Shown: piece after piece, positions 1 through 64,000 of the stretch
Numbering within the stretch: position 1 is the stretch's first letter
Layout of the letters: the number at the start of each line of letters is the position of its first letter
Assembly: GCF_001858325.1 (NCBI RefSeq)
Contig: NZ_MBPP01000032.1
Span: forward strand, 1 to 64,000
DNA length: 64,000 bases
From: Marinobacter sp. AC-23
GTDB lineage: Bacteria; Pseudomonadota; Gammaproteobacteria; Pseudomonadales; Oleiphilaceae
Reading direction: 5' to 3'
The notes under the pieces: model-generated
The model's input: the letters and a program-made list of their open reading frames with translations, nothing else
What the model was told of the DNA's origin: nothing
Database searches by the model: none
Position numbers and translations under genes: made by a program

Positions 1-586
1 ATGATTTCGCCTGGCTGGTGGAAAACTTCAGAATGAGCTGACCCGGCTGGCAACCACAGACCCACTTACCGGCTGCCTCAACCGGTCACAACTGGCCGAC
101 ATCCTGAACAGCCAAATCCAGATGCGTGAACGCTATGAGCGAGTATCCAGCCTGATTCTGCTGGACCTGGATTATTTCAAGCTCATCAATGATCAGTGGG
201 GGCACCTGGCAGGCGACAAGGTGCTGAAAGAGATGACTTTAAGGCTGCGCAAGCGTCTCAGAGAAAGCGACCAGCTTTTTCGGATTGGCGGTGAGGAGTT
301 CATGATCGTGTTGCCTGAGACCAGTCAGCAAGAAGGCAATCTCCTGGCGCACCAGCTGCTGACCAGCATCAGTGCACGGCCGTTTCTTGAGGATATAAAG
401 GTGACCGCCAGCGCCAGTATAGCCGAAGTAAGCAAGGGCGAAACCTGGTCGGTATGGCTGAATCGTGCGGATCAGGCGCTGTACGAAGCCAAATCACAGG
501 GCCGTAATCAAGTGATAAGCGCTGCGGGACAACTGGAACCAGATAGCCAGGGCCTGGGCGAGCCTATGCCCCCCGTTACCAGCTGA
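1..586 (+). CDS. GGDEF diguanylate cyclase, 3' part (gene starts before window; one frameshift)
   Basis: This is the C-terminal catalytic domain of a cyclic-di-GMP synthase. Codons from about position 32 read into the domain start (ATTDPLTGCLNR), then LDLDYFKLIND, an inhibitory I-site RESD five residues before the active-site loop, and the active-site signature GGEEF. Product-inhibited GTP condensation is therefore expected. The codons at 3-32 read DFAWLVENFR in another frame and that frame stops at 37-39, while the GGDEF frame has a stop at 2-4. Restoring one A in the AA at 32-33 joins them, so the gene continues upstream of the window and carries a one-base deletion. The sensory part is not visible. 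The stop is at 584-586. Confidence 0.85.
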
Positions 587-602
587 CGCGCATACCCTTA
601 CC

Positions 603-1517
603 TTATCGACGCTTGCGAAACTCCCTGTATGCGCCGAACACCTCCCAAGGGCTCTCAAAGTGCGGGTAATGCCCGACGCTTCTCAGCTGCACCACATCTG
701 CATCTGGAATCATCTCCTGGTAGCGCTGCGCCATGGCTGCACCCGACACAGGGTCTGCGGTACCGGAAATAAGACGCATGGGTTGTCTGGCATTCTGTAG
801 CGCCGACACCCAACGATGGCGATGGCATCTGCGTTCTTCCATAAATTGTATCAAATGATGCAGGATGCCACGGCCGTTGTTATAGGTGAGCAGATACCAA
901 AAATTGTCCATATCCTGCTGGCTCGGGAGGTGTTTGCTGCCAAACAACTTCAAGAAACTGCGCTCAAAACTGCGTCGGGTCAAAGCCCGGCTAAGCAGCC
1001 CACCCAGCGGACTGCTCAACAATTTCTGAATCATCAAAGGGTTATGCACTTCCGGGAACAATGCTCCATTCAGGAAGCAGACACTGGCGATCTGGAAGGG
1101 CAGCACCCCCTCCTGTTCACGGGCCAGCAGTTCCTGGGCAACACTGCATCCGTAGTCATGAGCAAAAATGTGCACCGACCCAAGCCCAAGGCCTTCCAGC
1201 AGCCCCTGCATCAAATCTGCCTGGTCTTCAATGCTGTAGGCATGCCCCCGGGGCTTGTCAGAAAAGCCAAACCCCAACATATCCAGAGCCAACACATTAT
1301 GACTCTGAACCAGCATGGGCCATATCCGGCTCCAGTCCCAACTTGCCGTGGGAAATCCGTGCATCAGCACCAGCGGCTCTCCTCTACCCGCCATGCGGCT
1401 GAATATCGCGTGGCCCTCGTAGCTGAACCATTTTCCGCCCTGCTGCCACTCCTCCAGCAAAGCAACCTCACCGCTGCCCACTGTTACGTCCTGGATGCCA
1501 GGTACTTGCTGTCCCAT
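603..1517 (-). CDS. alpha/beta hydrolase, haloalkane dehalogenase/epoxide hydrolase type
   Basis: A 304-residue alpha/beta-hydrolase. The oxyanion-hole motif HGFPTASWDW is at about residues 53-62. The nucleophile elbow reads AHDYGCS with Asp121 in the nucleophile position, and a C-terminal His283 sits in SVGHYPHFESP. An Asp nucleophile is typical of haloalkane dehalogenases, epoxide hydrolases and dehydrogenase-linked relatives rather than Ser esterases, so a hydrolase forming an alkyl-enzyme ester is inferred. There is no signal peptide, so it is probably cytoplasmic. It converges with the GGDEF gene, with 16 bases between the stops. The substrate cannot be named from sequence. Confidence 0.8.
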   Translation of the reverse strand: MGQQVPGIQDVTVGSGEVALLEEWQQGGKWFSYEGHAIFSRMAGRGEPLVLMHGFPTASWDWSRIWPMLVQSHNVLALDMLGFGFSDKPRGHAYSIEDQADLMQGLLEGLGLGSVHIFAHDYGCSVAQELLAREQEGVLPFQIASVCFLNGALFPEVHNPLMIQKLLSSPLGGLLSRALTRRSFERSFLKLFGSKHLPSQQDMDNFWYLLTYNNGRGILHHLIQFMEERRCHRHRWVSALQNARQPMRLISGTADPVSGAAMAQRYQEMIPDADVVQLRSVGHYPHFESPWEVFGAYREFRKRR

Positions 1518-1769
1518 GCGCTGTCACCGATAAATCCTTCACAGCCTGCGACTGTAGAATAAACCCGGCTCTCCCGCCAGAGCTGGGTAAGAGCACTGCG
1601 TAAACTGCAAACTGGAGCGGGTCTTTTCAGAGAGCTTCATCGCAAACCGTAGAGATACGGCGCAAATTCACTTAAGCTTTAGCCCTCGCTTAACACCATT
1701 ACGCCTTATCATTGCGCTTTATCATTATTCTTGATCACCCTGTACCCTTTAAAGAGACCGGAAAAGACT

Positions 1770-2339
1770 ATGACCAAACTCCTTGACGACCTGACGGGCC
1801 ACTACCGCGCCATCATCGACGGGCTGGGCGAAGACTCCAGCCGCGAAGGTCTGCAAGACACCCCCAAGCGTGCCGCTAAAGCCATGCAGTTCCTTACCCA
1901 GGGCTACCAGCAGAATCTTGGCGATCTCGTTAACAATGCGGTGTTTGAATCCGCCATGGATGAGATGGTTGTAGTACAAGATATCGAGTTGTACAGCATG
2001 TGCGAGCACCACATGCTGCCGTTTATCGGCAAATGCCACATTGCCTACTTGCCCCAGGGCCGGGTTTTGGGCTTATCGAAATTTGCCCGCATTGTGGATA
2101 TGTATGCCCGTCGCCTGCAAATTCAGGAAAACCTGACGCGCCAGATCGCCGAAGCCGTAGAGAGTGTTACCGGTGCTAAAGGCGTTGCCGTGGTTATCGA
2201 AGCCCAGCACATGTGCATGATGATGCGCGGTGTCGAGAAGCAGAACTCAAAAATGAAAACCTCCATGATGCTGGGGCAGTTCCGTAAATCCCAGGCCACG
2301 CGGACTGAGTTCCTGCAACTTGTGAGCAACCGCGCCTAA
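1770..2339 (+). CDS. folE: GTP cyclohydrolase I
   Basis: FolE converts GTP to 7,8-dihydroneopterin triphosphate, the first step of tetrahydrofolate (and queuosine precursor) synthesis. The 189-residue protein has the zinc ligands Cys78 and His81 in [11 protein letters not shown] and Cys149 in [11 protein letters not shown], plus the conserved [17 protein letters not shown] and FEG-type fold regions. The start at 1770 gives [13 protein letters not shown], the usual N-terminus; an upstream in-frame codon at 1731 would add 13 unconserved residues. The gene stands alone between a divergent hydrolase and a decayed gene on the other strand. Canonical zinc-dependent type IA. Confidence 0.95.
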
Positions 2340-2539
2340 CGTTAAAGCGCGCGCGACTCAACCAGGCAGCTATCGCAACCGCTTTCGAATGTAAGCGCGG
2401 CGGGCCCAGCTCCGGGCTTTCCAACTCGAGCATCCATGCGTGCCCCAAGCCGGGTGACTCATTAGCTGGCGCCTCATCCTGTTTGGCCAACAATTGCACG
2501 GGGGTCTCAAACGTTCCGTTCAAGGCCAGACACCCTCTG

Positions 2540-3081
2540 AGGCTCATTTCGTTCAGCCAAAACATGTCATCACTGCCTCGCGTGCCAAACTCCAAGAACA
2601 CAGAGCAAGCCTGCACACCACGCAAGGACACGCCCCCGGCGCCACTGAAATTACAGCCAAAAAACACACAGCTGCCGGATAGGACGGGTATCACCGCTGA
2701 ACAGTAGGTGTTCGTTAATCATCAGCCCGTATGAGGGCTTGTCGGGTGTGTACTGGTTTTGAAAATGGGACAGACGCACGCCTTCAAACTCGAACGGATT
2801 GTCATCCAACTTGCCCCATCACGCCTTTCAGTGTTTGCTCCCAAAGCTCTTCGTAGACCCCAGGCGGCAAATAAAGCGTAGGCTTGAACCCATGTTGAAA
2901 CCGGCACTCATAACCGATGCGCTCCAAACCAAAACAGTGATCCGCGATCTCGCAACGCAAATTTGATGGTATAACCTGCATCAATCAACAGGCGCCGGCC
3001 ACCAGATTCAATCATTGCGTTGTTATTCCAATGATCCATCGCCTCGGAGTGACCTACCCCAAGCATCGTCAATACCGCCAT
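2540..3081 (-). pseudogene. Decayed metallo-beta-lactamase-fold hydrolase (RNase Z-like)
   Basis: Read on the minus strand from ATG at 3079-3081, the product starts MAVLTMLGVGHSEAMDHWNN and continues LLIDAGYTIKFALRD, then hits a stop after GAHRL. The next frame resumes at DHCFGLERIGYECRF with LYLPPGVYEELWEQTLKGVM, and a third frame gives NPFEFEGVRLSHFQNQ and LLFSGDTRP, ending at 2651. CNFSGAGGV then follows in a further frame. These are pieces of an MBL-fold hydrolase in the right order, but the zinc-binding HxHxDH loop is missing its first part and a segment before NPFEF is also lost. Several deletions and frame changes are needed to explain it, so this is genuine decay. The 3' boundary is approximate; nothing recognisable lies between it and folE. 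Confidence 0.75.
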
Positions 3082-3254
3082 TTATAGTTTCCCTCCCTAT
3101 TCATGCATTCCACCCGTAGCGTCTTTGCGGTCAGATTTGATGATCCAACCTGGTGGGCGTATATTTCAATCACAGACCAATGTGCGCCACCATGCGCGTC
3201 ATTGTGGCTAGTTGCAGACGATCAGACCACTCCTATAAAAGCAGTATCGGTAAT

Positions 3255-3692
3255 ATGCCAACTCAAGACCCAAATTGCATTCGCAACATACTCACCTCTG
3301 TCCGCACCATTGCGCTTGTGGGTGCTAGCGAGAAGACCCACCGGCCCTCCCATGAAGTCATGGTGTTCATGCAAGCGCACGGGTACCGAGTTATTCCCGT
3401 CAATCCCCGTCTGGCCGGTCAACAACTGCTGGGTGAGGCTGTATACGCCGACATCACCGCCCTGCCCGAGCCCGTCGACATGGTAGAGCTTTTCCTTGCC
3501 CCAGAGCGCACCGATGCAGTGATCGACCAAGCCATCGAGCTGAAGGTACCCATCATCTGGATGCAAATTGGCGTGATCAATGAAGAGGGTGCAGCCAGAG
3601 CCGAAGCGGCTGGAGTAACGGTTGTGATGGACCTCTGTCCGAAGCAAGAGATCCCAAGACAGGGTATACCCCCGATTGGTTCTGGAGAGTGA
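3255..3692 (+). CDS. CoA-binding domain protein (YccU type)
   Basis: A 145-residue Rossmann-fold CoA_binding_2 protein. IALVGASEKTHRPSHEVM is the nucleotide/CoA-binding start, VIPVNPRLAGQ and IIWMQIGVINEEGA are family hallmarks, and VMDLCPKQEIPR is the conserved C-terminal motif with a Cys. The start at 3255 (MPTQDPNC) matches the usual domain length; in-frame codons upstream from 3153 look unconserved. It overlaps the next gene by four bases (GTGA at 3689-3692), suggesting translational coupling with the CHASE-GGDEF-EAL protein. The family's cellular role is not settled; binding of CoA or another nucleotide is inferred from the fold. Confidence 0.85.
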   Translation: MPTQDPNCIRNILTSVRTIALVGASEKTHRPSHEVMVFMQAHGYRVIPVNPRLAGQQLLGEAVYADITALPEPVDMVELFLAPERTDAVIDQAIELKVPIIWMQIGVINEEGAARAEAAGVTVVMDLCPKQEIPRQGIPPIGSGE

Positions 3693-5947
3693 GCAAAAAA
3701 TCAGGGCCCTTGGTTAGGCGACTGTTACATCCCGCCTTCCCAGCGGTGATATTCCTTGTTTTTCTTGCCATGGCAGCTGGGCTTCGTTATGGCCTGATCC
3801 AACAGTACACAGGCCAGATACAGGCCAATCTTGAAAACGAAGCCCGAAGCATGGCCAACTCCATGGAGCGGGAGTTTATGGTTCACGCAGATTCCATCCG
3901 GCGCATGGCCAGCCGGCTGCAAAAAAATCCGCAAATGTCGGAGCGCGAATGGCGTGAGGATGCCCGTAACTATCTTGTAGACTTCCGCATTTATCAGGCC
4001 ATAGAGTGGATCGACAGCGACCTTATTATTCGTTGGCTAGAACCCCTTGAGGCCAATGAGAACGTCCTTGGCTTTAACACGGCGTTTAATCAAAACCGTC
4101 GCAGCGCACTGGAGTCCGCCAAGCAATCCGGTAACTACGACATTTCCGGCGTGCTGGATCTGCGCCAGGGTGGCAAAGGTATAGTCATCTATGCGCCGGT
4201 AGGCACTGGCCTCGACAACAGCGGTTTTATAGCCGGGGTCTTCAGAATGGAAACTCTGGCCCAACAGCTGTTGGCATCTCGGGAGCCGGCCATGTTTCGG
4301 ATAGCGCTCCACAGCAAAGGTGCTCTGGTGCATACCCTGAGTGACTTTGAAGGTGCCAGCGCGCCCATGTCCCACACCGTGCCGGTGAGTCCTCCCTCGC
4401 TGGAATGGCAGATTACTGTTGAACCATCGCCCGCATGGGTCAACAAACAGCGCAGCCCCTGGCCGCGCTGGACGTTCATTACGCTTCTTTTCATGGGCCT
4501 GCTGACCAGCCTCACAACTCTTATGCTGCAGATCATATTCAAGCGCAACCAGGTTCTGCTGGCAACCCGCCAGGAACTGGATGAGGAAATTACGCAGCGC
4601 AAAACCATTCAGCAAGACCTTGAGCGGCTCGAATCCACAGACATTCTCACGGGCCTGGCGAACCGACGCTTTTTTATGGAGGATCTGGCCCATGCGCTGA
4701 CCATTGCAGAGCGCATGACGCGGCAAGTCGCTCTGGTGATGCTCGATCTCGATCGCTTCCAGATGCTCAACGACTCCATGGGGCATCAGTTTGGTGACGA
4801 GCTTCTGGTCCAGGTTTCCGGGCGCTTGAACCAACTGAGTAATGAACGCATTTTGGTGGCCTATTCCGGCGGTGACGAGTTTATGATCTGCCAGCAGTAT
4901 GTGGAGGATATTGACGACGTCATTTACCTGTTGGGACGGATCAAACAGTGTTTTGGCGCGCCTTATGTGGTTCAGGGTGAAGCCCACAGTGTTACCGCAA
5001 CTCTGGGTGTTGCCGTGTACCCCCAAAGCGGCCAGGATGCCGATACTTTACTGCGCAACTCGGATATTGCGCTGTATCGGGCCAAAGAGCAGGGCCGCAA
5101 CACTTACCAGTTTTATACCGAGGGCATGCAGGAGCGGGAGGTGCTGCGGCTAGAGCTGGAGAAAGATCTTAGTCAGGCTCTGGCCAACAACGAATTTGTA
5201 CTGCATTACCAGCCGCAGCTGAACCTGGACAACGGCGAAATCACCAGCGTTGAGGCACTCATTCGCTGGCAACACCCCCGCCGGGGCCTGCTAGCACCCG
5301 GTGAATTCATACCTCTGGCTGAGGAAAGCGGTCGTATAACCGATATAGGGCAATGGGTGGTCATGGCCGCCTGCCAACAACTGGCCGCATGGAAAGGAAC
5401 GCGCTTCGAAAACCTTCGGGTGGCCGTGAATCTTTCCGGGCGGGAGTTGGACGACGAAAATCTGGTTGAACGTATACGCAAGGCGCTGGAAACAGAAGGC
5501 ATCCCCGCCGACCGGCTTGAGGTTGAGCTGACCGAGGAGATTTTCATTCAGAATATCGAACACAATCTTGGGCAGCTGTCGCGCCTGCATGATCTTGGGG
5601 TACATCTGGCCATTGATGATTTTGGTGTTGGCTATTCTTCTTTGGCGTACCTCAGAGACTTCCCGGTGGATCTTCTGAAGATCGATCGTTCGTTTATTAC
5701 CAACGTGACGGAGCGCCACGACGATGCTGTGATTACCCGAGCGGTGATTAATCTTGCCCATAACCTTGGTTTGCGGGTCGTTGCAGAGGGCGTGGAGACC
5801 CAGGCGCAGCTGGATTTCCTCAAGAATCATCGCTGCAACATGGCTCAGGGTTATTTGATCAGCCGTCCGGTTTCGGCCGCAGACCTGGAACAAGCTCTGG
5901 GTAGCGGCGTGCCAGAAACGCTCACACTGACTGAGCCAGATTTGTAA
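3689..5947 (+). CDS. CHASE-GGDEF-EAL cyclic-di-GMP signalling protein
   Basis: A 752-residue inner-membrane protein. A first membrane segment (about residues 16-36) is followed by a periplasmic CHASE-like sensor (about 40-255, including RIYQAIEWID and GFIAGVFRMETL), a second segment (about 262-284), a short coiled coil, a GGDEF domain (DILTGLANRR, SGGDEF at 393-398) and an EAL domain (EALIRW at 522). The EAL set is complete: NLSG, ELTEE, DDFGVGYSSL, LKIDRSF and AEGVET, so phosphodiesterase activity is likely. The GGDEF loop is intact but no RxxD I-site precedes it. The GTG start overlaps the upstream stop. Whether the net activity is synthesis or breakdown cannot be decided here. Confidence 0.92.
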   Translation: MSKKSGPLVRRLLHPAFPAVIFLVFLAMAAGLRYGLIQQYTGQIQANLENEARSMANSMEREFMVHADSIRRMASRLQKNPQMSEREWREDARNYLVDFRIYQAIEWIDSDLIIRWLEPLEANENVLGFNTAFNQNRRSALESAKQSGNYDISGVLDLRQGGKGIVIYAPVGTGLDNSGFIAGVFRMETLAQQLLASREPAMFRIALHSKGALVHTLSDFEGASAPMSHTVPVSPPSLEWQITVEPSPAWVNKQRSPWPRWTFITLLFMGLLTSLTTLMLQIIFKRNQVLLATRQELDEEITQRKTIQQDLERLESTDILTGLANRRFFMEDLAHALTIAERMTRQVALVMLDLDRFQMLNDSMGHQFGDELLVQVSGRLNQLSNERILVAYSGGDEFMICQQYVEDIDDVIYLLGRIKQCFGAPYVVQGEAHSVTATLGVAVYPQSGQDADTLLRNSDIALYRAKEQGRNTYQFYTEGMQEREVLRLELEKDLSQALANNEFVLHYQPQLNLDNGEITSVEALIRWQHPRRGLLAPGEFIPLAEESGRITDIGQWVVMAACQQLAAWKGTRFENLRVAVNLSGRELDDENLVERIRKALETEGIPADRLEVELTEEIFIQNIEHNLGQLSRLHDLGVHLAIDDFGVGYSSLAYLRDFPVDLLKIDRSFITNVTERHDDAVITRAVINLAHNLGLRVVAEGVETQAQLDFLKNHRCNMAQGYLISRPVSAADLEQALGSGVPETLTLTEPDL

Positions 5948-6005
5948 TCGGCCTCTGTCACCCCCAACACAGTAATAGCAGCAATTGATTTTCAGGTGAG
6001 ACTTT

Positions 6006-6326
6006 ATGACCACGGGTTATCTAACACCGGAACAGAACAGTAAGCTTCGTCGGTGGGAACGCTGGAATCGGAACTATTTCATTTTTGCGTTTGTGGCTCT
6101 GGTTATCATTCTGGTTTTCAGTAGCCAGCTCGGGCTTTCCAGCGGTGACGACTGGGGGCCTTTGGGGCTTTTGCTTGCGGCGCTGGTTACTCCGATTATT
6201 ATTTTTCAGTTGCGCCTGGCCTGCCCAGCTTGTGGCGTGAAGATTGGCTGGCAGGCCAAGCTGATGGCGCCAGATCAGTGCAAAAGCTGCGACACCTTCC
6301 TTCGGGCCAAAGGCTCCTCCTCCTGA
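6006..6326 (+). CDS. Small membrane protein with C-terminal zinc-ribbon-like cysteines
   Basis: A 106-residue protein with two hydrophobic segments (about residues 22-40 and 53-72) followed by a soluble tail holding two CxxC pairs, CPAC and CKSC, about 25 residues apart, which suggests a zinc ribbon. It is not recognised as a named family. It follows the CHASE-GGDEF-EAL gene by 58 bases on the same strand and is followed by the MerR-type promoter of the copper locus. The tail could bind zinc or copper; function unknown. Confidence 0.65.
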   Translation: MTTGYLTPEQNSKLRRWERWNRNYFIFAFVALVIILVFSSQLGLSSGDDWGPLGLLLAALVTPIIIFQLRLACPACGVKIGWQAKLMAPDQCKSCDTFLRAKGSSS

Positions 6327-6332
6327 AAACCT

Positions 6333-6365
6333 TTGACCTGTGAGTAGGTCATAGGTTTTAAGCTA
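6333..6365 (+). promoter_or_regulatory. MerR-family promoter/operator for the copper operon
   Basis: A -35 box TTGACC at 6333-6338 is followed after about 19-20 bases by a weak -10 (TTAAGCT, about 6358-6364). Such a long spacer is the hallmark of MerR-family promoters. Between the elements lies a near-perfect dyad, ACCTGTGA (6336-6343) and TCATAGGT (6349-6356), one mismatch, resembling CueR-type ACCTTCC/GGAAGGT operators. It should be bound and twisted by the MerR protein encoded just downstream. Transcription would run through the palindromic repeat at 6409-6519. Confidence 0.65.
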
Positions 6366-6408
6366 TCCTTAATCAATACATTGTCGGCCTTTTACTTCGG
6401 TGCGGGCC

Positions 6409-6519
6409 GCGACGGTGTGGATGGCTTGTCCGAAAACCGCTGTGAATACGTCCATGTACGCTTGCTCTGCGCCTTCACATGGCTCCGAGCATTTTCGGAC
6501 AAGCCATCCACACCGTCGC
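6409..6519. repeat. Palindromic REP/MITE-like element, 28-bp perfect inverted ends
   Basis: The 28 bases at 6409-6436 are the exact reverse complement of 6492-6519, with 55 bases between them. The inner part carries a further weaker dyad (GTGAA near 6442, TTCAC near 6474), so the whole 111-bp unit could fold into one hairpin. The unit lies between the MerR-type promoter and the MerR gene, so it would sit in the 5' leader. It contains no gene; open frames across it exist on both strands only because the palindrome lacks stops. A dispersed repeat family is inferred; only one copy is seen here. Confidence 0.8.
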
Positions 6520-6548
6520 TCGTTAACAATTGGCGGATACTGCTGGAT

Positions 6549-6980
6549 ATGAAAGTTAAAGAACTTGCTACCTCTGCGGGGGTGAATCCGGACACAGTCC
6601 GTTTTTACACCCGGGAAAGACTGCTTAAACCCTCTCGGAATCCGGATAACAATTATCAGCAATACGACACTGAGGATCTTCGGCGCCTGCGTTTTGCCCG
6701 CAAGGCACGGCAGTTAGGTTTTTCATTGCCCGAGATTCGGCAGATTCTGGATCAGGCGGATGACCACCACTCGCCCTGCCCCATGGTTCGGGATGTGTTT
6801 CAGCAGCGGCTGGCCGAGGTGGAGCGGGAGATTGGCGAGTTACAGCAACTTCGCAAGCGAATGAAAACAGCGCTGGTCGCCTGGCAGGATATGCCGGACG
6901 GCACGCCGGATGGTCGTACCATCTGTCGGCTGATTGAGCACTGGGACGATAGCAAGCCCAGCAAACAGGCTGAGGAGTAA
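6549..6980 (+). CDS. MerR-family metal-responsive regulator of the copper operon
   Basis: A 143-residue MerR-type activator. The winged helix-turn-helix is at residues 1-70 (VKELATSAGVNPDTVRFYTR, LRRLRFARKARQLGFSLPEI), followed by the dimerisation helix and metal-site candidates Cys in SPCPMV and Cys in RTICRLIEHW. The Cys pattern is nearer to ZntR/CadR-like members than to the CCP loop of classical CueR, but position next to copA makes copper or a similar soft metal the likely inducer. The ATG at 6549 gives the standard N-terminus; longer in-frame extensions come from the upstream palindrome. It ends six bases before copA. Confidence 0.85.
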   Translation: MKVKELATSAGVNPDTVRFYTRERLLKPSRNPDNNYQQYDTEDLRRLRFARKARQLGFSLPEIRQILDQADDHHSPCPMVRDVFQQRLAEVEREIGELQQLRKRMKTALVAWQDMPDGTPDGRTICRLIEHWDDSKPSKQAEE

Positions 6981-6986
6981 ACCACT

Positions 6987-9607
6987 ATGAACGATGCACC
7001 TTTGTTACATACCAGTCTCAGCATTTCCGGCGCCACCTGTCAGGGCTGCGCCAAAAAGATTCGCAATGCCCTGGAGCCGCTAACCGGTGATACCGACCTG
7101 GTAGAGGTAAATCTGGAAGACCAGACCGTCGCGTTGCCGGAAGGCATCGATACCACGAAAGCGGCCAGGATTGTGACGGAAGCGGGTTACCCGGCAGAGC
7201 CGGTGGCTGATTCTGTAACTGAAAAGCCCGCCAGCTGCTGCTCGCCCAAGTCACAAAAGCCGGATTCAGAACCCGATGCAGGCGAGCAGGCCACGGCTTC
7301 TGAAAACAAACCTGAAAAACCGGCAACGCCGGCCCAAAGCGACGATCAGGTGTATCTGGCAGTAACCGGTGCTACCTGTGCTTCTTGCGTCAATACCATT
7401 GAAAAAGCACTGAAGTCTGTGCCCGGCGTTACCCATGCTCACATGAACCTCGCGGACAATACCGCCACGGCAACGGGCGAGGCAGACCCGCAAGCCTTGA
7501 TCCAGGCGGTGGAAAGCTCCGGTTACGGCGCCAGTGTGATTGAAGATGCGGATGCTGCAGACGACCAAAAGCAGCAAGAAGACAAAAAACGCTACAAAAC
7601 CCTTCTGGTGAAAATGGCGATCAGCCTGGGCCTGGGCGTTGGCCTGATGGCCTGGGGCATGGGGTTCGGCTCCATGACGGTAACCGAGGCGAACCAGGGC
7701 ATCTGGTTTGGTCTGGGCCTGCTCACTCTGGTGGTTATGGCCGGTACCGGCGGGCATTTCTACACCGGCGCCTGGAAGGCCTTCCGGCACCACAACGCCA
7801 ATATGGACACCCTGATTGCTCTGGGTACCGGCACTGCATGGCTGTACTCCATAACGGTCGTGAGCATTCCCGATGCCTTACCCGAGATGGCACGGCATGT
7901 GTACTTTGAGGCCTCGGCCATGATTATCGGCCTGATCAACCTGGGCCAAGCCCTGGAACTCCGGGCCAAAGGCAAAACATCCGAGGCGGTTCGTCGGCTA
8001 CTGGACTTGCGAGCGAAAACCGCACGGGTTATCCGCGATGGGCAAGAGCAGGATATCCCGGTGGAAGACGTGCGCAAAGGCGATCACATCCGGGTTCGCC
8101 CTGGCGAGAATTTACCGGTAGACGGGCGCGTCGTTGAGGGCAGCACCCGTATCGACGAAAGCATGCTCACCGGCGAGCCCATGCCCGTGAGTAAAGCGGT
8201 GGACGATGAGGTTTCCGCCGGCACGCTCAATACCCATGGAGGAATCGTCTACGAGGCAACACGGGTGGGTAGTGAAACCGCATTAGCCCAGATTATCCAC
8301 TTGGTGAAGAAAGCCCAGGGCTCGAAACCTGCCATTGGGCGGCTGGCAGACAAAATATCGTCGGTGTTCGTGCCCAGCGTGATGCTGATCGCGGTAGCCG
8401 CCGCATTGGTCTGGTACAACCTCGGGCCTGAGCCTGCGGCTGTACACATGATGGTTGCGGCCACGACCATACTAATCATTGCTTGCCCCTGTGCGCTAGG
8501 CTTGGCTACGCCCATGTCGGTAATGGTAGGCGTTGGCAAGGCGGCGGAATACGGCGCTCTGATTCGCCAGGGCGATGCCCTGCAAACCGCGGGCAAGCTG
8601 GATCTGGTGATTCTGGATAAAACCGGCACCATCACCGAAGGTCACCCGGCGGTAACAAGCGTGCACGCGGTGAATGGCGATGAACAGCAATTGCTGGCCT
8701 TGGCAGCAGGCCTGGAACAACATTCCGAACACCCGCTTGCGGAAGCCATTATTAACAAGGCGAAAGAGCAAAACGCACAGCCACTCAACGTCACCGGTTT
8801 TAAAGCGCTGAACGGCAAAGGCGTGGCAGGTGAGTTTGAAGGTGAGCTGGTTCGGCTGGGCAACCGCCGGTGGCTGGAAGCCGAAGGCGTTTCGTTAAAT
8901 GACATGGCCGATGCGGAAAAAGCCATTACCGAGCAGGCTGGCACCCCGCTATTCCTTGCCCGGGGCACTGAATTGCTAGGCGTTATGGGGGTTGCCGATG
9001 CCATCAAGTCAGATTCGCAGGCCGCCATCCGGCGCCTGCACGATGCCGGCATCAGGGTAATGATGGTCACTGGCGATATCGACGCCACCGCCAAAGCCAT
9101 TGCCGCCAAAACCGGCATCGACGATTACCGTGCCGAAGTCCTGCCTGAAGACAAATCCGACGTAGTGAACGAAATGCGCGGCAAAGGCTACACCGTGGCT
9201 ATGGTGGGTGACGGCATTAACGACGCACCGGCGCTTGCCGCCGCTGATGTGGCTTCGCCATAGGCACAGGCACCGACGTAGCCATCGAAAGCGCTGCGAT
9301 CACTCTGATGCGCGGTTCCCTGCACGGCGTACCGGATGCCATCGAGATTTCCCGGGCCACCGTGTCGAATATTCACCAGAACCTTTTCGGCGCCTTTATT
9401 TACAACAGCCTGGGCATTCCCATTGCCGCAGGCCTTCTGTACCCGGTATGGGGCATACTGATGAGCCCCATTCTCGCTGGCGCTGCCATGTCGTTATCTT
9501 CGGTAACCGTTGTTACCAACGCTAACCGGCTACGTCTGTTTAAATCCAGTCACAAGCCAGCTCAATCGCCAAACCAAGGCCAAAAATCAAAACAGGAGCG
9601 GAACTGA
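6987..9607 (+). CDS. copA: Copper-exporting P1B-type ATPase (one frameshift)
   Basis: CopA pumps Cu(I) out of the cytoplasm using ATP. The protein has two N-terminal heavy-metal-associated domains (TCQGC with Cys18/Cys21 and TCASC with Cys131/Cys134) joined by a Glu/Pro/Lys-rich linker, the membrane copper site CPC at 500-502, the phosphorylated Asp544 in DKTGT, the HP motif in HSEHPLAEA, and [10 protein letters not shown]. The first frame stops at 9261-9263 just after AAADV; the rest ([20 protein letters not shown] to the end) continues one frame over. Adding a G to the GG at 9251-9252 restores an uninterrupted protein of about 873 residues, so this is likely a sequencing error. It is followed by a coupled small gene (TGATG). 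Confidence 0.92.
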
Positions 9608-9723
9608 TGGAAACAATATTGGTCAATGCCGGAGGGCTTGTTCTAATGGCCGCAACCATCTGGTGGTTCTGGCTTTCTTCATCGGATAGCGACGCGCCTG
9701 CACAAGATCACAGCGATCACTGA
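9607..9723 (+). CDS. 38-residue single-span membrane peptide of the copper operon
   Basis: The ATG overlaps the copA stop (TGATG), so translation is probably coupled. The peptide starts [10 protein letters not shown], has one membrane span ending in IWWFWL, then a short tail SSSDSDAPAQDHSDH that is acidic and His-containing. The N-terminal span resembles the anchor of cupredoxin-like copper proteins as I remember them, but no cupredoxin domain follows: the stop at 9721-9723 is direct. A role in assisting CopA or binding copper is a guess from position. Too short for most automatic annotation. Confidence 0.6.
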   Translation: METILVNAGGLVLMAATIWWFWLSSSDSDAPAQDHSDH

Positions 9724-9748
9724 ACACGACATTAAAGAGAGCAAAACC

Positions 9749-10198
9749 ATGAAAAAACAGATTCTCGGATTGGCCCTTGGTGCAACCCTCGGCTTCAGCA
9801 CCCCACTTTTGGCGGCAGGTGCTGCTCAAAGTATCCACGTCTACAAGTCGCCCACATGCGGTTGTTGCACAGACTGGGTCGATCACCTTGAAAGCAACGG
9901 CTTTAAGGTGGAAGTTACAGACACTCAGGACATAAATCGCGTCAAAATGGAAGCCGGGCTCACCCCCAACCTGACCAGCTGTCACACCGCTTTCGTGGGT
10001 GACTACGTGATCGAGGGCCACGTGCCCGCGGATGACATTCACAGCCTCATAGCCCGCGCCCCGAAAGCCAAAGGCCTGGCCGTTCCCGGCATGCCCGCTG
10101 GCTCACCGGGCATGGAAATGGGCGACCGCAAAGACCACTACCAGGTACTGATGTTCAACGAGAAAGGCCAGACCAAGGTGTTTTCCGAACATAACTAG
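9749..10198 (+). CDS. DUF411 periplasmic metal-binding protein
   Basis: A 149-residue exported protein: signal peptide to about residue 23 (LGLALGATLGFSTPLLAAG), then a DUF411 domain with the cysteine cluster SPTCGCC (Cys37, Cys39, Cys40), a second Cys in LTSCHTAFVGDYVIEGHVPA, and a Met-rich stretch PGMPAGSPGMEMGD. DUF411 proteins are commonly found in copper-resistance loci and proposed to bind Cu(I) in the periplasm. It lies 25 bases after the 38-residue peptide gene, as the last gene of the copper operon, before a hairpin at 10243-10267. Confidence 0.85.
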   Translation: MKKQILGLALGATLGFSTPLLAAGAAQSIHVYKSPTCGCCTDWVDHLESNGFKVEVTDTQDINRVKMEAGLTPNLTSCHTAFVGDYVIEGHVPADDIHSLIARAPKAKGLAVPGMPAGSPGMEMGDRKDHYQVLMFNEKGQTKVFSEHN

Positions 10199-10242
10199 GC
10201 TGAACAGCCCAGCAGGGCTAGCCTCTACCTGAATATCAGACA

Positions 10243-10267
10243 GCCCGGTACCCCTCCCGTACCGGGC
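10243..10267 (+). terminator. Hairpin after the copper operon
   Basis: GCCCGGTAC (10243-10251) pairs with GTACCGGGC (10259-10267) across a seven-base loop. It lies 44 bases after the DUF411 stop. No U-tract follows, so intrinsic termination is only possible, not clear. Confidence 0.4.
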
Positions 10268-10404
10268 CAGGAACAATGGCTGCAACTGCGTTTGTATCAC
10301 GGCCCTGAAAAATACCGCAATTAACCCCGCGTAACAGGTCTGACTCATACCGCTATAACCGTTATACTTCGCTCCATCATTCATTTTTTCAGCCAGGTTC
10401 ACCC

Positions 10405-12389
10405 ATGCTCAATGCCGACGCTATCAACCAGTTGCGCCAGCTAAAAACTGATATTGAGGAAAGCAAAGTTGTTTTCCCAGGGAAGGTTAAAGCCACCAAC
10501 GGCCGCTTCGGGTTCGTCACGCTAGATGAAGGTCGGGATGTTTTTCTGCCGCCAGAAGAAATGCAAAAGGTGCTTCCAGGCGACAGGGTTAATGTGTCCG
10601 AACAGGAAGTAGACAAAGGCAAAACCCAAGGCGTTGTGGACGAGCTTCTAGAAAGCCCTCTAAGCACCTTTGTTGGGCGTTATCTGGTGAAGGGCAAAGG
10701 ACATTTTGTGGTGCCGGAAACGCCGGGCATCAATCGCTGGATTTTTATCCCGCCTAAAGAGCGCATGAATGCGCAGCCCGACGATTATATTTACTGCTGC
10801 ATTCACAAGCACCCGATTAAAGACGGAAAGGGCCAGGCAAAGATTCTTCGGGTTATTGGCAAGGCAGGCGAGCCAGGAATAGAGCGAGCCCTCACCCTGG
10901 CCACCTTCGATCTGGCAGATGCTTGGCCCGCGCCCGTTATAGAGCAAGCGGATAGTCTGAACGAAGCCAGCATTACGGCCTGCGAAACCAGCCGGGAAGA
11001 CCGCACTGAGCGCGCTTACGTAACCATCGATAGCCCCGCCACCCAGGATATGGACGATGCACTGCTGGCGGAACCCAATGTAACTGGCTGGTCGCTATCC
11101 ATTGCGATTGCCGATCCATCCGCACTCATTGGGCCCGAAAGCCCAGCGGAGGTTGAAGCTTTCAACCGGGCAACGGCTATTTATTTTCCGGGTGAACCTT
11201 TGCCCATGCTCCCTGATAGCATCAGTACCCGGCTGTGCTCGCTGATGCCAGACATGAACCGCCTAGCTCTGGTGTGCGACCTGCAGGTCAATAACGATGG
11301 CAGCCTGGGCGATTACAGTTTTCATCAAGCGGTCATCCGCTCCAAGGCCAAGCTCAGTTACGACCTTGTATCCAATCTGATTGAAGGGCGCGAAGACGAA
11401 GATATCAAAGCCTTGCCAGACTCGGTTTCCAACAGCCTGGACCAGCTCCATCAAGTGGCAACCGCTCTGCGAAAATGGCGCAGTGAACACGCACTGCTAA
11501 GTGGCGACCGGCCCGAATTCCGGCTTAGGCTGGATGAAAACCGGCGCATTCGTGCCATTGAACCGTCGATACAAAACGAGGCACACCGCCTAGTGGAAGA
11601 GTGCATGGTTGCAGCCAACCGGTGTGCTGCAGATTTTTTGGCCAAACAACCTTCTGGCCTATTCATCCAACACCCTGGGCTTCGAGATGATCGAGCGGAC
11701 AATACCCGTGCTCTGATTAAAGGCTATGCGCCCCACCTTGCGGAATTTGACCCCAGCACTGCCGATGGCTTTCGGGAAATAATGAAGCAGACCTCCGAGC
11801 TGGAAGCGGAAGTACCCGTGAAAACCATCCTCTCGCGCCAACTGGCCCGGCTGAACTGGCATTTTCTGCCGCACCACACCAAGGCATGGGCCTTAGCGCC
11901 TACACCACCTTCACATCGCCCCTGCGCAAGTATTCCGACCTTTATGTTCACCGGGTTATCAAAGCAGCACTGTGGGACACCCCCATGATGGCGCTGAGCG
12001 GAGACAAGCTACTGGCACTTCAGGGCGCACAGTTCAAAGCTCGCCAAGCTGCGAACAGCCTGGAAACCTGGCTCAAAAGCGACTTTGCCAAAACCCTGAG
12101 CGAGGAACCTATGGACGGCATTATAAGCCGAACCATCCCCGCCGGCTTTTTCGTACGCTTGGAAGCAAACGGGTTGGAAGGGTTTATCAGCTGCAAAGAT
12201 CTGAATGGCAAGTACAGCTTTGACCCAGTGACTCTGCGCCTGACTCACAACAAGAATGGCCGTATCTTCCAGCTGGATCAGGCAGTGAAAGTCAGTTTTT
12301 CAGGCGTGGATGACGAGCGCCGGCAGATCAACTTCAAACTGGTAGAGACAGCGGAAACCCCGGTCGCCGCCAACGCCGGAGCCGGTTGA
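10405..12389 (+). CDS. rnb: Exoribonuclease II (one frameshift)
   Basis: RNase II degrades unstructured RNA from the 3' end. N-terminal cold-shock/OB domains (GRFGFVTLDEGRDVFLPPEE) precede the RNB domain with the catalytic Asp cluster in VTIDSPATQDMDDALLAE, close to the E. coli RNase II motif and unlike RNase R. A C-terminal S1 domain (GIISRTIPAGFFVRLEANGL) closes the protein. The frame breaks near 11883: upstream reading gives WHFLPHHTKAWALA and stops at 11988, while MGLSAYTTFTSPLRKYSDLY, the conserved RNB end, continues one frame over from 11886. One G added to GG at 11883-11884 repairs it to about 661 residues, the normal length. Likely functional. Confidence 0.92.
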
Positions 12390-12465
12390 AAAACCATCAG
12401 ATCAGGCGCATCTTACTAACAGTAGAGTAGCTCAGGGTATCCCTGATCCTTAAAGGAGGTGCGCC

Positions 12466-12686
12466 ATGCCCATCACCCCGGATGAGTTTCTGAAAAACAT
12501 GGTTTCGACAAGGAAGACGAAACGCCGGATCACAGTCTTCGCCACAACGCGATAGAGCACGCCAAACACCTGCGCCGGCCCAATGCCGGCACACCTCACG
12601 ATTGGGAAGATTGGGAGCGCTACCAGCGCGAGCATCCAGACGATATAGAAGGTGATGACAAGAAGAGCGACGACAGCGAACGCTGA
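12466..12686 (+). CDS. Small acidic hypothetical protein (one frameshift)
   Basis: A strong ribosome-binding site AAAGGAGGT (12452-12460) precedes ATG at 12466. The frame reads MPITPDEFLKNM and then ends after 29 codons; adding one G to GG at 12501-12502 lets it continue GFDKEDETPDHSLRHNAIEH, then WEDWERYQREHPDDIEGDD and stop at 12684-12686, about 73 residues. The restored product is highly charged, with no membrane or signal segment. I do not recognise the family. The good ribosome site and the composition of the restored tail argue for a real gene. It converges with the acyltransferase gene. Confidence 0.6.
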
Positions 12687-12699
12687 CGTCGTTCCTGCG

Positions 12700-13593
12700 T
12701 TACGAGCGGAGCATTTTCTCCAGGCGGGCGTCTTTGGCTTGCCACTGCTCCGCCAGCCAGTTCTTCACGTTGCGCCTGTGTTCACCATCGGTGGAATAAT
12801 CCCGCCCTTTCAGGTGCTCGGGAATGGTCACGGTGTGAATCTCCATTTTCACTTCACTTATCCGTCCGCACATAAAATCCCAAAACGACGGCGCTCCGCC
12901 AGGGTAGGCAATAGTTACGTCAACGAGCGTTTGTATCGAATCACCCATGGTGTCCAGTACAAAAGCGGCGCCGCCAGCTTTTGGCGTAAGCAAGTGGGTG
13001 TAACGTGATTTCTGCTTATCGTGCTTGGCCTGGGTGAACCGCGTGCCTTCCACAAAGTTCATCACGCTCACAGGGGTGTAGCGAAACTTCTCACAGGCAC
13101 GGCGGGTGGCTTTCAGGTCTTCCCCGCGTTTCTCCGGGTGCTTGATCAAGTACTCTCGGGTGTAACGCTTCATGAAGGGGAAATCCAGGCCCCACCAGGC
13201 AAGCCCGATGACCGGTACCCAAATAAGTTGCTGTTTCAGAAAAAACTTCAGAAAAGGCGCACGGCGGTTGAATTCCCGCTGCATGGCAAAGATATCTACC
13301 CAGCTTTGATGATTGCTGAGCACAAGATACCAGCTTTCACGGCGGAGATTTTCCGCGCCAGTGACATGCCATTGCGTGCCATGGGTTAGCTTCATCCAGC
13401 CGGTATTGCACGCCACCCAGGATTCCGAGATCCAGATAATGATGCGGGTACACAAAACCCGGAAGCCCTTGTGGGGGATAATGAGTTTCAACAGCGCCGG
13501 AATATAGAGCAACAGGCACCAAAAAAGTGTGTTAACTCCCAGTAAAATGGAATTGAGTACGCCGATAACGGGAGCAGGTAGGAAGCTGAGCAT
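12700..13593 (-). CDS. PlsC/YihG-type membrane acyltransferase
   Basis: A 1-acyl-glycerol-3-phosphate acyltransferase-family protein of 297 residues. N-terminal hydrophobic segments (FLPAPVIGVLNSILLG and a second just after) anchor it in the inner membrane. The catalytic motif I is NHQSWVD and the substrate motif FVEGTRFT is present. The start at 13593 (MLSFLPAPVIG) is preferred; the in-frame extension to 13644 adds 17 polar residues. Family members resemble E. coli YihG and transfer acyl chains to lysophospholipids. Exact acceptor unknown. Confidence 0.85.
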   Translation of the reverse strand: MLSFLPAPVIGVLNSILLGVNTLFWCLLLYIPALLKLIIPHKGFRVLCTRIIIWISESWVACNTGWMKLTHGTQWHVTGAENLRRESWYLVLSNHQSWVDIFAMQREFNRRAPFLKFFLKQQLIWVPVIGLAWWGLDFPFMKRYTREYLIKHPEKRGEDLKATRRACEKFRYTPVSVMNFVEGTRFTQAKHDKQKSRYTHLLTPKAGGAAFVLDTMGDSIQTLVDVTIAYPGGAPSFWDFMCGRISEVKMEIHTVTIPEHLKGRDYSTDGEHRRNVKNWLAEQWQAKDARLEKMLRS

Positions 13594-13760
13594 GCGGTTC
13601 CTGTTGTGATTATTTAGCCAGTGGTGAGCAATCATACCAATCACCGCCGGCTATGGGCAGTGGCTGATTGTGACCACATTGCCATCTAATAGTGACAGTA
13701 CTGCCATAGCGCGGCCAGGCGCTGCAAGATAGCCTCCATTTTTAACCATGGAATTTTTTG

Positions 13761-14912
13761 ATGCCCGACCTCACTCAAGCCGCGACCGAAAAAGCCGCAA
13801 AGCTGGCACGGCAGACAAAGCTTTATGCTGGCAACGCCTTTGATCGTGTATTCCGCGCCTCAAGCCTGGTGCAGGCAGGGCAAACACCCTTTGAAACACT
13901 TCATTCAGACGGGCTGGTCAGCCTGCGTTATTACCCGCCTCTCAAAGAAGATTTCATCGACCTGGATGGCAGAACCATTACAGTTGAACGAAAAAGCCAT
14001 CGAACCCCTGTGGTGATTGTGCCGCCGCTGGCGGTGAATATGCTGATCTATGATCTTTTCCCCCAGCGCAGCCTGGTAAGATTTCTACGTGCCAAAGGTT
14101 TTGAGGTTTACCTCATTGACTGGGGCACACCAACCCGGGCACACAGCCATTACAACTTGCATACCTATGTAGCAGAACTCCTGCCCGCCTCCCTAAACCG
14201 GGTGCGCGAACACAGTGGCCAGCAGGAATTGTCGCTGCACGGCTGGAGCATGGGTGGCATGTTTACCCTGTTTTATTCGGCCCTGAGCAAAGACCAACAT
14301 GTGCGTAACGCCATTGTGCTGGGATCGCCTATCGACAGCCATGCTTCCGGCGTTCTGGGGTTACTGAATCAGCGCCTGGCGGATGTGGCCGAATCTATCC
14401 GCAAACGTACCGGCTTCCGAATTCACGATCTCCGGCCGCACTGGTTCCACAGCCCGGGTTGGTTAAATACGATCGGCTTCAAACTGACCAACCCTGTCGG
14501 CAGTTTTATGGGTTACTGGGAGTTGATCATCCGGTTGGGAGATCGGGAGTTTGTAACCAGCCATGCCACAACATCTGCCTTCCTTGATCGCATGGTGGCC
14601 TACCCCGGCGGTGTCGTTCAGGACACGGTCGTGCGTATCTGGATCGACAACCAACTGTCCCGGGGCACAGTGCAGATTGGTGATGATCAAGTACAACTAA
14701 ACAACGTCAGTGCCAACCTGTTTGCCGTAGCAGGCAGCGAGGACACCATAGTGACGCCTGCGGCGGCAGAACGGCTGATAGATCATGTCAGCTCAGAAGA
14801 CACAGCCTTTCGCGTGGTCCCCGGCGGCCACATGGGCATTTTGGCGGGCAGCAAAGCGCCCCGGGAAAGCTGGCTGGACATGGCCCAGTGGCTGGCACAG
14901 CGTTCAGATTGA
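13761..14912 (+). CDS. PhaC-like alpha/beta hydrolase with Ser nucleophile
   Basis: A 383-residue protein with the layout of class III polyhydroxyalkanoate synthases: VVIVPPLAVNMLIYDLFPQR, YLIDWGTPTRAHS, the nucleophile elbow HGWSMGG, and a late His in VVPGGHMGIL. PHA synthases carry Cys in the GxCxG box, but Ser163 is found here, so it may be a hydrolase or depolymerase-like relative rather than a polymerase. ATG at 13761 is preferred over the adjacent TTG. It precedes a LysR gene on the same strand by 48 bases. Confidence 0.75.
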   Translation: MPDLTQAATEKAAKLARQTKLYAGNAFDRVFRASSLVQAGQTPFETLHSDGLVSLRYYPPLKEDFIDLDGRTITVERKSHRTPVVIVPPLAVNMLIYDLFPQRSLVRFLRAKGFEVYLIDWGTPTRAHSHYNLHTYVAELLPASLNRVREHSGQQELSLHGWSMGGMFTLFYSALSKDQHVRNAIVLGSPIDSHASGVLGLLNQRLADVAESIRKRTGFRIHDLRPHWFHSPGWLNTIGFKLTNPVGSFMGYWELIIRLGDREFVTSHATTSAFLDRMVAYPGGVVQDTVVRIWIDNQLSRGTVQIGDDQVQLNNVSANLFAVAGSEDTIVTPAAAERLIDHVSSEDTAFRVVPGGHMGILAGSKAPRESWLDMAQWLAQRSD

Positions 14913-14960
14913 TGGCGTGCCCGGTTCCGGGAATGGCGGTTGTGGATTACACTGCTATCC

Positions 14961-15872
14961 ATGAACCTTATTGATACATTCAATCTTGATATTCGCGCGC
15001 TGCAGACCTTTGTCGCCGTTCTTGACGAGGGCAGTGTTTCCCGCGCGGCAGTCAAGCTTGGCGTCAGTCAGTCGGCAGTAAGCCACACGCTGGAGCGCCT
15101 ACGGAACGCCCTGAGGGACCCCCTGTTCGTTAAATCCGGGCGCGGCATAACACCCACGCGCTACGCAGTACAGGCAGGCCCCCACGTTCGCCAGATTCTC
15201 GACGACATGCACTCCCTGGCCTCCGGCCCACCCTTCACGCCAGAAACCACCGAGTTCACCTTCACCATTGCCGCTAACGACTACGAACGGGACTTGCTCC
15301 TGCCCCCGCTGATGCAACGTCTGCGACAACAGGCTCCGGGCATAATGTTGCAGGTAATTGCATCAGGCATTCCCACTGCAGAGATGCTGCGCAAAGACAT
15401 CTGCGACCTGATCATCTCACCTCACGCGCCGGAAGCCACCGACATTATGCAAAGAGGCCTAATGGCCGATCGCATGGTGGTTTTCTACGATCCAGGCCAG
15501 CGCGAAGCGCCAGAGACAGTCACCGAATACCTGAAAGCCGATCACATTGCCCTGGTATTTGGCAGCGGCGAGAAACCCGCCCTCGAAGCCGGACTTTCTG
15601 CCCGCGGGCTGACCCGCCGCAACGTGATTACCGTCTCCAACTTTTCCGGCCTGCCAGAATTTCTCCGAGGCAGCGACATGCTGGTTACCGCGCCTGAACG
15701 CATGAGCAAACACTTACTCCGGGATTTTGCCTGGGTGCCCTTACCCTTCAGCTTAAAGCCCTTTACCCTGCTGATGGTCTGGCACCGCCGCAACCAGAAC
15801 GACCCTGCGCACCGGTGGTTACGAAACCAGGTGAACGCCGTAGCGGCCACCATGAATGGCCTCAACGAGTAA
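14961..15872 (+). CDS. LysR-family transcriptional regulator
   Basis: A 303-residue LysR protein. The N-terminal winged helix-turn-helix reads IRALQTFVAVLDEGSVSRAA and LGVSQSAVSHTLERLR, followed by the linker helix and a periplasmic-binding-like effector domain. The ATG at 14961 gives the standard start; in-frame GTG at 14940 would add seven residues. It points at the Bcr/CflA exporter starting 107 bases downstream, the most likely local target. Effector unknown. Confidence 0.85.
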   Translation: MNLIDTFNLDIRALQTFVAVLDEGSVSRAAVKLGVSQSAVSHTLERLRNALRDPLFVKSGRGITPTRYAVQAGPHVRQILDDMHSLASGPPFTPETTEFTFTIAANDYERDLLLPPLMQRLRQQAPGIMLQVIASGIPTAEMLRKDICDLIISPHAPEATDIMQRGLMADRMVVFYDPGQREAPETVTEYLKADHIALVFGSGEKPALEAGLSARGLTRRNVITVSNFSGLPEFLRGSDMLVTAPERMSKHLLRDFAWVPLPFSLKPFTLLMVWHRRNQNDPAHRWLRNQVNAVAATMNGLNE

Positions 15873-15979
15873 CCTATCAATTTTGCTCATATATCCTATG
15901 AGCAGCACTGCCGTTATTTTTTGGCCCTTTAGCCCTAAAATCCACTCCACGCCCGCCCACCCCAAGGTATGGATGATAA

Positions 15980-17191
15980 ATGCTCGCTTTAACCAGTATA
16001 TGGACAACCATACTGCTCGCCGCCGCCGTTGCGCTGGGGCCACTGGCCACTGACATGTACCTGCCGGCACTGCCCCAAATCGGCAGCGATTTCGGCACCG
16101 GCACCAGCCAGGTTCAGCTAACCCTGAGCCTGTATATGGTCGGTTTTGCCATCGCACAACTGGTTTGTGGCCCGCTGGCGGATCGCTTTGGGCGTAAACC
16201 GATCATGATTGGCGGGTTTGTCCTGTTTGCCTTGGCCAGTATTGGCTGTGCTCTTGCCAGCAACATTGAAACTCTGATTCTGTGCCGTTTTTTGCAGGCC
16301 TTGGGCGGATCGGCCGGGCCAGTTCTGGGCCGCGCCGCCATCCGGGATATTTACACTCCCCGGGAGGCAGCAAAAATCATGGCGCTTCTTGCCAGCATCA
16401 TGGCCCTGGCGCCCGCCATCGCACCCACTCTGGGCGGCCTAATGGTAGCCGGCCTGGGTTGGCACTCTATTTTTCTCGCACTAGGGGGTTATGCCCTGAT
16501 CATGGCCGTGGTGGTGGCTTTCGGCATCCCCGAACCCATGCGGCCAGAGTACCGCCAGCCCCTGAGACTCTGCAGCCTGCTGAGAAACTACCGCGCCATA
16601 GGCACAGATATCAGTTTTCTCGGCTACACCCTGACCAACGCGCTGCTATTCTCCGGGCTGTTTGCGTTTCTTTCGGGCTCCTCCTTCGTGCTGATTGATT
16701 TTCTTGAAGTGCCTCCACAGCAGTTCGGCCTGTATTTCGCCGGCATTGTAGTTGGCTATGTAACCGGCAACCTCACAGCGATCCGCCTTGGCAGTCGCCT
16801 GGTGCCAGATCAAATTCTGGTTCGTGGGCTGATCATTGCCGTTGCCGCCGGCGGCCTGATGGTGGCGCTGGCACTGGCGGAGGTCTTCAGTGTGTGGGCC
16901 GTTATCCTGCCCCAAGCACTGTTTATGGCGGGCACCGGTATGGTTATGCCCCAGACCATGGCAGGCGCCATGGCCAACTTCCCCCGTATGGCCGGCTCCG
17001 CCTCAGCACTGTTCGGCTTTGCCCAAATGGCCGTCGCAGCCTTTGCTGGCATGCTCGTGGGGCACTTGCACGACGGCACCTCGCTGGTAATGTCGGCCAT
17101 CATCGCCATCTGCGCCGTTGCCGCCTTAGGCAGCTACTTGCTGCTGGTGCAGCGCCACCCAGCCGCGGGGTTCGAGCCACAAGCGGGGTGA
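15980..17191 (+). CDS. Bcr/CflA-family multidrug exporter (MFS)
   Basis: A 403-residue major-facilitator protein with about 12 membrane spans. The start MLALTSIWTTILLAAAVALG leads to DMYLPALPQIGSDF, the Bcr/CflA signature, and the loop 2-3 motif GPLADRFGRKP of drug/H+ antiporters. RAAIRDIYTPREAAKIMA resembles the Bcr/CflA motif C region. Drug:H+ antiport in the inner membrane is expected; substrates are not predictable. Preceded by a LysR regulator. Confidence 0.87.
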   Translation: MLALTSIWTTILLAAAVALGPLATDMYLPALPQIGSDFGTGTSQVQLTLSLYMVGFAIAQLVCGPLADRFGRKPIMIGGFVLFALASIGCALASNIETLILCRFLQALGGSAGPVLGRAAIRDIYTPREAAKIMALLASIMALAPAIAPTLGGLMVAGLGWHSIFLALGGYALIMAVVVAFGIPEPMRPEYRQPLRLCSLLRNYRAIGTDISFLGYTLTNALLFSGLFAFLSGSSFVLIDFLEVPPQQFGLYFAGIVVGYVTGNLTAIRLGSRLVPDQILVRGLIIAVAAGGLMVALALAEVFSVWAVILPQALFMAGTGMVMPQTMAGAMANFPRMAGSASALFGFAQMAVAAFAGMLVGHLHDGTSLVMSAIIAICAVAALGSYLLLVQRHPAAGFEPQAG

Positions 17192-17260
17192 AAACTCATC
17201 CAAAATGGTCTAAACAGAGTATGCTGTTTCTGAACATTTACGGATAACAAGGAGCAACCA

Positions 17261-17758
17261 ATGAGCACAGTAACTCTCGACGGCAACCCCATTGAAGTGA
17301 GCGGCACGTTTCCGCAGAGCGGCGACACAGTGCCGCCCTTCACGCTGACCAACAGCGGCCTGGAAGACGTAAAACTTGATAATTGGGCAGGCAAGCGCAA
17401 AATCCTGAACATCATTCCCAGCATCGACACCGGCGTGTGCGCGGCATCGACCCGCAAATTTAACGAAAAAGCCGGCGCTCTGGACAACACCGTTGTACTG
17501 GTTGTCTCCGCCGACCTGCCGTTTGCAGCAGCCCGTTTTTGCGGCGCAGAAGGCTTGGAAAACGTCATCACGCTTTCATCCTTCCGGAACTACAGCTTCC
17601 AGCAGGACTACGGAGTCAGCATTCAGACCGGTCCACTGGCCGGCCTTTGCGCCCGCGCCGTGTTGGTTCTTGATGAGGACAACAAAGTTATCCACAGCCA
17701 GCTTGTAAACGAAATCAAAGACGAGCCCGACTACGACGCAGCATTGAAGGCTCTCTGA
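17261..17758 (+). CDS. tpx: Thiol peroxidase
   Basis: Tpx is an atypical 2-Cys peroxiredoxin reducing lipid and other hydroperoxides with thioredoxin. The 165-residue protein has the peroxidatic Cys60 in [16 protein letters not shown] and the resolving Cys94 in ARFCGAEGL, spaced as in E. coli Tpx. A ribosome site AAGGAG precedes ATG at 17261. It is a single gene with a hairpin after the stop. Confidence 0.95.
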
Positions 17759-17776
17759 GGCTATACCCAGGCACAA

Positions 17777-17803
17777 GCCTGGCGGACGGTCCGTCTGCCA
17801 GGC
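17777..17803 (+). terminator. Terminator-like hairpin after tpx
   Basis: GCCTGGC (17777-17783) pairs with GCCAGGC (17797-17803), with further pairing of GACG and CGTC inside. It starts 18 bases after the tpx stop. There is no U-tract, so it may act as an mRNA-stabilising hairpin instead. Confidence 0.45.
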
Positions 17804-17876
17804 CACCCCCGAACTCGAACACAAAACTGTTAAACTCCAATATACAAACCCGGACCAAGGCATCACCCCATAACCC

Positions 17877-19217
17877 GTGAGCAATACCACCCAAAACGCC
17901 AGCCTCCCCCGCCAGCTCTACACCATGACCTGGCCCATGCTCTTTGGCGTTCTCTCGCTGATGACATTCCAGCTTGCGGATAGCGCCTTCATCGGCCAGC
18001 TTGGCCGAGATCCACTGGCGGCTCTGGGCTTCACACTCCCCATGCACCAGCTCATCATAGGGCTACAGGTGGGCTTGGGCATTGCCACCACCGCCATCAT
18101 CTCGCGGACACTCGGGGTGGGCGACGAACTCCGTGCATTTCGCCTGGGCGGGCTGGTCACTACCGTTGGCAGCACGCTGGTGTTCGTGCTCTGCGTCGGT
18201 TTGTGGCTTCTGCAGAGCCCGATCATGACCGCGCTCGGCGCAGACGACACCCTGCTTCCTCTGGTACGCAGCTACTGGGTGCCCTGGCTGTTCTCCGCCT
18301 GGATCGGTGCCTTTCTCTACTTCGGCTACAGCATCTGCCGCTCCCATGGCAACACAAAACTACCCGGCTATATGATGGTGGCAACCAGCCTTTCCAATAT
18401 CGCGTTGGATCCGCTATATATTTTTGTTTTCGACTGGGGGTTGCCGGGCGCTGCCTGGGCCACGGTGACTTCCTTTGGCATCGGCTGCCTGTTTATTTAC
18501 CCAAAGCTGCTTAAGCGCGGTTGGATCCGCTTTGATCTGCGCGAGCTTGCGTTGGGCCGCGCCCTGAAACAACTCAATAGCATTATGGCCCCTGCCATGG
18601 TCAGCCAGCTTATGCCGCCTGTTTCAGCCATGCTGGCAACCGCCATGGTCGCCGGCTTCGGCTCGGCTGCTGTTGCAGCCTGGGGGCTTGGTACTCGCCT
18701 GGAATTTTTCTCTATTGTGGTTGTGCTCGCGCTAACCATGTCCATGCCGCCGATGATCGGCCGCATGCTGGGCGCCGGCAACATAGAACAAATTCGTAAA
18801 CTGGTTCGGCTTGCGGTGCGTTTTGTAGTGGTCTGGCAATTGGCCATAGGCTTGCTCTGGCTAACCGCCTCCGGTTTAGTCTCCGAGCTGTTCAGCAGCG
18901 ACCAACAGGTGCAAGAGGTTCTTGGCGCCTACCTTGTGCGGGTGCCTCTGAGCTACAGCGGTTTGGGGATATGCATGCTGATGGTGTCCATATGCAACGC
19001 CCTTGGTCTTGCCGTGAGAGCGTTGCTGATTTCAATCCTGCGGTTGTTTTTGTGCTTTTTGCCTCTGCTTTGGCTGGGCAGCCAGCTCAACGGCATTTAT
19101 GGCCTGATGAGTGGTGCTCTGGTAGGCAATCTGTTTGCTGGCATCATGGCATACAGCTTTTATCGCACCGGCATGAAGCAGCTCCGCAAAAAAGGAAGCG
19201 AGTCAGGCGAAGCGTGA
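17877..19217 (+). CDS. MATE-family efflux transporter
   Basis: A 446-residue multidrug and toxic-compound extrusion protein with about 12 membrane segments in two related halves: TMTWPMLFGVLSLMTFQLAD and FIGQLG in the first, and IMAPAMVSQLMPPVSAMLAT in the second. The GTG start at 17877 gives MSNTTQNASLPRQLY. Cation-coupled export of drugs or metabolites is expected. It converges with the thioesterase gene, overlapping it by about 15 bases at the 3' ends. Confidence 0.88.
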   Translation: MSNTTQNASLPRQLYTMTWPMLFGVLSLMTFQLADSAFIGQLGRDPLAALGFTLPMHQLIIGLQVGLGIATTAIISRTLGVGDELRAFRLGGLVTTVGSTLVFVLCVGLWLLQSPIMTALGADDTLLPLVRSYWVPWLFSAWIGAFLYFGYSICRSHGNTKLPGYMMVATSLSNIALDPLYIFVFDWGLPGAAWATVTSFGIGCLFIYPKLLKRGWIRFDLRELALGRALKQLNSIMAPAMVSQLMPPVSAMLATAMVAGFGSAAVAAWGLGTRLEFFSIVVVLALTMSMPPMIGRMLGAGNIEQIRKLVRLAVRFVVVWQLAIGLLWLTASGLVSELFSSDQQVQEVLGAYLVRVPLSYSGLGICMLMVSICNALGLAVRALLISILRLFLCFLPLLWLGSQLNGIYGLMSGALVGNLFAGIMAYSFYRTGMKQLRKKGSESGEA

Positions 19218-19727
19218 CCGGAAACTTTCCGGCATGGGCGTTACTTTCTTTGTAGGGTAATCAAAAAACACGAACCCGTACTTTGCCAAGGCTACGGGCT
19301 GGCCGCTCTCAACCTTGGTTACCCGGAACACAAAGTCGGCACCGTATTTGTTGAAGTCCATTACCCCCACCTCAAAACGCAGCATTTCCGGAAAAAATGA
19401 TTCCGACTGATACATGGTGGCCAAATCCGTCACAATGATGCCCTGGCCGCTGCTGTCACCCTCCGCAATGCCGTAGCTGATCAGAAATTGAGCGCGGGCT
19501 TCCGAGAGCATAGAAACCAAAGCATCGTTACCCAAGTGGTTGGCACCGTTAATATCGGTCGTCCGGACCTGCATGCGGGTTTCAAAGCAAAAACCGTCGT
19601 CTGGGAAGGAGAGTTCAATTCGGGCCACGCTGAGATACCTGTCTTTCAGTTTTTCTGGAAGTGTCTGGCTGCAGGTGCGGATGATACGCTGTTGGGTTAA
19701 GGCGTTCACCTCAAGATCTTGTCGCAA
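19203..19727 (-). CDS. Hotdog-fold acyl-CoA thioesterase (4HBT type)
   Basis: A 174-residue thioesterase-superfamily protein. The region TDINGANHLGNDALVSMLSE is the 4HBT active-site helix, with the Asp of HLGND in the expected catalytic position. The rest follows the single-hotdog pattern (IIVTDLATMYQSESFFPEML, ADFVFRVTKVESGQPVALAK). It likely hydrolyses an acyl-CoA in the cytoplasm; chain length unknown. Its start lies 65 bases from the divergent NUDIX-MBL gene. Confidence 0.82.
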   Translation of the reverse strand: MRQDLEVNALTQQRIIRTCSQTLPEKLKDRYLSVARIELSFPDDGFCFETRMQVRTTDINGANHLGNDALVSMLSEARAQFLISYGIAEGDSSGQGIIVTDLATMYQSESFFPEMLRFEVGVMDFNKYGADFVFRVTKVESGQPVALAKYGFVFFDYPTKKVTPMPESFRSRFA

Positions 19728-19792
19728 AAATCAGTTATCGTCATTCAAGAGTCTTTGAGCGCTGAACCCAGCGGCACGTGGAGGTTAAGAGT

Positions 19793-21448
19793 TTGAACAA
19801 CAAAAGCCCAAAGGATATTCGTCCGGCAGCCACCCTGGCGTTGGTGCGTGATACAAAAAACGGTCTGGAAATACTCCTGATGCAACGCACCTGGGGGGCG
19901 GTATTTTTACCCGGCTATTACGTGTTCCCTGGCGGTGCGGTAGATCAGAATGACACCCAGGGGCGCGACCACACCGCCGGCCTGGCAGACACAGAAATCA
20001 GCCATACCATGAGCCTGAGCGAAGGTGGTGCAGATTACATGCTGGCTGCTGTGCGTGAGTGTTTTGAGGAAGCCGGTGTCCTGGTGGCCGTGGATTCAGA
20101 CAAGCGCACCATAAGCGCGGATCACGCCGTTCATAACGACCGTGGGGCGGTGTTCCGTGGCGAGTTGTCGCTCGCCCAGTTATGCCAACGCCACCAGTTA
20201 ACAATTCCCCTGGATCGGCTGGCTTATCTAAGCCACTGGATTACACCTCCCGGCCCTCCCCGCCGCTTTGACACCCGGTTTTTTGTCACCAAGGCACCCG
20301 AAGGCCAGCCGGTGCACCATGATGGCGACGAAACCATCGACCATGTATGGATCAGCCCCGCAAAAGCCCTGGAGGAAAACCGCGCTGGCCAGCGGCTGAT
20401 GACGCTGCCTACCCTAAGAACCCTGCGGGTTTTGCGAGATTTTGATACTGCAGACAACCTGATGCGCTACGCTTGGGCGAACCCGCCCGAGCCTTTCCCA
20501 AGCCAGCCATGGCCCGCCACCCGGCGCAGTAAGCCAGTGATTCTGGAGCCAGGCTCGCCCGCCTATGATGAGGCCAGCAAACTGGACCCAGAGGGCGAGG
20601 GCAGCACCAACGCCGAGGTTGTTCCGGGTGAGGCCGTTGAGGTTGCAGCCGGCGTAATCCGCCTGACTGCGCCCAACCCGGGAATAATGACCGGGCCGGG
20701 AACCAACACTTATATCTTGGGGCACGAGCGTTTTACGGTCTTGGATCCTGGCCCCGACCATGCCGGGCACATTGAAAAGATTCTGGAACTGACAGGAGGG
20801 CAGATTGACTCTGTGGTGGTTACTCACACCCATCTGGATCACTCCCCTGGCACCCGCGCCCTGAAAGAAAAAACTGGGTGTCGGGTATATGGTCGATCGG
20901 CGCCTGCGGGGGCATCACAAGATCAGAAATTTGCGCCCGACGAGCAGCCCGAACACGGCAGCCTGATTCACACCGATGCCGGCACGCTCAAAGCACTGCA
21001 CACCCCCGGACACGCCTCCAACCACCTTTGCTTTTTGCTGGTGGAGCAGGAGCTGCTGTTTTCAGGGGATCACATCATGCAGGGCTCAACAGTGGTCATC
21101 AATCCGCCGGATGGCGATATGAAAGCCTACATCGAGTCCCTCTACGATCTGCTGGCGGAATCTATCCGCTTCATTGCACCGGCCCATGGCTTTTTGATGG
21201 GACAGCCGGAAGCGGTCATCGATTACCTGATCACCCACCGCTTATCCCGGGAGCATAAAGTTGCCAAAGCGCTCCACAAGCTATCACCGGTAAACCTGAA
21301 AGACCTGACCAGCAAAGCCTATGACGATGTGCCAGCAGCCATACACGGCGTTGCAGCCAGATCGGCGCTGGCCCACCTGCTGAAGCTGGAAGCCGATGGT
21401 CGCGCGGCGCATAGAGACGGGCTCTGGCAGGCTACATCAAGCACGTGA
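19793..21448 (+). CDS. NUDIX hydrolase fused to a metallo-beta-lactamase domain
   Basis: About 551 residues with two catalytic domains. The first (to about residue 230) is NUDIX: LPGYYVFPGGAVD and the box remnant AAVRECFEEAGVL. The second (about 280 onward) is an MBL-fold domain of the LACTB2/glyoxalase II type: VVTHTHLDHSPG, LHTPGHASNHLCF, LLFSGDHIMQGS and APAHG. TTG at 19793 is chosen because GGAGG (19780-19784) lies eight bases before it; the in-frame GTG at 19778 would lack a ribosome site. One chain could cleave a nucleotide-linked and an ester-linked bond of the same compound, but the substrate is unknown. Confidence 0.85.
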   Translation: MNNKSPKDIRPAATLALVRDTKNGLEILLMQRTWGAVFLPGYYVFPGGAVDQNDTQGRDHTAGLADTEISHTMSLSEGGADYMLAAVRECFEEAGVLVAVDSDKRTISADHAVHNDRGAVFRGELSLAQLCQRHQLTIPLDRLAYLSHWITPPGPPRRFDTRFFVTKAPEGQPVHHDGDETIDHVWISPAKALEENRAGQRLMTLPTLRTLRVLRDFDTADNLMRYAWANPPEPFPSQPWPATRRSKPVILEPGSPAYDEASKLDPEGEGSTNAEVVPGEAVEVAAGVIRLTAPNPGIMTGPGTNTYILGHERFTVLDPGPDHAGHIEKILELTGGQIDSVVVTHTHLDHSPGTRALKEKTGCRVYGRSAPAGASQDQKFAPDEQPEHGSLIHTDAGTLKALHTPGHASNHLCFLLVEQELLFSGDHIMQGSTVVINPPDGDMKAYIESLYDLLAESIRFIAPAHGFLMGQPEAVIDYLITHRLSREHKVAKALHKLSPVNLKDLTSKAYDDVPAAIHGVAARSALAHLLKLEADGRAAHRDGLWQATSST

Positions 21449-21486
21449 GCCCACCCGGCCCCAGGTGCTACAGCGCCTGCGGGCTT

Positions 21487-21644
21487 CTACTTCTTGGCGA
21501 TAATGTACACTGCGTGCACTATGCCCGGAATATAGCAAGAAGGGTCAGCAGTATGTTGATCCAGAAGTGCTTTCCTATGCCCACTTGCAGGAAAACCCCC
21601 AGTGGCGGTAACAAAATTGCAATAATAATTCGCAAAAAGTCCAT
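21487..21644 (-). CDS. Pmp3/YqaE-family small membrane protein (one frameshift)
   Basis: From ATG at 21642-21644 the minus strand reads MDFLRIIIAILLPPLGVFLQ and VGIGKHFWINILLTLL, a near-perfect Pmp3/YqaE protein. It then breaks; adding one base at 21536 (GGC read as GC) gives GYIPGIVHAVYIIAKK and the stop at 21487-21489, total 52 residues, the family length. Pmp3 proteins have two spans and are linked to membrane potential and stress tolerance. It converges with the NUDIX-MBL gene. Confidence 0.82.
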
Positions 21645-21845
21645 ATTCTTCACCCCTTCCGTCAGATATAACTAACACACTTGCACAATTTATCCCTGCA
21701 AGCCGGATACACCATTAATTTTACGCAAATTTGGCTAAAGTTCATGGCAACACCATGAAAATGGCATTAAACCTTTGTTATTGCCATATCCATGACCAAA
21801 GTCGACCTTTATCCTTGGGTCCTTCTTGATGACCCGTGAGGAATA

Positions 21846-23198
21846 ATGCCGTTTTTCAAGCTGCAATCGCTGACCAACATTCCAGCCTCGCTGTGCTTAA
21901 TGATGCTTACGCTCCCTGCCCTGGCACAGGCAGACCCACCTGCCGACAGCAAACAGGCGCCAGCCTCTCAAGAGATTCTGCTGGCAGAATTGGCAGAGGA
22001 CGAAAGCGTAGCAGATGTGGAGCAATCAGAGCCCCGACGAAAAGCTGGCCAGGCAACTGCGCCCAAGGCAGGCTCCACACCCGAAATTGCCGCACCAAAG
22101 CCGGCGCCGAAACCAAAAAAAGTAGCCCCCAACATTGATTTGAAAGAGGTTGCGCCAGCACCAACTCCGGAGCCAGCAAGCAAACCGGGCAGTGAAGAGC
22201 CCGTAGCGCCAGAGCCGGAAGTTGAAGGCCCCAAACCCGCAAACAATCTGGCCCTGCTTGGCAGCGAAGTGTTGCCCGGCACATCCACACGCCTGGCCTG
22301 GTCATCCGGAATTCAGATTGCAGGCTTGTCGCAACCCACACCGGTGCTGGTGGTAAACGGCGTTAATGCCGGCCCGACTCTGTGCCTGACAGGTACGATC
22401 CATGGCGACGAGCTGAACGGCATCGAAATTATTCGCCAGACCATGTACGACCTTGATCCGGAAAAATTGACCGGTAGCGTGGTGGGCATTCCCATTGTAA
22501 ACCTGCCGGGATTCCAGCAGGGCAGCCGTTATCTGCCAGATCGCCGCGACCTGAACCGGCATTTCCCTGGCCGCCCGAATGGCAGCCTGGCAGATCGCAT
22601 TGCCCATTCACTGTTTGATAAAATTATCCGACATTGCGACATGCTGGTGGATATCCATACGGGCTCGTTGAAGCGAACCAACCTGCCACAACTCCGTGCC
22701 GACATGAACAACCCTACCGTGGCAGAATTTACCCGGGGTTTTGATCGAATGGCGGTGGTGCATAGCAGTGGATCACCAGGAATGCTGCGCACTGCGGCTG
22801 TCAATGTCGGCATTCGCACGGTAACGCTGGAGGCTGGCGAATCGCACCGCATCCAGGAGCACCAGATAGATGCTGGCGTAAACAGCCTGACCAGCCTGAT
22901 GGAAAAGCAGGGTATGATTTCCCGGATGTTTGTATGGGGCGATCCCCAACCGGTGTACTACAACTCTGCCTGGGTTCGGGCAGACCACGGCGGCATTTTG
23001 TTCAGTGAAGTTAAATTGGGCGCAAAAGTTTCAGAAGGTCAGGTTCTTGGCTACATCGCCGACCCGATCACCAACGCCCAGTACCCTATTCACTCCAGCA
23101 GCAATGGCAGAATCATCGGTATGGCGGTGGATCAGGTTGTCATGGCTGGCTTTGCCGCCTACCACATAGGTACAGAGGCAAAAGTTCCCGGGGAATAG
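21846..23198 (+). CDS. Exported succinylglutamate desuccinylase/aspartoacylase-family protein
   Basis: A 450-residue protein with an N-terminal signal-like segment (SLCLMMLTLPALAQADP), a Pro/Ala/Lys/Glu-rich linker of about 90 residues, and an M14-type zinc amidohydrolase domain. The zinc ligands are in TGTIHGDELNGIE and MLVDIHTGS; RRDLNRHFPG fits the substrate arginine region and TLEAGE the catalytic Glu. A lipoyl-like C-terminal module (GGILFSEVKLGAKVSEGQVL) follows. Deacylation of an acyl-amino acid or peptide in the periplasm is inferred. The ATG follows AGGAATA. Confidence 0.82.
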   Translation: MPFFKLQSLTNIPASLCLMMLTLPALAQADPPADSKQAPASQEILLAELAEDESVADVEQSEPRRKAGQATAPKAGSTPEIAAPKPAPKPKKVAPNIDLKEVAPAPTPEPASKPGSEEPVAPEPEVEGPKPANNLALLGSEVLPGTSTRLAWSSGIQIAGLSQPTPVLVVNGVNAGPTLCLTGTIHGDELNGIEIIRQTMYDLDPEKLTGSVVGIPIVNLPGFQQGSRYLPDRRDLNRHFPGRPNGSLADRIAHSLFDKIIRHCDMLVDIHTGSLKRTNLPQLRADMNNPTVAEFTRGFDRMAVVHSSGSPGMLRTAAVNVGIRTVTLEAGESHRIQEHQIDAGVNSLTSLMEKQGMISRMFVWGDPQPVYYNSAWVRADHGGILFSEVKLGAKVSEGQVLGYIADPITNAQYPIHSSSNGRIIGMAVDQVVMAGFAAYHIGTEAKVPGE

Positions 23199-23252
23199 TA
23201 TCCTGTCTTTTTTCCAGCTAAAACGGCCTGACACACCTTTAAGGAGCCCATT

Positions 23253-23636
23253 ATGCTCAAGCAACCATCATTTAAATCCCGTCACCCCTTGCTGGGCTCA
23301 TCCCTGCTGGCACTGCTTATTATGGCTTCAGGTTCTGCCGCCAACGCGCAAAGTGACGCAGCTGAGCAGGTGCAAATCCCTGATCAAATTGTAGATGTCG
23401 AAATAACTGGAAACAGCGCATCCCCATCGGCCAACACCTCAGGGGAAAGCGCCTCAGGGCTTTGCGAGCGACCCGAGCCGTGGCTATACGCAAAAACTTA
23501 CAAAGAGGGCGAAATGGCAAGCCACGGCGGCAAGGTGTGGAAAGTTATCAAAACCACCAAAGGAGATATGCCGGGGATGAACAAGCCACCGTTCTGGGAG
23601 CAGGTAGAAGGCCATTGTTCGGCTGTTAGTCCGTAA
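23253..23636 (+). CDS. Secreted small protein with carbohydrate-binding-like C-terminus
   Basis: A 127-residue exported protein: signal peptide to about residue 32 (LALLIMASGSAANAQ), a Ser/Asn-rich spacer, then CERPEPWLYAKTYKEGEMAS, HGGKVWKVIKTTKGDMPGMN and PFWEQVEGHC. The aromatic spacing (W..Y...Y..G..V......VW......PG....WE) resembles a CBM5/12-type chitin-binding module, with the two Cys probably bridged. It follows the aspartoacylase-like gene by 54 bases with a ribosome site AAGGAG. Function not known. Confidence 0.65.
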   Translation: MLKQPSFKSRHPLLGSSLLALLIMASGSAANAQSDAAEQVQIPDQIVDVEITGNSASPSANTSGESASGLCERPEPWLYAKTYKEGEMASHGGKVWKVIKTTKGDMPGMNKPPFWEQVEGHCSAVSP

Positions 23637-24822
23637 TTCTGAGGTTGCCCTGTAAGGCCGATTCAATGCGCTGAAGCACGTCGGCCAGCACGGCCTTGGG
23701 GCAGCCAATATTGAGCCGCATAAAACCGCTGCCCTGCTCACCAAACGAGAGGCCGGGGTTCATACCCACTCCGGCGTCCTGCACAAAAAACCGCTTCAGG
23801 GCGGCATCATCCAGCCCCAGATTTCGGCAATCCAGCCACATCAGGTAGGTTCCTTCCGGCGCCAGGGTCTGAATCCCGGGCAGGCGGGCAGTAACCGCCT
23901 CAACCACAAAATCCCGGTTCTTCTGCAAATACGCCATCAGATCGTTCAGCCAGGGTGCACCGTCTCGGTAGCCGGCCTCAAACCCTGCAATGCTGAACGG
24001 ATTACACTGGGGCAGGTGCATGGAGTCGAACACGGCTTTCATGGCATCGCGCTGTTCCCTGTCCGCAATGACCAGGGCGGACAACCCGAGCCCGGGAATG
24101 TTAAAGCTTTTGCTCGGTGCGATAGCTGTAATCAGTGCATCATCCGGCCCAGCGAGTGTTGCCAACATGTGGTGGTGAGGCTTGTCAGAAAATGTGAGGT
24201 CGCAGTGGATTTCATCAGAAATAATCACCAGATCGTGCCGCCGTGCAATGTCCAGAACAGCTTCCAACTCCTGTTTAGACCAAATGCGCCCAACCGGGTT
24301 ATGGGGTGAGCAGAGCATCAGCAAGCGGGCATCCGGGCGAGCGGCGCAAGCTTCGAGGTGTTCCAGATCCATTCGGTAATACCCGGTTTCTTCATCGCAC
24401 ATCAACGGGTTTTCGATAACTGCCCGGCCGCTCAGACGCACCGAGCTGAAGAACGGCGGATACACCGGAGGCTGAACAATCACGCCCTCGCCCGGATCAG
24501 CATAAGCCATGCAGGCAGCGTGCAGGGACGGCACAACTCCAGGAGCCATCAGTAGCCATTCGCGCTGAATTTCCCAGCCATGTCGCTCGCGAAACCAGTC
24601 CGTTATTGAGTCCAGCAGGCTGTCGGGAAACAAAGTGTAGCCATAAGCCGGGTGCGCGGCACGCTCAGAAAGCGCACGGGTTATGGCCTCTGGCACGGCA
24701 AAATCCATGTCCGCCACCCAAACCGGAATCACGTCCTCGCGGCCAAACACTGCTTTACGGGCATCAAACTTTACCGAACAGGTATTTTCGCGATTAAGAG
24801 GCTGATCAAACGGGTCTGTCAC
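23626..24822 (-). CDS. PatB/MalY-type PLP-dependent C-S lyase or aminotransferase
   Basis: A fold-type I PLP enzyme of about 398 residues. VIPVWVADMDFAVPEAI and HPAYGYT are MalY/PatB hallmarks, LCSPHNPVGRIW gives the PLP-binding Asn, VIISDEIHCDLTF the PLP Asp, and APSKSFNIPGL the Schiff-base Lys. Members cleave cystathionine or cysteine conjugates. GTG at 24822 is preferred because GTGGAG lies seven bases before it; an in-frame ATG at 24888 would add 22 residues. The 3' end overlaps the upstream small secreted gene by 11 bases. Confidence 0.88.
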   Translation of the reverse strand: MTDPFDQPLNRENTCSVKFDARKAVFGREDVIPVWVADMDFAVPEAITRALSERAAHPAYGYTLFPDSLLDSITDWFRERHGWEIQREWLLMAPGVVPSLHAACMAYADPGEGVIVQPPVYPPFFSSVRLSGRAVIENPLMCDEETGYYRMDLEHLEACAARPDARLLMLCSPHNPVGRIWSKQELEAVLDIARRHDLVIISDEIHCDLTFSDKPHHHMLATLAGPDDALITAIAPSKSFNIPGLGLSALVIADREQRDAMKAVFDSMHLPQCNPFSIAGFEAGYRDGAPWLNDLMAYLQKNRDFVVEAVTARLPGIQTLAPEGTYLMWLDCRNLGLDDAALKRFFVQDAGVGMNPGLSFGEQGSGFMRLNIGCPKAVLADVLQRIESALQGNLRITD

Positions 24823-25030
24823 TGGCGAACTCCACAACCGGTTAGCTATTGGGCAATCCGGGTTATTGTGAGTGGGTATCGCCATCATCGCAACCGACGC
24901 GCCGCGCTCTGAGCGCCTGCATTCTGCTTTGGTCGAACGGGGCGCAATAATACTTGCCGAATGACCTTGATACTTGCGAACCTAACGGTTTACCTGCGCA
25001 CGATCACCCCTGCGCCTGTTGGAGCCTTCG

Positions 25031-25918
25031 ATGATTGGCCAGATTCTTTCCACCCTGTTACCAGTGTTTCTGATTGCTGGCTGCGGCGCCCTATACGGTC
25101 GGTTTCGCACCCCGGATATTCAGGGACTAAACGTTCTGAACATGGAATTGTTTGTTCCCATGCTGGTTTTTGCGGTGCTGGCCGACCAGCAAGCACCGCT
25201 ACAGGATTACGCCGGGCTTGCTCTGGCGGCGACGGTTGTGGTTCTGGGGTCGGGAATTGTTCTGTACCCACTGGCCCGGGTTCTCAACCTGAACCTGAAA
25301 ACCTTCCTGCCCCCGATGATGTTCAACAACTCGGGCAACATGGGCATTCCACTGCTGGTTCTGGCCTTTGGTGAGGCGGCGCTGCCGGCGGCTATCGTAC
25401 TGTTTATTGTAGAAATGCTGCTGCACTTTTCCGTGGGTCTGTACATGCTTGACCCGCACACTTCCATTTTACAGCGCCTGAGACTCCCTATTGTGTTTGC
25501 CAGCATCGCCGGGCTGACCGTGAACCTTGGCGGCATGCCGCTTCCGGACTGGCTGCTGCAGGCGATGAATATGCTCGGTGAAGTCAGCATACCGCTTATG
25601 TTGTTTACCCTGGGCGTGCGCATGCTGGATATCGATTTCAGCGACTGGAAGCTGGGCATGCTCGGCGCCATTGCCTGCCCGGTCAGCGGTTTGCTGCTGG
25701 CATGGCCAATGATTGCGCTGCTGGATCTACCCGGCCTACAGGTTGCCGCACTTTGGGTGTTTGCGGCCCTGCCACCGGCGGTGCTTAACTATATGGTTGC
25801 AGAGCAATACCAACAGGAGCCCCACAAAGTGGCTTCCCTCGTATTATTAAGTAATCTGGGCAGCCTGATTGTTATGCCGATTGTGCTTGGGCTGGTTTTT
25901 GCTGCCGGCTATATCTGA
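25031..25918 (+). CDS. AEC (auxin efflux carrier)-family transporter
   Basis: A 295-residue protein with about ten membrane spans of the AEC/PIN fold: LSTLLPVFLIAGCGALYGR, a discontinuous-helix motif MFNNSGNMGIPLLVL, and LMLFTLGVRMLDI. Bacterial AEC proteins move malonate, malate or similar acids and amino acids. ATG at 25031 is chosen because GGAG lies at 25021-25024; TTG at 25019 is less likely. Isolated gene; substrate not predictable. Confidence 0.83.
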   Translation: MIGQILSTLLPVFLIAGCGALYGRFRTPDIQGLNVLNMELFVPMLVFAVLADQQAPLQDYAGLALAATVVVLGSGIVLYPLARVLNLNLKTFLPPMMFNNSGNMGIPLLVLAFGEAALPAAIVLFIVEMLLHFSVGLYMLDPHTSILQRLRLPIVFASIAGLTVNLGGMPLPDWLLQAMNMLGEVSIPLMLFTLGVRMLDIDFSDWKLGMLGAIACPVSGLLLAWPMIALLDLPGLQVAALWVFAALPPAVLNYMVAEQYQQEPHKVASLVLLSNLGSLIVMPIVLGLVFAAGYI

Positions 25919-26026
25919 TAGGCAGCAATGCATGCATACCTATGCGCAAACTTGCATGTGTGGGGACTTTGGCCGAAAGTTAAGCTGAAATTCGCTGAAT
26001 TTTATCCACGATATGGAGGTCTGCCC

Positions 26027-28527
26027 ATGAGCGTCCTTTTACTGCTCATCAGTGCCCTGATTCTGATCTATGTGGGAGTTGGCGGCACCACCGCTGCTCT
26101 GGTGATGTCCATCGCAACCTTAGTAGGCCTGTTCCAAGATGAGTGGCACATTGCCAGCATTCTGTTTGGTGGTCTTTTTCTCGCTCTCGCCCTGATTCTG
26201 GTTATACCCAGCGAACTACGCCTGGATAAATTCAGCCGCCCGCTGCTGGGCTGGGTTCGAAGCCGCCTTCCCAAGCTCTCTTCAACCGAAGAAGAAGCCC
26301 TCAAATCCGGCTCTGTGGACTGGGATGGCGAGCTGTTTTCCGGCAAGCCGAAATGGTCAAAGCTTCTGGATGCAAAACCCGCGCAGCTGTCCGCCGAAGA
26401 GCAGGCGTTTCTCGATGGCCCGGTAGAAAAACTCTGCGCCATGCTGGATGACTGGAAGATTACCCACGAACACTATGACCTGCCGGAGAAAGCCTGGAAG
26501 TTTATCCGTGAGAACGGGTTTTTCGGTTTGGTGATTCCGAAAGAAGACGGCGGCATGGGCTTCTCCAACACTGCCCACTCAGAAATCGTAATGAAGATTT
26601 CCACCCGCAGCGTGTCTGCAGCCGTCACCGTAATGGTACCCAACTCCCTCGGCCCGGGTGAGTTGCTAATGCATTACGGCACTGATGAGCAGAAAAAACA
26701 CTACCTGCCAAGGCTGTCCGGTGGTGAGGAAATTCCTTGCTTTGCCCTGACCTCACCTGTCGCCGGTTCCGATGCGGGCGCCATTCCCGATAAGGTATTG
26801 TGTGCAAGGGCCAGTGGAACGGCGAAGAAGTGCTGGGCCTAAAAGTAACCTGGAACAAACGCTATATTACGCTAGCCCCTGTCGCTACGCTGATTGGCTT
26901 GGCGATCAAGGTTTACGACCCGGAAAGTCTGCTGGGCGACAATGCCGATATAGGTGTGACCTGCGTTCTGGTCCCCCGGGAAACCGAGGGTGTACACGCG
27001 GGTGCAAGACACCTGCCCATGAACACCGTATTCATGAACGGGCCCACATGGGGCACCGAAGTGTTTATCCCTATGGATCAGGTTATTGGCGGCCAGGACA
27101 TGCTCGGTAAGGGCTGGACCATGCTGCTGGAATGCCTGTCCATTGGCCGTTCTATTTCCCTGCCCGCACTGGGCACAGGCGCGGGCAAGGTTGCCAGCCT
27201 GGCGACCGGCTCCTACGCCTATACGCGCGAGCAGTTCGGCCGCTCTATTAGCCAATTTGAAGGTGTGCAAGAAGCCCTGGAACCTATCGCCGGCTACACT
27301 TACATGATGGACGCAGCGCGCTTGTTGACCGCCGGCATGCTGGACAGAGGCGTGCGGCCGGCTGTGCCTTCAGCGCTGCTGAAATACCGCAACACCGATC
27401 TGATGCGCATCGTAATCAACCATGCCATGGATGTGGTAGCAGGGCGCGGCGTCATTACCGGCCCCCGCAACTTCATGGCCCGCGCCTATAATGCTGTACC
27501 CATTGGCATTACGGTTGAGGGCGCAAACATTCTGACCCGCAGTTTGATGGTGTTTGGCCAGGGCGCCATTCGCTGTCACCCGTTTATTGTTGACGAAATT
27601 GCCGCCGCTGGCATGGAAGACGAAGACCAAGCCACTAAAAAGTTCGATGGTATCTTCTACCGACACCTGGCCCACACCACGCGAAACGCTCTACGGGCAC
27701 TCGTTCTGGGCCTGACCGGCGGGCTGCTTGAATCGGTACCAAGACAAGGCAATATCAAGTCTTCTTACCGCCAACTTGCCCGCTTCTCGGCAGGGTTTGC
27801 GCTGATGACCGATGTCACTTTGCTCTCCGTAGGCGGTGGCCTCAAAGCCAAGCAACGTCTCTCCGGGCGAATGGCAGACAGTCTCGTACAGCTGTATTAC
27901 GCCTCAGCGGTTATCAAACAGTGGCATGAAGAAGGCTACCCAAGTGACCAGCGACCGCTGGTGGACTGGTGCCTGCAGTCCTGCTTGCGGGATTTGCAGC
28001 ACTCCATGCGTGAGGCGATCATTAATTTCCCGGTACCTGCCCTGCGCTGGCCGTTGCGCCTGCTGGTGTTTCCGCTGGGTGCAACTGGCCTCAACGGGCC
28101 GGATGACAAGCTAGGCACTCGCGTGGCGGCCAGCATTGTCAAGGACACGCCACTACGCCAGCGAATCAGCCGTGGTGCTTACACCACCATGGACCCAGAA
28201 GACCCTCTTGGCCGTGTTTTGAATGCCTACAAGCTGGCTAACGAAACCGCCGAAATGCGTAGCCGCCTGCACGACGCTGTTCGCAATCGTGATGAAGACG
28301 ACCTGGACGGCATTTCGTTATTGATGGGCCATGAACGCAAAAAACTGGTGGACTGGGCCTGCGCGGAAGGCGTTGTGAGAGCAGATGAGTGCGAGAAACT
28401 TGAGGAAGCACTCACGGCTCTATACGACGTTATCCGGGTCGATGCCTTTGATGAAGAGGGCCTGAAGGCGCTGTCGCGATGTGCCAAGGGAAAACGCAAA
28501 GTGGTTGAAAGGCCTGCCAAGGACTAA
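26027..28527 (+). CDS. fadE: FadE-type acyl-CoA dehydrogenase (one frameshift)
   Basis: The first beta-oxidation enzyme, oxidising acyl-CoA to enoyl-CoA with FAD. About 833 residues after repair, the FadE length. An N-terminal membrane part (VLLLLISALILIYVGVGG) precedes the dehydrogenase core: FGLVIPKEDGGMGFSNTAHS, FALTSPVAGSDAGAIPD, GLKVTWNKRYITLAPVA, FGRSISQFEGVQEALEPIAG. GGAGG lies before ATG at 26027. The frame breaks at 26794-26795; one added G joins GAIPDKG to IVCKGQWNGEEVLG. Not a pseudogene on current evidence. Confidence 0.92.
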
Positions 28528-28539
28528 ATCACGTTATTA

Positions 28540-28565
28540 CGAGGGCGTCTTTCGAGGCGCCCTCG
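28540..28565 (+). terminator. Hairpin after fadE
   Basis: CGAGGGCG (28540-28547) pairs with CGCCCTCG (28558-28565) with a ten-base loop. It lies 12 bases after the stop. A U-tract is absent. Confidence 0.4.
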
Positions 28566-28752
28566 CCTCGCAGCCAGACCTCGTCTGGCTAATGCTCACT
28601 ATGTCTACCCCCGCACTTTTTTAGCCATGGCTTACCGCTTCAAACCCCTATTCAGAATAAAGTAGGGAAAACACTTTTTTGATTATCTATTTAGTAATAA
28701 GATATAGGTTATTTATGCACTTATAGTATATATGAATATACCGGTGAGCTAT

Positions 28753-29526
28753 ATGGAACTGACTTTCAGCGACGTAACCAAGTCGTTTGGTGATCTCAAC
28801 GTCATTGAGTACTTCAGCACGACAATCAGAACCGGCGAAATTGTTGCTCTTCTCGGGCCATCTGGCTGCGGGAAATCCACGTTATTGCATATGCTCGCAG
28901 GCCTTCAAACGCCATCTACCGGCACCTTGACCGCTGGTGGCAAGCGCATTGAAAAACCATCACCCGAGCGCACGCTGGTATTCCAGGAACACGCTTTATA
29001 CCCCTGGCTGACATTGGCCGGAAACGTGGCTTTGGCATTGGAGTTTCAGAACACACCAAAGCAAGTTGCTCTCGCCGAGGCCCAGAAATGGCTGACAAAA
29101 GTAGAGCTCGCGGGCTTTGAGCACTACTACCCGCATCAGGTGTCTGGTGGTATGCGGCAGCGCTGTGCACTGGCCCGGGCTTTCATCGCCCGGCCCCAAG
29201 TGCTGCTGCTGGATGAACCCTTCGGCGCACTCGATGCTCTAACACGAATGACACTGCAAAGTGTTTTGAAGGATCTGATCGAGGAAGAACGCCCTACGGT
29301 GGTGCTGGTTACACATGATGTAGACGAAGCGCTATATCTGGCCGACCGGGTGCTGGTGTTCAGCAACCGTCCCGCCACCGTGCTAAGCGAAATCGAGCTT
29401 GGCCACATGCCCAAAACCCACGATTTATCAGCCTTTGCCGATATCCGGCGCGATGTGCTGAATAAACTGGGCATCGATACTGACACAACGCCGGCTCAGG
29501 CCGAAGCAATAGGAGAAACTGTATGA
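28753..29526 (+). CDS. ABC transporter ATPase, nitrate/sulfonate/taurine type
   Basis: A 257-residue ATP-binding subunit of the SsuB/TauB/ThiZ class. Walker A is GPSGCGKST, the signature VSGGMRQR, Walker B VLLLDEPFGALDA and the switch His in VLVTHDVDEAL. ATG at 28753 is favoured over 28732. The last bases overlap the SBP gene (ATGA), giving an ATPase-SBP-permease operon. With the next two genes it forms a complete importer; the substrate class is organosulfur, nitrate, thiamin precursor or similar small molecules and cannot be narrowed. Confidence 0.88.
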   Translation: MELTFSDVTKSFGDLNVIEYFSTTIRTGEIVALLGPSGCGKSTLLHMLAGLQTPSTGTLTAGGKRIEKPSPERTLVFQEHALYPWLTLAGNVALALEFQNTPKQVALAEAQKWLTKVELAGFEHYYPHQVSGGMRQRCALARAFIARPQVLLLDEPFGALDALTRMTLQSVLKDLIEEERPTVVLVTHDVDEALYLADRVLVFSNRPATVLSEIELGHMPKTHDLSAFADIRRDVLNKLGIDTDTTPAQAEAIGETV

Positions 29527-30506
29527 TTCGCTGGTTTATGACAACGGCTCTGGCACTGGTACTTGCCGGCCCTGTGTCCGCAAAAGAAGAGTTCCGGGTG
29601 GGCTATGTCCGTGTAATGGACGATGCCCAAGCCATGCTCGCACACGAAGCGGGCCTTTATGAAAAGTACGGCCTGGATGCAAAGCTGATTGAATTCAGCT
29701 CCGGCACCGATCTGATCAAGGGCATTGTTGGGGGCCAACTGGATATTGGCGTGTTGGGCTTTTCAAATGCCTTCACCTGGGCCTCTCGCGGAGCCGACCT
29801 GAAAATTGTTGGCGGCGCCCAGCGTGGTTACCACTCACTGGTTGTGCGCAACGACTCGGGCATTGAATCCGTTGAGGACCTCAAGGGCCGCAACCTCGCC
29901 TCACAGAAACAAGGCAGCACCGCCGACATCGTTCTTAAAGGCGTTATGTTAGCCAATGCTGGCTTACAGCCAGATGACCTGAACATTATGGGCGTGGCAC
30001 CGGCAGTCGCGGTTCAGTCTCTGGTGGGTGGCCGTGTAGACGCCGCCTTCCTGTTTGAACCTTATGATCGAATTGCCCAGCTGGTTGCACCCGTTAAGCA
30101 GATCTATGAAATCGGTGAAGTATGGCCGTTCCCATGCATGGTGGTGATTACCTCCGGCGACACACTCAAAAATCGCAAAGATGTTATCTGGGCTGCGCTC
30201 GACGCCCAGCGCGATGCTATTAAAATGCTGGAAAACCAGCCTGAAGAAGCGGCTACCTACATCACCGATTACTTCATCAAAGAAGATGTTGTTAAATCCC
30301 TCAATGATGGCGACATCCCTTCGGAAAAGGTCATTGCTCAGGCGATTCAGACCAACGATTTCAGCTCCAAACTGACCGGCGCCGATATTGACCGAATGAA
30401 AGAACTGGCGGGCATCATGCAAAAACAGGGCATTCTTTCTGACGAAGAAGCGTTCGATGTTGACGCATTGCTGGACCTGACCTGGCAAGAGACTCGTGAG
30501 CTTTAA
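29523..30506 (+). CDS. ABC transporter substrate-binding protein, SsuA/NMT1 type
   Basis: A 327-residue periplasmic protein: signal peptide (FMTTALALVLAGPVSAKE), then the NMT1/SsuA fold with AHEAGLYEKYGLDAKLIEFS, GQLDIGVLGFSNAFTW and ASQKQGSTADIVLKGVM. The ligand-binding residues are not diagnostic. It overlaps the ATPase stop by four bases and is followed two bases later by the permease, so the three are co-translated. Confidence 0.87.
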   Translation: MIRWFMTTALALVLAGPVSAKEEFRVGYVRVMDDAQAMLAHEAGLYEKYGLDAKLIEFSSGTDLIKGIVGGQLDIGVLGFSNAFTWASRGADLKIVGGAQRGYHSLVVRNDSGIESVEDLKGRNLASQKQGSTADIVLKGVMLANAGLQPDDLNIMGVAPAVAVQSLVGGRVDAAFLFEPYDRIAQLVAPVKQIYEIGEVWPFPCMVVITSGDTLKNRKDVIWAALDAQRDAIKMLENQPEEAATYITDYFIKEDVVKSLNDGDIPSEKVIAQAIQTNDFSSKLTGADIDRMKELAGIMQKQGILSDEEAFDVDALLDLTWQETREL

Positions 30507-30508
30507 AC

Positions 30509-31279
30509 ATGAGCAATAGCCAGACCATGGGCGTCGCAACCAAACGGGCTTATGTTGTCGCCATCGCCGTTATCCTGTTTTTCTGGCAGGTAGCGGCGTG
30601 GTTTCTGCCCGACTTTTTGATGCCGGATGTACACACAGCCATTCTTCGATTATGGGAAGAGCTCAACAGCGCCGAGTTCTATGAAGGGCTTGGCAACAGC
30701 ATGACACGGCTTGGAGCCGGATACGGAGCGGCACTGTTCTTCGGAATCCTGCTGGGGTTGGTTGGTGGCACCATCAACGCGGTACGCAGCCCCCTGAAGG
30801 CGGCCATTATTATTCTGCAATCCATTCCGTCGATTGCCTGGGTTCCCCTGTTCCTCATTCTGATGGGCTTCGGGAACCTGCCCATTATTGTTGTTGTGGC
30901 GATTGGGGCGTTTTTCCCCACCGCGCTGAGTGTAATGAACGCCACAGAAAGCGTTGAAAAAGTGCATATTTCTGCGGCTCGGGTAATGGGCGCGTCGAAA
31001 GTACAAATGCTGAGGCGCGTGTACTTTCCTGCGGTTACGCCAGAACTGATTACCGGGGCCCAGCTGGCTTTTGGTAACGCCTGGCGCGCATTGATATCCG
31101 CAGAAATGATTGTTGGTTTCAGCGCCGGACTGGGCAAATCGCTAGCCTATTCCGGCGAGATTGCGGATATGACTGGCGTAATGACGAACATTCTGGTTAT
31201 TGCAATCCTGGCTGCGGTGATCGACCAAGTAATTCTTGAGCGTATTAAACACCGGCTACTTCGGTACCAGTACCTTTGA
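30509..31279 (+). CDS. ABC transporter permease, SsuC/TauC type
   Basis: A 256-residue inner-membrane permease with about six spans. The EAA loop is in AARVMGASKVQMLRRVYFPA, which contacts the ATPase, and the N-terminal segment reads YVVAIAVILFFWQVAAWFL. It is the last gene of the operon; a strong hairpin follows at 31284. Confidence 0.88.
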   Translation: MSNSQTMGVATKRAYVVAIAVILFFWQVAAWFLPDFLMPDVHTAILRLWEELNSAEFYEGLGNSMTRLGAGYGAALFFGILLGLVGGTINAVRSPLKAAIIILQSIPSIAWVPLFLILMGFGNLPIIVVVAIGAFFPTALSVMNATESVEKVHISAARVMGASKVQMLRRVYFPAVTPELITGAQLAFGNAWRALISAEMIVGFSAGLGKSLAYSGEIADMTGVMTNILVIAILAAVIDQVILERIKHRLLRYQYL

Positions 31280-31283
31280 TAGC

Positions 31284-31318
31284 ATGATGACGGGCCGTTA
31301 GCGGCCCGTCATCATTTT
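31284..31318 (+). terminator. Intrinsic terminator after the first ABC operon
   Basis: A perfect 14-bp stem (ATGATGACGGGCCG, 31284-31297, against 31302-31315) with a four-base loop TTAG is followed by TTT. It ends transcription of the SsuABC-type operon and separates it from the Liv-type operon. Confidence 0.8.
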
Positions 31319-31373
31319 CAAGCCATTATCCCCTGCCCTGCCCCTGCCTTTTGCCTTTATCTTGTGGCCTAAC

Positions 31374-31403
31374 TTGACAGAATCCCGGTTCGCCATCTTT
31401 ACT
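31374..31403 (+). promoter_or_regulatory. Candidate sigma-70 promoter of the Liv-type operon
   Basis: A consensus -35 box TTGACA at 31374-31379 is followed after 17-18 bases by a weak -10 (CTTTAC or TTTACT, 31397-31403). A transcript from here would have a leader of about 110 bases before livG at 31520. Confidence 0.4.
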
Positions 31404-31519
31404 GTAGCTTGTACTCGGTAGATTGAGTGCAGACTCCAACGGTCGTTTTTCCCATTGCCATTGGAAGACAATAACAACAAACAATAATTGCCAGTGTCTT
31501 AACAACTGGCCATACAGGG

Positions 31520-32302
31520 ATGCTTGCCGTGACCGATCGTGCCCAGCAACCAACCGCTATTCTGGAAACCCACGGCCTCACCAAAGACTTCAAAGGCTTT
31601 ACCGCCGTAAAGGACATCAACCTCAGTGTCCAAACCGGCTCAATTCATGCCCTGATCGGCCCCAACGGCGCGGGCAAAACCACATTTTTTAATCTGCTGA
31701 CCAAGTTCCTGACTCCGACATCCGGTCGAATCATCTATAACGGCAAGGACATTACTAAGGCCAAGCCCGCAGGTATCGCACAACGCGGGTTGATTCGCTC
31801 GTTTCAGATTTCTGCCGTGTTTCCTCACCTGTCGGCCAGAGAAAACGTCCGCATTGCCTTGCAACGAAAACTGCAGGTGTCCTACCAATTCTGGCGCCCA
31901 CTGCGAATTCTCAACCAGCTTAACGAAGAGGCCCAGGCGACACTGGAACTGGTTGGCCTGGGCAAGCTTGCTAATGTAGAAGCCGTTGAACTGCCCTACG
32001 GACAGAAAAGGGCGCTGGAAATAGCCACCACCATAGCTCTGAAACCAAAACTGATGCTGCTGGATGAACCCACACAGGGCATGAGCGCAGAAGATGTGAG
32101 CACCGTGACCGACCTGATCAAGCGTGTGGTCGAGGGCAGGACCATTGTCATGGTTGAGCACAACCTTAATGTGGTGTCGACGCTCGCCGATAAAATCACC
32201 GTACTGAACCGGGGGGAAATCCTTGCGGAAGGCAATTATGACGAGGTTTCCAGCAACCCCGACGTGATGGAAGCCTATATGGGAACCACTGATGCCACCT
32301 GA
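31520..32302 (+). CDS. Branched-chain-amino-acid-type ABC ATPase LivG
   Basis: A 260-residue ATPase of the LivG type. Walker A is GPNGAGKTT, Walker B LMLLDEPTQGMS, and the switch region IVMVEHNLNVV. The signature is YGQKRAL rather than LSGGE, a known variation in this class. It overlaps the following LivF gene by 11 bases. The Liv-like class also carries urea, amides and aromatic acids, so the name does not fix the substrate. Confidence 0.9.
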   Translation: MLAVTDRAQQPTAILETHGLTKDFKGFTAVKDINLSVQTGSIHALIGPNGAGKTTFFNLLTKFLTPTSGRIIYNGKDITKAKPAGIAQRGLIRSFQISAVFPHLSARENVRIALQRKLQVSYQFWRPLRILNQLNEEAQATLELVGLGKLANVEAVELPYGQKRALEIATTIALKPKLMLLDEPTQGMSAEDVSTVTDLIKRVVEGRTIVMVEHNLNVVSTLADKITVLNRGEILAEGNYDEVSSNPDVMEAYMGTTDAT

Positions 32303-33011
32303 CCAGAGCCCGGAATTACTGCGGATTGAGAACCTGCACGCTTGGTACGGCGAGTCCCACGTGCTCCATGGCTTGAGCCTGACGCTCCGAGAGGGCGAGG
32401 TCATTACATTACTCGGCCGCAACGGATCCGGGCGAACAACCACCCTGAAAGCCATTCTCGGGCTGGTTAGTAAACGCACTGGCTCCATCAAAATCCACGA
32501 CACCGAAATCATCAACCTGCCCACACACAAGATTGCCCACGTGGGCAAGCTGGGGTATTGCCCGGAGGAGCGGGGGATTTTTGCCTCTTTAAACGTGGAT
32601 GAAAACCTCGAACTGCCTCCGATCGTCGCCAAAGGCGGGCTGTCGGTAGACGAAATCTACACCATGTTTCCCAACCTGAAAGAGCGCCGTAAAAGCCAGG
32701 GCTCCAAGCTTTCCGGGGGCGAGCAGCAAATGCTGGCGATTGCCAGAATCCTGCGCACCGGCGCCACCCTTCTGCTACTGGACGAAATCACCGAAGGGCT
32801 TGCCCCGGTCATCTTGAAATCCCTGGGTGGTGTCATTCGCAAACTGAGAGAGCGGGGTTTCACGATCATTTTGGTGGAACAAAATTTCCACTTTGCCGCA
32901 CCTTTGGCCGATCGGCATTACGTGATCGAGCATGGCAAAGTCGTACAACAAATTGATGCGGCCGATCTTGAGGCCAAAAAAGAGCAATTGAACAGACACT
33001 TAAGTGTCTGA
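32292..33011 (+). CDS. Branched-chain-amino-acid-type ABC ATPase LivF, Walker A Lys-to-Arg variant
   Basis: A 239-residue LivF-type ATPase: LSGGEQQMLAIARIL signature, LLLLDEITEGLAP as Walker B, and IILVEQNFHF as switch. Walker A reads GRNGSGRTT; the invariant Lys is Arg (CGA codon). Similar GRNGAGRTT forms occur, to my recollection, in a LivF subgroup, so it may be functional, with LivG carrying the main ATP turnover. It overlaps livG and precedes the SBP by 63 bases. Confidence 0.88.
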   Translation: MPPDQSPELLRIENLHAWYGESHVLHGLSLTLREGEVITLLGRNGSGRTTTLKAILGLVSKRTGSIKIHDTEIINLPTHKIAHVGKLGYCPEERGIFASLNVDENLELPPIVAKGGLSVDEIYTMFPNLKERRKSQGSKLSGGEQQMLAIARILRTGATLLLLDEITEGLAPVILKSLGGVIRKLRERGFTIILVEQNFHFAAPLADRHYVIEHGKVVQQIDAADLEAKKEQLNRHLSV

Positions 33012-33074
33012 GCCAGTGGGCCAGGCCCCCTTCATGGACCCGACCCAGAACCTAAGAACAAAAAGGAAACCACT

Positions 33075-34295
33075 ATGTTCAAGCACTGGAAACAAGGCCT
33101 GGTCAGCGCCGTGGCAACAGCGTCTCTTGCATTGCCTCTTTTAGCCTCAGCCGAGGGCTTGTCTGACGACAAGGTAAAGATTGGTGTACTCAGTGATATG
33201 TCCGGGGTCTACAAGTCCCTGGAAGGCCCTGGAGCCGTTGTCGCGGCAAAAATGGCCATCGAAGACTTTGGCGGCGAGGTGATGGGTAAAGCCATTGAGG
33301 TGATCTCTGCGGATCACCAGAATAAGCCAGATATTGGCGCCAGCACGGCCCGTGAATGGATCGATACCAAAGGCGTGGACATGATCACGGCTCTGGATAA
33401 CTCCTCTGTCGGGCTTTCCGTGCAGGGTTTGGCCAAGGACAAAAAGATCATCACCATGAATACGGGCGCAGGGTCCACCGCGTTAACCGAAGAACAATGT
33501 TCGCCTTATGGCATTCATTATGTCTACGACACCCATGCCTTGCCGGTTGGCACGGCCACGGCGATGGTTAAAAACGGCGGCAAAAAGTGGTTCTTTATCA
33601 CGGCAGACTACGCCTTTGGGCACTCACTTCGGGATAACACAGGTGATGTTGTGAAAAGCATGGGTGGCGAGGTCGTTGGTAATGTAAACGCGCCGCTCTC
33701 TACCAATGATTTCTCATCCTATTTGCTGCAGGCCCAATCCTCCGGTGCCGACGTAATTGGGCTGGCCAACGCCGGCCAGGATACGGTCAATGCCATCAAG
33801 CAGGCGAACCAGTTCCGTATCGTCCAGAGCGGTCAGAAACTGGCGGGCATGTTGGTGTTCATCACAGATGTGCACAGTATGGGTCTGGAGATCGCGCAGG
33901 GTCTGCAATTTACCACCGCTTTTGTCTGGAACCAGAATGAGGAAACCAAAGCATGGTCTGACCGGTTCAATAAGATCCATGGTGCCATGCCTACCATGGT
34001 TCAGGCGGGCGTTTACTCGGCAGTCACTAACTACCTGAAAGCAGTCAAGGAAGCCGGAACGGACGAGACCGAGGCCGTTCGCGCCAAGCTGGGTGAAATG
34101 ACTCTGAATGACATGTTCGTGAAGGGTGGAAAAATCGCGCCCAACGGCTCCATGTTGCACGACATGTATTTGGTGGAAGCGAAAAAACCTTCGGAATCGG
34201 AAAGCGAGTGGGATCTGCTGAGGGTGATCTCAAAGATTCCCGCAGACCAAGCCTACATCTCGATGGAAGAATCCAAGTGTTCGCTGGTTAATTAA
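33075..34295 (+). CDS. Liv-type ABC substrate-binding protein
   Basis: A 406-residue periplasmic-binding protein of the Peripla_BP_6 family. Signal peptide SAVATASLALPLLASAEG, then VKIGVLSDMSGVYKSLEGPG, DTHALPVGTATAMVKNGGKK and DVIGLANAGQDTVNAIKQAN. This subtype, found next to ornithine-cyclodeaminase and aromatic loci, often binds acids other than leucine, so the ligand should not be assumed. A ribosome site AAAAGGAAA precedes ATG. It sits between the ATPase and permease genes of one operon. Confidence 0.88.
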   Translation: MFKHWKQGLVSAVATASLALPLLASAEGLSDDKVKIGVLSDMSGVYKSLEGPGAVVAAKMAIEDFGGEVMGKAIEVISADHQNKPDIGASTAREWIDTKGVDMITALDNSSVGLSVQGLAKDKKIITMNTGAGSTALTEEQCSPYGIHYVYDTHALPVGTATAMVKNGGKKWFFITADYAFGHSLRDNTGDVVKSMGGEVVGNVNAPLSTNDFSSYLLQAQSSGADVIGLANAGQDTVNAIKQANQFRIVQSGQKLAGMLVFITDVHSMGLEIAQGLQFTTAFVWNQNEETKAWSDRFNKIHGAMPTMVQAGVYSAVTNYLKAVKEAGTDETEAVRAKLGEMTLNDMFVKGGKIAPNGSMLHDMYLVEAKKPSESESEWDLLRVISKIPADQAYISMEESKCSLVN

Positions 34296-34333
34296 TACAC
34301 GACTTAACCACCACTTGAAGGGAGATAGCCAAC

Positions 34334-35230
34334 ATGTCGATACAGGTCATTCTGGCCCAGGCGCTGCTTGGGCTTAATGTCGGTGTGTTTTACGCCATGT
34401 TGAGCCTTGGGCTCGCGGTAATATTTGGGCTGCTGAATATTATCAACTTTGCCCACGGCGCCATGTACATGCTCGGCGCTTTCATCGCCTTGATTGGCTA
34501 CTCTTTTTTGGAGAAGTGGCTGGGGGTCAGTATCCAGATCGGTTTCTGGGCTTCGCTGGTTATCGTGCCTCTGTTGGTTGGCCTGCTGGGGGTGCTCATT
34601 GAGCGCTTCCTGCTCCGCCGCCTGTACGAGCTGGATCACATATACGGGCTGCTGCTGACGTTCGGAATCACCTTGATTCTTCAGGGCCTGTTTTCTAACT
34701 ACTTCAACGTGTCCGGCACCCCTTACCCGGGTCAGCCGGAGAGCCTCAGTGGGGTGGTGAACCTAGGCTTTATGTATTTCCCAACCTATCGCCTGTTCGC
34801 CATCGTTGTGTCTCTTATCGTATGTTTTGCAACCTGGTTTTTTATCGAGCACACCAAGCTGGGCTCGCGGCTGCGGGCCGGCGTCGAAAACCCCGATCTG
34901 ACCCAGGCCTTTGGTCTCAATGTTCCGTTAATGGTCACCCTAACCTTTGCCTTCGGCGCTGGCCTTGCTGGCCTGGCGGGGGTACTGGCGGCTCCCATTT
35001 ACTCGGTCAGCCCGTTGATGGGGGCCGATTTAATCATCGTGGTGTTCGCCGTGGTGGTGATCGGCGGCATGGGCTCGATCATGGGCGCCATTCTCTCTGG
35101 CCTTGCCCTGGGCCTTATTGAAGGTCTCACCAAGGTGTTCTACCCACCCGCCGCTAGCACCGTGATTTTCTTTTTGATGGTGTTGGTACTGCTGTTCCGC
35201 CCGGCGGGACTGTTTGGTAAGGAGAAGTGA
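34334..35230 (+). CDS. Liv-type ABC permease LivH
   Basis: A 298-residue membrane protein with about eight spans. LLNIINFAHGAMYMLGAFIA and VVFAVVVIGGMGSIMGAILS are LivH hallmarks. It is followed eight bases later by the LivM gene, which has AAGGAGAAG before it. Confidence 0.9.
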   Translation: MSIQVILAQALLGLNVGVFYAMLSLGLAVIFGLLNIINFAHGAMYMLGAFIALIGYSFLEKWLGVSIQIGFWASLVIVPLLVGLLGVLIERFLLRRLYELDHIYGLLLTFGITLILQGLFSNYFNVSGTPYPGQPESLSGVVNLGFMYFPTYRLFAIVVSLIVCFATWFFIEHTKLGSRLRAGVENPDLTQAFGLNVPLMVTLTFAFGAGLAGLAGVLAAPIYSVSPLMGADLIIVVFAVVVIGGMGSIMGAILSGLALGLIEGLTKVFYPPAASTVIFFLMVLVLLFRPAGLFGKEK

Positions 35231-35237
35231 GCCACTC

Positions 35238-36158
35238 ATGACCAATCGTATCCTGTTTATGCTGATGCTCATTGGTGGCCTGACCGCACCGCTCTTCGCC
35301 TATCCAGTGTTTGTCATGGATTTGCTGTGCTTCGCGCTGTTTGCCTGCGCATTCAACCTGCTATTGGGTTACGCCGGGCTGTTGTCATTTGGCCATGCGG
35401 CCTTTTTCGGCGGGGCGGCCTACATCACCGGGTACGTCACCAAGGAATGGGGCTTTTCACCGCTGCTAGGCATATTGGCGGGCACCGGGTTCACCCTTGT
35501 TCTCGGCGGCATCTTTGGCTTTCTGGCGATTCGCCGGCAAGGCATCTATTTCGCCATGGTTACCCTGGCGCTGGCGCAGATTGTTTATTTTCTAGCGCTG
35601 CAGATGCCGTTTACCGGCGGCGAGAACGGTCTGCAGGGCATTCCCCGAGGCGAGCTGTTCGGGTTCATCGACCTCAACCACTCACTCACCATGTACTATT
35701 TTGTATTCACCATTTTCCTGATCGGGTTCGGCATTATCTACCGCACCATTCATTCACCGTTTGGTGAGGTACTCCAGGCCATTCGGGAGAACGAATCCCG
35801 CGCCCTGTCACTGGGGTACGACGTAGAACGCTTCAAGCTGCTGGCCTTTGTGATCTCCGCTACCCTTGCCGGGCTAGCCGGCGCTACCAAAGCCATCGTT
35901 TTTCAGTTTGCGGCGCTCACAAACGCCCACTGGCAAACCTCCGGCGAAGTTATTCTGATGACCCTTGTAGGTGGGCTGGGCACAGTTTTTGGCCCGGTCG
36001 TCGGCGCCATCACCGTCGGCGCCCTCAGTCACGAATTGTCTGCCTTCGGCTCTTGGGTTCAGGTGATTCTGGGCACTATTTTTGTAGTCTGTGTGATGGT
36101 GTTCCGGCGTGGCATTGTCGGTGAAGTTCTGCGCCTGGTTAACCGTAAGAAGGATTAA
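35238..36158 (+). CDS. Liv-type ABC permease LivM
   Basis: A 306-residue membrane protein. LLGYAGLLSFGHAAFFGGAA, FLAIRRQGIYFAMVTLALAQ and LVGGLGTVFGPVVGAI are LivM motifs. ATG at 35238 is chosen over an upstream in-frame GTG at 35214 that overlaps the LivH end. It is followed by the ornithine-cyclodeaminase-like gene with five bases between. Confidence 0.9.
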   Translation: MTNRILFMLMLIGGLTAPLFAYPVFVMDLLCFALFACAFNLLLGYAGLLSFGHAAFFGGAAYITGYVTKEWGFSPLLGILAGTGFTLVLGGIFGFLAIRRQGIYFAMVTLALAQIVYFLALQMPFTGGENGLQGIPRGELFGFIDLNHSLTMYYFVFTIFLIGFGIIYRTIHSPFGEVLQAIRENESRALSLGYDVERFKLLAFVISATLAGLAGATKAIVFQFAALTNAHWQTSGEVILMTLVGGLGTVFGPVVGAITVGALSHELSAFGSWVQVILGTIFVVCVMVFRRGIVGEVLRLVNRKKD

Positions 36159-36163
36159 GCGTT

Positions 36164-37105
36164 ATGCGTGTTATTTCTGCACAGGAGGTGGCCGGCGCAC
36201 TGGCATGGCCGGCACTGATCGAACGTCTCGCCTGCACATTCCGCCAAGGTGTCGAGGCACCACCAAGGCACCATCACGCCATGCATCGCCCAGATGGCGA
36301 GGCCACCATGCTCCTCATGCCTGCCTGGGAAGCGGCGGGATATATCGGCATGAAAATGGTCAACGTGTTCCCGCAGAATGCCAACGCCGGTCTGCCCGCC
36401 ATCTCCGGCCTGTATATTCTGTGCGAAGGCCAGCACGGCACCCCCTTGGCTTGCATCGACGGCGGTGCACTAACCAGCCGGCGCACAGCAGCGGCTTCTG
36501 CCCTGGCGGCCCGAGAGCTTTCGCGCCACGATGCCTCATCCCTGCTGGTGGTTGGCACCGGTAAGCTAGCGCCCATGCTCATCGAAGCCCATGCCACCGT
36601 GCGTCCCATCCGCAGGGTACGGATTTGGGGCCGTAATCCGGACAAGTCAGCAGCACTGGCTGAGCGTTTCCGTGACCGCTTTGATTGTGAGTCGGTGACT
36701 GATTTAAAAACCGCTGTCCAGGAATCCGACATCATCAGTTGTGCGACTCTATCAACCGAACCACTGGTTCGGGGGGAGTGGTTGCAGCCAGGCAGCCACC
36801 TGGATCTGGTTGGTGCGTTCCGGCCATCCATGCGGGAAACAGACGCTCGGTGCCTGGCCCGCAGCGAGGTATTTGTTGATACCTACGCCGGTGCCATGGG
36901 TGAGGCCGGAGACCTGTTACAGGCCATTGGCGAGGGCGCACTGCGTGAAACCGACTTGCGGGCAGAGCTGGCGGAACTGCTAAAAGGCTCAAAGCCCGGA
37001 CGCTCTGATGACGAGGCAATTACGCTTTTCAAATCCGTGGGCGCCTCGCTGGAGGACCTTGCCGCCGCCATCGAGGTGTGGGAGACCCTGGAAGGCAAAA
37101 AATAG
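36164..37105 (+). CDS. Ornithine cyclodeaminase/mu-crystallin-family enzyme
   Basis: A 313-residue NAD(P)-dependent enzyme. The N-terminal half has KMVNVFPQNANAGLPAISGL; the Rossmann motif is SLLVVGTGKLAPMLIEAHAT (the usual GxGxQ loop reads GTGKLA). The family includes ornithine cyclodeaminase, alanine dehydrogenase, ketimine and 1-pyrroline-2-carboxylate reductases. Position as last gene of the Liv-type operon suggests it acts on the imported compound, probably an amino or imino acid. Substrate unproven. Confidence 0.85.
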   Translation: MRVISAQEVAGALAWPALIERLACTFRQGVEAPPRHHHAMHRPDGEATMLLMPAWEAAGYIGMKMVNVFPQNANAGLPAISGLYILCEGQHGTPLACIDGGALTSRRTAAASALAARELSRHDASSLLVVGTGKLAPMLIEAHATVRPIRRVRIWGRNPDKSAALAERFRDRFDCESVTDLKTAVQESDIISCATLSTEPLVRGEWLQPGSHLDLVGAFRPSMRETDARCLARSEVFVDTYAGAMGEAGDLLQAIGEGALRETDLRAELAELLKGSKPGRSDDEAITLFKSVGASLEDLAAAIEVWETLEGKK

Positions 37106-37131
37106 AGTCAAAGGTCGCAAAGTGCCGTCGG

Positions 37132-38079
37132 TTATTCAGACCTTAAGCCTCCTCTGATGGCCTCATCGACCAGCCACCCTCTTAGCAGTTGTATGCTTCG
37201 TTCTCTGCGCCGGCTGGTTTTCCAGGCAAAATAGAACCGGTCCCCGGTCACCAGTGGGTGGCAAGGCAAACGCACAAATTCTTCAGAATCCTTACGGGTG
37301 CTGAGCATGTAATCGTTGGTCAGCGCGATACCCTGGTGAAAGCGTGCGGCTTCCAGAGCCAACAGCATGTGGCTGAAATGCTGAATGCGAGCCCCCGAAG
37401 GCATCGTTTTATCCACTGCCTGGTACCAGGCCTCCCAATCTCCGGCCGCCTTGTCATAAATACTGTGGGTGGACAACAGGGGGAAACGGGCTACCTCGGT
37501 GGTGGTCATGGCGGGTTCGTCGCGCCCTGTTACATCGGCCTCCCGGCCTAATTCCCGGCGGATACGTTGCCAATAATCCGGGCTGCACACAGGAAAGAGC
37601 CGCTCCACGTACAGAAGCTCGTAACTGTAGGCCGGTGAATCCCGGTGAATGGTAATAAAACAATCCGCGACCCGGTCGGACAACACCGGGTTTTCGCTGC
37701 TCATTTCCAACGCCAGCTCCACTTGCGGGTGCAGCCGTTGCAATTCCGGCAACCTCGGTACCAGCCAACGCACAGCAAAGGAGCTAAATAGCGACAAACG
37801 CAGCCGTGCCCCTTCGTGGCCCAGCAGCTGCTCACTGGCCCGCTCTATTTGCAGCAAAGAGGTACTGATAACGTCCAGATATTGCCGGCCCTCATCCGTC
37901 AGCGCCAGTGTGCGCCCGCTGCGCCAAAACAGCTTTTCACCCAGGTAGGTTTCCAGCTGTTTGATTTGATGGCTCACCGCACTCTGGCTTACCGACAGCT
38001 CCTGGGCAGCCAGGGAAAAGCTGTTGAGGCGGGCGACGGCTTCAAATACGGGCAGGGCTTTGAGCGGAGGTAGCTTCAT
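37132..38079 (-). CDS. LysR-family regulator, GcvA-like
   Basis: A 315-residue LysR protein, start MKLPPLKALPVFEAVARLNS followed by LSVSQSAVSHQIKQLETYLG. The MKLPPLxALxxFEAxAR start and SxxxAAxELxVxxxAVSHQI pattern are GcvA/AmpR-like. It is divergent from the EamA carrier (123 bases between starts) and convergent with the ornithine-cyclodeaminase gene. A regulatory role for one or both neighbours is likely. Confidence 0.88.
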   Translation of the reverse strand: MKLPPLKALPVFEAVARLNSFSLAAQELSVSQSAVSHQIKQLETYLGEKLFWRSGRTLALTDEGRQYLDVISTSLLQIERASEQLLGHEGARLRLSLFSSFAVRWLVPRLPELQRLHPQVELALEMSSENPVLSDRVADCFITIHRDSPAYSYELLYVERLFPVCSPDYWQRIRRELGREADVTGRDEPAMTTTEVARFPLLSTHSIYDKAAGDWEAWYQAVDKTMPSGARIQHFSHMLLALEAARFHQGIALTNDYMLSTRKDSEEFVRLPCHPLVTGDRFYFAWKTSRRRERSIQLLRGWLVDEAIRGGLRSE

Positions 38080-38202
38080 TATCTATTTTTCTAATACTTA
38101 GTGAATAAACATCATTTTATCGGATATTAAAGCGCAAGTAGACTAAGACTGCCACTTCCTACGTGGGCGTTTTATTCATATACAGTTATCAGGAAAAAGA
38201 AC

Positions 38203-39120
38203 ATGTCAGGCAAAACGGTAAACAGCGCCATTCTTCTGCTTGTGCTTGGCAACGCCATGGCATTGATATCCGACGTGTTTATCAAACTTATGGAGCCGGG
38301 CGCTCCGATTTTCCAGTTTGCGTTTCTGCGCTGTTTGATCACGCTCGTGTTCCTGGTGCCGCTGGCTCGCAAGATCGACCTGAACAACCTGTTTGCTGGC
38401 ATAAAAGTACACGCGGTTCGGGCACACATTCATCTGGCGGGCCTACTGTGCATGATCGTGGCCCTGAGCAACCTGCCCCTGGCCACGGCCAACGCAGTGT
38501 TTTACGCGGCTCCGATTCTGGTGATGGTATTTTCGGTATTCTTTTTCCGTGAATCCCTCACGCCCCTGAGCGTGTTTGCAGTGTTCAGCGGCTTTGCCGG
38601 CATCATTGTTATTCTGCGCCCGGTAGAGTTCAACTGGGCAGCCATTGCAGCGCTTGGGTCCGCCCTTACACTGGCAATCAACGCTGTGATGGTACGCAAG
38701 CTGCCAAAAGGCCAAACCACGGTGCACAAGCTGTTTCTCAACTACCTGTTGGTGATTCCTGCTTCCGCCTTGCTTGCCATATGGGAGTGGCAACAAGGCG
38801 CAACCTGGCATCCAGAGATTTTGCTCACGGCAGCCGGTTCCGCACTATTTATCCTGGGATACAACATCACCGTTTTGTTGGCCTACCGCCAGGTAGATGC
38901 AAACCAGGTAACCAGCGCCGAGTACACCGGGCTAATCTGGGCGGTAGGTATTGGCTGGATCTGGTTCAACGAAGTGCCCGACTGGTGGTTCCTGGTGGGC
39001 AGCATGATGGTTGTGGTGCCGCTGGTGCTTATAGGCCTCAATCAGCGCCGGAAATCGCCTGCCAGAGGCTTCAACCCCGCCACTCGTGAGGAGCGCCAAG
39101 CGGCTACCACCGAAGTCTGA
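38203..39120 (+). CDS. EamA-family (DMT) metabolite carrier
   Basis: A 305-residue protein with ten predicted membrane spans in two EamA repeats: first with IFQFAFLRCLITLVFLVPLA and YAAPILVMVFSVFFFRESLT, second with TSAEYTGLIWAVGIGWIWFN. These carriers usually export amino acids or drugs. It is divergent from the LysR gene, a typical regulator-carrier pair. The ribosome site is AGGAAAAAG before ATG. Confidence 0.85.
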   Translation: MSGKTVNSAILLLVLGNAMALISDVFIKLMEPGAPIFQFAFLRCLITLVFLVPLARKIDLNNLFAGIKVHAVRAHIHLAGLLCMIVALSNLPLATANAVFYAAPILVMVFSVFFFRESLTPLSVFAVFSGFAGIIVILRPVEFNWAAIAALGSALTLAINAVMVRKLPKGQTTVHKLFLNYLLVIPASALLAIWEWQQGATWHPEILLTAAGSALFILGYNITVLLAYRQVDANQVTSAEYTGLIWAVGIGWIWFNEVPDWWFLVGSMMVVVPLVLIGLNQRRKSPARGFNPATREERQAATTEV

Positions 39121-39135
39121 CGCAACCGGAAGTAC

Positions 39136-39699
39136 TCAGGGGCCTTTCTTCAAAAAGGTCTCTATTGCAAACGTATGGGTGCACTCATCACCAAGTGCTC
39201 TTAATGACTCTGCCAGCCTAAGTAGATACTCGGAGTTAGGCCCACTCGGCCCAGCCGCTTTCGCAATCTGGCGGGCGATATCGGCTTCCGGAGCATGACC
39301 AAGAAACGCCTCATTGTCCTCAGTCGCGATATAAACCAGCCCTTCCGCGTGACTGCCGTTTTCAAACGTCAGGGTTGTAGAAAACCGCAAATACCCGTTC
39401 TTTTCTCGCACATCCAAATGCTCAAACACATTCGGTGATACCCGAAACGCCATGCCTTTACATTTGGCTCCCGGCTGCTCGATCAACGTTGCCACACGGC
39501 CAGGCGCTCCCGGAGTGCCACGGTGATCGTGGGACCCCTGCCAGAATCGGCGAGCCCAGCCCTGAATAGACGCAGGGCGCTGTTCCAGGAACGGGAAGTC
39601 CACTTTATAGATCAGCGAGCCATAACCGAACAACCAGATCGATTCGATGCCGGAGAAATCCTGTCGGTTGCGGTTGTGCTCTGTGGTGTCGGTGGACAT
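39136..39699 (-). CDS. chaC: Gamma-glutamylcyclotransferase ChaC
   Basis: A 187-residue ChaC-type enzyme that cleaves glutathione to 5-oxoproline and Cys-Gly. It has the GGCT signature IWLFGYGSLIYK, the ChaC motif RRFWQGSHDHRGTPGAPGRV, and the catalytic Glu in DVREKNGY. It is only 8 bases from the MarC stop on the same strand, so likely co-transcribed with marC. Confidence 0.9.
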   Translation of the reverse strand: MSTDTTEHNRNRQDFSGIESIWLFGYGSLIYKVDFPFLEQRPASIQGWARRFWQGSHDHRGTPGAPGRVATLIEQPGAKCKGMAFRVSPNVFEHLDVREKNGYLRFSTTLTFENGSHAEGLVYIATEDNEAFLGHAPEADIARQIAKAAGPSGPNSEYLLRLAESLRALGDECTHTFAIETFLKKGP

Positions 39700-39707
39700 C
39701 GCGTTCC

Positions 39708-40344
39708 TTATGCTCCTGATAACCCTGTACTGGCAATAAAGCCTGTAATACCTGTAAGAACGATCTCGGCTGCCATGGCGGAGAGTACAAGGCCGCTGAT
39801 TTTAGAGAGGATGTTGAGGCCAGTTTTACCGAGAGCCTTTTCCAGATATCCTGATAAGTGCAACAATATACCCAGAATAAGCAGACCGGAAATCAGGCCA
39901 AACAAACCACCGGCAACTTCCGGAACCGCCTTGAGCTCGGCACCGTATACCAGAATGGCACCGATGGTGGCCGGGCAATCATCACCGGAACCGCCAGCGG
40001 CACCACAGCGATATCGTCGCGATCTTCTTCTGGCAGGCCCGTGGCATGGTTGCGGGTGCCGCTGGTGACCAGGCTAATGGCTGTCAGAAACAGCAGCGTA
40101 CCTGCACCAATGCGAAAGGAATCCAGGGTAATACCAATCGCACTGAATAGCAGCGGCCCGCCAAAGAACAGTATCACGCCCATAACGGAGGCGGCGATGC
40201 AGGCTCGGCGAATGATCGAGGCCTTTTCGGCCGCAGGCAGCCTCGGGTCAAGGCAATAAACATCGATACCGCGAAGAAAGGAGCCAACAGAAACAAAAAG
40301 CGAATCGTACTATTGATGTAGGTGCTAAAAAACATTTCAAACAT
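39708..40344 (-). CDS. MarC-family membrane protein (two frameshifts)
   Basis: A MarC-type integral membrane protein of about 212 residues after repair. The first frame reads MFEMFFSTYINSTIRFLFLL and APFFAVSMFIALTRG; the second MGVILFFGGPLLFSAIGITL with DDIAVVPLAVPVM; the third FGLISGLLILGILLHLSGYL to the end. One missing base near 40241 (CCC as CC) and one near 39973-39976 explain both breaks. The intact order of all segments argues for sequence error. Function of MarC proteins is unknown; they are not drug exporters. Confidence 0.8.
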
Positions 40345-40499
40345 CGATGGTTTCCGGTCAGTTTAAACGCCAATCATAGCGTCTAACCCGGATTTTCGCC
40401 GTACGCAACAGGACGTATTGCAAGCAAAGTCCTGAATTTACACTAGGATATAGATATCCCCTATTCGTTTCATTGGTTCAAACAGAGGGCGTTTGCGTC

Positions 40500-42077
40500 A
40501 TGAAGATTGGCATTCCGAAGGAAATTTTTACCGACGAACGGCGGGTTGCAGCAACACCCCCCTCCGTCCACAAACTTATTGCTCTGGGCTATGAGGTCGT
40601 TATTGAGGCCGGCGCAGGCGAAGCCGCGCACTATCGCGATGAAGCCTACGAACACGTTGGCGCCACCATCGCGGCAGACACCCACTCACTATGGAGCGAA
40701 GCCGATTTCATTCTGAAAGTTCGCGCACCCATGCACAACGCAGCGCTGGACAAGCACGAAGCTGACCTGATGAAGGAAGGGGCTTTCCTGGCCAGTTATA
40801 TTTGGCCCGGCCAAAACCCAGAGCTCTTGAAAAACCTTGCAGCTCGAAACATTACCACGTTTGCCATCGACAGCTTGCCGCGGATCAGCCGCGCGCAAAA
40901 AATGGATGCGCTGAGCGCCATGGCCAACATCGCCGGGTACCGCGCGGTAGTGGAAGCTGCCAATCACTTCGGGCGTTTTTTCACCGGCCAGATGACTGCA
41001 GCCGGCAAGGTGCCACCAGCCAAGGTAATGGTCATAGGCGCTGGCGTCGCCGGGCTTGCAGCGGTAGGAGCGGCAAACAGCCTGGGAGCCATTGTTCGGG
41101 CATTTGACACCCGGCTGGAAGTGAAAGAACAAATTGAAAGCATGGGTGCCGAATTTCTTCAGCTGGATTTTGATGAAGAAGAAGGCAGTGGCACCGGCGG
41201 ATATGCCAAACAGATGAGCGACGAGTTCATCAAGGCAGAAATGGCCCTGTTCGCGGAACAGGCCAAAGAGGTGGATATCATCATCACCACCGCCCTGATT
41301 CCCGGCAAGCCAGCCCCGAAATTGATTACGGCAGACATGGTGAAATCCATGAAGCCAGGCAGTGTGATTGTCGATCTGGCATCCGAGCGCGGCGGTAACT
41401 GCGAGCTCACTGAGCCTGGCAAGATCGTGAATCAGCACGACGTCACGCTCATTGGTTACACAGACCTGCCCAGCCGCATGGCCAAGGTAGCCAGTGATCT
41501 GTACGCCACCAACCTGTTCCACCTGGTAACCGAGCTGACGCCCGAGAAAGACGGCCAGCCGAAGGTGAACATGGAAGACGACGTTATCCGTGGCCTTACG
41601 GTTGTGCAAAATAATGACGTAACCTGGCCACCACCACAGCCAGAGACCCCGGTTAGCCCCAAGCCGGCTCCAGGCACTGAAGAGCCCTCTGCCGAGCAAA
41701 AAGCAGCTGCACGCAAGGAATCTGAGCGCCGCAGCCTTATTGGCAAGGGTGCTGCGCTCATTCTCACCATCGCAGCGCTCTACGGCGTTGGCGCTTACGC
41801 ACCGGAGAGTTTTCTACGCCACTTCACCGTGTTTGTGCTGGCCTGTTTCATTGGTTGGCAGGTCGTTTGGAACGTAACAGCCTCACTGCATACGCCCTTG
41901 ATGAGTGTAACCAACGCCATCAGCGGCATAATCGTAATTGGTGCCATATTGCACTTGGCCCAAGCAGACAGCGTCGCGGTTGGGATCATGGCGTTTATGG
42001 CGGTGCTGATTGCCAGCATCAACGTAGGGGGCGGCTTCCGGGTCACCCATCGCATGCTTAAAATGTTCCGCAGATAG
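40500..42077 (+). CDS. pntA: NAD(P) transhydrogenase alpha subunit
   Basis: PntA, with PntB, forms the proton-translocating transhydrogenase making NADPH from NADH. The 525-residue chain starts [20 protein letters not shown]; the NAD-binding Rossmann domain reads [20 protein letters not shown] and [19 protein letters not shown], and the C-terminal part has four membrane segments. It is the fused E. coli form, not split PntAA/PntAB. ATG at 40500 is used; an in-frame codon at 40473 would add nine residues. Followed 13 bases later by pntB. Confidence 0.95.
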
Positions 42078-42090
42078 GAGGCGATCCCCC

Positions 42091-43487
42091 ATGGGTACAG
42101 GACTCGTTAGTGTGGCCTACGTAGTGGCCAGCGTATTGTTTATTTTCAGTCTTGGAGGCCTGAGCCACCAGGAATCCGCACGCAGAGGCAATCTTTATGG
42201 GGTTGCCGGCATTCTCATCGCACTGGTGGCTACCATGGCCAGTGTCAGTGACAGTGGCCTCGTTGCCATTGTGATCGCAGTGTTGGTGGGGGCCAGTATT
42301 GGTGTCGCCATCGCCAATAAGGTTGAAATGACCCAAATGCCTCAACTGGTGGCCTTGCTGCACAGCTTTGTGGGTCTGGCCGCGGTGCTGGTGGGCTTTT
42401 CTGGTTACATAGATCCGCTCACCCACACCACGGGTGCTGAGCACACCATTAAACTGGTGGAAGTGTTTGTGGGTATCTTCATTGGTGCCATCACGTTCAC
42501 CGGGTCACTGATAGCCTGCGGCAAGCTTGATGGCCGAATCGACAGTAAAGCCCTCACCCTGCCCGGCCGGCACCTAATGAACCTGGCCGCTCTGGCAGTA
42601 TCCGTGCTACTGGGCGCCTGGTTCCTGGGCACTGACAGCATGGCGCTGGGCATACTTGCCTTGGTGCTGATGACCGTCGTTGCCGCCGTATTGGGCATTC
42701 ACCTGATTATGGCCATTGGCGGTGCGGACATGCCAGTGGTGGTCTCCATGCTCAACAGTTACTCCGGCTGGGCGGCGGCCTCGATCGGCTTCATGTTAGG
42801 CAACGACCTGCTGATCGTAACCGGCGCGTTGGTGGGCAGCAGCGGCGCCATCCTCAGTTACATCATGTGCAAGGCCATGAACCGGTCGTTTATCAGCGTT
42901 ATCCTTGGCGGCTTTGGCCAAACCAGCAGCAGTTCTGCCGCAGTGGGTTCTGACGACCAGGTCGCTCTGGAGACCAGTGCAGACGAAGTATGCGAGGAAC
43001 TGCGCAACGCCGATTCGGTGATTATCGTGCCGGGTTACGGCATGGCCGTAGCGCAAGCCCAAAGTGGCGTCAGCGATATGACCAAACTGCTTCGGGAACG
43101 CGGTGTAACTGTGCGTTTTGGCATTCACCCGGTTGCCGGTCGACTGCCTGGGCACATGAACGTGCTTCTGGCAGAAGCCCATGTGCCTACGACATCGTTC
43201 TGGAGATGGACGAAATTAACGCAGACTTCCCGAGCACAGATGTCGTGCTGGTTATCGGTGCCAACGACACAGTGAATCCGGCAGCAGCAGAAGACCCGGG
43301 CAGCCCCATTGCCGGCATGCCGGTGCTAGAGGTTTGGAAGGCGCGGCACGTGGTCATTCTAAAACGAGGTATGGCAACAGGCTATTCCGGCGTGGAAAAC
43401 CCACTGTTCTTCAAAGACAACTCACGCATGCTTTTCGGAGACGCCAAGGAAAGCATTGATAAGCTGCTAGCAGGTTTGCGGGACTGA
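42091..43487 (+). CDS. pntB: NAD(P) transhydrogenase beta subunit (one frameshift)
   Basis: PntB carries membrane helices and the NADP-binding domain III. Frame one gives the membrane part and [20 protein letters not shown], then breaks after LLAEAHVP. The next frame restores the expected [40 protein letters not shown] and the C-terminus. Adding C to CC at 43186-43187 heals it to about 465 residues, the normal length. Followed by a long hairpin. Confidence 0.94.
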
Positions 43488-43491
43488 TTAC

Positions 43492-43546
43492 TTCTTGGGC
43501 CGATAACAGGACCACAACCGGTGTGTTCCTGTTACCGGCCCAAGAA
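43492..43546. terminator. Long bidirectional hairpin between pntB and a convergent gene
   Basis: A 20-bp arm at 43492-43511 pairs with 43527-43546 with one mismatch and a 15-base loop. It lies four bases after the pntB stop and 14 before the end of the opposing gene. It could terminate both transcripts. Confidence 0.7.
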
Positions 43547-43560
43547 AGACCTGCCGCCAG

Positions 43561-44100
43561 TTACGCCTGCCGAACCCGGCTACGCTTGCCGGCAAACGGA
43601 TTATTGAAACTGGAATCCTGACCCTGCAGAACCGCCTCAGGATGGTTCTTCGCCACCAGTTCCTTGACCGTGGAAATGTGATTTTTAGGCGCATCCACCA
43701 TAATCAAATACTTACCTGCTTCAATATCATCGTGAAAGGGCTTGATCCGGTAGTTTTCATTCTGAATACCACCGAAGCCAGCGACCCAGCCCCCTGCAAC
43801 TACCACAAAGATAAACAGAGCTATCCAGGCAGCTGCGGGCATGTCTAAAATATTCAACAGTGCCAACGGAAGCAGGAAAGCGAGCGCCAGAATAAAGCCG
43901 ATGATGGCACCCCGCTCCACATAGCGGGGTAGATCCGTGCGATCCACAATCGAGGCAGAGTGAAGCTGGTGGGTATAAAGCCCGGCCTCATCCTTGCTGA
44001 AAATATGGAAGCGCCAATTGGTGATGCCGTGCTCGTGCAAGTCGTCGGAGATACCCTTTGCACTGTCAATTGAAGATACTAGATAGAACAAGCGTATCAT
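43561..44100 (-). CDS. Two-span membrane protein of unknown function
   Basis: A 179-residue protein. N-terminal soluble part MIRLFYLVSSIDSAKGISDD looks like a ferredoxin-like sensor domain; two membrane spans follow (IIGFILALAFLLPLALLNIL and AAAWIALFIFVVVAGGWVAG), then a soluble tail KYLIMVDAPKNHISTVKELV. This layout resembles DUF1269-type proteins that carry an ACT-like N-terminal region, but no catalytic motif is visible. ATG at 44100 is preceded by GGGGAAAC. Confidence 0.65.
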   Translation of the reverse strand: MIRLFYLVSSIDSAKGISDDLHEHGITNWRFHIFSKDEAGLYTHQLHSASIVDRTDLPRYVERGAIIGFILALAFLLPLALLNILDMPAAAWIALFIFVVVAGGWVAGFGGIQNENYRIKPFHDDIEAGKYLIMVDAPKNHISTVKELVAKNHPEAVLQGQDSSFNNPFAGKRSRVRQA

Positions 44101-44187
44101 GATGTTTCCCCCTCTATCGTCAAGTGATAAAGCGTTCCCCATAATAACAATCTAGTTCAAAATCTCCGACTTTACGTAGTCTGATAT

Positions 44188-44496
44188 TTACTCAGTGGTG
44201 TTATAAACGTAGGAAGAGACCGTGCCGTCGGGATTGAAGCGCACAACCAGATCGGTGGTTTCCGCATCGCCGAAGGCTGACCAGCGGTATTTGCCATAGG
44301 TCCAGGTGCGCTTTCCATCTTCAACACCTGTGCGCCAAGGCTCACCAAACATTTTCTGAATCTCGGCCCGGGTGGTTTCATCAACCGTAATCTGGTCAAC
44401 ATTGTGCGTGGAAAAATCCTTACCTACGGTCGCACAACCGGAAAAAGCCAGCAGGCTTGCAAGCATTAATACTGAAAGACTGTTCTTCAAAGACAT
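44188..44496 (-). CDS. SmpA/OmlA (BamE)-domain lipoprotein
   Basis: A 102-residue lipoprotein. Signal peptide with lipobox LAFSGC ends at Cys20; the mature part reads ITVDETTRAEIQKMFGEPWR and TWTYGKYRW, the BamE-like beta-beta-alpha fold. BamE acts in outer membrane protein assembly, but this paralogue is short and not beside bam genes, so the role is open. An outer membrane location is likely. Confidence 0.78.
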   Translation of the reverse strand: MSLKNSLSVLMLASLLAFSGCATVGKDFSTHNVDQITVDETTRAEIQKMFGEPWRTGVEDGKRTWTYGKYRWSAFGDAETTDLVVRFNPDGTVSSYVYNTTE

Positions 44497-44522
44497 TGCT
44501 GTCCCTCCTGTGAATTCTTTAT

Positions 44523-44564
44523 ATAAAAAAACACCCCCATCATACCCGTAGGCAGTGGGGGTGT
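44523..44564 (-). terminator. Intrinsic terminator of the Old Yellow Enzyme gene
   Basis: On the minus strand an eight-base stem ACACCCCC/GGGGGTGT (44557-44564 and 44531-44538) is followed by a run of seven T (44524-44530). It lies 33 bases beyond the end of the gene at 44597. Confidence 0.85.
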
Positions 44565-44596
44565 GCTGTTACAGAGAGGAAATACTCTACCCAGGC

Positions 44597-45709
44597 TCAG
44601 TAAAGCTTGGTGAGCGATTTGCGGGCAAAATCGTCTACTTCGCCTAGCCGTCCTTCCTTCATTTTGGTGAGCCATTCAGGATCCTGAAGCAGCGCCCGGC
44701 CCACAGCAATCAGTTCGAACTCATGGTTGTTCATGCGCTCTACCAACTCGTCGATACCAAACTGCTCAACCGCCTCTTGCTTGCTGGCCATCGTGCCGCT
44801 GATGAAATCCTCGGTCAGACCCACGCTGCCAACCGACATGGTGGGCTTGCCAGACAACTTTTGAGTCCAGCCCGCGAGGTTGAGGTTAGACCCCTCAAAC
44901 TCCGGCTCCCAGAAGCGCCGGGTTGAGGCGTGAAAAATATCCACACCGGCTTCAACCAGCGGCTTGAGAAACTGCTCGAGCTCTTCCGGGCTGTTGACCA
45001 ATTTTGCGCTGTAATCCTGCTGCTTCCACTGAGAGAAGCGCAGCATGATGGGAAACTCCGGACCCACCCGGTGGCGAATTGCTTCCACAATTTCCACCAC
45101 AAAGCGCAGTCGGTTTTCCATGCTGCCGCCGTACTCATCATCCCTCTGGTTCGTGCCTTCCCACAAGAACTGATCAAGCAAATAACCGTGGGCGCCATGA
45201 ATCTCTACGCCATCAAAACCCAGGGCTTTTGCGTCCTGTGCCGCATCGGCAAATGCAGTTACAACATCGCTGATGTCTTCTTTGCTCATGGCCTTGCCGT
45301 TTGGCTTACCCGGGGCGAACAAACCAGATGGACTGTAACCGGGAACCGATGTGTCCAGCCCTGTCCCTGCCTTGCGCACCGAACCCACGTGCCAAAGCTG
45401 CGGGAAAATAGCCCCGCCAGCTTCGTGCACAGCATCCACTACGTGTTTCCATCCCTCCAGTGCATCGGTACCGTGAAACGCAGGCACATCGGGGTAACCA
45501 CTGGCCGCAGGATGATTCACCGTGGTGCCTTCAGTAATGATCAGGCCTACGCCAGCCTCGGCCCGGCGCCGGTAATAGGCAACGACGTTTTCACCAGGGA
45601 CACCCTTGGGCGAAAAGTTCCGGGTCATAGGCGCCATGGCAACGCGGTTGCGAAGCGTCAGGTTGTGCATGTCGAAAGGTTGAAACATTGGGCCCAGGTT
45701 CATGGTCAT
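44597..45709 (-). CDS. Old Yellow Enzyme-family flavin oxidoreductase (NADH:flavin type)
   Basis: A 370-residue FMN-dependent ene-reductase-like protein. MFQPFDMHNLTLRNRVAMAP is the standard start, VEIHGAHGYLLDQFL carries the substrate-binding His, and VDIFHASTRRFWEPEF and RALLQDPEWLTKM close the barrel. It probably reduces an activated C=C using NAD(P)H in the cytoplasm. An HxlR-type regulator is divergent, 85 bases away, and likely controls it. A terminator follows. Confidence 0.88.
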   Translation of the reverse strand: MTMNLGPMFQPFDMHNLTLRNRVAMAPMTRNFSPKGVPGENVVAYYRRRAEAGVGLIITEGTTVNHPAASGYPDVPAFHGTDALEGWKHVVDAVHEAGGAIFPQLWHVGSVRKAGTGLDTSVPGYSPSGLFAPGKPNGKAMSKEDISDVVTAFADAAQDAKALGFDGVEIHGAHGYLLDQFLWEGTNQRDDEYGGSMENRLRFVVEIVEAIRHRVGPEFPIMLRFSQWKQQDYSAKLVNSPEELEQFLKPLVEAGVDIFHASTRRFWEPEFEGSNLNLAGWTQKLSGKPTMSVGSVGLTEDFISGTMASKQEAVEQFGIDELVERMNNHEFELIAVGRALLQDPEWLTKMKEGRLGEVDDFARKSLTKLY

Positions 45710-45739
45710 TAGTTGCTACTCCTAATTTGGTCTCTTAAC

Positions 45740-45778
45740 GCAACTCTATTTAATCTGGTTTTAATATGCAACTCTATT
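45740..45778. promoter_or_regulatory. Direct repeat GCAACTCTATT in divergent promoter (candidate HxlR operator)
   Basis: The 11-mer GCAACTCTATT occurs at 45740-45750 and 45768-45778, 28 bases apart, in the 85-base gap between the divergent Old Yellow Enzyme and HxlR genes. HxlR proteins often bind direct repeats in such gaps. The repeat is seen; the binding is inferred. Confidence 0.5.
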
Positions 45779-45794
45779 ATGTACACTTCAACGT

Positions 45795-46265
45795 ATGGCT
45801 AGAAAACGTTTTGACGACTCCAATTGCTCCGTTGCCCGCGCCCTGAACCAGGTAGGCGACTGGTGGTCCCTACTGATTGTGCTGCACGCCATGTACGGCA
45901 CCCGGCGCTTTGTGGATTTTCAACAGGAGCTGGGTATCGCCAAAAACATCCTGTGCGATCGTCTGGCACGGCTGGTGGATAACGGTGTGTTGAAGAGAGT
46001 TGAGGTGGGCGAACACGGCTCGCGCTTCGAATACCGGCTTACCGAAAAAGGCCGGGACCTGTTCCCCGTAGTGATTGCCCTGCGCCAATGGGGCGACAAG
46101 TGGAACCCGTCGCCAGACGAGGCTCCGTTAGATCTGCGAGACAGGGTAACCGGGCAATCTATTCAGCCGGTTCAAGTACAGAATGCAGAAGGTGAGCCAG
46201 TCACTGTGCGGGATGTGTTTGTATCTAAAGAACCTATGCCCGGCAGCAAAAAAGACTCCGCCTGA
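45795..46265 (+). CDS. HxlR-type transcriptional regulator
   Basis: A 156-residue winged helix protein of the HxlR (MarR-like) family. RFDDSNCSVARALNQVGDWW contains the conserved early Cys (CSVARAL), followed by RRFVDFQQELGIAKNILCDR and FEYRLTEKGRDLFPVV. HxlR-family members with a reactive Cys respond to electrophiles or redox stress, which fits the neighbouring ene-reductase. Divergent from it. Confidence 0.87.
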   Translation: MARKRFDDSNCSVARALNQVGDWWSLLIVLHAMYGTRRFVDFQQELGIAKNILCDRLARLVDNGVLKRVEVGEHGSRFEYRLTEKGRDLFPVVIALRQWGDKWNPSPDEAPLDLRDRVTGQSIQPVQVQNAEGEPVTVRDVFVSKEPMPGSKKDSA

Positions 46266-46422
46266 CAACCAGCAAATATACGTTCCCAGCCCCTTTCTTG
46301 AGTTGCGTCAATCTGGCGTGTTAACACAAATCATCTGTTGGCGCTTATTGCGCTATATCAAGTTTCTTATCTCCGCGACCTTTAATCTGATCACAACAAC
46401 GATTCAGGTTAAGGAGATGGAT

Positions 46423-47082
46423 ATGTCCCGTACGTTCAAACTCAGCGTTATGGCAGCTGCCGTTATGGCCATTGCGCCCGCGGCCCAGGCTTTCGAAGCC
46501 GGTGATTTTATTCTGCGCGCAGGTGCTGTGCATGTGGCGCCGGATGATTCCAGTGATGCAATTACTGTTGGCGGGCTACCTGCGCTGGGATCCGACGCAC
46601 GTGTGGCGGTAGATACGAACACGCAGCTCGGTATTCGTGCAACTTATATGTTCACAAGCAACATAGGTTTGGGCCTGCTGGGTGCGACCCCGTTCAAGCA
46701 CAACATCACCGGTGCCGGAGATCTTGCGGCTGCCGGCAAGCTTGCTGAAACCAAGCACCTGCCACCAACACTGACACTGCAGTATTTCCCAATGCACAGC
46801 TCTTCAGCACTGCAGCCTTTCGTAGGCGTGGGCGTTAACTACACGACCTTTTTTGAAGAGAAAACAACGGGCGCGCTTTCCGGTCTGGATATCGAACTGG
46901 ATGACAGCGTAGGCGTGGCCGCTGAAATTGGCCTGGACTACATGCTCAGCGAAAACTTCGGCTTGAATGCCGCAGTGTGGTGGGCAGACATAGACACCAC
47001 AGCAAAAGTGCAAACTCTGGATGAATTCGACGTTGAAATCGACCCGATGGTCTACATGGTAGGCTTCACTTACAAATTCTGA
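46423..47082 (+). CDS. ompW: Outer membrane protein OmpW
   Basis: A 219-residue eight-stranded beta-barrel. Signal peptide SVMAAAVMAIAPAAQAFEAG, then FILRAGAVHVAPDDSSD, the OmpW start, TYMFTSNIGLGLLGATPFKH and a terminal Phe (VGFTYKF). ATG at 46423 is chosen because AAGGAG is at 46411-46416, six bases before it; the in-frame ATG at 46417 directly touches this site. OmpW transports small hydrophobic molecules. A hairpin follows. Confidence 0.93.
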   Translation: MSRTFKLSVMAAAVMAIAPAAQAFEAGDFILRAGAVHVAPDDSSDAITVGGLPALGSDARVAVDTNTQLGIRATYMFTSNIGLGLLGATPFKHNITGAGDLAAAGKLAETKHLPPTLTLQYFPMHSSSALQPFVGVGVNYTTFFEEKTTGALSGLDIELDDSVGVAAEIGLDYMLSENFGLNAAVWWADIDTTAKVQTLDEFDVEIDPMVYMVGFTYKF

Positions 47083-47093
47083 TACCCGAAAAC

Positions 47094-47124
47094 AACAATG
47101 CGGAGCCGAGGCTCCGCATTGTTT
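47094..47124. terminator. Bidirectional terminator between ompW and rhlE
   Basis: A perfect 13-bp stem (AACAATGCGGAGC at 47094-47106 against 47111-47123) with a four-base loop. TTT follows on the plus strand. It separates the convergent ompW and rhlE. Confidence 0.75.
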
Positions 47125-47151
47125 AATCAGTTACCTGGGGCCTAAAAGGCT

Positions 47152-48471
47152 TCAGGCATCCTGGCTTTGACTTGAACGTCCACGTTGGCCATTGCCACCC
47201 TGACTGCGGCCACCACTGCGCCCGCCAGGCTTGTCGCCAAAGCTGCGAGGCTTGCCACCAGGGCGGCCATTGCCATTTCCACCGCTACGATTTCGAGCCT
47301 TGCTCGGATCCGCCTTGGCTTTGGGCTTGAGCGCCAGATTGTTCGTGGGCTCAAAACCTTCTACTTCCTTGCGGGGCAGCTGCTTCTTAATCAGCTTTTC
47401 AATACCGACCAACATCTTCAGTTCATCAGCGCTTACCAGCGACAACGCATGGCCACTCTCGCCCGCCCGACCGGTACGCCCGATGCGGTGCACGTAGTCT
47501 TCCGGCACGTTTGGCAGTTCAAAGTTAACCACCTGGGGCAATTGCTTGATGTCCAGGCCTCGGGCCGCGATATCAGTGGCAACCAGCACTCGTACCTGGC
47601 CCTGTTTGAAATCTGCCAGTGCCCGGGTGCGAGCACCTTGAGATTTATTTCCGTGTATGGCTGCTGCGGTAATGCCGTCTTTTTCAAGCTTCTGAGTCAG
47701 GCGGTTAGCACCGTGCTTAGTGCGGGTAAACACCAACACCTGCTCCCAGCTGTTATCACGCACCAACTTGCTCAACAGAGCGGTTTTCTGGCTCTGATCA
47801 ACCGAGTACACCGACTGCTTCACGCTCTCAGCGGTAGTGTTTCTCACTGCCACATCAATCTGCACGGGGTTATTCAGCAAGCCTTGAGCCAGCGCACGAA
47901 TCTCACCGGAGAAGGTTGCTGAGAACAACAGGTTCTGACGCTTCGCTGGCAACAAGTCCAGAATTTTACGGATATCGCGAATAAAGCCCATATCCAGCAT
48001 ACGGTCGGCTTCGTCCAACACCAGAATTTCCACTTCGTTGAAGCGCACAGCGTTCTGCTGGTACAGATCCATGAGGCGGCCTGGTGTTGCAACCAGTACG
48101 TCAACGCCTTTGCGCAGCTTCATCATCTGCGGATTGATTTTCACACCACCAAAAACCACAGCGGCCTTGGTAGGAACGTATTTACTGTAAAGGTTTACGC
48201 TGTCGTGAACCTGCGCGGCCAGCTCCCGTGTCGGCGCCAAAATCAGTACGCGGGGACCTTTACCTGTGCGGGGGTTCTCAGCCAGGCGCTGCAGCAATGG
48301 CAGTGTAAAGCCGGCTGTTTTGCCTGTACCCGTCTGGGCTGCAGCCATAACATCCTTGCCAGAAAGTACGGCAGGAATAGCCTGAAGCTGAATGGGAGAC
48401 GGGATTTCATAACCCTGGTCGGTAGTTGCACGGACCAGTTGCTCGGACAAACCGAGTGAAGAAAAACTCAT
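47152..48471 (-). CDS. rhlE: DEAD-box RNA helicase RhlE
   Basis: A 439-residue ATP-dependent RNA helicase. Q motif [14 protein letters not shown], motif [23 protein letters not shown] and [10 protein letters not shown] are all present. The C-terminal tail is rich in Gly, Arg and Ser ([21 protein letters not shown]), as in RhlE. The protein acts in ribosome assembly and RNA decay, especially at low temperature. The start [12 protein letters not shown] is the standard one. Confidence 0.93.
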
Positions 48472-48781
48472 ATATGATTAACTCTTGATTGTTCTGCCTC
48501 CACGAACACCGTTCTCGGCGAATGCGGGCAGATGCATGAAGATTCATGGAATAAAAGACGACTACAGTCACGCGCCGATAATCGGGGTGACGTCCTCTGA
48601 CAGGTCGTATGGATGGTTCGCAACACGGCTGTAAGCCGGAAACTGCAGAATCCTTAGAGGCAGGATGGCGCGAACAGTAACAGAGGCCTCAGCAATTAGC
48701 TATAAGGAATTATAGTGGTACGAGCACGAAAGGAACCCAAGAAAACTTAGGTTGCAGCGTTTATCGCCGTAATCATCACGA
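48472..48781. other. 310-base gap upstream of rhlE
   Basis: This stretch between the IclR gene stop and rhlE has no open frame with a ribosome site and no recognisable RNA. It is the 5' region of rhlE and could hold a cold-responsive leader, as in other DEAD-box genes, but I see no clear structure. Nothing further can be supported. Confidence 0.4.
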
Positions 48782-49561
48782 TCACTGGGCAATCAGCTGC
48801 ACCTTCTTAGCGACGCTCTGCAAACGTGGTAAATAGACGCCCATCAGCATACCCATATCGACCCGGGTGGAATTTGTGCTGATGTTAAGTGCACCGAGTA
48901 ACACCTGGTTGCCCGCGTATACCGGCACAGCAACTGAGCGCAGGCCGGAATCCAGCTCCTGGTCGACAATAGCAAACCCCTGAGTCCGGACCTTTAGAAT
49001 TTCCTTTTTTAGCGCTGCAACATTCGTGATTGAGGATGCCGTAAAAGCCTTCAGCTCCACGCCCTCCAGGGTGTTCTCCAATGCCTGCTCCGATAACTGG
49101 CTCAGTAAAACTCTTCCCATAGAGGTATAAGCCGCCGGCAGCCGCGTACCTACGGAGAGCGTGATGGCCATCAACCGATGACGGGCCGACGAGCGGACCA
49201 CATAAACCACCTCATCACCATCAAGTACCGCCAGCGAGGAAGACTCCCCCAGCTCCGCCGTGATCTCTTCGAGGTATTGTTCAATCACCGCGCGATACTG
49301 ATTTGAGGACTGATAAGCATAACCTAGCTGTAACACCCGGGGCGTCAGCTCAAACTGGCGTCCGATCCGTTTCACAAACCCCAGTGCATGCAAGGTCAAC
49401 ACAAAACGTCTGGCCTTGGCACGATCCACGTCTACACGGGCGGCTACCTCGCTCAAGGTCATTCGCGGATGTTCAGCATCAAAAGCCTGCAAAACTTGCA
49501 ACCCCGAAGCCAGTGCACCCACGAAATCACGGTCTCCGGGCTTAAGACTTGTTTCGTCCAT
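48782..49561 (-). CDS. IclR-family regulator, copy 1
   Basis: A 259-residue IclR-type protein. The N-terminal winged helix (LQVLQAFDAEHPRMTLSEVA, RVDVDRAKARRFVLTLHALG) and the effector domain (VYVVRSSARHRLMAITLSVG, AIVDQELDSGLRSVAVPVYA) are typical of the PcaR/PobR group regulating aromatic and acid catabolism. It is divergent from a CoA-transferase remnant at 49753. It resembles the second IclR gene at 53454 in length and layout. Confidence 0.88.
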   Translation of the reverse strand: MDETSLKPGDRDFVGALASGLQVLQAFDAEHPRMTLSEVAARVDVDRAKARRFVLTLHALGFVKRIGRQFELTPRVLQLGYAYQSSNQYRAVIEQYLEEITAELGESSSLAVLDGDEVVYVVRSSARHRLMAITLSVGTRLPAAYTSMGRVLLSQLSEQALENTLEGVELKAFTASSITNVAALKKEILKVRTQGFAIVDQELDSGLRSVAVPVYAGNQVLLGALNISTNSTRVDMGMLMGVYLPRLQSVAKKVQLIAQ

Positions 49562-49689
49562 ATTGACTCCTTCAGCTTTTCACACGGCGGGCTTACATAA
49601 TATCAGACTGTTCGGACTACGATCATCGGGATGGCCGTCATATCAACTGCACATTTGTTCTTGACGATACAAAACGAACCAAGCAATTC

Positions 49690-49727
49690 ATGTTCGCATA
49701 TAAAATATATGCTCACATACCGAACAT
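49690..49727. promoter_or_regulatory. Inverted TGTTCG half-sites between IclR copy 1 and the CoA-transferase remnant
   Basis: ATGTTCG (49690-49696) and CGAACAT (49721-49727) form an inverted pair; the first extends to TGTTCGCATAT (49691-49701) and the second, read on the other strand, to TGTTCGGTATG. The same TGTTCGCATAT is at 53191-53201 upstream of tctC. A shared IclR operator is inferred. Confidence 0.5.
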
Positions 49728-49752
49728 TAAAGAGCAAATTGGAGATACTTCG

Positions 49753-49854
49753 ATGGCTGAATTTCTCTCTCTCCGTGAAGCGGTGAAACAATATAATCCC
49801 AAGCCCATGGCCAAGGTTCTAGGTACGGCCACCGCCAGCGTCGAGCGTGTCTAG
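49753..49854 (+). pseudogene. 5' remnant of a CoA-transferase subunit A gene
   Basis: After a good ribosome site (GGAG at 49741-49744) the frame starts MAEFLSLREAVKQY, the N-terminus of the 3-oxoacid/glutaconate-type CoA-transferase alpha subunit, whose next residues are normally an aspartate-glycine-rich strand (DGDTVAMEG type). Instead it continues NPKPMAKVLGTATASVERV and stops at 49852-49854, 33 codons in total. The downstream part is unrelated, and a terminator hairpin follows 26 bases later. Most of the gene and any partner subunit are lost, leaving a deletion scar. The assignment rests on about 14 residues. Confidence 0.55.
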
Positions 49855-49880
49855 AACAAGATTTTTATAAGTTTCAAACA

Positions 49881-49911
49881 CAACGAACCCCGGATATACC
49901 GGGGTTCGTTG
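49881..49911. terminator. Strong hairpin after the CoA-transferase remnant
   Basis: CAACGAACCCCGG (49881-49893) pairs perfectly with CCGGGGTTCGTTG (49899-49911), five-base loop. It lies between the plus-strand remnant and the minus-strand tctA end at 49966, and can terminate both. Confidence 0.75.
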
Positions 49912-49965
49912 GTAACAACAGTAAGTGCGCTCACACTTTGTTAGGTTCTGATCACTCCAACCGAC

Positions 49966-51447
49966 TTACGCCATCGCCTCTTTCCTGGACATCCAGTAGC
50001 GACGAATCGCAAACAGCAGCGAAGCGACAGTAAGCAGAATGAAAACCCAGGTAATAGGGCCACGAACGAAAATCGAAAGATCCCCCTTACTGATAAGTAT
50101 GGTCCGTCTCAAGTTGTCTTCAAACATAGGCCCTAGAATAAAGCCGATCAAGAAGGGCGCCGCTGCGATACCCGTTCGATTGAAGATAAATCCCATAATA
50201 CCGAATACCAGCATCAAGCCAATATCAAAGGTACTGTTGTTGACCGCATAGGCTCCGTAAATACAGAACATCAATACGATGGGCAACAGTATGGTTTTGG
50301 GAATATCGGCGATGATGGAAAAATAACGAATGGCTGCATTACCAACGAACACCAGCACGAAAGAGCTGACCATAATCCCACAAAACAATGCGTAGACCAG
50401 CGTCAGATTTTCCTGGAACAAAACTGGGCCAGGCGTCAGGCCGTGAATCATGAATGCGCCCAAAATAATGGCCGTGATCACATCTCCCGGAATACCCAGG
50501 GATAACAGTGGAATCAACGTCGCACCAGCCACACCGTTGTTACCAGACTCTGCCGCAGCAACACCTTCAATCTCACCTTTACCAAAGTTGGCTTTACGAG
50601 GTGACGTGCGTTTGGCTTCGCTGTATGAGATGAACGCCGCTGAAGTTGCACCAGTACCGGGAATCGCGCCGATAATAACGCCGATTAGACTGCCGCGAAC
50701 AATGGTTTTCAAGAGTCCTTTAAACTCTTTCCAGGTCAACGATGCGCCGCTGACGGCGGTACGAATGTGGGGAGCCACCTTTGAGGTATAAAACTCAATA
50801 ACCTCGGGAATAGCGAACAAACCAATCAGCAAAGGGATGAACGAGACCCTGTCCATCAGATTATAGTCGTCAAACGTCAGCCGCTGAGTTCCATATACCG
50901 CATCCAGGCCAACAGTTGAAACAATAATACCCAGACTAGCTCCAATCAGCCCCTTGATAACCGAATCACCGGAGACAGAGACAATGATGGTCAACGAGAA
51001 ACAGATAAGCCAGAAATACTCAGGGGGACCAAAGTTCAGCGCAATTTTTGCGAGATAGGAGGCGAAAAAAATCAGCGCGACGTTGGAGATCATGTCCGCC
51101 ACCACGGATGAATACAGGGCCGTTTTCAACGCCTTTTTTGCTTTGCCCTGCTGCGCCATGGGATAGCCATCCAGCAGCGTACAGGCCGACGCCGGGGATC
51201 CTGGTGTGCGAATCAGAATAGCGGTGATTGAACCACCGTACATGCCCCCTTTATAAATACCAACCAGTAGCAGAATAGCCGTCACCGGCTCCATTGAAAA
51301 TGTAAACGGCAAAGCCAACGCCACTGCCATGGTTGCCGTTAACCCTGGAATTGCACCAACAACGACACCGACGATAACGCCCACGGCAATGGCAAGGAAG
51401 TTATCGACGCTCAGGAAAAGAGCCATGACTTCTGAAAAATTTTCCAT
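49966..51447 (-). CDS. tctA: Tripartite tricarboxylate transporter large permease TctA
   Basis: A 493-residue protein with about 12 membrane spans. The motifs GAIPGLTATMAVALALPFTF, IYKGGMYGGSITAILIRTPG and GIPGDVITAIILGAFMIHGL are TctA hallmarks. ATG at 51447 (MENFSEVMALF) is chosen; a longer in-frame start at 51516 would add 23 residues. It forms a complete TctCBA importer with the two genes upstream, taking up tricarboxylates, dicarboxylates or aromatic acids by ion coupling. Confidence 0.92.
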   Translation of the reverse strand: MENFSEVMALFLSVDNFLAIAVGVIVGVVVGAIPGLTATMAVALALPFTFSMEPVTAILLLVGIYKGGMYGGSITAILIRTPGSPASACTLLDGYPMAQQGKAKKALKTALYSSVVADMISNVALIFFASYLAKIALNFGPPEYFWLICFSLTIIVSVSGDSVIKGLIGASLGIIVSTVGLDAVYGTQRLTFDDYNLMDRVSFIPLLIGLFAIPEVIEFYTSKVAPHIRTAVSGASLTWKEFKGLLKTIVRGSLIGVIIGAIPGTGATSAAFISYSEAKRTSPRKANFGKGEIEGVAAAESGNNGVAGATLIPLLSLGIPGDVITAIILGAFMIHGLTPGPVLFQENLTLVYALFCGIMVSSFVLVFVGNAAIRYFSIIADIPKTILLPIVLMFCIYGAYAVNNSTFDIGLMLVFGIMGFIFNRTGIAAAPFLIGFILGPMFEDNLRRTILISKGDLSIFVRGPITWVFILLTVASLLFAIRRYWMSRKEAMA

Positions 51448-51529
51448 TTTGAGTAACCCAAAAACGTATTGTCTGATAACAGACGGAAACCTTGTTTCTG
51501 TGTGCGCTTCTCTCAATCAGCCACGCAGC

Positions 51530-52066
51530 TCAGATCTGGAAGAACGACTCCCAAAGTGTTCCGACAGGAAGAGGGACATTAAGCAAGTAGATAAACAATA
51601 GAGTTACGACCACTGGAAAGATAATCGTCAATGCATACAACCAGATACTGCGAAGTCCGCTGGCCAGGAACAGCAAAACACAGGCGAAAATACCGCTGCC
51701 GATAGCTCCCAGTTGCTCAAAGAAGAATGCATAAACGATACCTGCGGCCAGCATCAGAACCTGGCGCATGACAGGAACACCGCGTCGAAGCTCTTCTGGC
51801 TCCCCTCGCTTCGGTGGATTGATCAAACCGTCAACCATCAGAAGAGCCGACAGTACAAATACTAACCAACCCGCCAGCTGGGGAAGAAACTGCGGTGAGA
51901 GTAGCGGATGCTGCATAGAAAACGGCATCTCGATATAACGAGGTATGACGTAAAATAGAAAACTCACTGCCAAAATTGAAAAAACGCCCCCCAGAACCGA
52001 ATTGGGGTTCCATCGCCCATAATGGGCCTCGCTGGCCTCGACGAATTGCTTTTCAGAAGTTTCCAT
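51530..52066 (-). CDS. tctB: Tripartite tricarboxylate transporter small permease TctB
   Basis: A 178-residue protein with four membrane spans: VLGGVFSILAVSFLFYVIPR, LPQLAGWLVFVLSALLMVDG, ILMLAAGIVYAFFFEQL-like, and FPVVVTLLFIYLLNVPLPVG. Length and layout are those of TctB. ATG at 52066 is used. It lies between tctC and tctA on the minus strand. Confidence 0.88.
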   Translation of the reverse strand: METSEKQFVEASEAHYGRWNPNSVLGGVFSILAVSFLFYVIPRYIEMPFSMQHPLLSPQFLPQLAGWLVFVLSALLMVDGLINPPKRGEPEELRRGVPVMRQVLMLAAGIVYAFFFEQLGAIGSGIFACVLLFLASGLRSIWLYALTIIFPVVVTLLFIYLLNVPLPVGTLWESFFQI

Positions 52067-52148
52067 GATTAGGCCCTGTGTGCCGATCTGATTCAAATAA
52101 AAGAGCGGGCAATCTCATGGACAAGCCCCGCCCTGAACACAGCCGCTA

Positions 52149-53141
52149 TTAACGTTTCAGATTTGCCTTTTCCGCGACATCAGACCATTTCTCCAGGTCT
52201 TTCTGAACAAACTCACGAAAATCTTCACCCACAACGGTTCCAGCTTCTGCACCAAACTGCGGCAGGAACTTTTTAAACTCTTCACTCGCCATAACATTAT
52301 CCAAAGCCGCTTGCAGCTTCACCATGGCTTCTGCCGGGAAGGACTTATGAGCAATGAAGCCAAACCATGCATAAGTTTCATAGGTCTCAAGCCCATACTC
52401 TTTACCCGCTTCTTGAAGCGTGGGAACACCCGGCAAAAACTCGGACTCCGTCGGTGAAGTTACCGCCAGCGCTCGGAGCTTACCCGACTTAATATGGGGG
52501 TAAACCGTAGGCATGTTTTCGAAGGCCACATCCACGTCACCAGACAGCAGAGCCGGAAGAGCCTCACCGGAACCACGGAAAGGCACATGAACCAGATTGC
52601 TGTCGGTCATGCTTTTGAACAGTTCGCCCGACATGTGAATAGAACTACCAATTCCCGGCGAGCTGAATGAAAACTCTTGCGTACGAGCTGCCTCTATAAA
52701 CTCAGCCACAGTGGTATAAGGGCTGCTGCTTGGCACTACCATAACGTTTGGAATATTGATCATATTCCGTACAAAGGCGAAGTCTTCCAACGGGTCGTAA
52801 CGCAAACTTGGATAAATCGATGCACCAATAGTATGGCCAGGCGAGGCCATCAGCAGCATATGGTCTGAACCGCGTCCACCGCGTGCCAGTTGAGCCGTCG
52901 CGATAGTAGAGCCGGCACCAGGGCGGTTCTCAACAACAACAGTTGTGAGCTCTTTTTGCAGCAGGTCTGCCATCTTCCGAGACAGTAGATCCGTGGTACC
53001 ACCCGCAGAATAGGGAACCACTAAGCGAATGTTGTCTTCCGGCCACTCATCAGCCTGTACCAGCCCACCATAGGTCAGTGATACAGCGGCTAAGGCGCAT
53101 AAAATACGACCCTTCACACGAGTCTTCATTAGTTTCATCAT
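52149..53141 (-). CDS. tctC: Tripartite tricarboxylate transporter solute receptor TctC
   Basis: A 330-residue periplasmic receptor of the Bug/TctC family. Signal peptide ILCALAAVSLTYGGLVQADE, then DNIRLVVPYSAGGTTDLLSR, VVENRPGAGSTIATAQLA and MSGELFKSMTDSNLVHVPFR. Bug proteins bind carboxylates through a carboxylate-pincer. Ligand undefined. First gene of the tctCBA set; the upstream gap at 53142-53453 holds an operator-like palindrome. Confidence 0.92.
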   Translation of the reverse strand: MMKLMKTRVKGRILCALAAVSLTYGGLVQADEWPEDNIRLVVPYSAGGTTDLLSRKMADLLQKELTTVVVENRPGAGSTIATAQLARGGRGSDHMLLMASPGHTIGASIYPSLRYDPLEDFAFVRNMINIPNVMVVPSSSPYTTVAEFIEAARTQEFSFSSPGIGSSIHMSGELFKSMTDSNLVHVPFRGSGEALPALLSGDVDVAFENMPTVYPHIKSGKLRALAVTSPTESEFLPGVPTLQEAGKEYGLETYETYAWFGFIAHKSFPAEAMVKLQAALDNVMASEEFKKFLPQFGAEAGTVVGEDFREFVQKDLEKWSDVAEKANLKR

Positions 53142-53453
53142 TTTTGTAGTTACCCTATTCCTTGATTATCTGGTTCGCTTATCGAACATATGTTCGCATA
53201 TTGCGCGGGTACGTAATCTAACATATTCATTGGGAAGGTGCAAGATTTTTCTCCCTTCAGACTCCGCATTTTGACAAAGGGGAAAAACTAACAAAGAGAG
53301 GCCATCGTAAATATGCACCAACACCAAAACATGGCGCTTGCTTATAACTTACGACTCAAGAAGGGGAGGTGATTCCAGGGATGGAGACAGCAAACAGAAA
53401 AACTGAGTACGACTTTCCCCTCAGGAGCAGCCGTACCTTTGATAAACCCGATG
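53142..53453. promoter_or_regulatory. tctC promoter region with 14-bp palindrome CGAACATATGTTCG
   Basis: A perfect palindrome CGAACATATGTTCG is at 53183-53196, 42 bases upstream of the tctC start; the right arm extends to TGTTCGCATAT (53191-53201), identical to the site at 49691-49701. A further related element GGTTCGCTTAT is at 53173-53183. This matches an IclR-type operator. The rest of this 312-base gap, up to the IclR copy 2 stop, holds no supportable gene. Confidence 0.55.
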
Positions 53454-54233
53454 TCAGGGCAAAACTTCGGTAATTTTCCGCGCGGCCTCCTGCATAATGG
53501 GCACATACTCTTGAATGATCCGATCCATAGACACCGTACTGACATGGCTACTGGAGTTAAGCGCGAATTTTGCTGTTCCACTACGGTCTAGCACAGGCAC
53601 CGCTAGCGCTCTCATACCCAGCTCCAACTCCTGATCCACAATAGCGTAGCCATCTAAGCGTATCTTGCTCAGCTCTGCCCTTAGCTCATCCGGCCCCATG
53701 GTGTAAGCCGTCAGCTTTTCAAAGCACGTTTTCTCCAACAGATTTTCCAACTCCGGCTCCTGAAGCGCAGCCAGCAAAACTCGTCCACCGGACGTCGCGT
53801 AAGCTGGCAAGCGGGCGCCAATTTGGAGATTGATGGGGATCAGGCCACGACGAGGGATTCGGGCCACGTAAACAACGTTGGCCCCATCAAGCACCAAAGC
53901 GGAGCAGGATTCCTCAAGCTTATAGGAAACTTGCTCCATAAAGGGCGTAATGGTCTCAGTGAAATTCAGAGATGCCAGATAGGGATACCCCAGCTCAAGA
54001 ACCTTGGCCGTCAAACGGAATTTTTTGTCATCCTGCGACACATAGCCCAGCTTCTGTAAGGTAAGCAAAAAACGACGCGCTGAAGCTCTGGATAGATTGT
54101 TTTTTTGCGCCAGCGTCGACAGGCTCATCGAGGGCGTATCAGTGTCAAAGGATCTTATTACCTCAAGCCCGCGCGCAAACGTGGACAAAAACTCCTTGTC
54201 TAGACTAGCAGCATCCATATTCTGGTGACCCAC
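53454..54233 (-). CDS. IclR-family regulator, copy 2
   Basis: A 259-residue IclR protein. The DNA-binding part is STFARGLEVIRSFDTDTPSM and NLSRASARRFLLTLQKLGYV; the effector domain includes LDGANVVYVARIPRRGLIPI and AIVDQELELGMRALAVPVLD. It is a paralogue of copy 1 and lies between the tctCBA set and the beta-oxidation genes on the same strand. Likely effectors are the transported acid or its CoA ester. Confidence 0.88.
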   Translation of the reverse strand: MGHQNMDAASLDKEFLSTFARGLEVIRSFDTDTPSMSLSTLAQKNNLSRASARRFLLTLQKLGYVSQDDKKFRLTAKVLELGYPYLASLNFTETITPFMEQVSYKLEESCSALVLDGANVVYVARIPRRGLIPINLQIGARLPAYATSGGRVLLAALQEPELENLLEKTCFEKLTAYTMGPDELRAELSKIRLDGYAIVDQELELGMRALAVPVLDRSGTAKFALNSSSHVSTVSMDRIIQEYVPIMQEAARKITEVLP

Positions 54234-54351
54234 CCTAATTTATCCCCACAGTATAAACATCGTCAGCCGTTCGATAATCGGCCATTTTTTTCGGATAGTG
54301 GATAATGACAGTGAGGAATGGGCTATGCAAGCCAGCTTCACACACCAAACC

Positions 54352-54383
54352 ACAAGGGCCGGAATCTACGTTCCGGCCCTTGT
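54352..54383 (-). terminator. Terminator after the hydratase/dehydrogenase gene
   Basis: A perfect 13-bp stem ACAAGGGCCGGAA (54352-54364) against TTCCGGCCCTTGT (54371-54383), six-base loop, 28 bases after the minus-strand stop at 54411. It separates the catabolic operon from the IclR copy 2 promoter. Confidence 0.75.
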
Positions 54384-54410
54384 TTAGTGGTTTAGATAAC
54401 AGCTTAAAGC

Positions 54411-56510
54411 TCAGCCTTTGTTGGCCATCCAGTCTTCAAGTGTCTGGTTGCTCTCAACAAGCTTTGTCAACAAGGGTGCGGGGCTCCAATGGGCTTCACC
54501 GGTGCGGTTATAAAGATTCTCTACGCATTCATACACCGCTTTCAGGCCGCGACGACTTGCGTAGAACATCGGCCCACCCCGATAAGAAGGGAAGCCATAG
54601 CCATGCACGTAAACCGCGTCGATATCACTCGGGCGCTGGGCAATGCCTTCTTCAAGAATGCGGAAGCCTTCATTGATCAACGCCATCAGGTGCCGATCAA
54701 TGATTTCCTCATCGCTCAACTCGCGGCGCTTCACGCCATACTTACTCGCTTGTTCTTCGATGACCGCAAGTACTTCAGGGTCAGTAGAGCGGGCACGGGT
54801 TTTCGGGTCATAACGGTAATAGCCGGCACCGGTTTTTTGGCCCAGCCGCCCCATTTCAACCAGTGTGTCAGCGATCACATAGCTGCGAGGATCGCCCTTT
54901 TGTGCAACCGTCAGTGCCTGTCGCGACTTGTAGCCAATATCCAGCCCTGACAGATCACCCACTGCCAAGGGGCCCATGGCCATACCAAAGTAGGTCAGCA
55001 CACCATCAACTTGCTCAGGCTCAGCGCCCTCAATCATGCAAAGCTGGGCTTCGCGCGCATACTGCCGCAGCATCCGATTGCCAATGAACCCGAAACAGAC
55101 CCCTGCCAGCACCGGCACCTTGCCCATGCGTTTGCCCAGGGCCATGGCGGTGGCGATAACGTCGTCAGCGGTCTTATCGGCACGAACAACTTCCAGCAAT
55201 CGCATAACGTTCGCTGGACTGAAGAAATGCAGCCCCACCACATCCTGAGGACGTGAGGTCACCGCCGCAATCTCGTCGATATCCAGATACGAGGTGTTGG
55301 ACGCCAGAATCGCACCGGCTTTGCAGACCTGATCCAAATGGCCAAACACCTGTCGTTTCACATCCATACTTTCAAACACCGCCTCAATCACCAGATCGGC
55401 ACTGGCCAGGGCTTCATAATCGGTGGTGCCCGAAATCAACGCCTGACGCGCGGCCGCTTGTTCCTGTGACAGCTTGCCTTTGCTAACAGTGATCCCGTAA
55501 TTCTTGCCAATCAGCGTCAAGCCCGCGTCCAAACCATCCTGATTGAGTTCCAGCAGAGTCACGGGGATACCTGCATTGGCAAACGACATCGCAATCCCGC
55601 CGCCCATGGTGCCGCCACCAATCACTGCCACCCGTTCAATACTTCGCGGCACAGTGGTTTTGTTCAGCCCCAGAACCTTCGGTGCCTGACGCTCGGCAAA
55701 GAAAATGTGCCGTAACGCAGCCGATTGCTCTGACTGTGTACGCTCGACGAAACAGGCGCGCTCATACACCAAGCCTTCATCGAACGGCTTCGCCATAGCG
55801 GCCTCAACACAGTCGACGATTATCTGGGGCGATTCCTGCCCCCGCTTGCGCTTACCAAGCATGGAGCGATAGGCCGCAAAGGCTTCGCCATCAAAGCTGT
55901 CTGCCGGAATCGACATATCCCGGATGCGCCGAGGCCCCGTGCCACCGGCTACCAGCTCACGGGCATACGCCAGCGCCGCCTCTTCAACAGGTTCCTCAAG
56001 GATTCGGTCGATCAGCCCTAGTGACAGAGCCTTCCGGGCGGTAATTTTCTGCCCGCCGGTCATCATATCCAGAGCCGCCTGTGCACCAATCAATCGGGGT
56101 ACCCGCTGGGTACCACCGGCGCCAGGTATCAGCCCAAGCGTCACTTCGGGCAGCCCGACCGTCGCCGATGCCAGCGCACAGCGGTAATGACAACTCAGCG
56201 TCAGTTCAAAACCACCGCCCAGAGCTGTGCCATGGATGGCGGCAATCACCGGCTTTTCCGAGGCCTCAATCGCCGCATTTACCTGGGGCAAAGAGGGGGC
56301 TTCGATCGGCTTACCGAATTCACTGATATCCGACCCGGCAACAAAAGTACGTCCTTCGCACAGAATAACAACGGCTTGGGAATCGTCTGCCTGCGCCTTG
56401 GTGATGGCCTCCAGCAGGCCATTACGAACACCGTGAGAAAGCGCGTTCACCGGCGGATTATTGATCGTAATAACACCCAGCTCGTCGACTCGATGATAAG
56501 AAACCAACAT
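54411..56510 (-). CDS. Fused enoyl-CoA hydratase/3-hydroxyacyl-CoA dehydrogenase
   Basis: A 699-residue bifunctional enzyme (FadB/FadJ alpha-like). The hydratase half (to about 190) has both catalytic Glu, in LGGGFELTLSCHYRCALA and GLPEVTLGLIPGAGGTQRVP. The dehydrogenase half starts with the NAD motif VAVIGGGTMGGGIAMSFANA and carries the catalytic His in VVGLHFFSPANVM. It performs the hydration and oxidation steps of beta-oxidation. No thiolase is adjacent, so the last step would come from elsewhere. Followed in gene order by IclR copy 2. Confidence 0.93.
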   Translation of the reverse strand: MLVSYHRVDELGVITINNPPVNALSHGVRNGLLEAITKAQADDSQAVVILCEGRTFVAGSDISEFGKPIEAPSLPQVNAAIEASEKPVIAAIHGTALGGGFELTLSCHYRCALASATVGLPEVTLGLIPGAGGTQRVPRLIGAQAALDMMTGGQKITARKALSLGLIDRILEEPVEEAALAYARELVAGGTGPRRIRDMSIPADSFDGEAFAAYRSMLGKRKRGQESPQIIVDCVEAAMAKPFDEGLVYERACFVERTQSEQSAALRHIFFAERQAPKVLGLNKTTVPRSIERVAVIGGGTMGGGIAMSFANAGIPVTLLELNQDGLDAGLTLIGKNYGITVSKGKLSQEQAAARQALISGTTDYEALASADLVIEAVFESMDVKRQVFGHLDQVCKAGAILASNTSYLDIDEIAAVTSRPQDVVGLHFFSPANVMRLLEVVRADKTADDVIATAMALGKRMGKVPVLAGVCFGFIGNRMLRQYAREAQLCMIEGAEPEQVDGVLTYFGMAMGPLAVGDLSGLDIGYKSRQALTVAQKGDPRSYVIADTLVEMGRLGQKTGAGYYRYDPKTRARSTDPEVLAVIEEQASKYGVKRRELSDEEIIDRHLMALINEGFRILEEGIAQRPSDIDAVYVHGYGFPSYRGGPMFYASRRGLKAVYECVENLYNRTGEAHWSPAPLLTKLVESNQTLEDWMANKG

Positions 56511-56593
56511 AAATAAGGCTCTCCTGTGGGGTAAAATGGCAAGCGCCGCGCTTTAGGTCTCGGCGCCTGTCCATGGAGAAAAAATTGGGTGAA

Positions 56594-57817
56594 CTATAGG
56601 ACACCGCCGGCGCGGAGCAATGCGATATCTTCCGGCGACTTGTTCAGCAAACGCTGAAGAACAGACTCGGTGTCTTCGCCCAGCAGCGGGGGCGCTTTGC
56701 GATAGGTTTGCTGGGTTTTGGAAAATTTAATCGGATTGGCAATACCCGGCACTTTCCCCAACTGCGGATGCTCCAACTCAATCTTCATATCGCGGGCTTT
56801 CACCTGCGGGTCGTCAAAAACTTCCGCAATGTTTTGAATGGGGCCGCAGGGGACATGAACACTCACCAAATCGTCCATCCATTCCCGACTGCTTCGGGCG
56901 CGGGTGCGCTCGCAGATTTTGCCAACCATCTCTTCCCGATGCAGCACACGCTGAGGATTGGTAGCAAAGCGAACATCCTCGGCCATTTCCGGACAGCCCA
57001 GTGCTTTGCACAAACGCTGAAATTGGCCGTCGTTGCCGACCGCGATAATCACTTGGCCGTCCTCGGTGGGAAACGGCTGATAAGGCGCAAGATTCGGGTG
57101 ATATTCCCCGGTACGCCCAGGCACTTTGCCACTGCAAAAATAATTCAGCGCCTGATTTGCCAGCCAGCTGACCTGTACATCCAACAACGCCATATCGATG
57201 TGCTGGCCCTCGCCGGTTTTGGTCCGGTGATGAATGGCCGACAAAATCGCAATGACTGCGTTCATGCCCGTGGTTAGATCGGCTACCGCCATGCCGACCC
57301 TCTGGGGCCCGGCTCCGGGCTGCCCATCGGCGACACCGGTAATGCTCATCAGCCCGGATTGCGCCTGGATCAAATAATCGTAGCCGGCGTCGTTGGCCAT
57401 TGGGCCGGTGTGGCCAAAGCCGGTAACAGAGCAGTACACCAGACCGGGGTTTATCTTGGCCATATCGGCATAACCCAGGCCTTTTTTATCCAGACCACCG
57501 GTTTTAAAGTTCTCGACCAACACGTCACACTCAACAGCCAACTCCCGTATCAGGGTCTGCCCTTCCTGGCTTCCGATATCCACCGTCACCGAGTGTTTAC
57601 CCCGGTTGGCAGACAGGTAGTAGGCTGACTGTTTGGTGGGGTTGCCCTGCTCATCCTTTAGCCACGGAGGCCCCCAATGCCGGGTGTCATCGCCCAAACC
57701 TGGACGCTCAATTTTGATGACTTCCGCGCCCAGGTCCGCCAGGATCTGGGTGCACCATGGGCCCGCCATAACGCGGGACAAATCAAGCACACGAATACCT
57801 GACAATGGACCGGACAT
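56594..57817 (-). CDS. CaiB/BaiF-type (class III) CoA-transferase
   Basis: A 407-residue CoA-transferase. The N-terminus SGIRVLDLSRVMAGPWCTQI and KIERPGLGDDTRHWGPPWL match the family, and the catalytic Asp is in MAVADLTTGMNAV. Class III enzymes move CoA from succinyl-CoA or another donor to a carboxylic acid, so here it probably activates the imported acid. It is 14 bases downstream of the acyl-CoA dehydrogenase and 83 before the hydratase/dehydrogenase. Confidence 0.93.
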   Translation of the reverse strand: MSGPLSGIRVLDLSRVMAGPWCTQILADLGAEVIKIERPGLGDDTRHWGPPWLKDEQGNPTKQSAYYLSANRGKHSVTVDIGSQEGQTLIRELAVECDVLVENFKTGGLDKKGLGYADMAKINPGLVYCSVTGFGHTGPMANDAGYDYLIQAQSGLMSITGVADGQPGAGPQRVGMAVADLTTGMNAVIAILSAIHHRTKTGEGQHIDMALLDVQVSWLANQALNYFCSGKVPGRTGEYHPNLAPYQPFPTEDGQVIIAVGNDGQFQRLCKALGCPEMAEDVRFATNPQRVLHREEMVGKICERTRARSSREWMDDLVSVHVPCGPIQNIAEVFDDPQVKARDMKIELEHPQLGKVPGIANPIKFSKTQQTYRKAPPLLGEDTESVLQRLLNKSPEDIALLRAGGVL

Positions 57818-57831
57818 AAATAACTCCTGGA

Positions 57832-58991
57832 TTAATGCGTGTTTTGGGCGTTACGAATCATCTGCTTGGCGATAACCAATTGCTGAATCTGTGAGGTGCC
57901 CTCGTACAAACGGAACAGTCGCACATCGCGGTAAAAACGCTCAACACAGTACTCGCTGATATAGCCCGCACCACCGTGTACCTGCACAGCGCGATCGGCA
58001 ACCCGACCCACCATTTCTGTACAATAGAGTTTACAGCTGGCTGCATTCATTGAGGTCGACTCTCCGGCATCAAAAGACCGCGCGGTCGCTTCAACCATAC
58101 ACTTACCGGCGTAATATTCCGTCTGGCTATCGGCCAGCATCGCCTGAACCAACTGGAAGTTGGCGATTTCAGTGCCAAACTGCTTACGCTGAGTGGCGTA
58201 GCTGGCACTTTCATCAATCAGGCGCTTGGCGGTTCCAACACTCAGGGCACTGATGTGCAACCGGCCCCGGTCGAGTACTTTCATTGCAGTTTTGAAGCCT
58301 TGGCCTTCTTTGCCGCCAATCAGAGCATCGGCCGAAACTCGCACATTGTCGAAGATGACGTCGCAGGTATGCGCGCCTTTTTGGCCCATTTTCTTATCCG
58401 GCTACCCAGAGAAATGCCCGCCAAAGTCGCATCTACCAGGAAGGCTGAAACGCCACGACCACCTTCTTCACGGGTGCCAGTTCTGGCCATCACCGTAAAC
58501 ACGCCGGCGCGGGTAGCGTTTGTGATAAAACGCTTGCTGCCATTGATGACGTACTCATCGCCCTCGCGACGGGCACTGGTCATCACCGAGCCGGCGTCCG
58601 AACCGGCATCGGCCTCGGTCAGCGCGAAAGATCCGATTAGCTCACCGCTGGCCAGTTTGGGTAAGTATTGAGCTTTTTGCTCCGGGGTGCCATCAATCAC
58701 AATACCCTGGGAGCCAATACCAACGTTGGTGCCAAATGTGGATCGGAACACCGGCGAGGTGTAGCCCATTTCCTGAATGATAGCCCCCTCTTCCGCCATA
58801 CTCAGACCCAGGCCGCCAAATTCCTCGGGAATCGACAAGCCAAACAGGCCCATCTCTTTCATTTCGCTGATCACGTCCTCGGGGATGAGATCTTCTTCGG
58901 CAACCTGCATCTCCAGAGGAATCAGACGGTCACGCACGTAACGGCGAACACTGTCGACAAATTGGTTCAGAGTTTCTTGGTCAAGTGCCAT
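57832..58991 (-). CDS. Acyl-CoA dehydrogenase (one frameshift)
   Basis: About 386 residues after repair, the normal length. The first part reads MALDQETLNQFVDSVRRYVR to FALTEADAGSDAGSVMTS and GVSAFLVDATLAGISLG, then breaks near 58403. The next frame continues MGQKGAHTCDVIFDNVRV, QFGTEIANFQLVQAML and VQVHGGAGYISEY, the FAD-binding and C-terminal helices. One base restored in GTAGCC gives LGKPDKKMGQKG. ATG at 58991 is chosen because GGAGG is five bases upstream. It is the first oxidation of the operon; the substrate is a CoA ester. Confidence 0.92.
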
Positions 58992-59119
58992 CACGGCCTC
59001 CATAATTTTTGCGAGATCACCAAGCTGTCCAAGGAAGGAACAGTGATGTATTGGAAACTAACGCCCAAAAGCGCTGCTATTAGGTACTTCTAAGGCATTT
59101 CAGATTTCAGATATCTCAA

Positions 59120-60459
59120 TCAGGAGGAAACAAGCACAACGGTTGCACTCAGGCAGCTACTTAGCACCAGAAAGAGAAACGAATAAGACAGATTCCAGCG
59201 ATATGCGGCCACTCGGGCGCTATAACCGGTGAACCGTTCAAGCAATAGGGCATTGGCGGAATATGGCGTGCCGGCGACGGTGATACCCCACCCGGTCACC
59301 ATGGCAATACCCAGCCCCGCCAACGAAGCCTCGGGCCAGATAGGCCCAACACTCCGCCAACAACGGTAGCCGTTACGATGGGGTTAACGCCCATGGTTCC
59401 CCCGACATAAAACAACCAAGGAATACAAAACGCAGCGACCGAGTAACCCCAACCCGGCAGCGCAAAATCCGAGCCCAGAAAATTCAGCGCTGTGACCGCC
59501 AATGCGCCACCCAGAAAAGAAGCGCCACCCATGATCGCCAGTTCGTTGGCCACATTGGCCATCGAGGGCAGAGCCACAGTGCCCACCATTATTCGCGTGG
59601 CCAAAAGGTGAAGCACCACCACGGTCAGGCAGCTCAAAGTCACTGCCTGGGAGTACTTTAAGCCTGCAAAAGTATTAAGCGCATAAGCTTCCAACGTAAT
59701 AAACAGCGCTAGGCCGATAAACCGTATCCAGGGCCAGAACGCAGAGCAATCGTCATTGCCATGTTCGTCCATAGACGCCACAGAAGACGGAACAGTGTCT
59801 TCTTTCTCGCGGAACCATACGCCAACCAACAGGTAGGTAACGGCGAACGGTATGCTCCAAGCCAGCAGCGTCCAACTGGCAAGGCCCGGCAATAGTGTGA
59901 CCGTCATCACTACCGCAATCGACAGGGGTGACCCCATGGGCGAAGCGCTAAACCCACGGATAACGGCGCGCGACGCATTGCGGGTTGCAGCGTCATCGCC
60001 GACGTTCTCTACCTGTTTCCCGATCATCGTGGCCACAAGCCCTACAGACCCAAAATTCAGCGGGATCGCCAGCACTCCAGTACCAAGACTTAACCCCAGA
60101 TAGCGGGTCGCGGAACGCCCGCTGAATAAGCTCCTGGAAATAGTATTTAGGTCTTTCGACGAACTGAGAACCGCAGATAGCAGCATCACCGCGAGAACCA
60201 AACCTGCGATTCCAGCCATACTTTGAACAGCACTGGTGAGAACCTCGGGCGCCGACCACAATGCGAAAACACTGACCACCAAAATCAATGATGCGATCAC
60301 CCGAGCGACGGTGCGCAGCTGGCCCCATCCCAGAAAAATTACCGCACAAGCCAGCAACACCACCACAGAAGAGGTACCTGGCAAAAACGCCACCGCGCCA
60401 AAACCCAGAGCCGTATAGGCAAGACCCGAGCGTATGCGAGAAAGCGTCATTGCCATCAC
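59120..60459 (-). CDS. Unassigned polytopic permease (one frameshift)
   Basis: About 446 residues after repair, with at least ten hydrophobic segments (LLACAVIFLGWGQ, VFALWSAPEVL, IGLALFITLEAYAL, GWGYSVAAFCIPWLFYVGGT). Conserved-looking loops are GVLAIPLNFGSVGLVATMIG and GFSASPMGSPLSIAVVMTVT, and ITVAGTPYSANALLLERFTG near the end. Two repeat-like halves with re-entrant GSP/GTP loops suggest an ion-coupled organic-anion transporter, possibly a GntP- or citrate-type carrier, but I cannot assign the family. GGG read as GG at 59343-59344 explains the break. First gene of the operon, divergent from a LysR gene. Confidence 0.7.
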
Positions 60460-60622
60460 TGGGACACCGGCACACCTACTTCGCTTTCTCCACCCAAGAT
60501 ATAGCGAAACCCACTCAAACCCTCATTTTCGGCAATCAGGTTGATCCTACTCATAAGGTCGTCTCGTGGCTGGCTTTTATAATTGACCAGCACGATAGCA
60601 CCCCAAAAAAAATGCCGCTATT

Positions 60623-60637
60623 ATATACTTTGTATAT
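60623..60637. promoter_or_regulatory. Palindrome ATATACtttGTATAT (candidate LysR box)
   Basis: A perfect 6-3-6 palindrome in the 221-base gap between the permease and the divergent LysR gene. It fits the T-N11-A LysR consensus (T at 60624, A at 60636). It is 44 bases upstream of the LysR start and 164 from the permease start. Regulation of both divergent units from here is inferred. Confidence 0.5.
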
Positions 60638-60680
60638 GTCCCATCTAATTTTTATATGCCTCTCCGAACGAGGACAATCT

Positions 60681-61682
60681 ATGTCTTTTCAATTAAAAAT
60701 CGACCTTCGTCAGCTCAATACATTTCTGACGATTGCCAAGGTCGGCAGTTTCAGCCGTGCCTCAGAAAAGTTGTACGTTGCTCAACCCGCGCTCAGTCGA
60801 CAAATCCGTTTGATGGAGGAGGCCTTAAACACCGAGGTCTTCGTACGCCATGGTCGTGGCGTCGCGCTAACCGTTGCTGGCGAACTGCTTTACGAAAAAG
60901 CCATGACTATTTTTCAAGATCTGGAACGCACCCAGGCATCCATTGCGGCCATAGCTGGTGAAGTCACCGGGCAAATTGTTCTGGGCATGCTACCTACCGC
61001 AGCGGACGCATTTTCCGGGAGCATCATTGAGGAGTATCACCGCAAATACCCACGGGTCAGGCTGTCGGTAAAATCCGCCATGAGTGGCACTTTGCAGCAG
61101 ATGGTGTCGCAGCACCGGGTGGATCTTGCGATCACCTACAACCACGGCAAACAAAAGCATGTGCAACACACACCCTTGATCGAAGAGCGCCTTTGCCTGA
61201 TATCCCCGCCGATGAGTGAAATGGCCAAACGCCAGACCATTTCTCTGGAAGAAGTGCTTGATCTCCCTCTGGTGATGCCTGAGGAAAAGCACGGATTGAG
61301 GGAACTATTGGAAAAAGAGGCCGTGAAACATCAGAAAAAGCTTCAGCTAGCTATTGAGGTCAATGCTTGGCCACTGATGACAGATCTGGTGAAGCGTGGC
61401 CTGGGGTATACGGTTCTCTCCTACGCCTCGGTGTACGAAATGGTCATGCGCAAAGAGGTGGTAGCAATTCCAATTAGCACCCCGGAGCTTCACCGTTCCC
61501 TGGCCATTGTGACACCAAGAGACCTGCCGCCTTCTCTTGCGACTCTAAAACTCGCCGAAATCATCATGCAACACGTTACCCATCAGGTTGAAGACGGCAT
61601 TTGGAAAGGACGGCCTCTATTTGGCAAAAATGCTTTAGACAGCCTTAGTGCACCGACCGATTATGGCCTAGCCGAGGTCTGA
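60681..61682 (+). CDS. LysR-family regulator, CbL/Nac-like
   Basis: A 333-residue LysR protein: IDLRQLNTFLTIAKVGSFSR, YVAQPALSRQIRLMEEALNT, and an effector domain with GEVTGQIVLGMLPTAADAF. ATG at 60681 gives the standard start; upstream in-frame codons to 60288 overlap the permease region and are not conserved. Divergent from the permease-acyl-CoA dehydrogenase operon and followed by the porin, which it may also control. Confidence 0.9.
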   Translation: MSFQLKIDLRQLNTFLTIAKVGSFSRASEKLYVAQPALSRQIRLMEEALNTEVFVRHGRGVALTVAGELLYEKAMTIFQDLERTQASIAAIAGEVTGQIVLGMLPTAADAFSGSIIEEYHRKYPRVRLSVKSAMSGTLQQMVSQHRVDLAITYNHGKQKHVQHTPLIEERLCLISPPMSEMAKRQTISLEEVLDLPLVMPEEKHGLRELLEKEAVKHQKKLQLAIEVNAWPLMTDLVKRGLGYTVLSYASVYEMVMRKEVVAIPISTPELHRSLAIVTPRDLPPSLATLKLAEIIMQHVTHQVEDGIWKGRPLFGKNALDSLSAPTDYGLAEV

Positions 61683-61878
61683 ACTTACCTCAACGTCTAA
61701 ATGATCAAGGTGAGCTATAACATTAAGGTATACCCACGATCCAATTTAGATAATTGTCTGAATGATTTCATACTGATAATTTTCCGCCGCCTATTGTATC
61801 CAGGCGGAGGATGACCGGTTCATAAGGTGCCACCGCCCTGCGGCAATAGAAAAAATAACATTGATAAAGGCACCAACG

Positions 61879-63018
61879 ATGACAAAGAACACCCGGTTCC
61901 CCGCAGTAAAACTATTTTCTGGCATCCTGATTCTGGGTTTAGCCAATGCTGCCAGCGCAGTTGAGATCAAAACAGATGACGCCAAGTTTGATATCTATGG
62001 CTTCGCTCGACTGAACGCGTCCTATGATATCAACGAAGATATCAGCAAAAGCAATGGCACCCGTTCTGGCGATTTCAGTCAGATCAACACGGGAAGCGCG
62101 GAAGATAGCGAAGCATCTGGTTACTTCGGAGCCGATGCCGTGCAGTCCCGCCTGGGTGTTCGCACCACCATGGCCTCTGGCGTGCAAGTTACTGTAGAGG
62201 GTGATTTCCGGGGCGGTAGCAGCGGTGGCGAACTCCGCCTACGTCATGCCTACGGCGAATACGGCAACTGGTTGATGGGGCGCACCTGGTCTAACTACAA
62301 CAGCTTTGTCGGCAACACCTCTGTTCTGGAAATGGATGGCGTGGCAGGTCACGCCGGGCTCTACAGCAGAACGGCCCAGGTTCGTTACACCCGCGGCAAT
62401 TTCTCGTTCGCCGTAGAAGATCCAAAATCCAAGATCCTGGAGCAAGACTCCAAAACCGGTTTGCCAACGCTAACAGCCCGTTACGAAGACAAGGTGGGCG
62501 CACTGAGCTTTGCTTCTGCTGCACTGATTCAGGAAGTCAGTTACGACACCGGCGCCAAAGACCGCTCGTCGATTGGCTATGCTCTCTTTGGCGCGGCTAA
62601 ATTCCAGGTGACCGATGCCGTCAGTATTCAAGGTAATGCCAACTACACCGATGGTGCCAACGGCTATCTTTGGCGCTCTGGCACAAACTACTACGGTGAA
62701 GATGCCTATCTGAAGAACGACAGCATAGAAACCATTGTTGGTTACAGTGCCAACCTGGGCACCACCATCAAGATTGGCCCGGGTGCACTCAGCGCGGTAT
62801 ACGGCGTGGTAACCATGGACTGGGACGATGCAGTGGACGATGCTTTGAGCGTTGGTGATAAGCACGAACGCAATACCAACGCCTTTCTGACGTACAAGTG
62901 GAGCCCGGTGAAAAGCGTTATGCTGGGAGTAGAGTATGGACGCTACGAAGTGAAGAAAGTGAACGGCGATGATGGCGATGCCAATCGCTTGATGTTCGCT
63001 GCGCAATACAACTTCTGA
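61879..63018 (+). CDS. DcaP-like trimeric outer-membrane porin
   Basis: A 379-residue porin. Signal peptide LFSGILILGLANAASAVEIK, mature start FDIYGFARLNASYDIN (the FxxYGFxRLxAxYD pattern of DcaP-type porins), and a terminal Phe (LMFAAQYNF) for BAM recognition. DcaP porins pass dicarboxylates and other negatively charged organics. ATG at 61879 is preceded by AAAGG; TTG at 61861 is less likely. Located next to the TctCBA and CoA-transferase cluster, it completes an outer-to-inner membrane uptake route for an acid. Confidence 0.8.
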   Translation: MTKNTRFPAVKLFSGILILGLANAASAVEIKTDDAKFDIYGFARLNASYDINEDISKSNGTRSGDFSQINTGSAEDSEASGYFGADAVQSRLGVRTTMASGVQVTVEGDFRGGSSGGELRLRHAYGEYGNWLMGRTWSNYNSFVGNTSVLEMDGVAGHAGLYSRTAQVRYTRGNFSFAVEDPKSKILEQDSKTGLPTLTARYEDKVGALSFASAALIQEVSYDTGAKDRSSIGYALFGAAKFQVTDAVSIQGNANYTDGANGYLWRSGTNYYGEDAYLKNDSIETIVGYSANLGTTIKIGPGALSAVYGVVTMDWDDAVDDALSVGDKHERNTNAFLTYKWSPVKSVMLGVEYGRYEVKKVNGDDGDANRLMFAAQYNF

Positions 63019-63050
63019 TACCCCACTAGCTAACCCTTCGCTACGATAGA

Positions 63051-63086
63051 CCAGGCAGCTAAACTCTCGCTGGCTGCCTGGTTATT
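63051..63086 (+). terminator. Terminator after the porin gene
   Basis: CCAGGCAGC (63051-63059) pairs with GCTGCCTGG (63073-63081) and TTATT follows. It begins 32 bases after the porin stop. Confidence 0.7.
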
Positions 63087-63115
63087 ACCTTTTCCGTAAC
63101 CTTCAGAACAGCGTG

Positions 63116-63571
63116 TCAGCGAGTTGCAGCCTTAGCAAAACCCGCCAGCGCGCTGCTCACTTTTTTCACAACCGCATCACAGCCTTCAATAGCATGCCTG
63201 GCCTTCAGGTACTCCGGATCGTTATAGCCCAGCCATACCTGGCCATTCTCGTCTTCCCATATCAGCGCCTTTTGCGGAAGATCTACCGCAACACTCTGCG
63301 CACACTGCATCAGAGGCGTACCTACCTTGGGGTTGCCAAAAATCACGAGCTCGGTTGGCCGCAGATCCATACCTGCGGATTCAGCTCCCGCCGCGTGATC
63401 GATCCGGTTCATAATTTTCATACCCTTTTCGTTCAAGGCAGCTTCAAGTTTATCCGCTGTAGTCACTACGCTATGATTACTTTTAACGGCGATTAGTCCG
63501 TCTGCAGCCATAGCAAGGCCCGAACAAAGCGATAAAATGAGGGGTAAGGCAATCATCCTGAAAGCGCTCAT
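63116..63571 (-). CDS. DUF302-domain exported protein
   Basis: A 151-residue protein with a signal peptide (LPLILSLCSGLAMAADG) and a DUF302 domain: SVVTTADKLEAALNEKGMKI, MDLRPTELVIFGNPKVGTPL, IWEDENGQVWLGYNDP. DUF302 folds like a small alpha-beta sandwich with a groove, often near redox or sulfur genes; no activity is established. Two Cys (QCAQS, EGCDA) may form a bridge. Convergent with the porin. Confidence 0.82.
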   Translation of the reverse strand: MSAFRMIALPLILSLCSGLAMAADGLIAVKSNHSVVTTADKLEAALNEKGMKIMNRIDHAAGAESAGMDLRPTELVIFGNPKVGTPLMQCAQSVAVDLPQKALIWEDENGQVWLGYNDPEYLKARHAIEGCDAVVKKVSSALAGFAKAATR

Positions 63572-63759
63572 GGAACGTGTCCTCTAATATGAAATGTGAA
63601 TCTCATAATAGACTACTCAAGCCCTGCTGCGGGAGCCAGATAACAAATCGGGAGTTTGTTCTGATCCATCTACGCGTTATTACGTATAAGAAACATGTCT
63701 CGCTATTAACCAAGACCGCCAACAAGGAGCGCAGCCCAGCCCATGGGCCACAAACCGCT

Positions 63760-64000
63760 ATGCTTACACGAATTTTATCCTGTATTTTTCTACTCGCTCT
63801 GGGTATGTCCAGCCAGATTCATGCTCAGGAGCAGCCTTTAAAAGTCGGCATCACCAAGGTTCCACCTTTTGTAATGCAAACGGAAGATGGGCGCTGGGAA
63901 GGGATCAGCATCGACCTCTGGGAAGATGTTGCCGAGGGTATGGGGCGAGAGTTTGAATGGGTGCCCATGAGCTTTAATGAGCTTCTCGGCGCCGTTGAAA
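63760..64000 (+). CDS. Periplasmic solute-binding protein (SBP_bac_3), cut by window end
   Basis: From ATG at 63760 the frame is open to the window end (80 codons). A signal peptide (LSCIFLLALGMSSQIHAQEQ) is followed by PLKVGITKVPPFVMQTEDGR and GISIDLWEDVAEGMGREFEW, the start of an extracellular solute-binding domain family 3 protein. It may be a stand-alone binding protein or the N-terminus of a larger fusion (channel or sensor). No clear ribosome site lies just before the ATG. Confidence 0.72.
   Translation, partial: MLTRILSCIFLLALGMSSQIHAQEQPLKVGITKVPPFVMQTEDGRWEGISIDLWEDVAEGMGREFEWVPMSFNELLGAVE

Follow-up and report, generated by a model that had tools for sequence, protein, structure and literature searches.

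A putative relic ctA operator and a putative tctCBA operator of the PcaR/PcaU type in Marinobacter sp. AC-23

The window, a stretch of 64,000 nucleotides of Marinobacter sp. AC-23 DNA, holds two regulatory gaps that by their sequence are PcaR/PcaU-type IclR operators with the half-site GTTCG. The first (site 1) is probably the relic operator of a lost ctA-ctB-pcaF promoter. It would be read by the adjoining IclR protein, copy 1, which is predicted now to act in trans on contig 9, at the promoter of a surviving ctA-ctB-pcaF. The second (site 2) is probably the operator of tctCBA, for which a second IclR protein, IclR2, would be the main reader; copy 1 may bind there as well, given that the half-sites of the two operators are identical. 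The operator type itself is already known and the unusual part is the reciprocal loss. In this natural example, complementary deletions appear to have parted a regulator from the target operon that usually stands divergently beside it, leaving a dead promoter whose operator can still be read. With site 2, the cluster predicted in Marinobacter for dicarboxylate uptake and beta-oxidation also gains an operator that can be tested.

The repeated 11-mer and the operator unit

The 11-mer TGTTCGCATAT, described in the earlier note as an exact repeat in two gaps, is indeed present at 49691–49701 and 53191–53201, both on the + strand. Its mean occurrence in 100 shuffles of the window is 0.02 and two matches were reached in none of them (0/100). 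The whole genome (105 contigs, 4.15 Mb) carries three copies, the third being at 80056–80066 of contig 9, in the promoter of the surviving ctA-ctB-pcaF. With 1.4–1.7 copies expected from the composition of the window and one found for the reversed control, a chance repeat with no function would be in keeping with this number, and the count alone is unremarkable. The location is remarkable, as all three copies fall in promoters belonging to the ctA/tctC regulatory system, and the many random occurrences that the earlier note had considered are not seen in the genome. The 11-mer is also conserved across orthologous promoters, and the ctA-type and tct-type operator patterns each give no reversed-control match in 100 genomes. 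Chance is therefore very improbable, and it is rejected because of place and conservation, not count.

The inverted ATGTTCG/CGAACAT arms that had been noted at site 1 are found at 49690–49696 and 49721–49727. The 14 bp palindrome CGAACATATGTTCG, noted at site 2, is present at 53183–53196 and is the sole match at up to three mismatches, against 1.91 expected at such laxity. It is not the unit, however: what is conserved is the 15-mer GTTCG-N5-CGAAC, and the 14-mer arises where two adjacent boxes meet. The 15-mer is found in the window at 53173–53187 (GTTCGCTTATCGAAC), with more boxes at a 19 bp pitch. The only other 15-mer of the window with no more than one mismatch to it is GTTCGGACTACGATC at 49610–49624. 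These same two places correspond to the palindrome GTNCG-N5-6-CGNAC, perfectly at 53173–53187 and with one mismatch at 49610–49624, whereas site 1 is without an intact palindrome in this genome, having two mismatches over boxes 1, 3 and 4. The 19 bp pitch is seen at both sites, and falls within the 18–22 nt tandem spacing that, with this motif type and three-box sites, is described for IclR factors in the available part of PMC8222616. Each operator can be read as two 15 bp palindromes of GTTCG half-sites at this pitch from which one box would have been lost, box 2 being missing at ctA and box 1 at tctC.

Genome-wide, GTTCG-N5-CGAAC is found in six places, compared with four for the reversed control. 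Three of the six are in promoters of the system, two on contig 9 and one at tctC. The remaining three (contigs 12, 13 and 34) were set aside as background; they lie inside stop-to-stop frames of 702, 411 and 429 codons. Both sites are IclR-type operators by sequence and, as the earlier note suggested, they provide a usable motif.

Site 1 and the loss of ctA-ctB-pcaF

Site 1 (49692–49725, + strand) reads GTTCG catat AAAAT atat GCTCA catac CGAAC, in which boxes 1 and 4 are intact and boxes 2 and 3 are not. A -35-like box, TTGACG, survives from the old ctA promoter at 49661–49666 on the same strand, the -10 now being unrecognisable. In relatives, two operators stand between copy 1 and ctA, a GTTCG-N5-CGAAC on the copy 1 side and a multi-box one before ctA with the form GTTCG-catat-(t/a)AAAC-ttat-GTTCG-N5-CGAAC, subject to some variation. 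This ctA operator is present in all 22 upstream regions compared, with 0 to 2 mismatches in boxes 1, 3 and 4; 13 have none, and the window and G026 have two. The 11-mer TGTTCGCATAT is in 18 of the 22. A TTGACG-N18-nATnAT promoter stands straight before box 1 in 21 of these regions, the window being the exception. The regions were required to contain TTGAC, by which none of the 22 loci was lost, and they include the promoter from G012 (L087), where the ctA ORF was absent from the first listing; L089 and L090 were left out of the site counts and trees. Strict consensus scans for promoters and terminators found nothing at site 1 or site 2.

The ctA-type pattern has 23 matches in the 100 genomes. 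Among the 14 whose neighbourhoods were examined, 13 are upstream of ctA. The other (L128, in G083) is an exact match away from tctC and ctA with no reference gene adjoining, and may be a further regulon member or chance.

In all 13 relatives that have an orthologue of copy 1, ctB and pcaF are beside it on the opposite strand, with ctA between. Where copy 1 does not adjoin tct (n = 11), its other neighbour is of the LysR type (catR-like) in 10. The gene context in the relatives is therefore that of a PcaR, with a CoA-transferase and the pcaF of the beta-ketoadipate pathway next to copy 1, and the window keeps a scar only. The pcaF gene, for 3-oxoadipyl-CoA thiolase, exceeds the TIGR02430 cut-off. 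The names pcaI and pcaJ were rejected for ctA and ctB, which are far under the curated cut-offs (34.3 against 128.5 bits for TIGR02429 and 43.9 against 243.55 bits for TIGR02428) and are instead a glutaconate-type CoA-transferase, the nearest solved structure being glutaconate CoA-transferase. Their place beside pcaF and the catechol catabolic genes suggests that they carry out the 3-oxoadipate CoA-transferase step. Of the names used here, catB, catC, catA and pcaF are over the curated cut-offs; catR, pcaD and benA are best-match names under them.

The scar is an ORF of 33 residues at 49753–49854 (+ strand), in which the start of ctA (to about 49786) is joined to a 68 bp internal piece of pcaF (49777–49844). 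For the ctA start there are alignments to both G029 and G034, for the pcaF piece to G034 alone (77.9%, E 5.6e-9). Both of these genomes have the same neighbourhood of copy 1, tctABC, iclR2, HAD, CaiB and ACAD, and there ctA-ctB-pcaF is whole in the space from copy 1 to tctA. The deletion of ctA-ctB-pcaF to this scar, together with the erosion of promoter and operator, gives site 1 the look of a relic. A Marinobacter tct and ctA-ctB-pcaF cluster, 99–100% identical to the reference genes, is also present on a contig titled as a Rhodopirellula MAG (L175), which is probably misbinned.

Site 2 and the tctCBA genes

The genes downstream of site 2 are on the - strand: tctC, the solute receptor (52149–53141; PF03401, 8.7e-57), tctB (51530–52096; PF07331, 3.9e-12) and tctA (49966–51516; PF01970, 2.2e-150). 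All three products are over the Pfam cut-offs, which identifies a tripartite tricarboxylate transporter. We take TctC to be COG3181 and TctA to be COG3333. TctC has eleven matches among solved structures with Bug27 as the best, and its substrate is not fixed thereby. On the other side of iclR2 are genes for a 3-hydroxyacyl-CoA dehydrogenase/enoyl-CoA hydratase (HAD), a CaiB-type CoA-transferase and an acyl-CoA dehydrogenase (ACAD), together at 54411–59003 on the - strand and identified with Pfam and NCBIfam. The ACAD gene (57832–59003) is split into two frames by a frameshift and is intact in G034; either an indel from sequencing or a true lesion could be the cause.

Site 2 itself is a three-box tctC operator, CGAAC atat GTTCG ataag CGAAC, at 53173–53196 (- strand), with a degenerate further box at 53203–53207. 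A putative tctC promoter, TTGCAC-N17-TAGATT, lies upstream of the operator at 53215–53243 on the same strand; it was read by eye and was missed by the strict consensus scan. Of 100 same-genus genomes searched, 10 have the pattern CGAAC-N4-GTTCG-N5-CGAAC, with 11 matches in all; 10 of the matches, this genome's own among them, are upstream of tctC. In 9 of these 10 loci iclR2 is between the HAD gene and tctC. The survey used the exact pattern, so that tctC-bearing genomes with variant sites fall outside it. The pattern is also found upstream of tctC in M. daepoensis. A further CGAAC box is present 11 bp upstream in 4 of 12 loci (G066, G072, G113 and M. daepoensis), where the window reads CGCGC. 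The eleventh match (L103, in G093) is elsewhere than tctC or ctA, and may be a further regulon member or chance. The same genome has a second tctC paralogue (L164, 13880–14898) with GTTCGCTAAACGAAC upstream.

The two IclR proteins and their sites

Copy 1 (48782–49561, - strand) has IclR_C and HTH_IclR domains and is of the PcaR/PcaU/PobR type. Its best NCBIfam model is TIGR02431, at 275.2 bits against a cut-off of 284.75; since it is 9.6 bits short, it is named PcaR-like rather than PcaR. IclR2 (53454–54233, - strand) scores 288.8 bits, over the same cut-off, and belongs to the PcaR/PcaU/PobR subfamily. The two proteins are 43% identical and this model is the best for both. Orthologues of copy 1, with 75–81% identity, are found in 13 of 57 other genomes (58 were searched, counting the window's own), and in the gene tree copy 1 groups with other tct-linked copies with a support of 100/99.

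The putative own operator of copy 1 is GTTCGGACTACGATC, one mismatch away from GTTCG-N5-CGAAC, and a perfect version is on the copy 1 side of the gap in 13 of 13 relatives' regions (the window's own aside). Upstream of iclR2 is a degenerate 15-mer, GTTCGATAATCGGCC, at 54269–54283, with one intact box. Self-control of iclR2 is weakly supported, because two CGAAC boxes are held by three of ten upstream regions (G029, G034 and G069), with one box in four and none in three.

The recognition-helix core RAxARRF is found in 20 of 21 copy 1 proteins, the 21st (G026) being blank in the read-out, and in all six IclR2 proteins of the sample examined. The two proteins probably read the same half-site, since the helix core is the same and one palindrome, GTTCGATATGCGAAC, occurs at both kinds of promoter (2 of 11 tctC and 3 of 22 ctA sequences). 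As a result of this shared palindrome, sequence alone cannot separate the sites of copy 1 from those of IclR2. IclR2 is the likelier regulator of tctC, and cross-talk between the two is likely. A 59% relative of IclR2 is found on a contig titled uncultured Oceanospirillaceae, another family (L177), in an ACAD-CaiB-iclR2 run; two perfect GTTCG-N5-CGAAC, 20 bp apart, are before the ACAD gene (5420–5454), and there is no match to the tct references on this contig.

The earlier proposal that one IclR protein controls both units is unsupported as it was put, site 1 being a ctA operator and site 2 lying beside IclR2. It is quite unlikely that the PcaR-like copy 1 alone controls ctA-ctB-pcaF and tctCBA, with IclR2 controlling its own operon only. 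Such an arrangement would account for the 11-mer common to both sites and the palindrome that some ctA promoters share with some tctC promoters, as well as for G093 (completeness 99, 4 contigs), which has the copy 1 orthologue and the tctC operator and in which no IclR2 was found. In addition, the available parts of two papers report P. putida PcaR to be adipate-responsive (PMC12543098; 1.72-fold, PMC12455658). In G107 (completeness 100, 110 contigs), however, the tctC operator is kept with IclR2 and no copy 1 orthologue was found, and iclR2 adjoins tctC at 9 of 10 tctC operator loci. Strictly separate regulons, in which IclR2 would have the tctC and iclR2 sites and copy 1 the ctA sites through discrimination by box arrangement, are unlikely. 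There is a consistent difference in arrangement, with one form in the 22 ctA regions and another in the tctC loci printed, but the half-sites and recognition-helix cores are identical and G093 keeps a tctC operator with no IclR2 found. In view of G093, copy 1 may have a role at tctC alongside IclR2 as the main reader.

Contig 9 and reciprocal loss

The only other ctA found in this genome is on contig 9 (L075, about 7190–8005) and is frameshifted in the assembly. Its neighbours are a catR-like gene, ctB, pcaF and a pcaD-like gene. Of the contig 9 counterpart of copy 1, only the first codons are left, joined to a late piece, the regulator having been deleted. The deletions at the window and on contig 9 are both seen in one draft assembly with frameshifts. 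In gene trees, made from the best tblastn stretch per gene with stops as X, the contig 9 pcaF and ctB group with the copy on G066 contig 18 (97/82 and 99/97, the ctB bootstrap being unsettled). G066 has both modules, one adjoining tct and one with a pcaD-like gene. Since its contig 18 ends within the regulator and a third fragment is on contig 38, G066 is possibly a mixed bin.

A wider scenario can be put forward tentatively, as possible rather than probable. An ancestor would have carried the divergent regulator-target module twice. Reciprocal loss would then have left the regulator at the tct-linked place and the enzymes at the cat-linked one, so that the regulator of one lineage now drives the promoter of the other in trans. 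The GTTCG code common to both would join the beta-ketoadipate pathway and the uptake of dicarboxylates in a single overlapping regulon of two paralogues. Reciprocal loss is argued chiefly from two scars in one draft genome that has frameshifts elsewhere.

Proposed regulation

Both in the ctA promoters and, from the by-eye reading, in the tctC promoter, the operator lies on the putative -10 or follows it, which suggests repression that an inducer of the dicarboxylate type would lift. In the accessible portion of PMC12455658, P. putida PcaR binds GTTCGATAATCGCAC at its own promoter with an inhibition that succinate relieves, and with P. stutzeri PcaR, boxes on or after the -10 give repression. 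In one P. stutzeri construct, which had its box in third position, repression grew with succinate (PMC12455658), so the direction of the response cannot be read from box position alone. The accessible portion of PMC12543098 infers from fitness data that Ralstonia PcaR represses the beta-ketoadipate operon, and cites a P. putida PcaR homologue with a response to dicarboxylates, adipate among them.

The gene content points to a route for adipate, in which uptake by TctCBA would be followed by CoA transfer by CaiB, and then by dehydrogenation and hydration through ACAD and HAD as far as 3-oxoadipyl-CoA. This predicted end point would be the substrate of PcaF.

Comparison with known systems

In the open-licence literature, no related report was found on Marinobacter PcaR operators or on reciprocal gene loss in operons, and nothing on PcaU repeats or a palindrome at pcaI. 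The combination of TTT, adipate and IclR yields only alginate work there, and that of Marinobacter, adipate and TTT only a review.

As far as the consulted parts of PMC12455658 and PMC8222616 describe it, the P. putida PcaR operator GTTCGATAATCGCAC is like those here in its half-site and 15 bp layout, in having a PcaR-type regulator and in the beta-ketoadipate genes downstream. It differs in that the boxes here form tandems with a 19 bp pitch, the CoA-transferase alongside is of the glutaconate type rather than PcaIJ, and a tripartite tricarboxylate transporter operon here also bears the motif. The three-box operators of Acinetobacter baylyi PcaU and PobR, likened by their description in the same part of PMC8222616, have a palindrome and an external third half-site, as here. 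That source also ties COG3181 and COG3333 to aromatic genes in IclR regulogs, and at the level of these COGs the regulogs resemble the tct-linked motif of the window.
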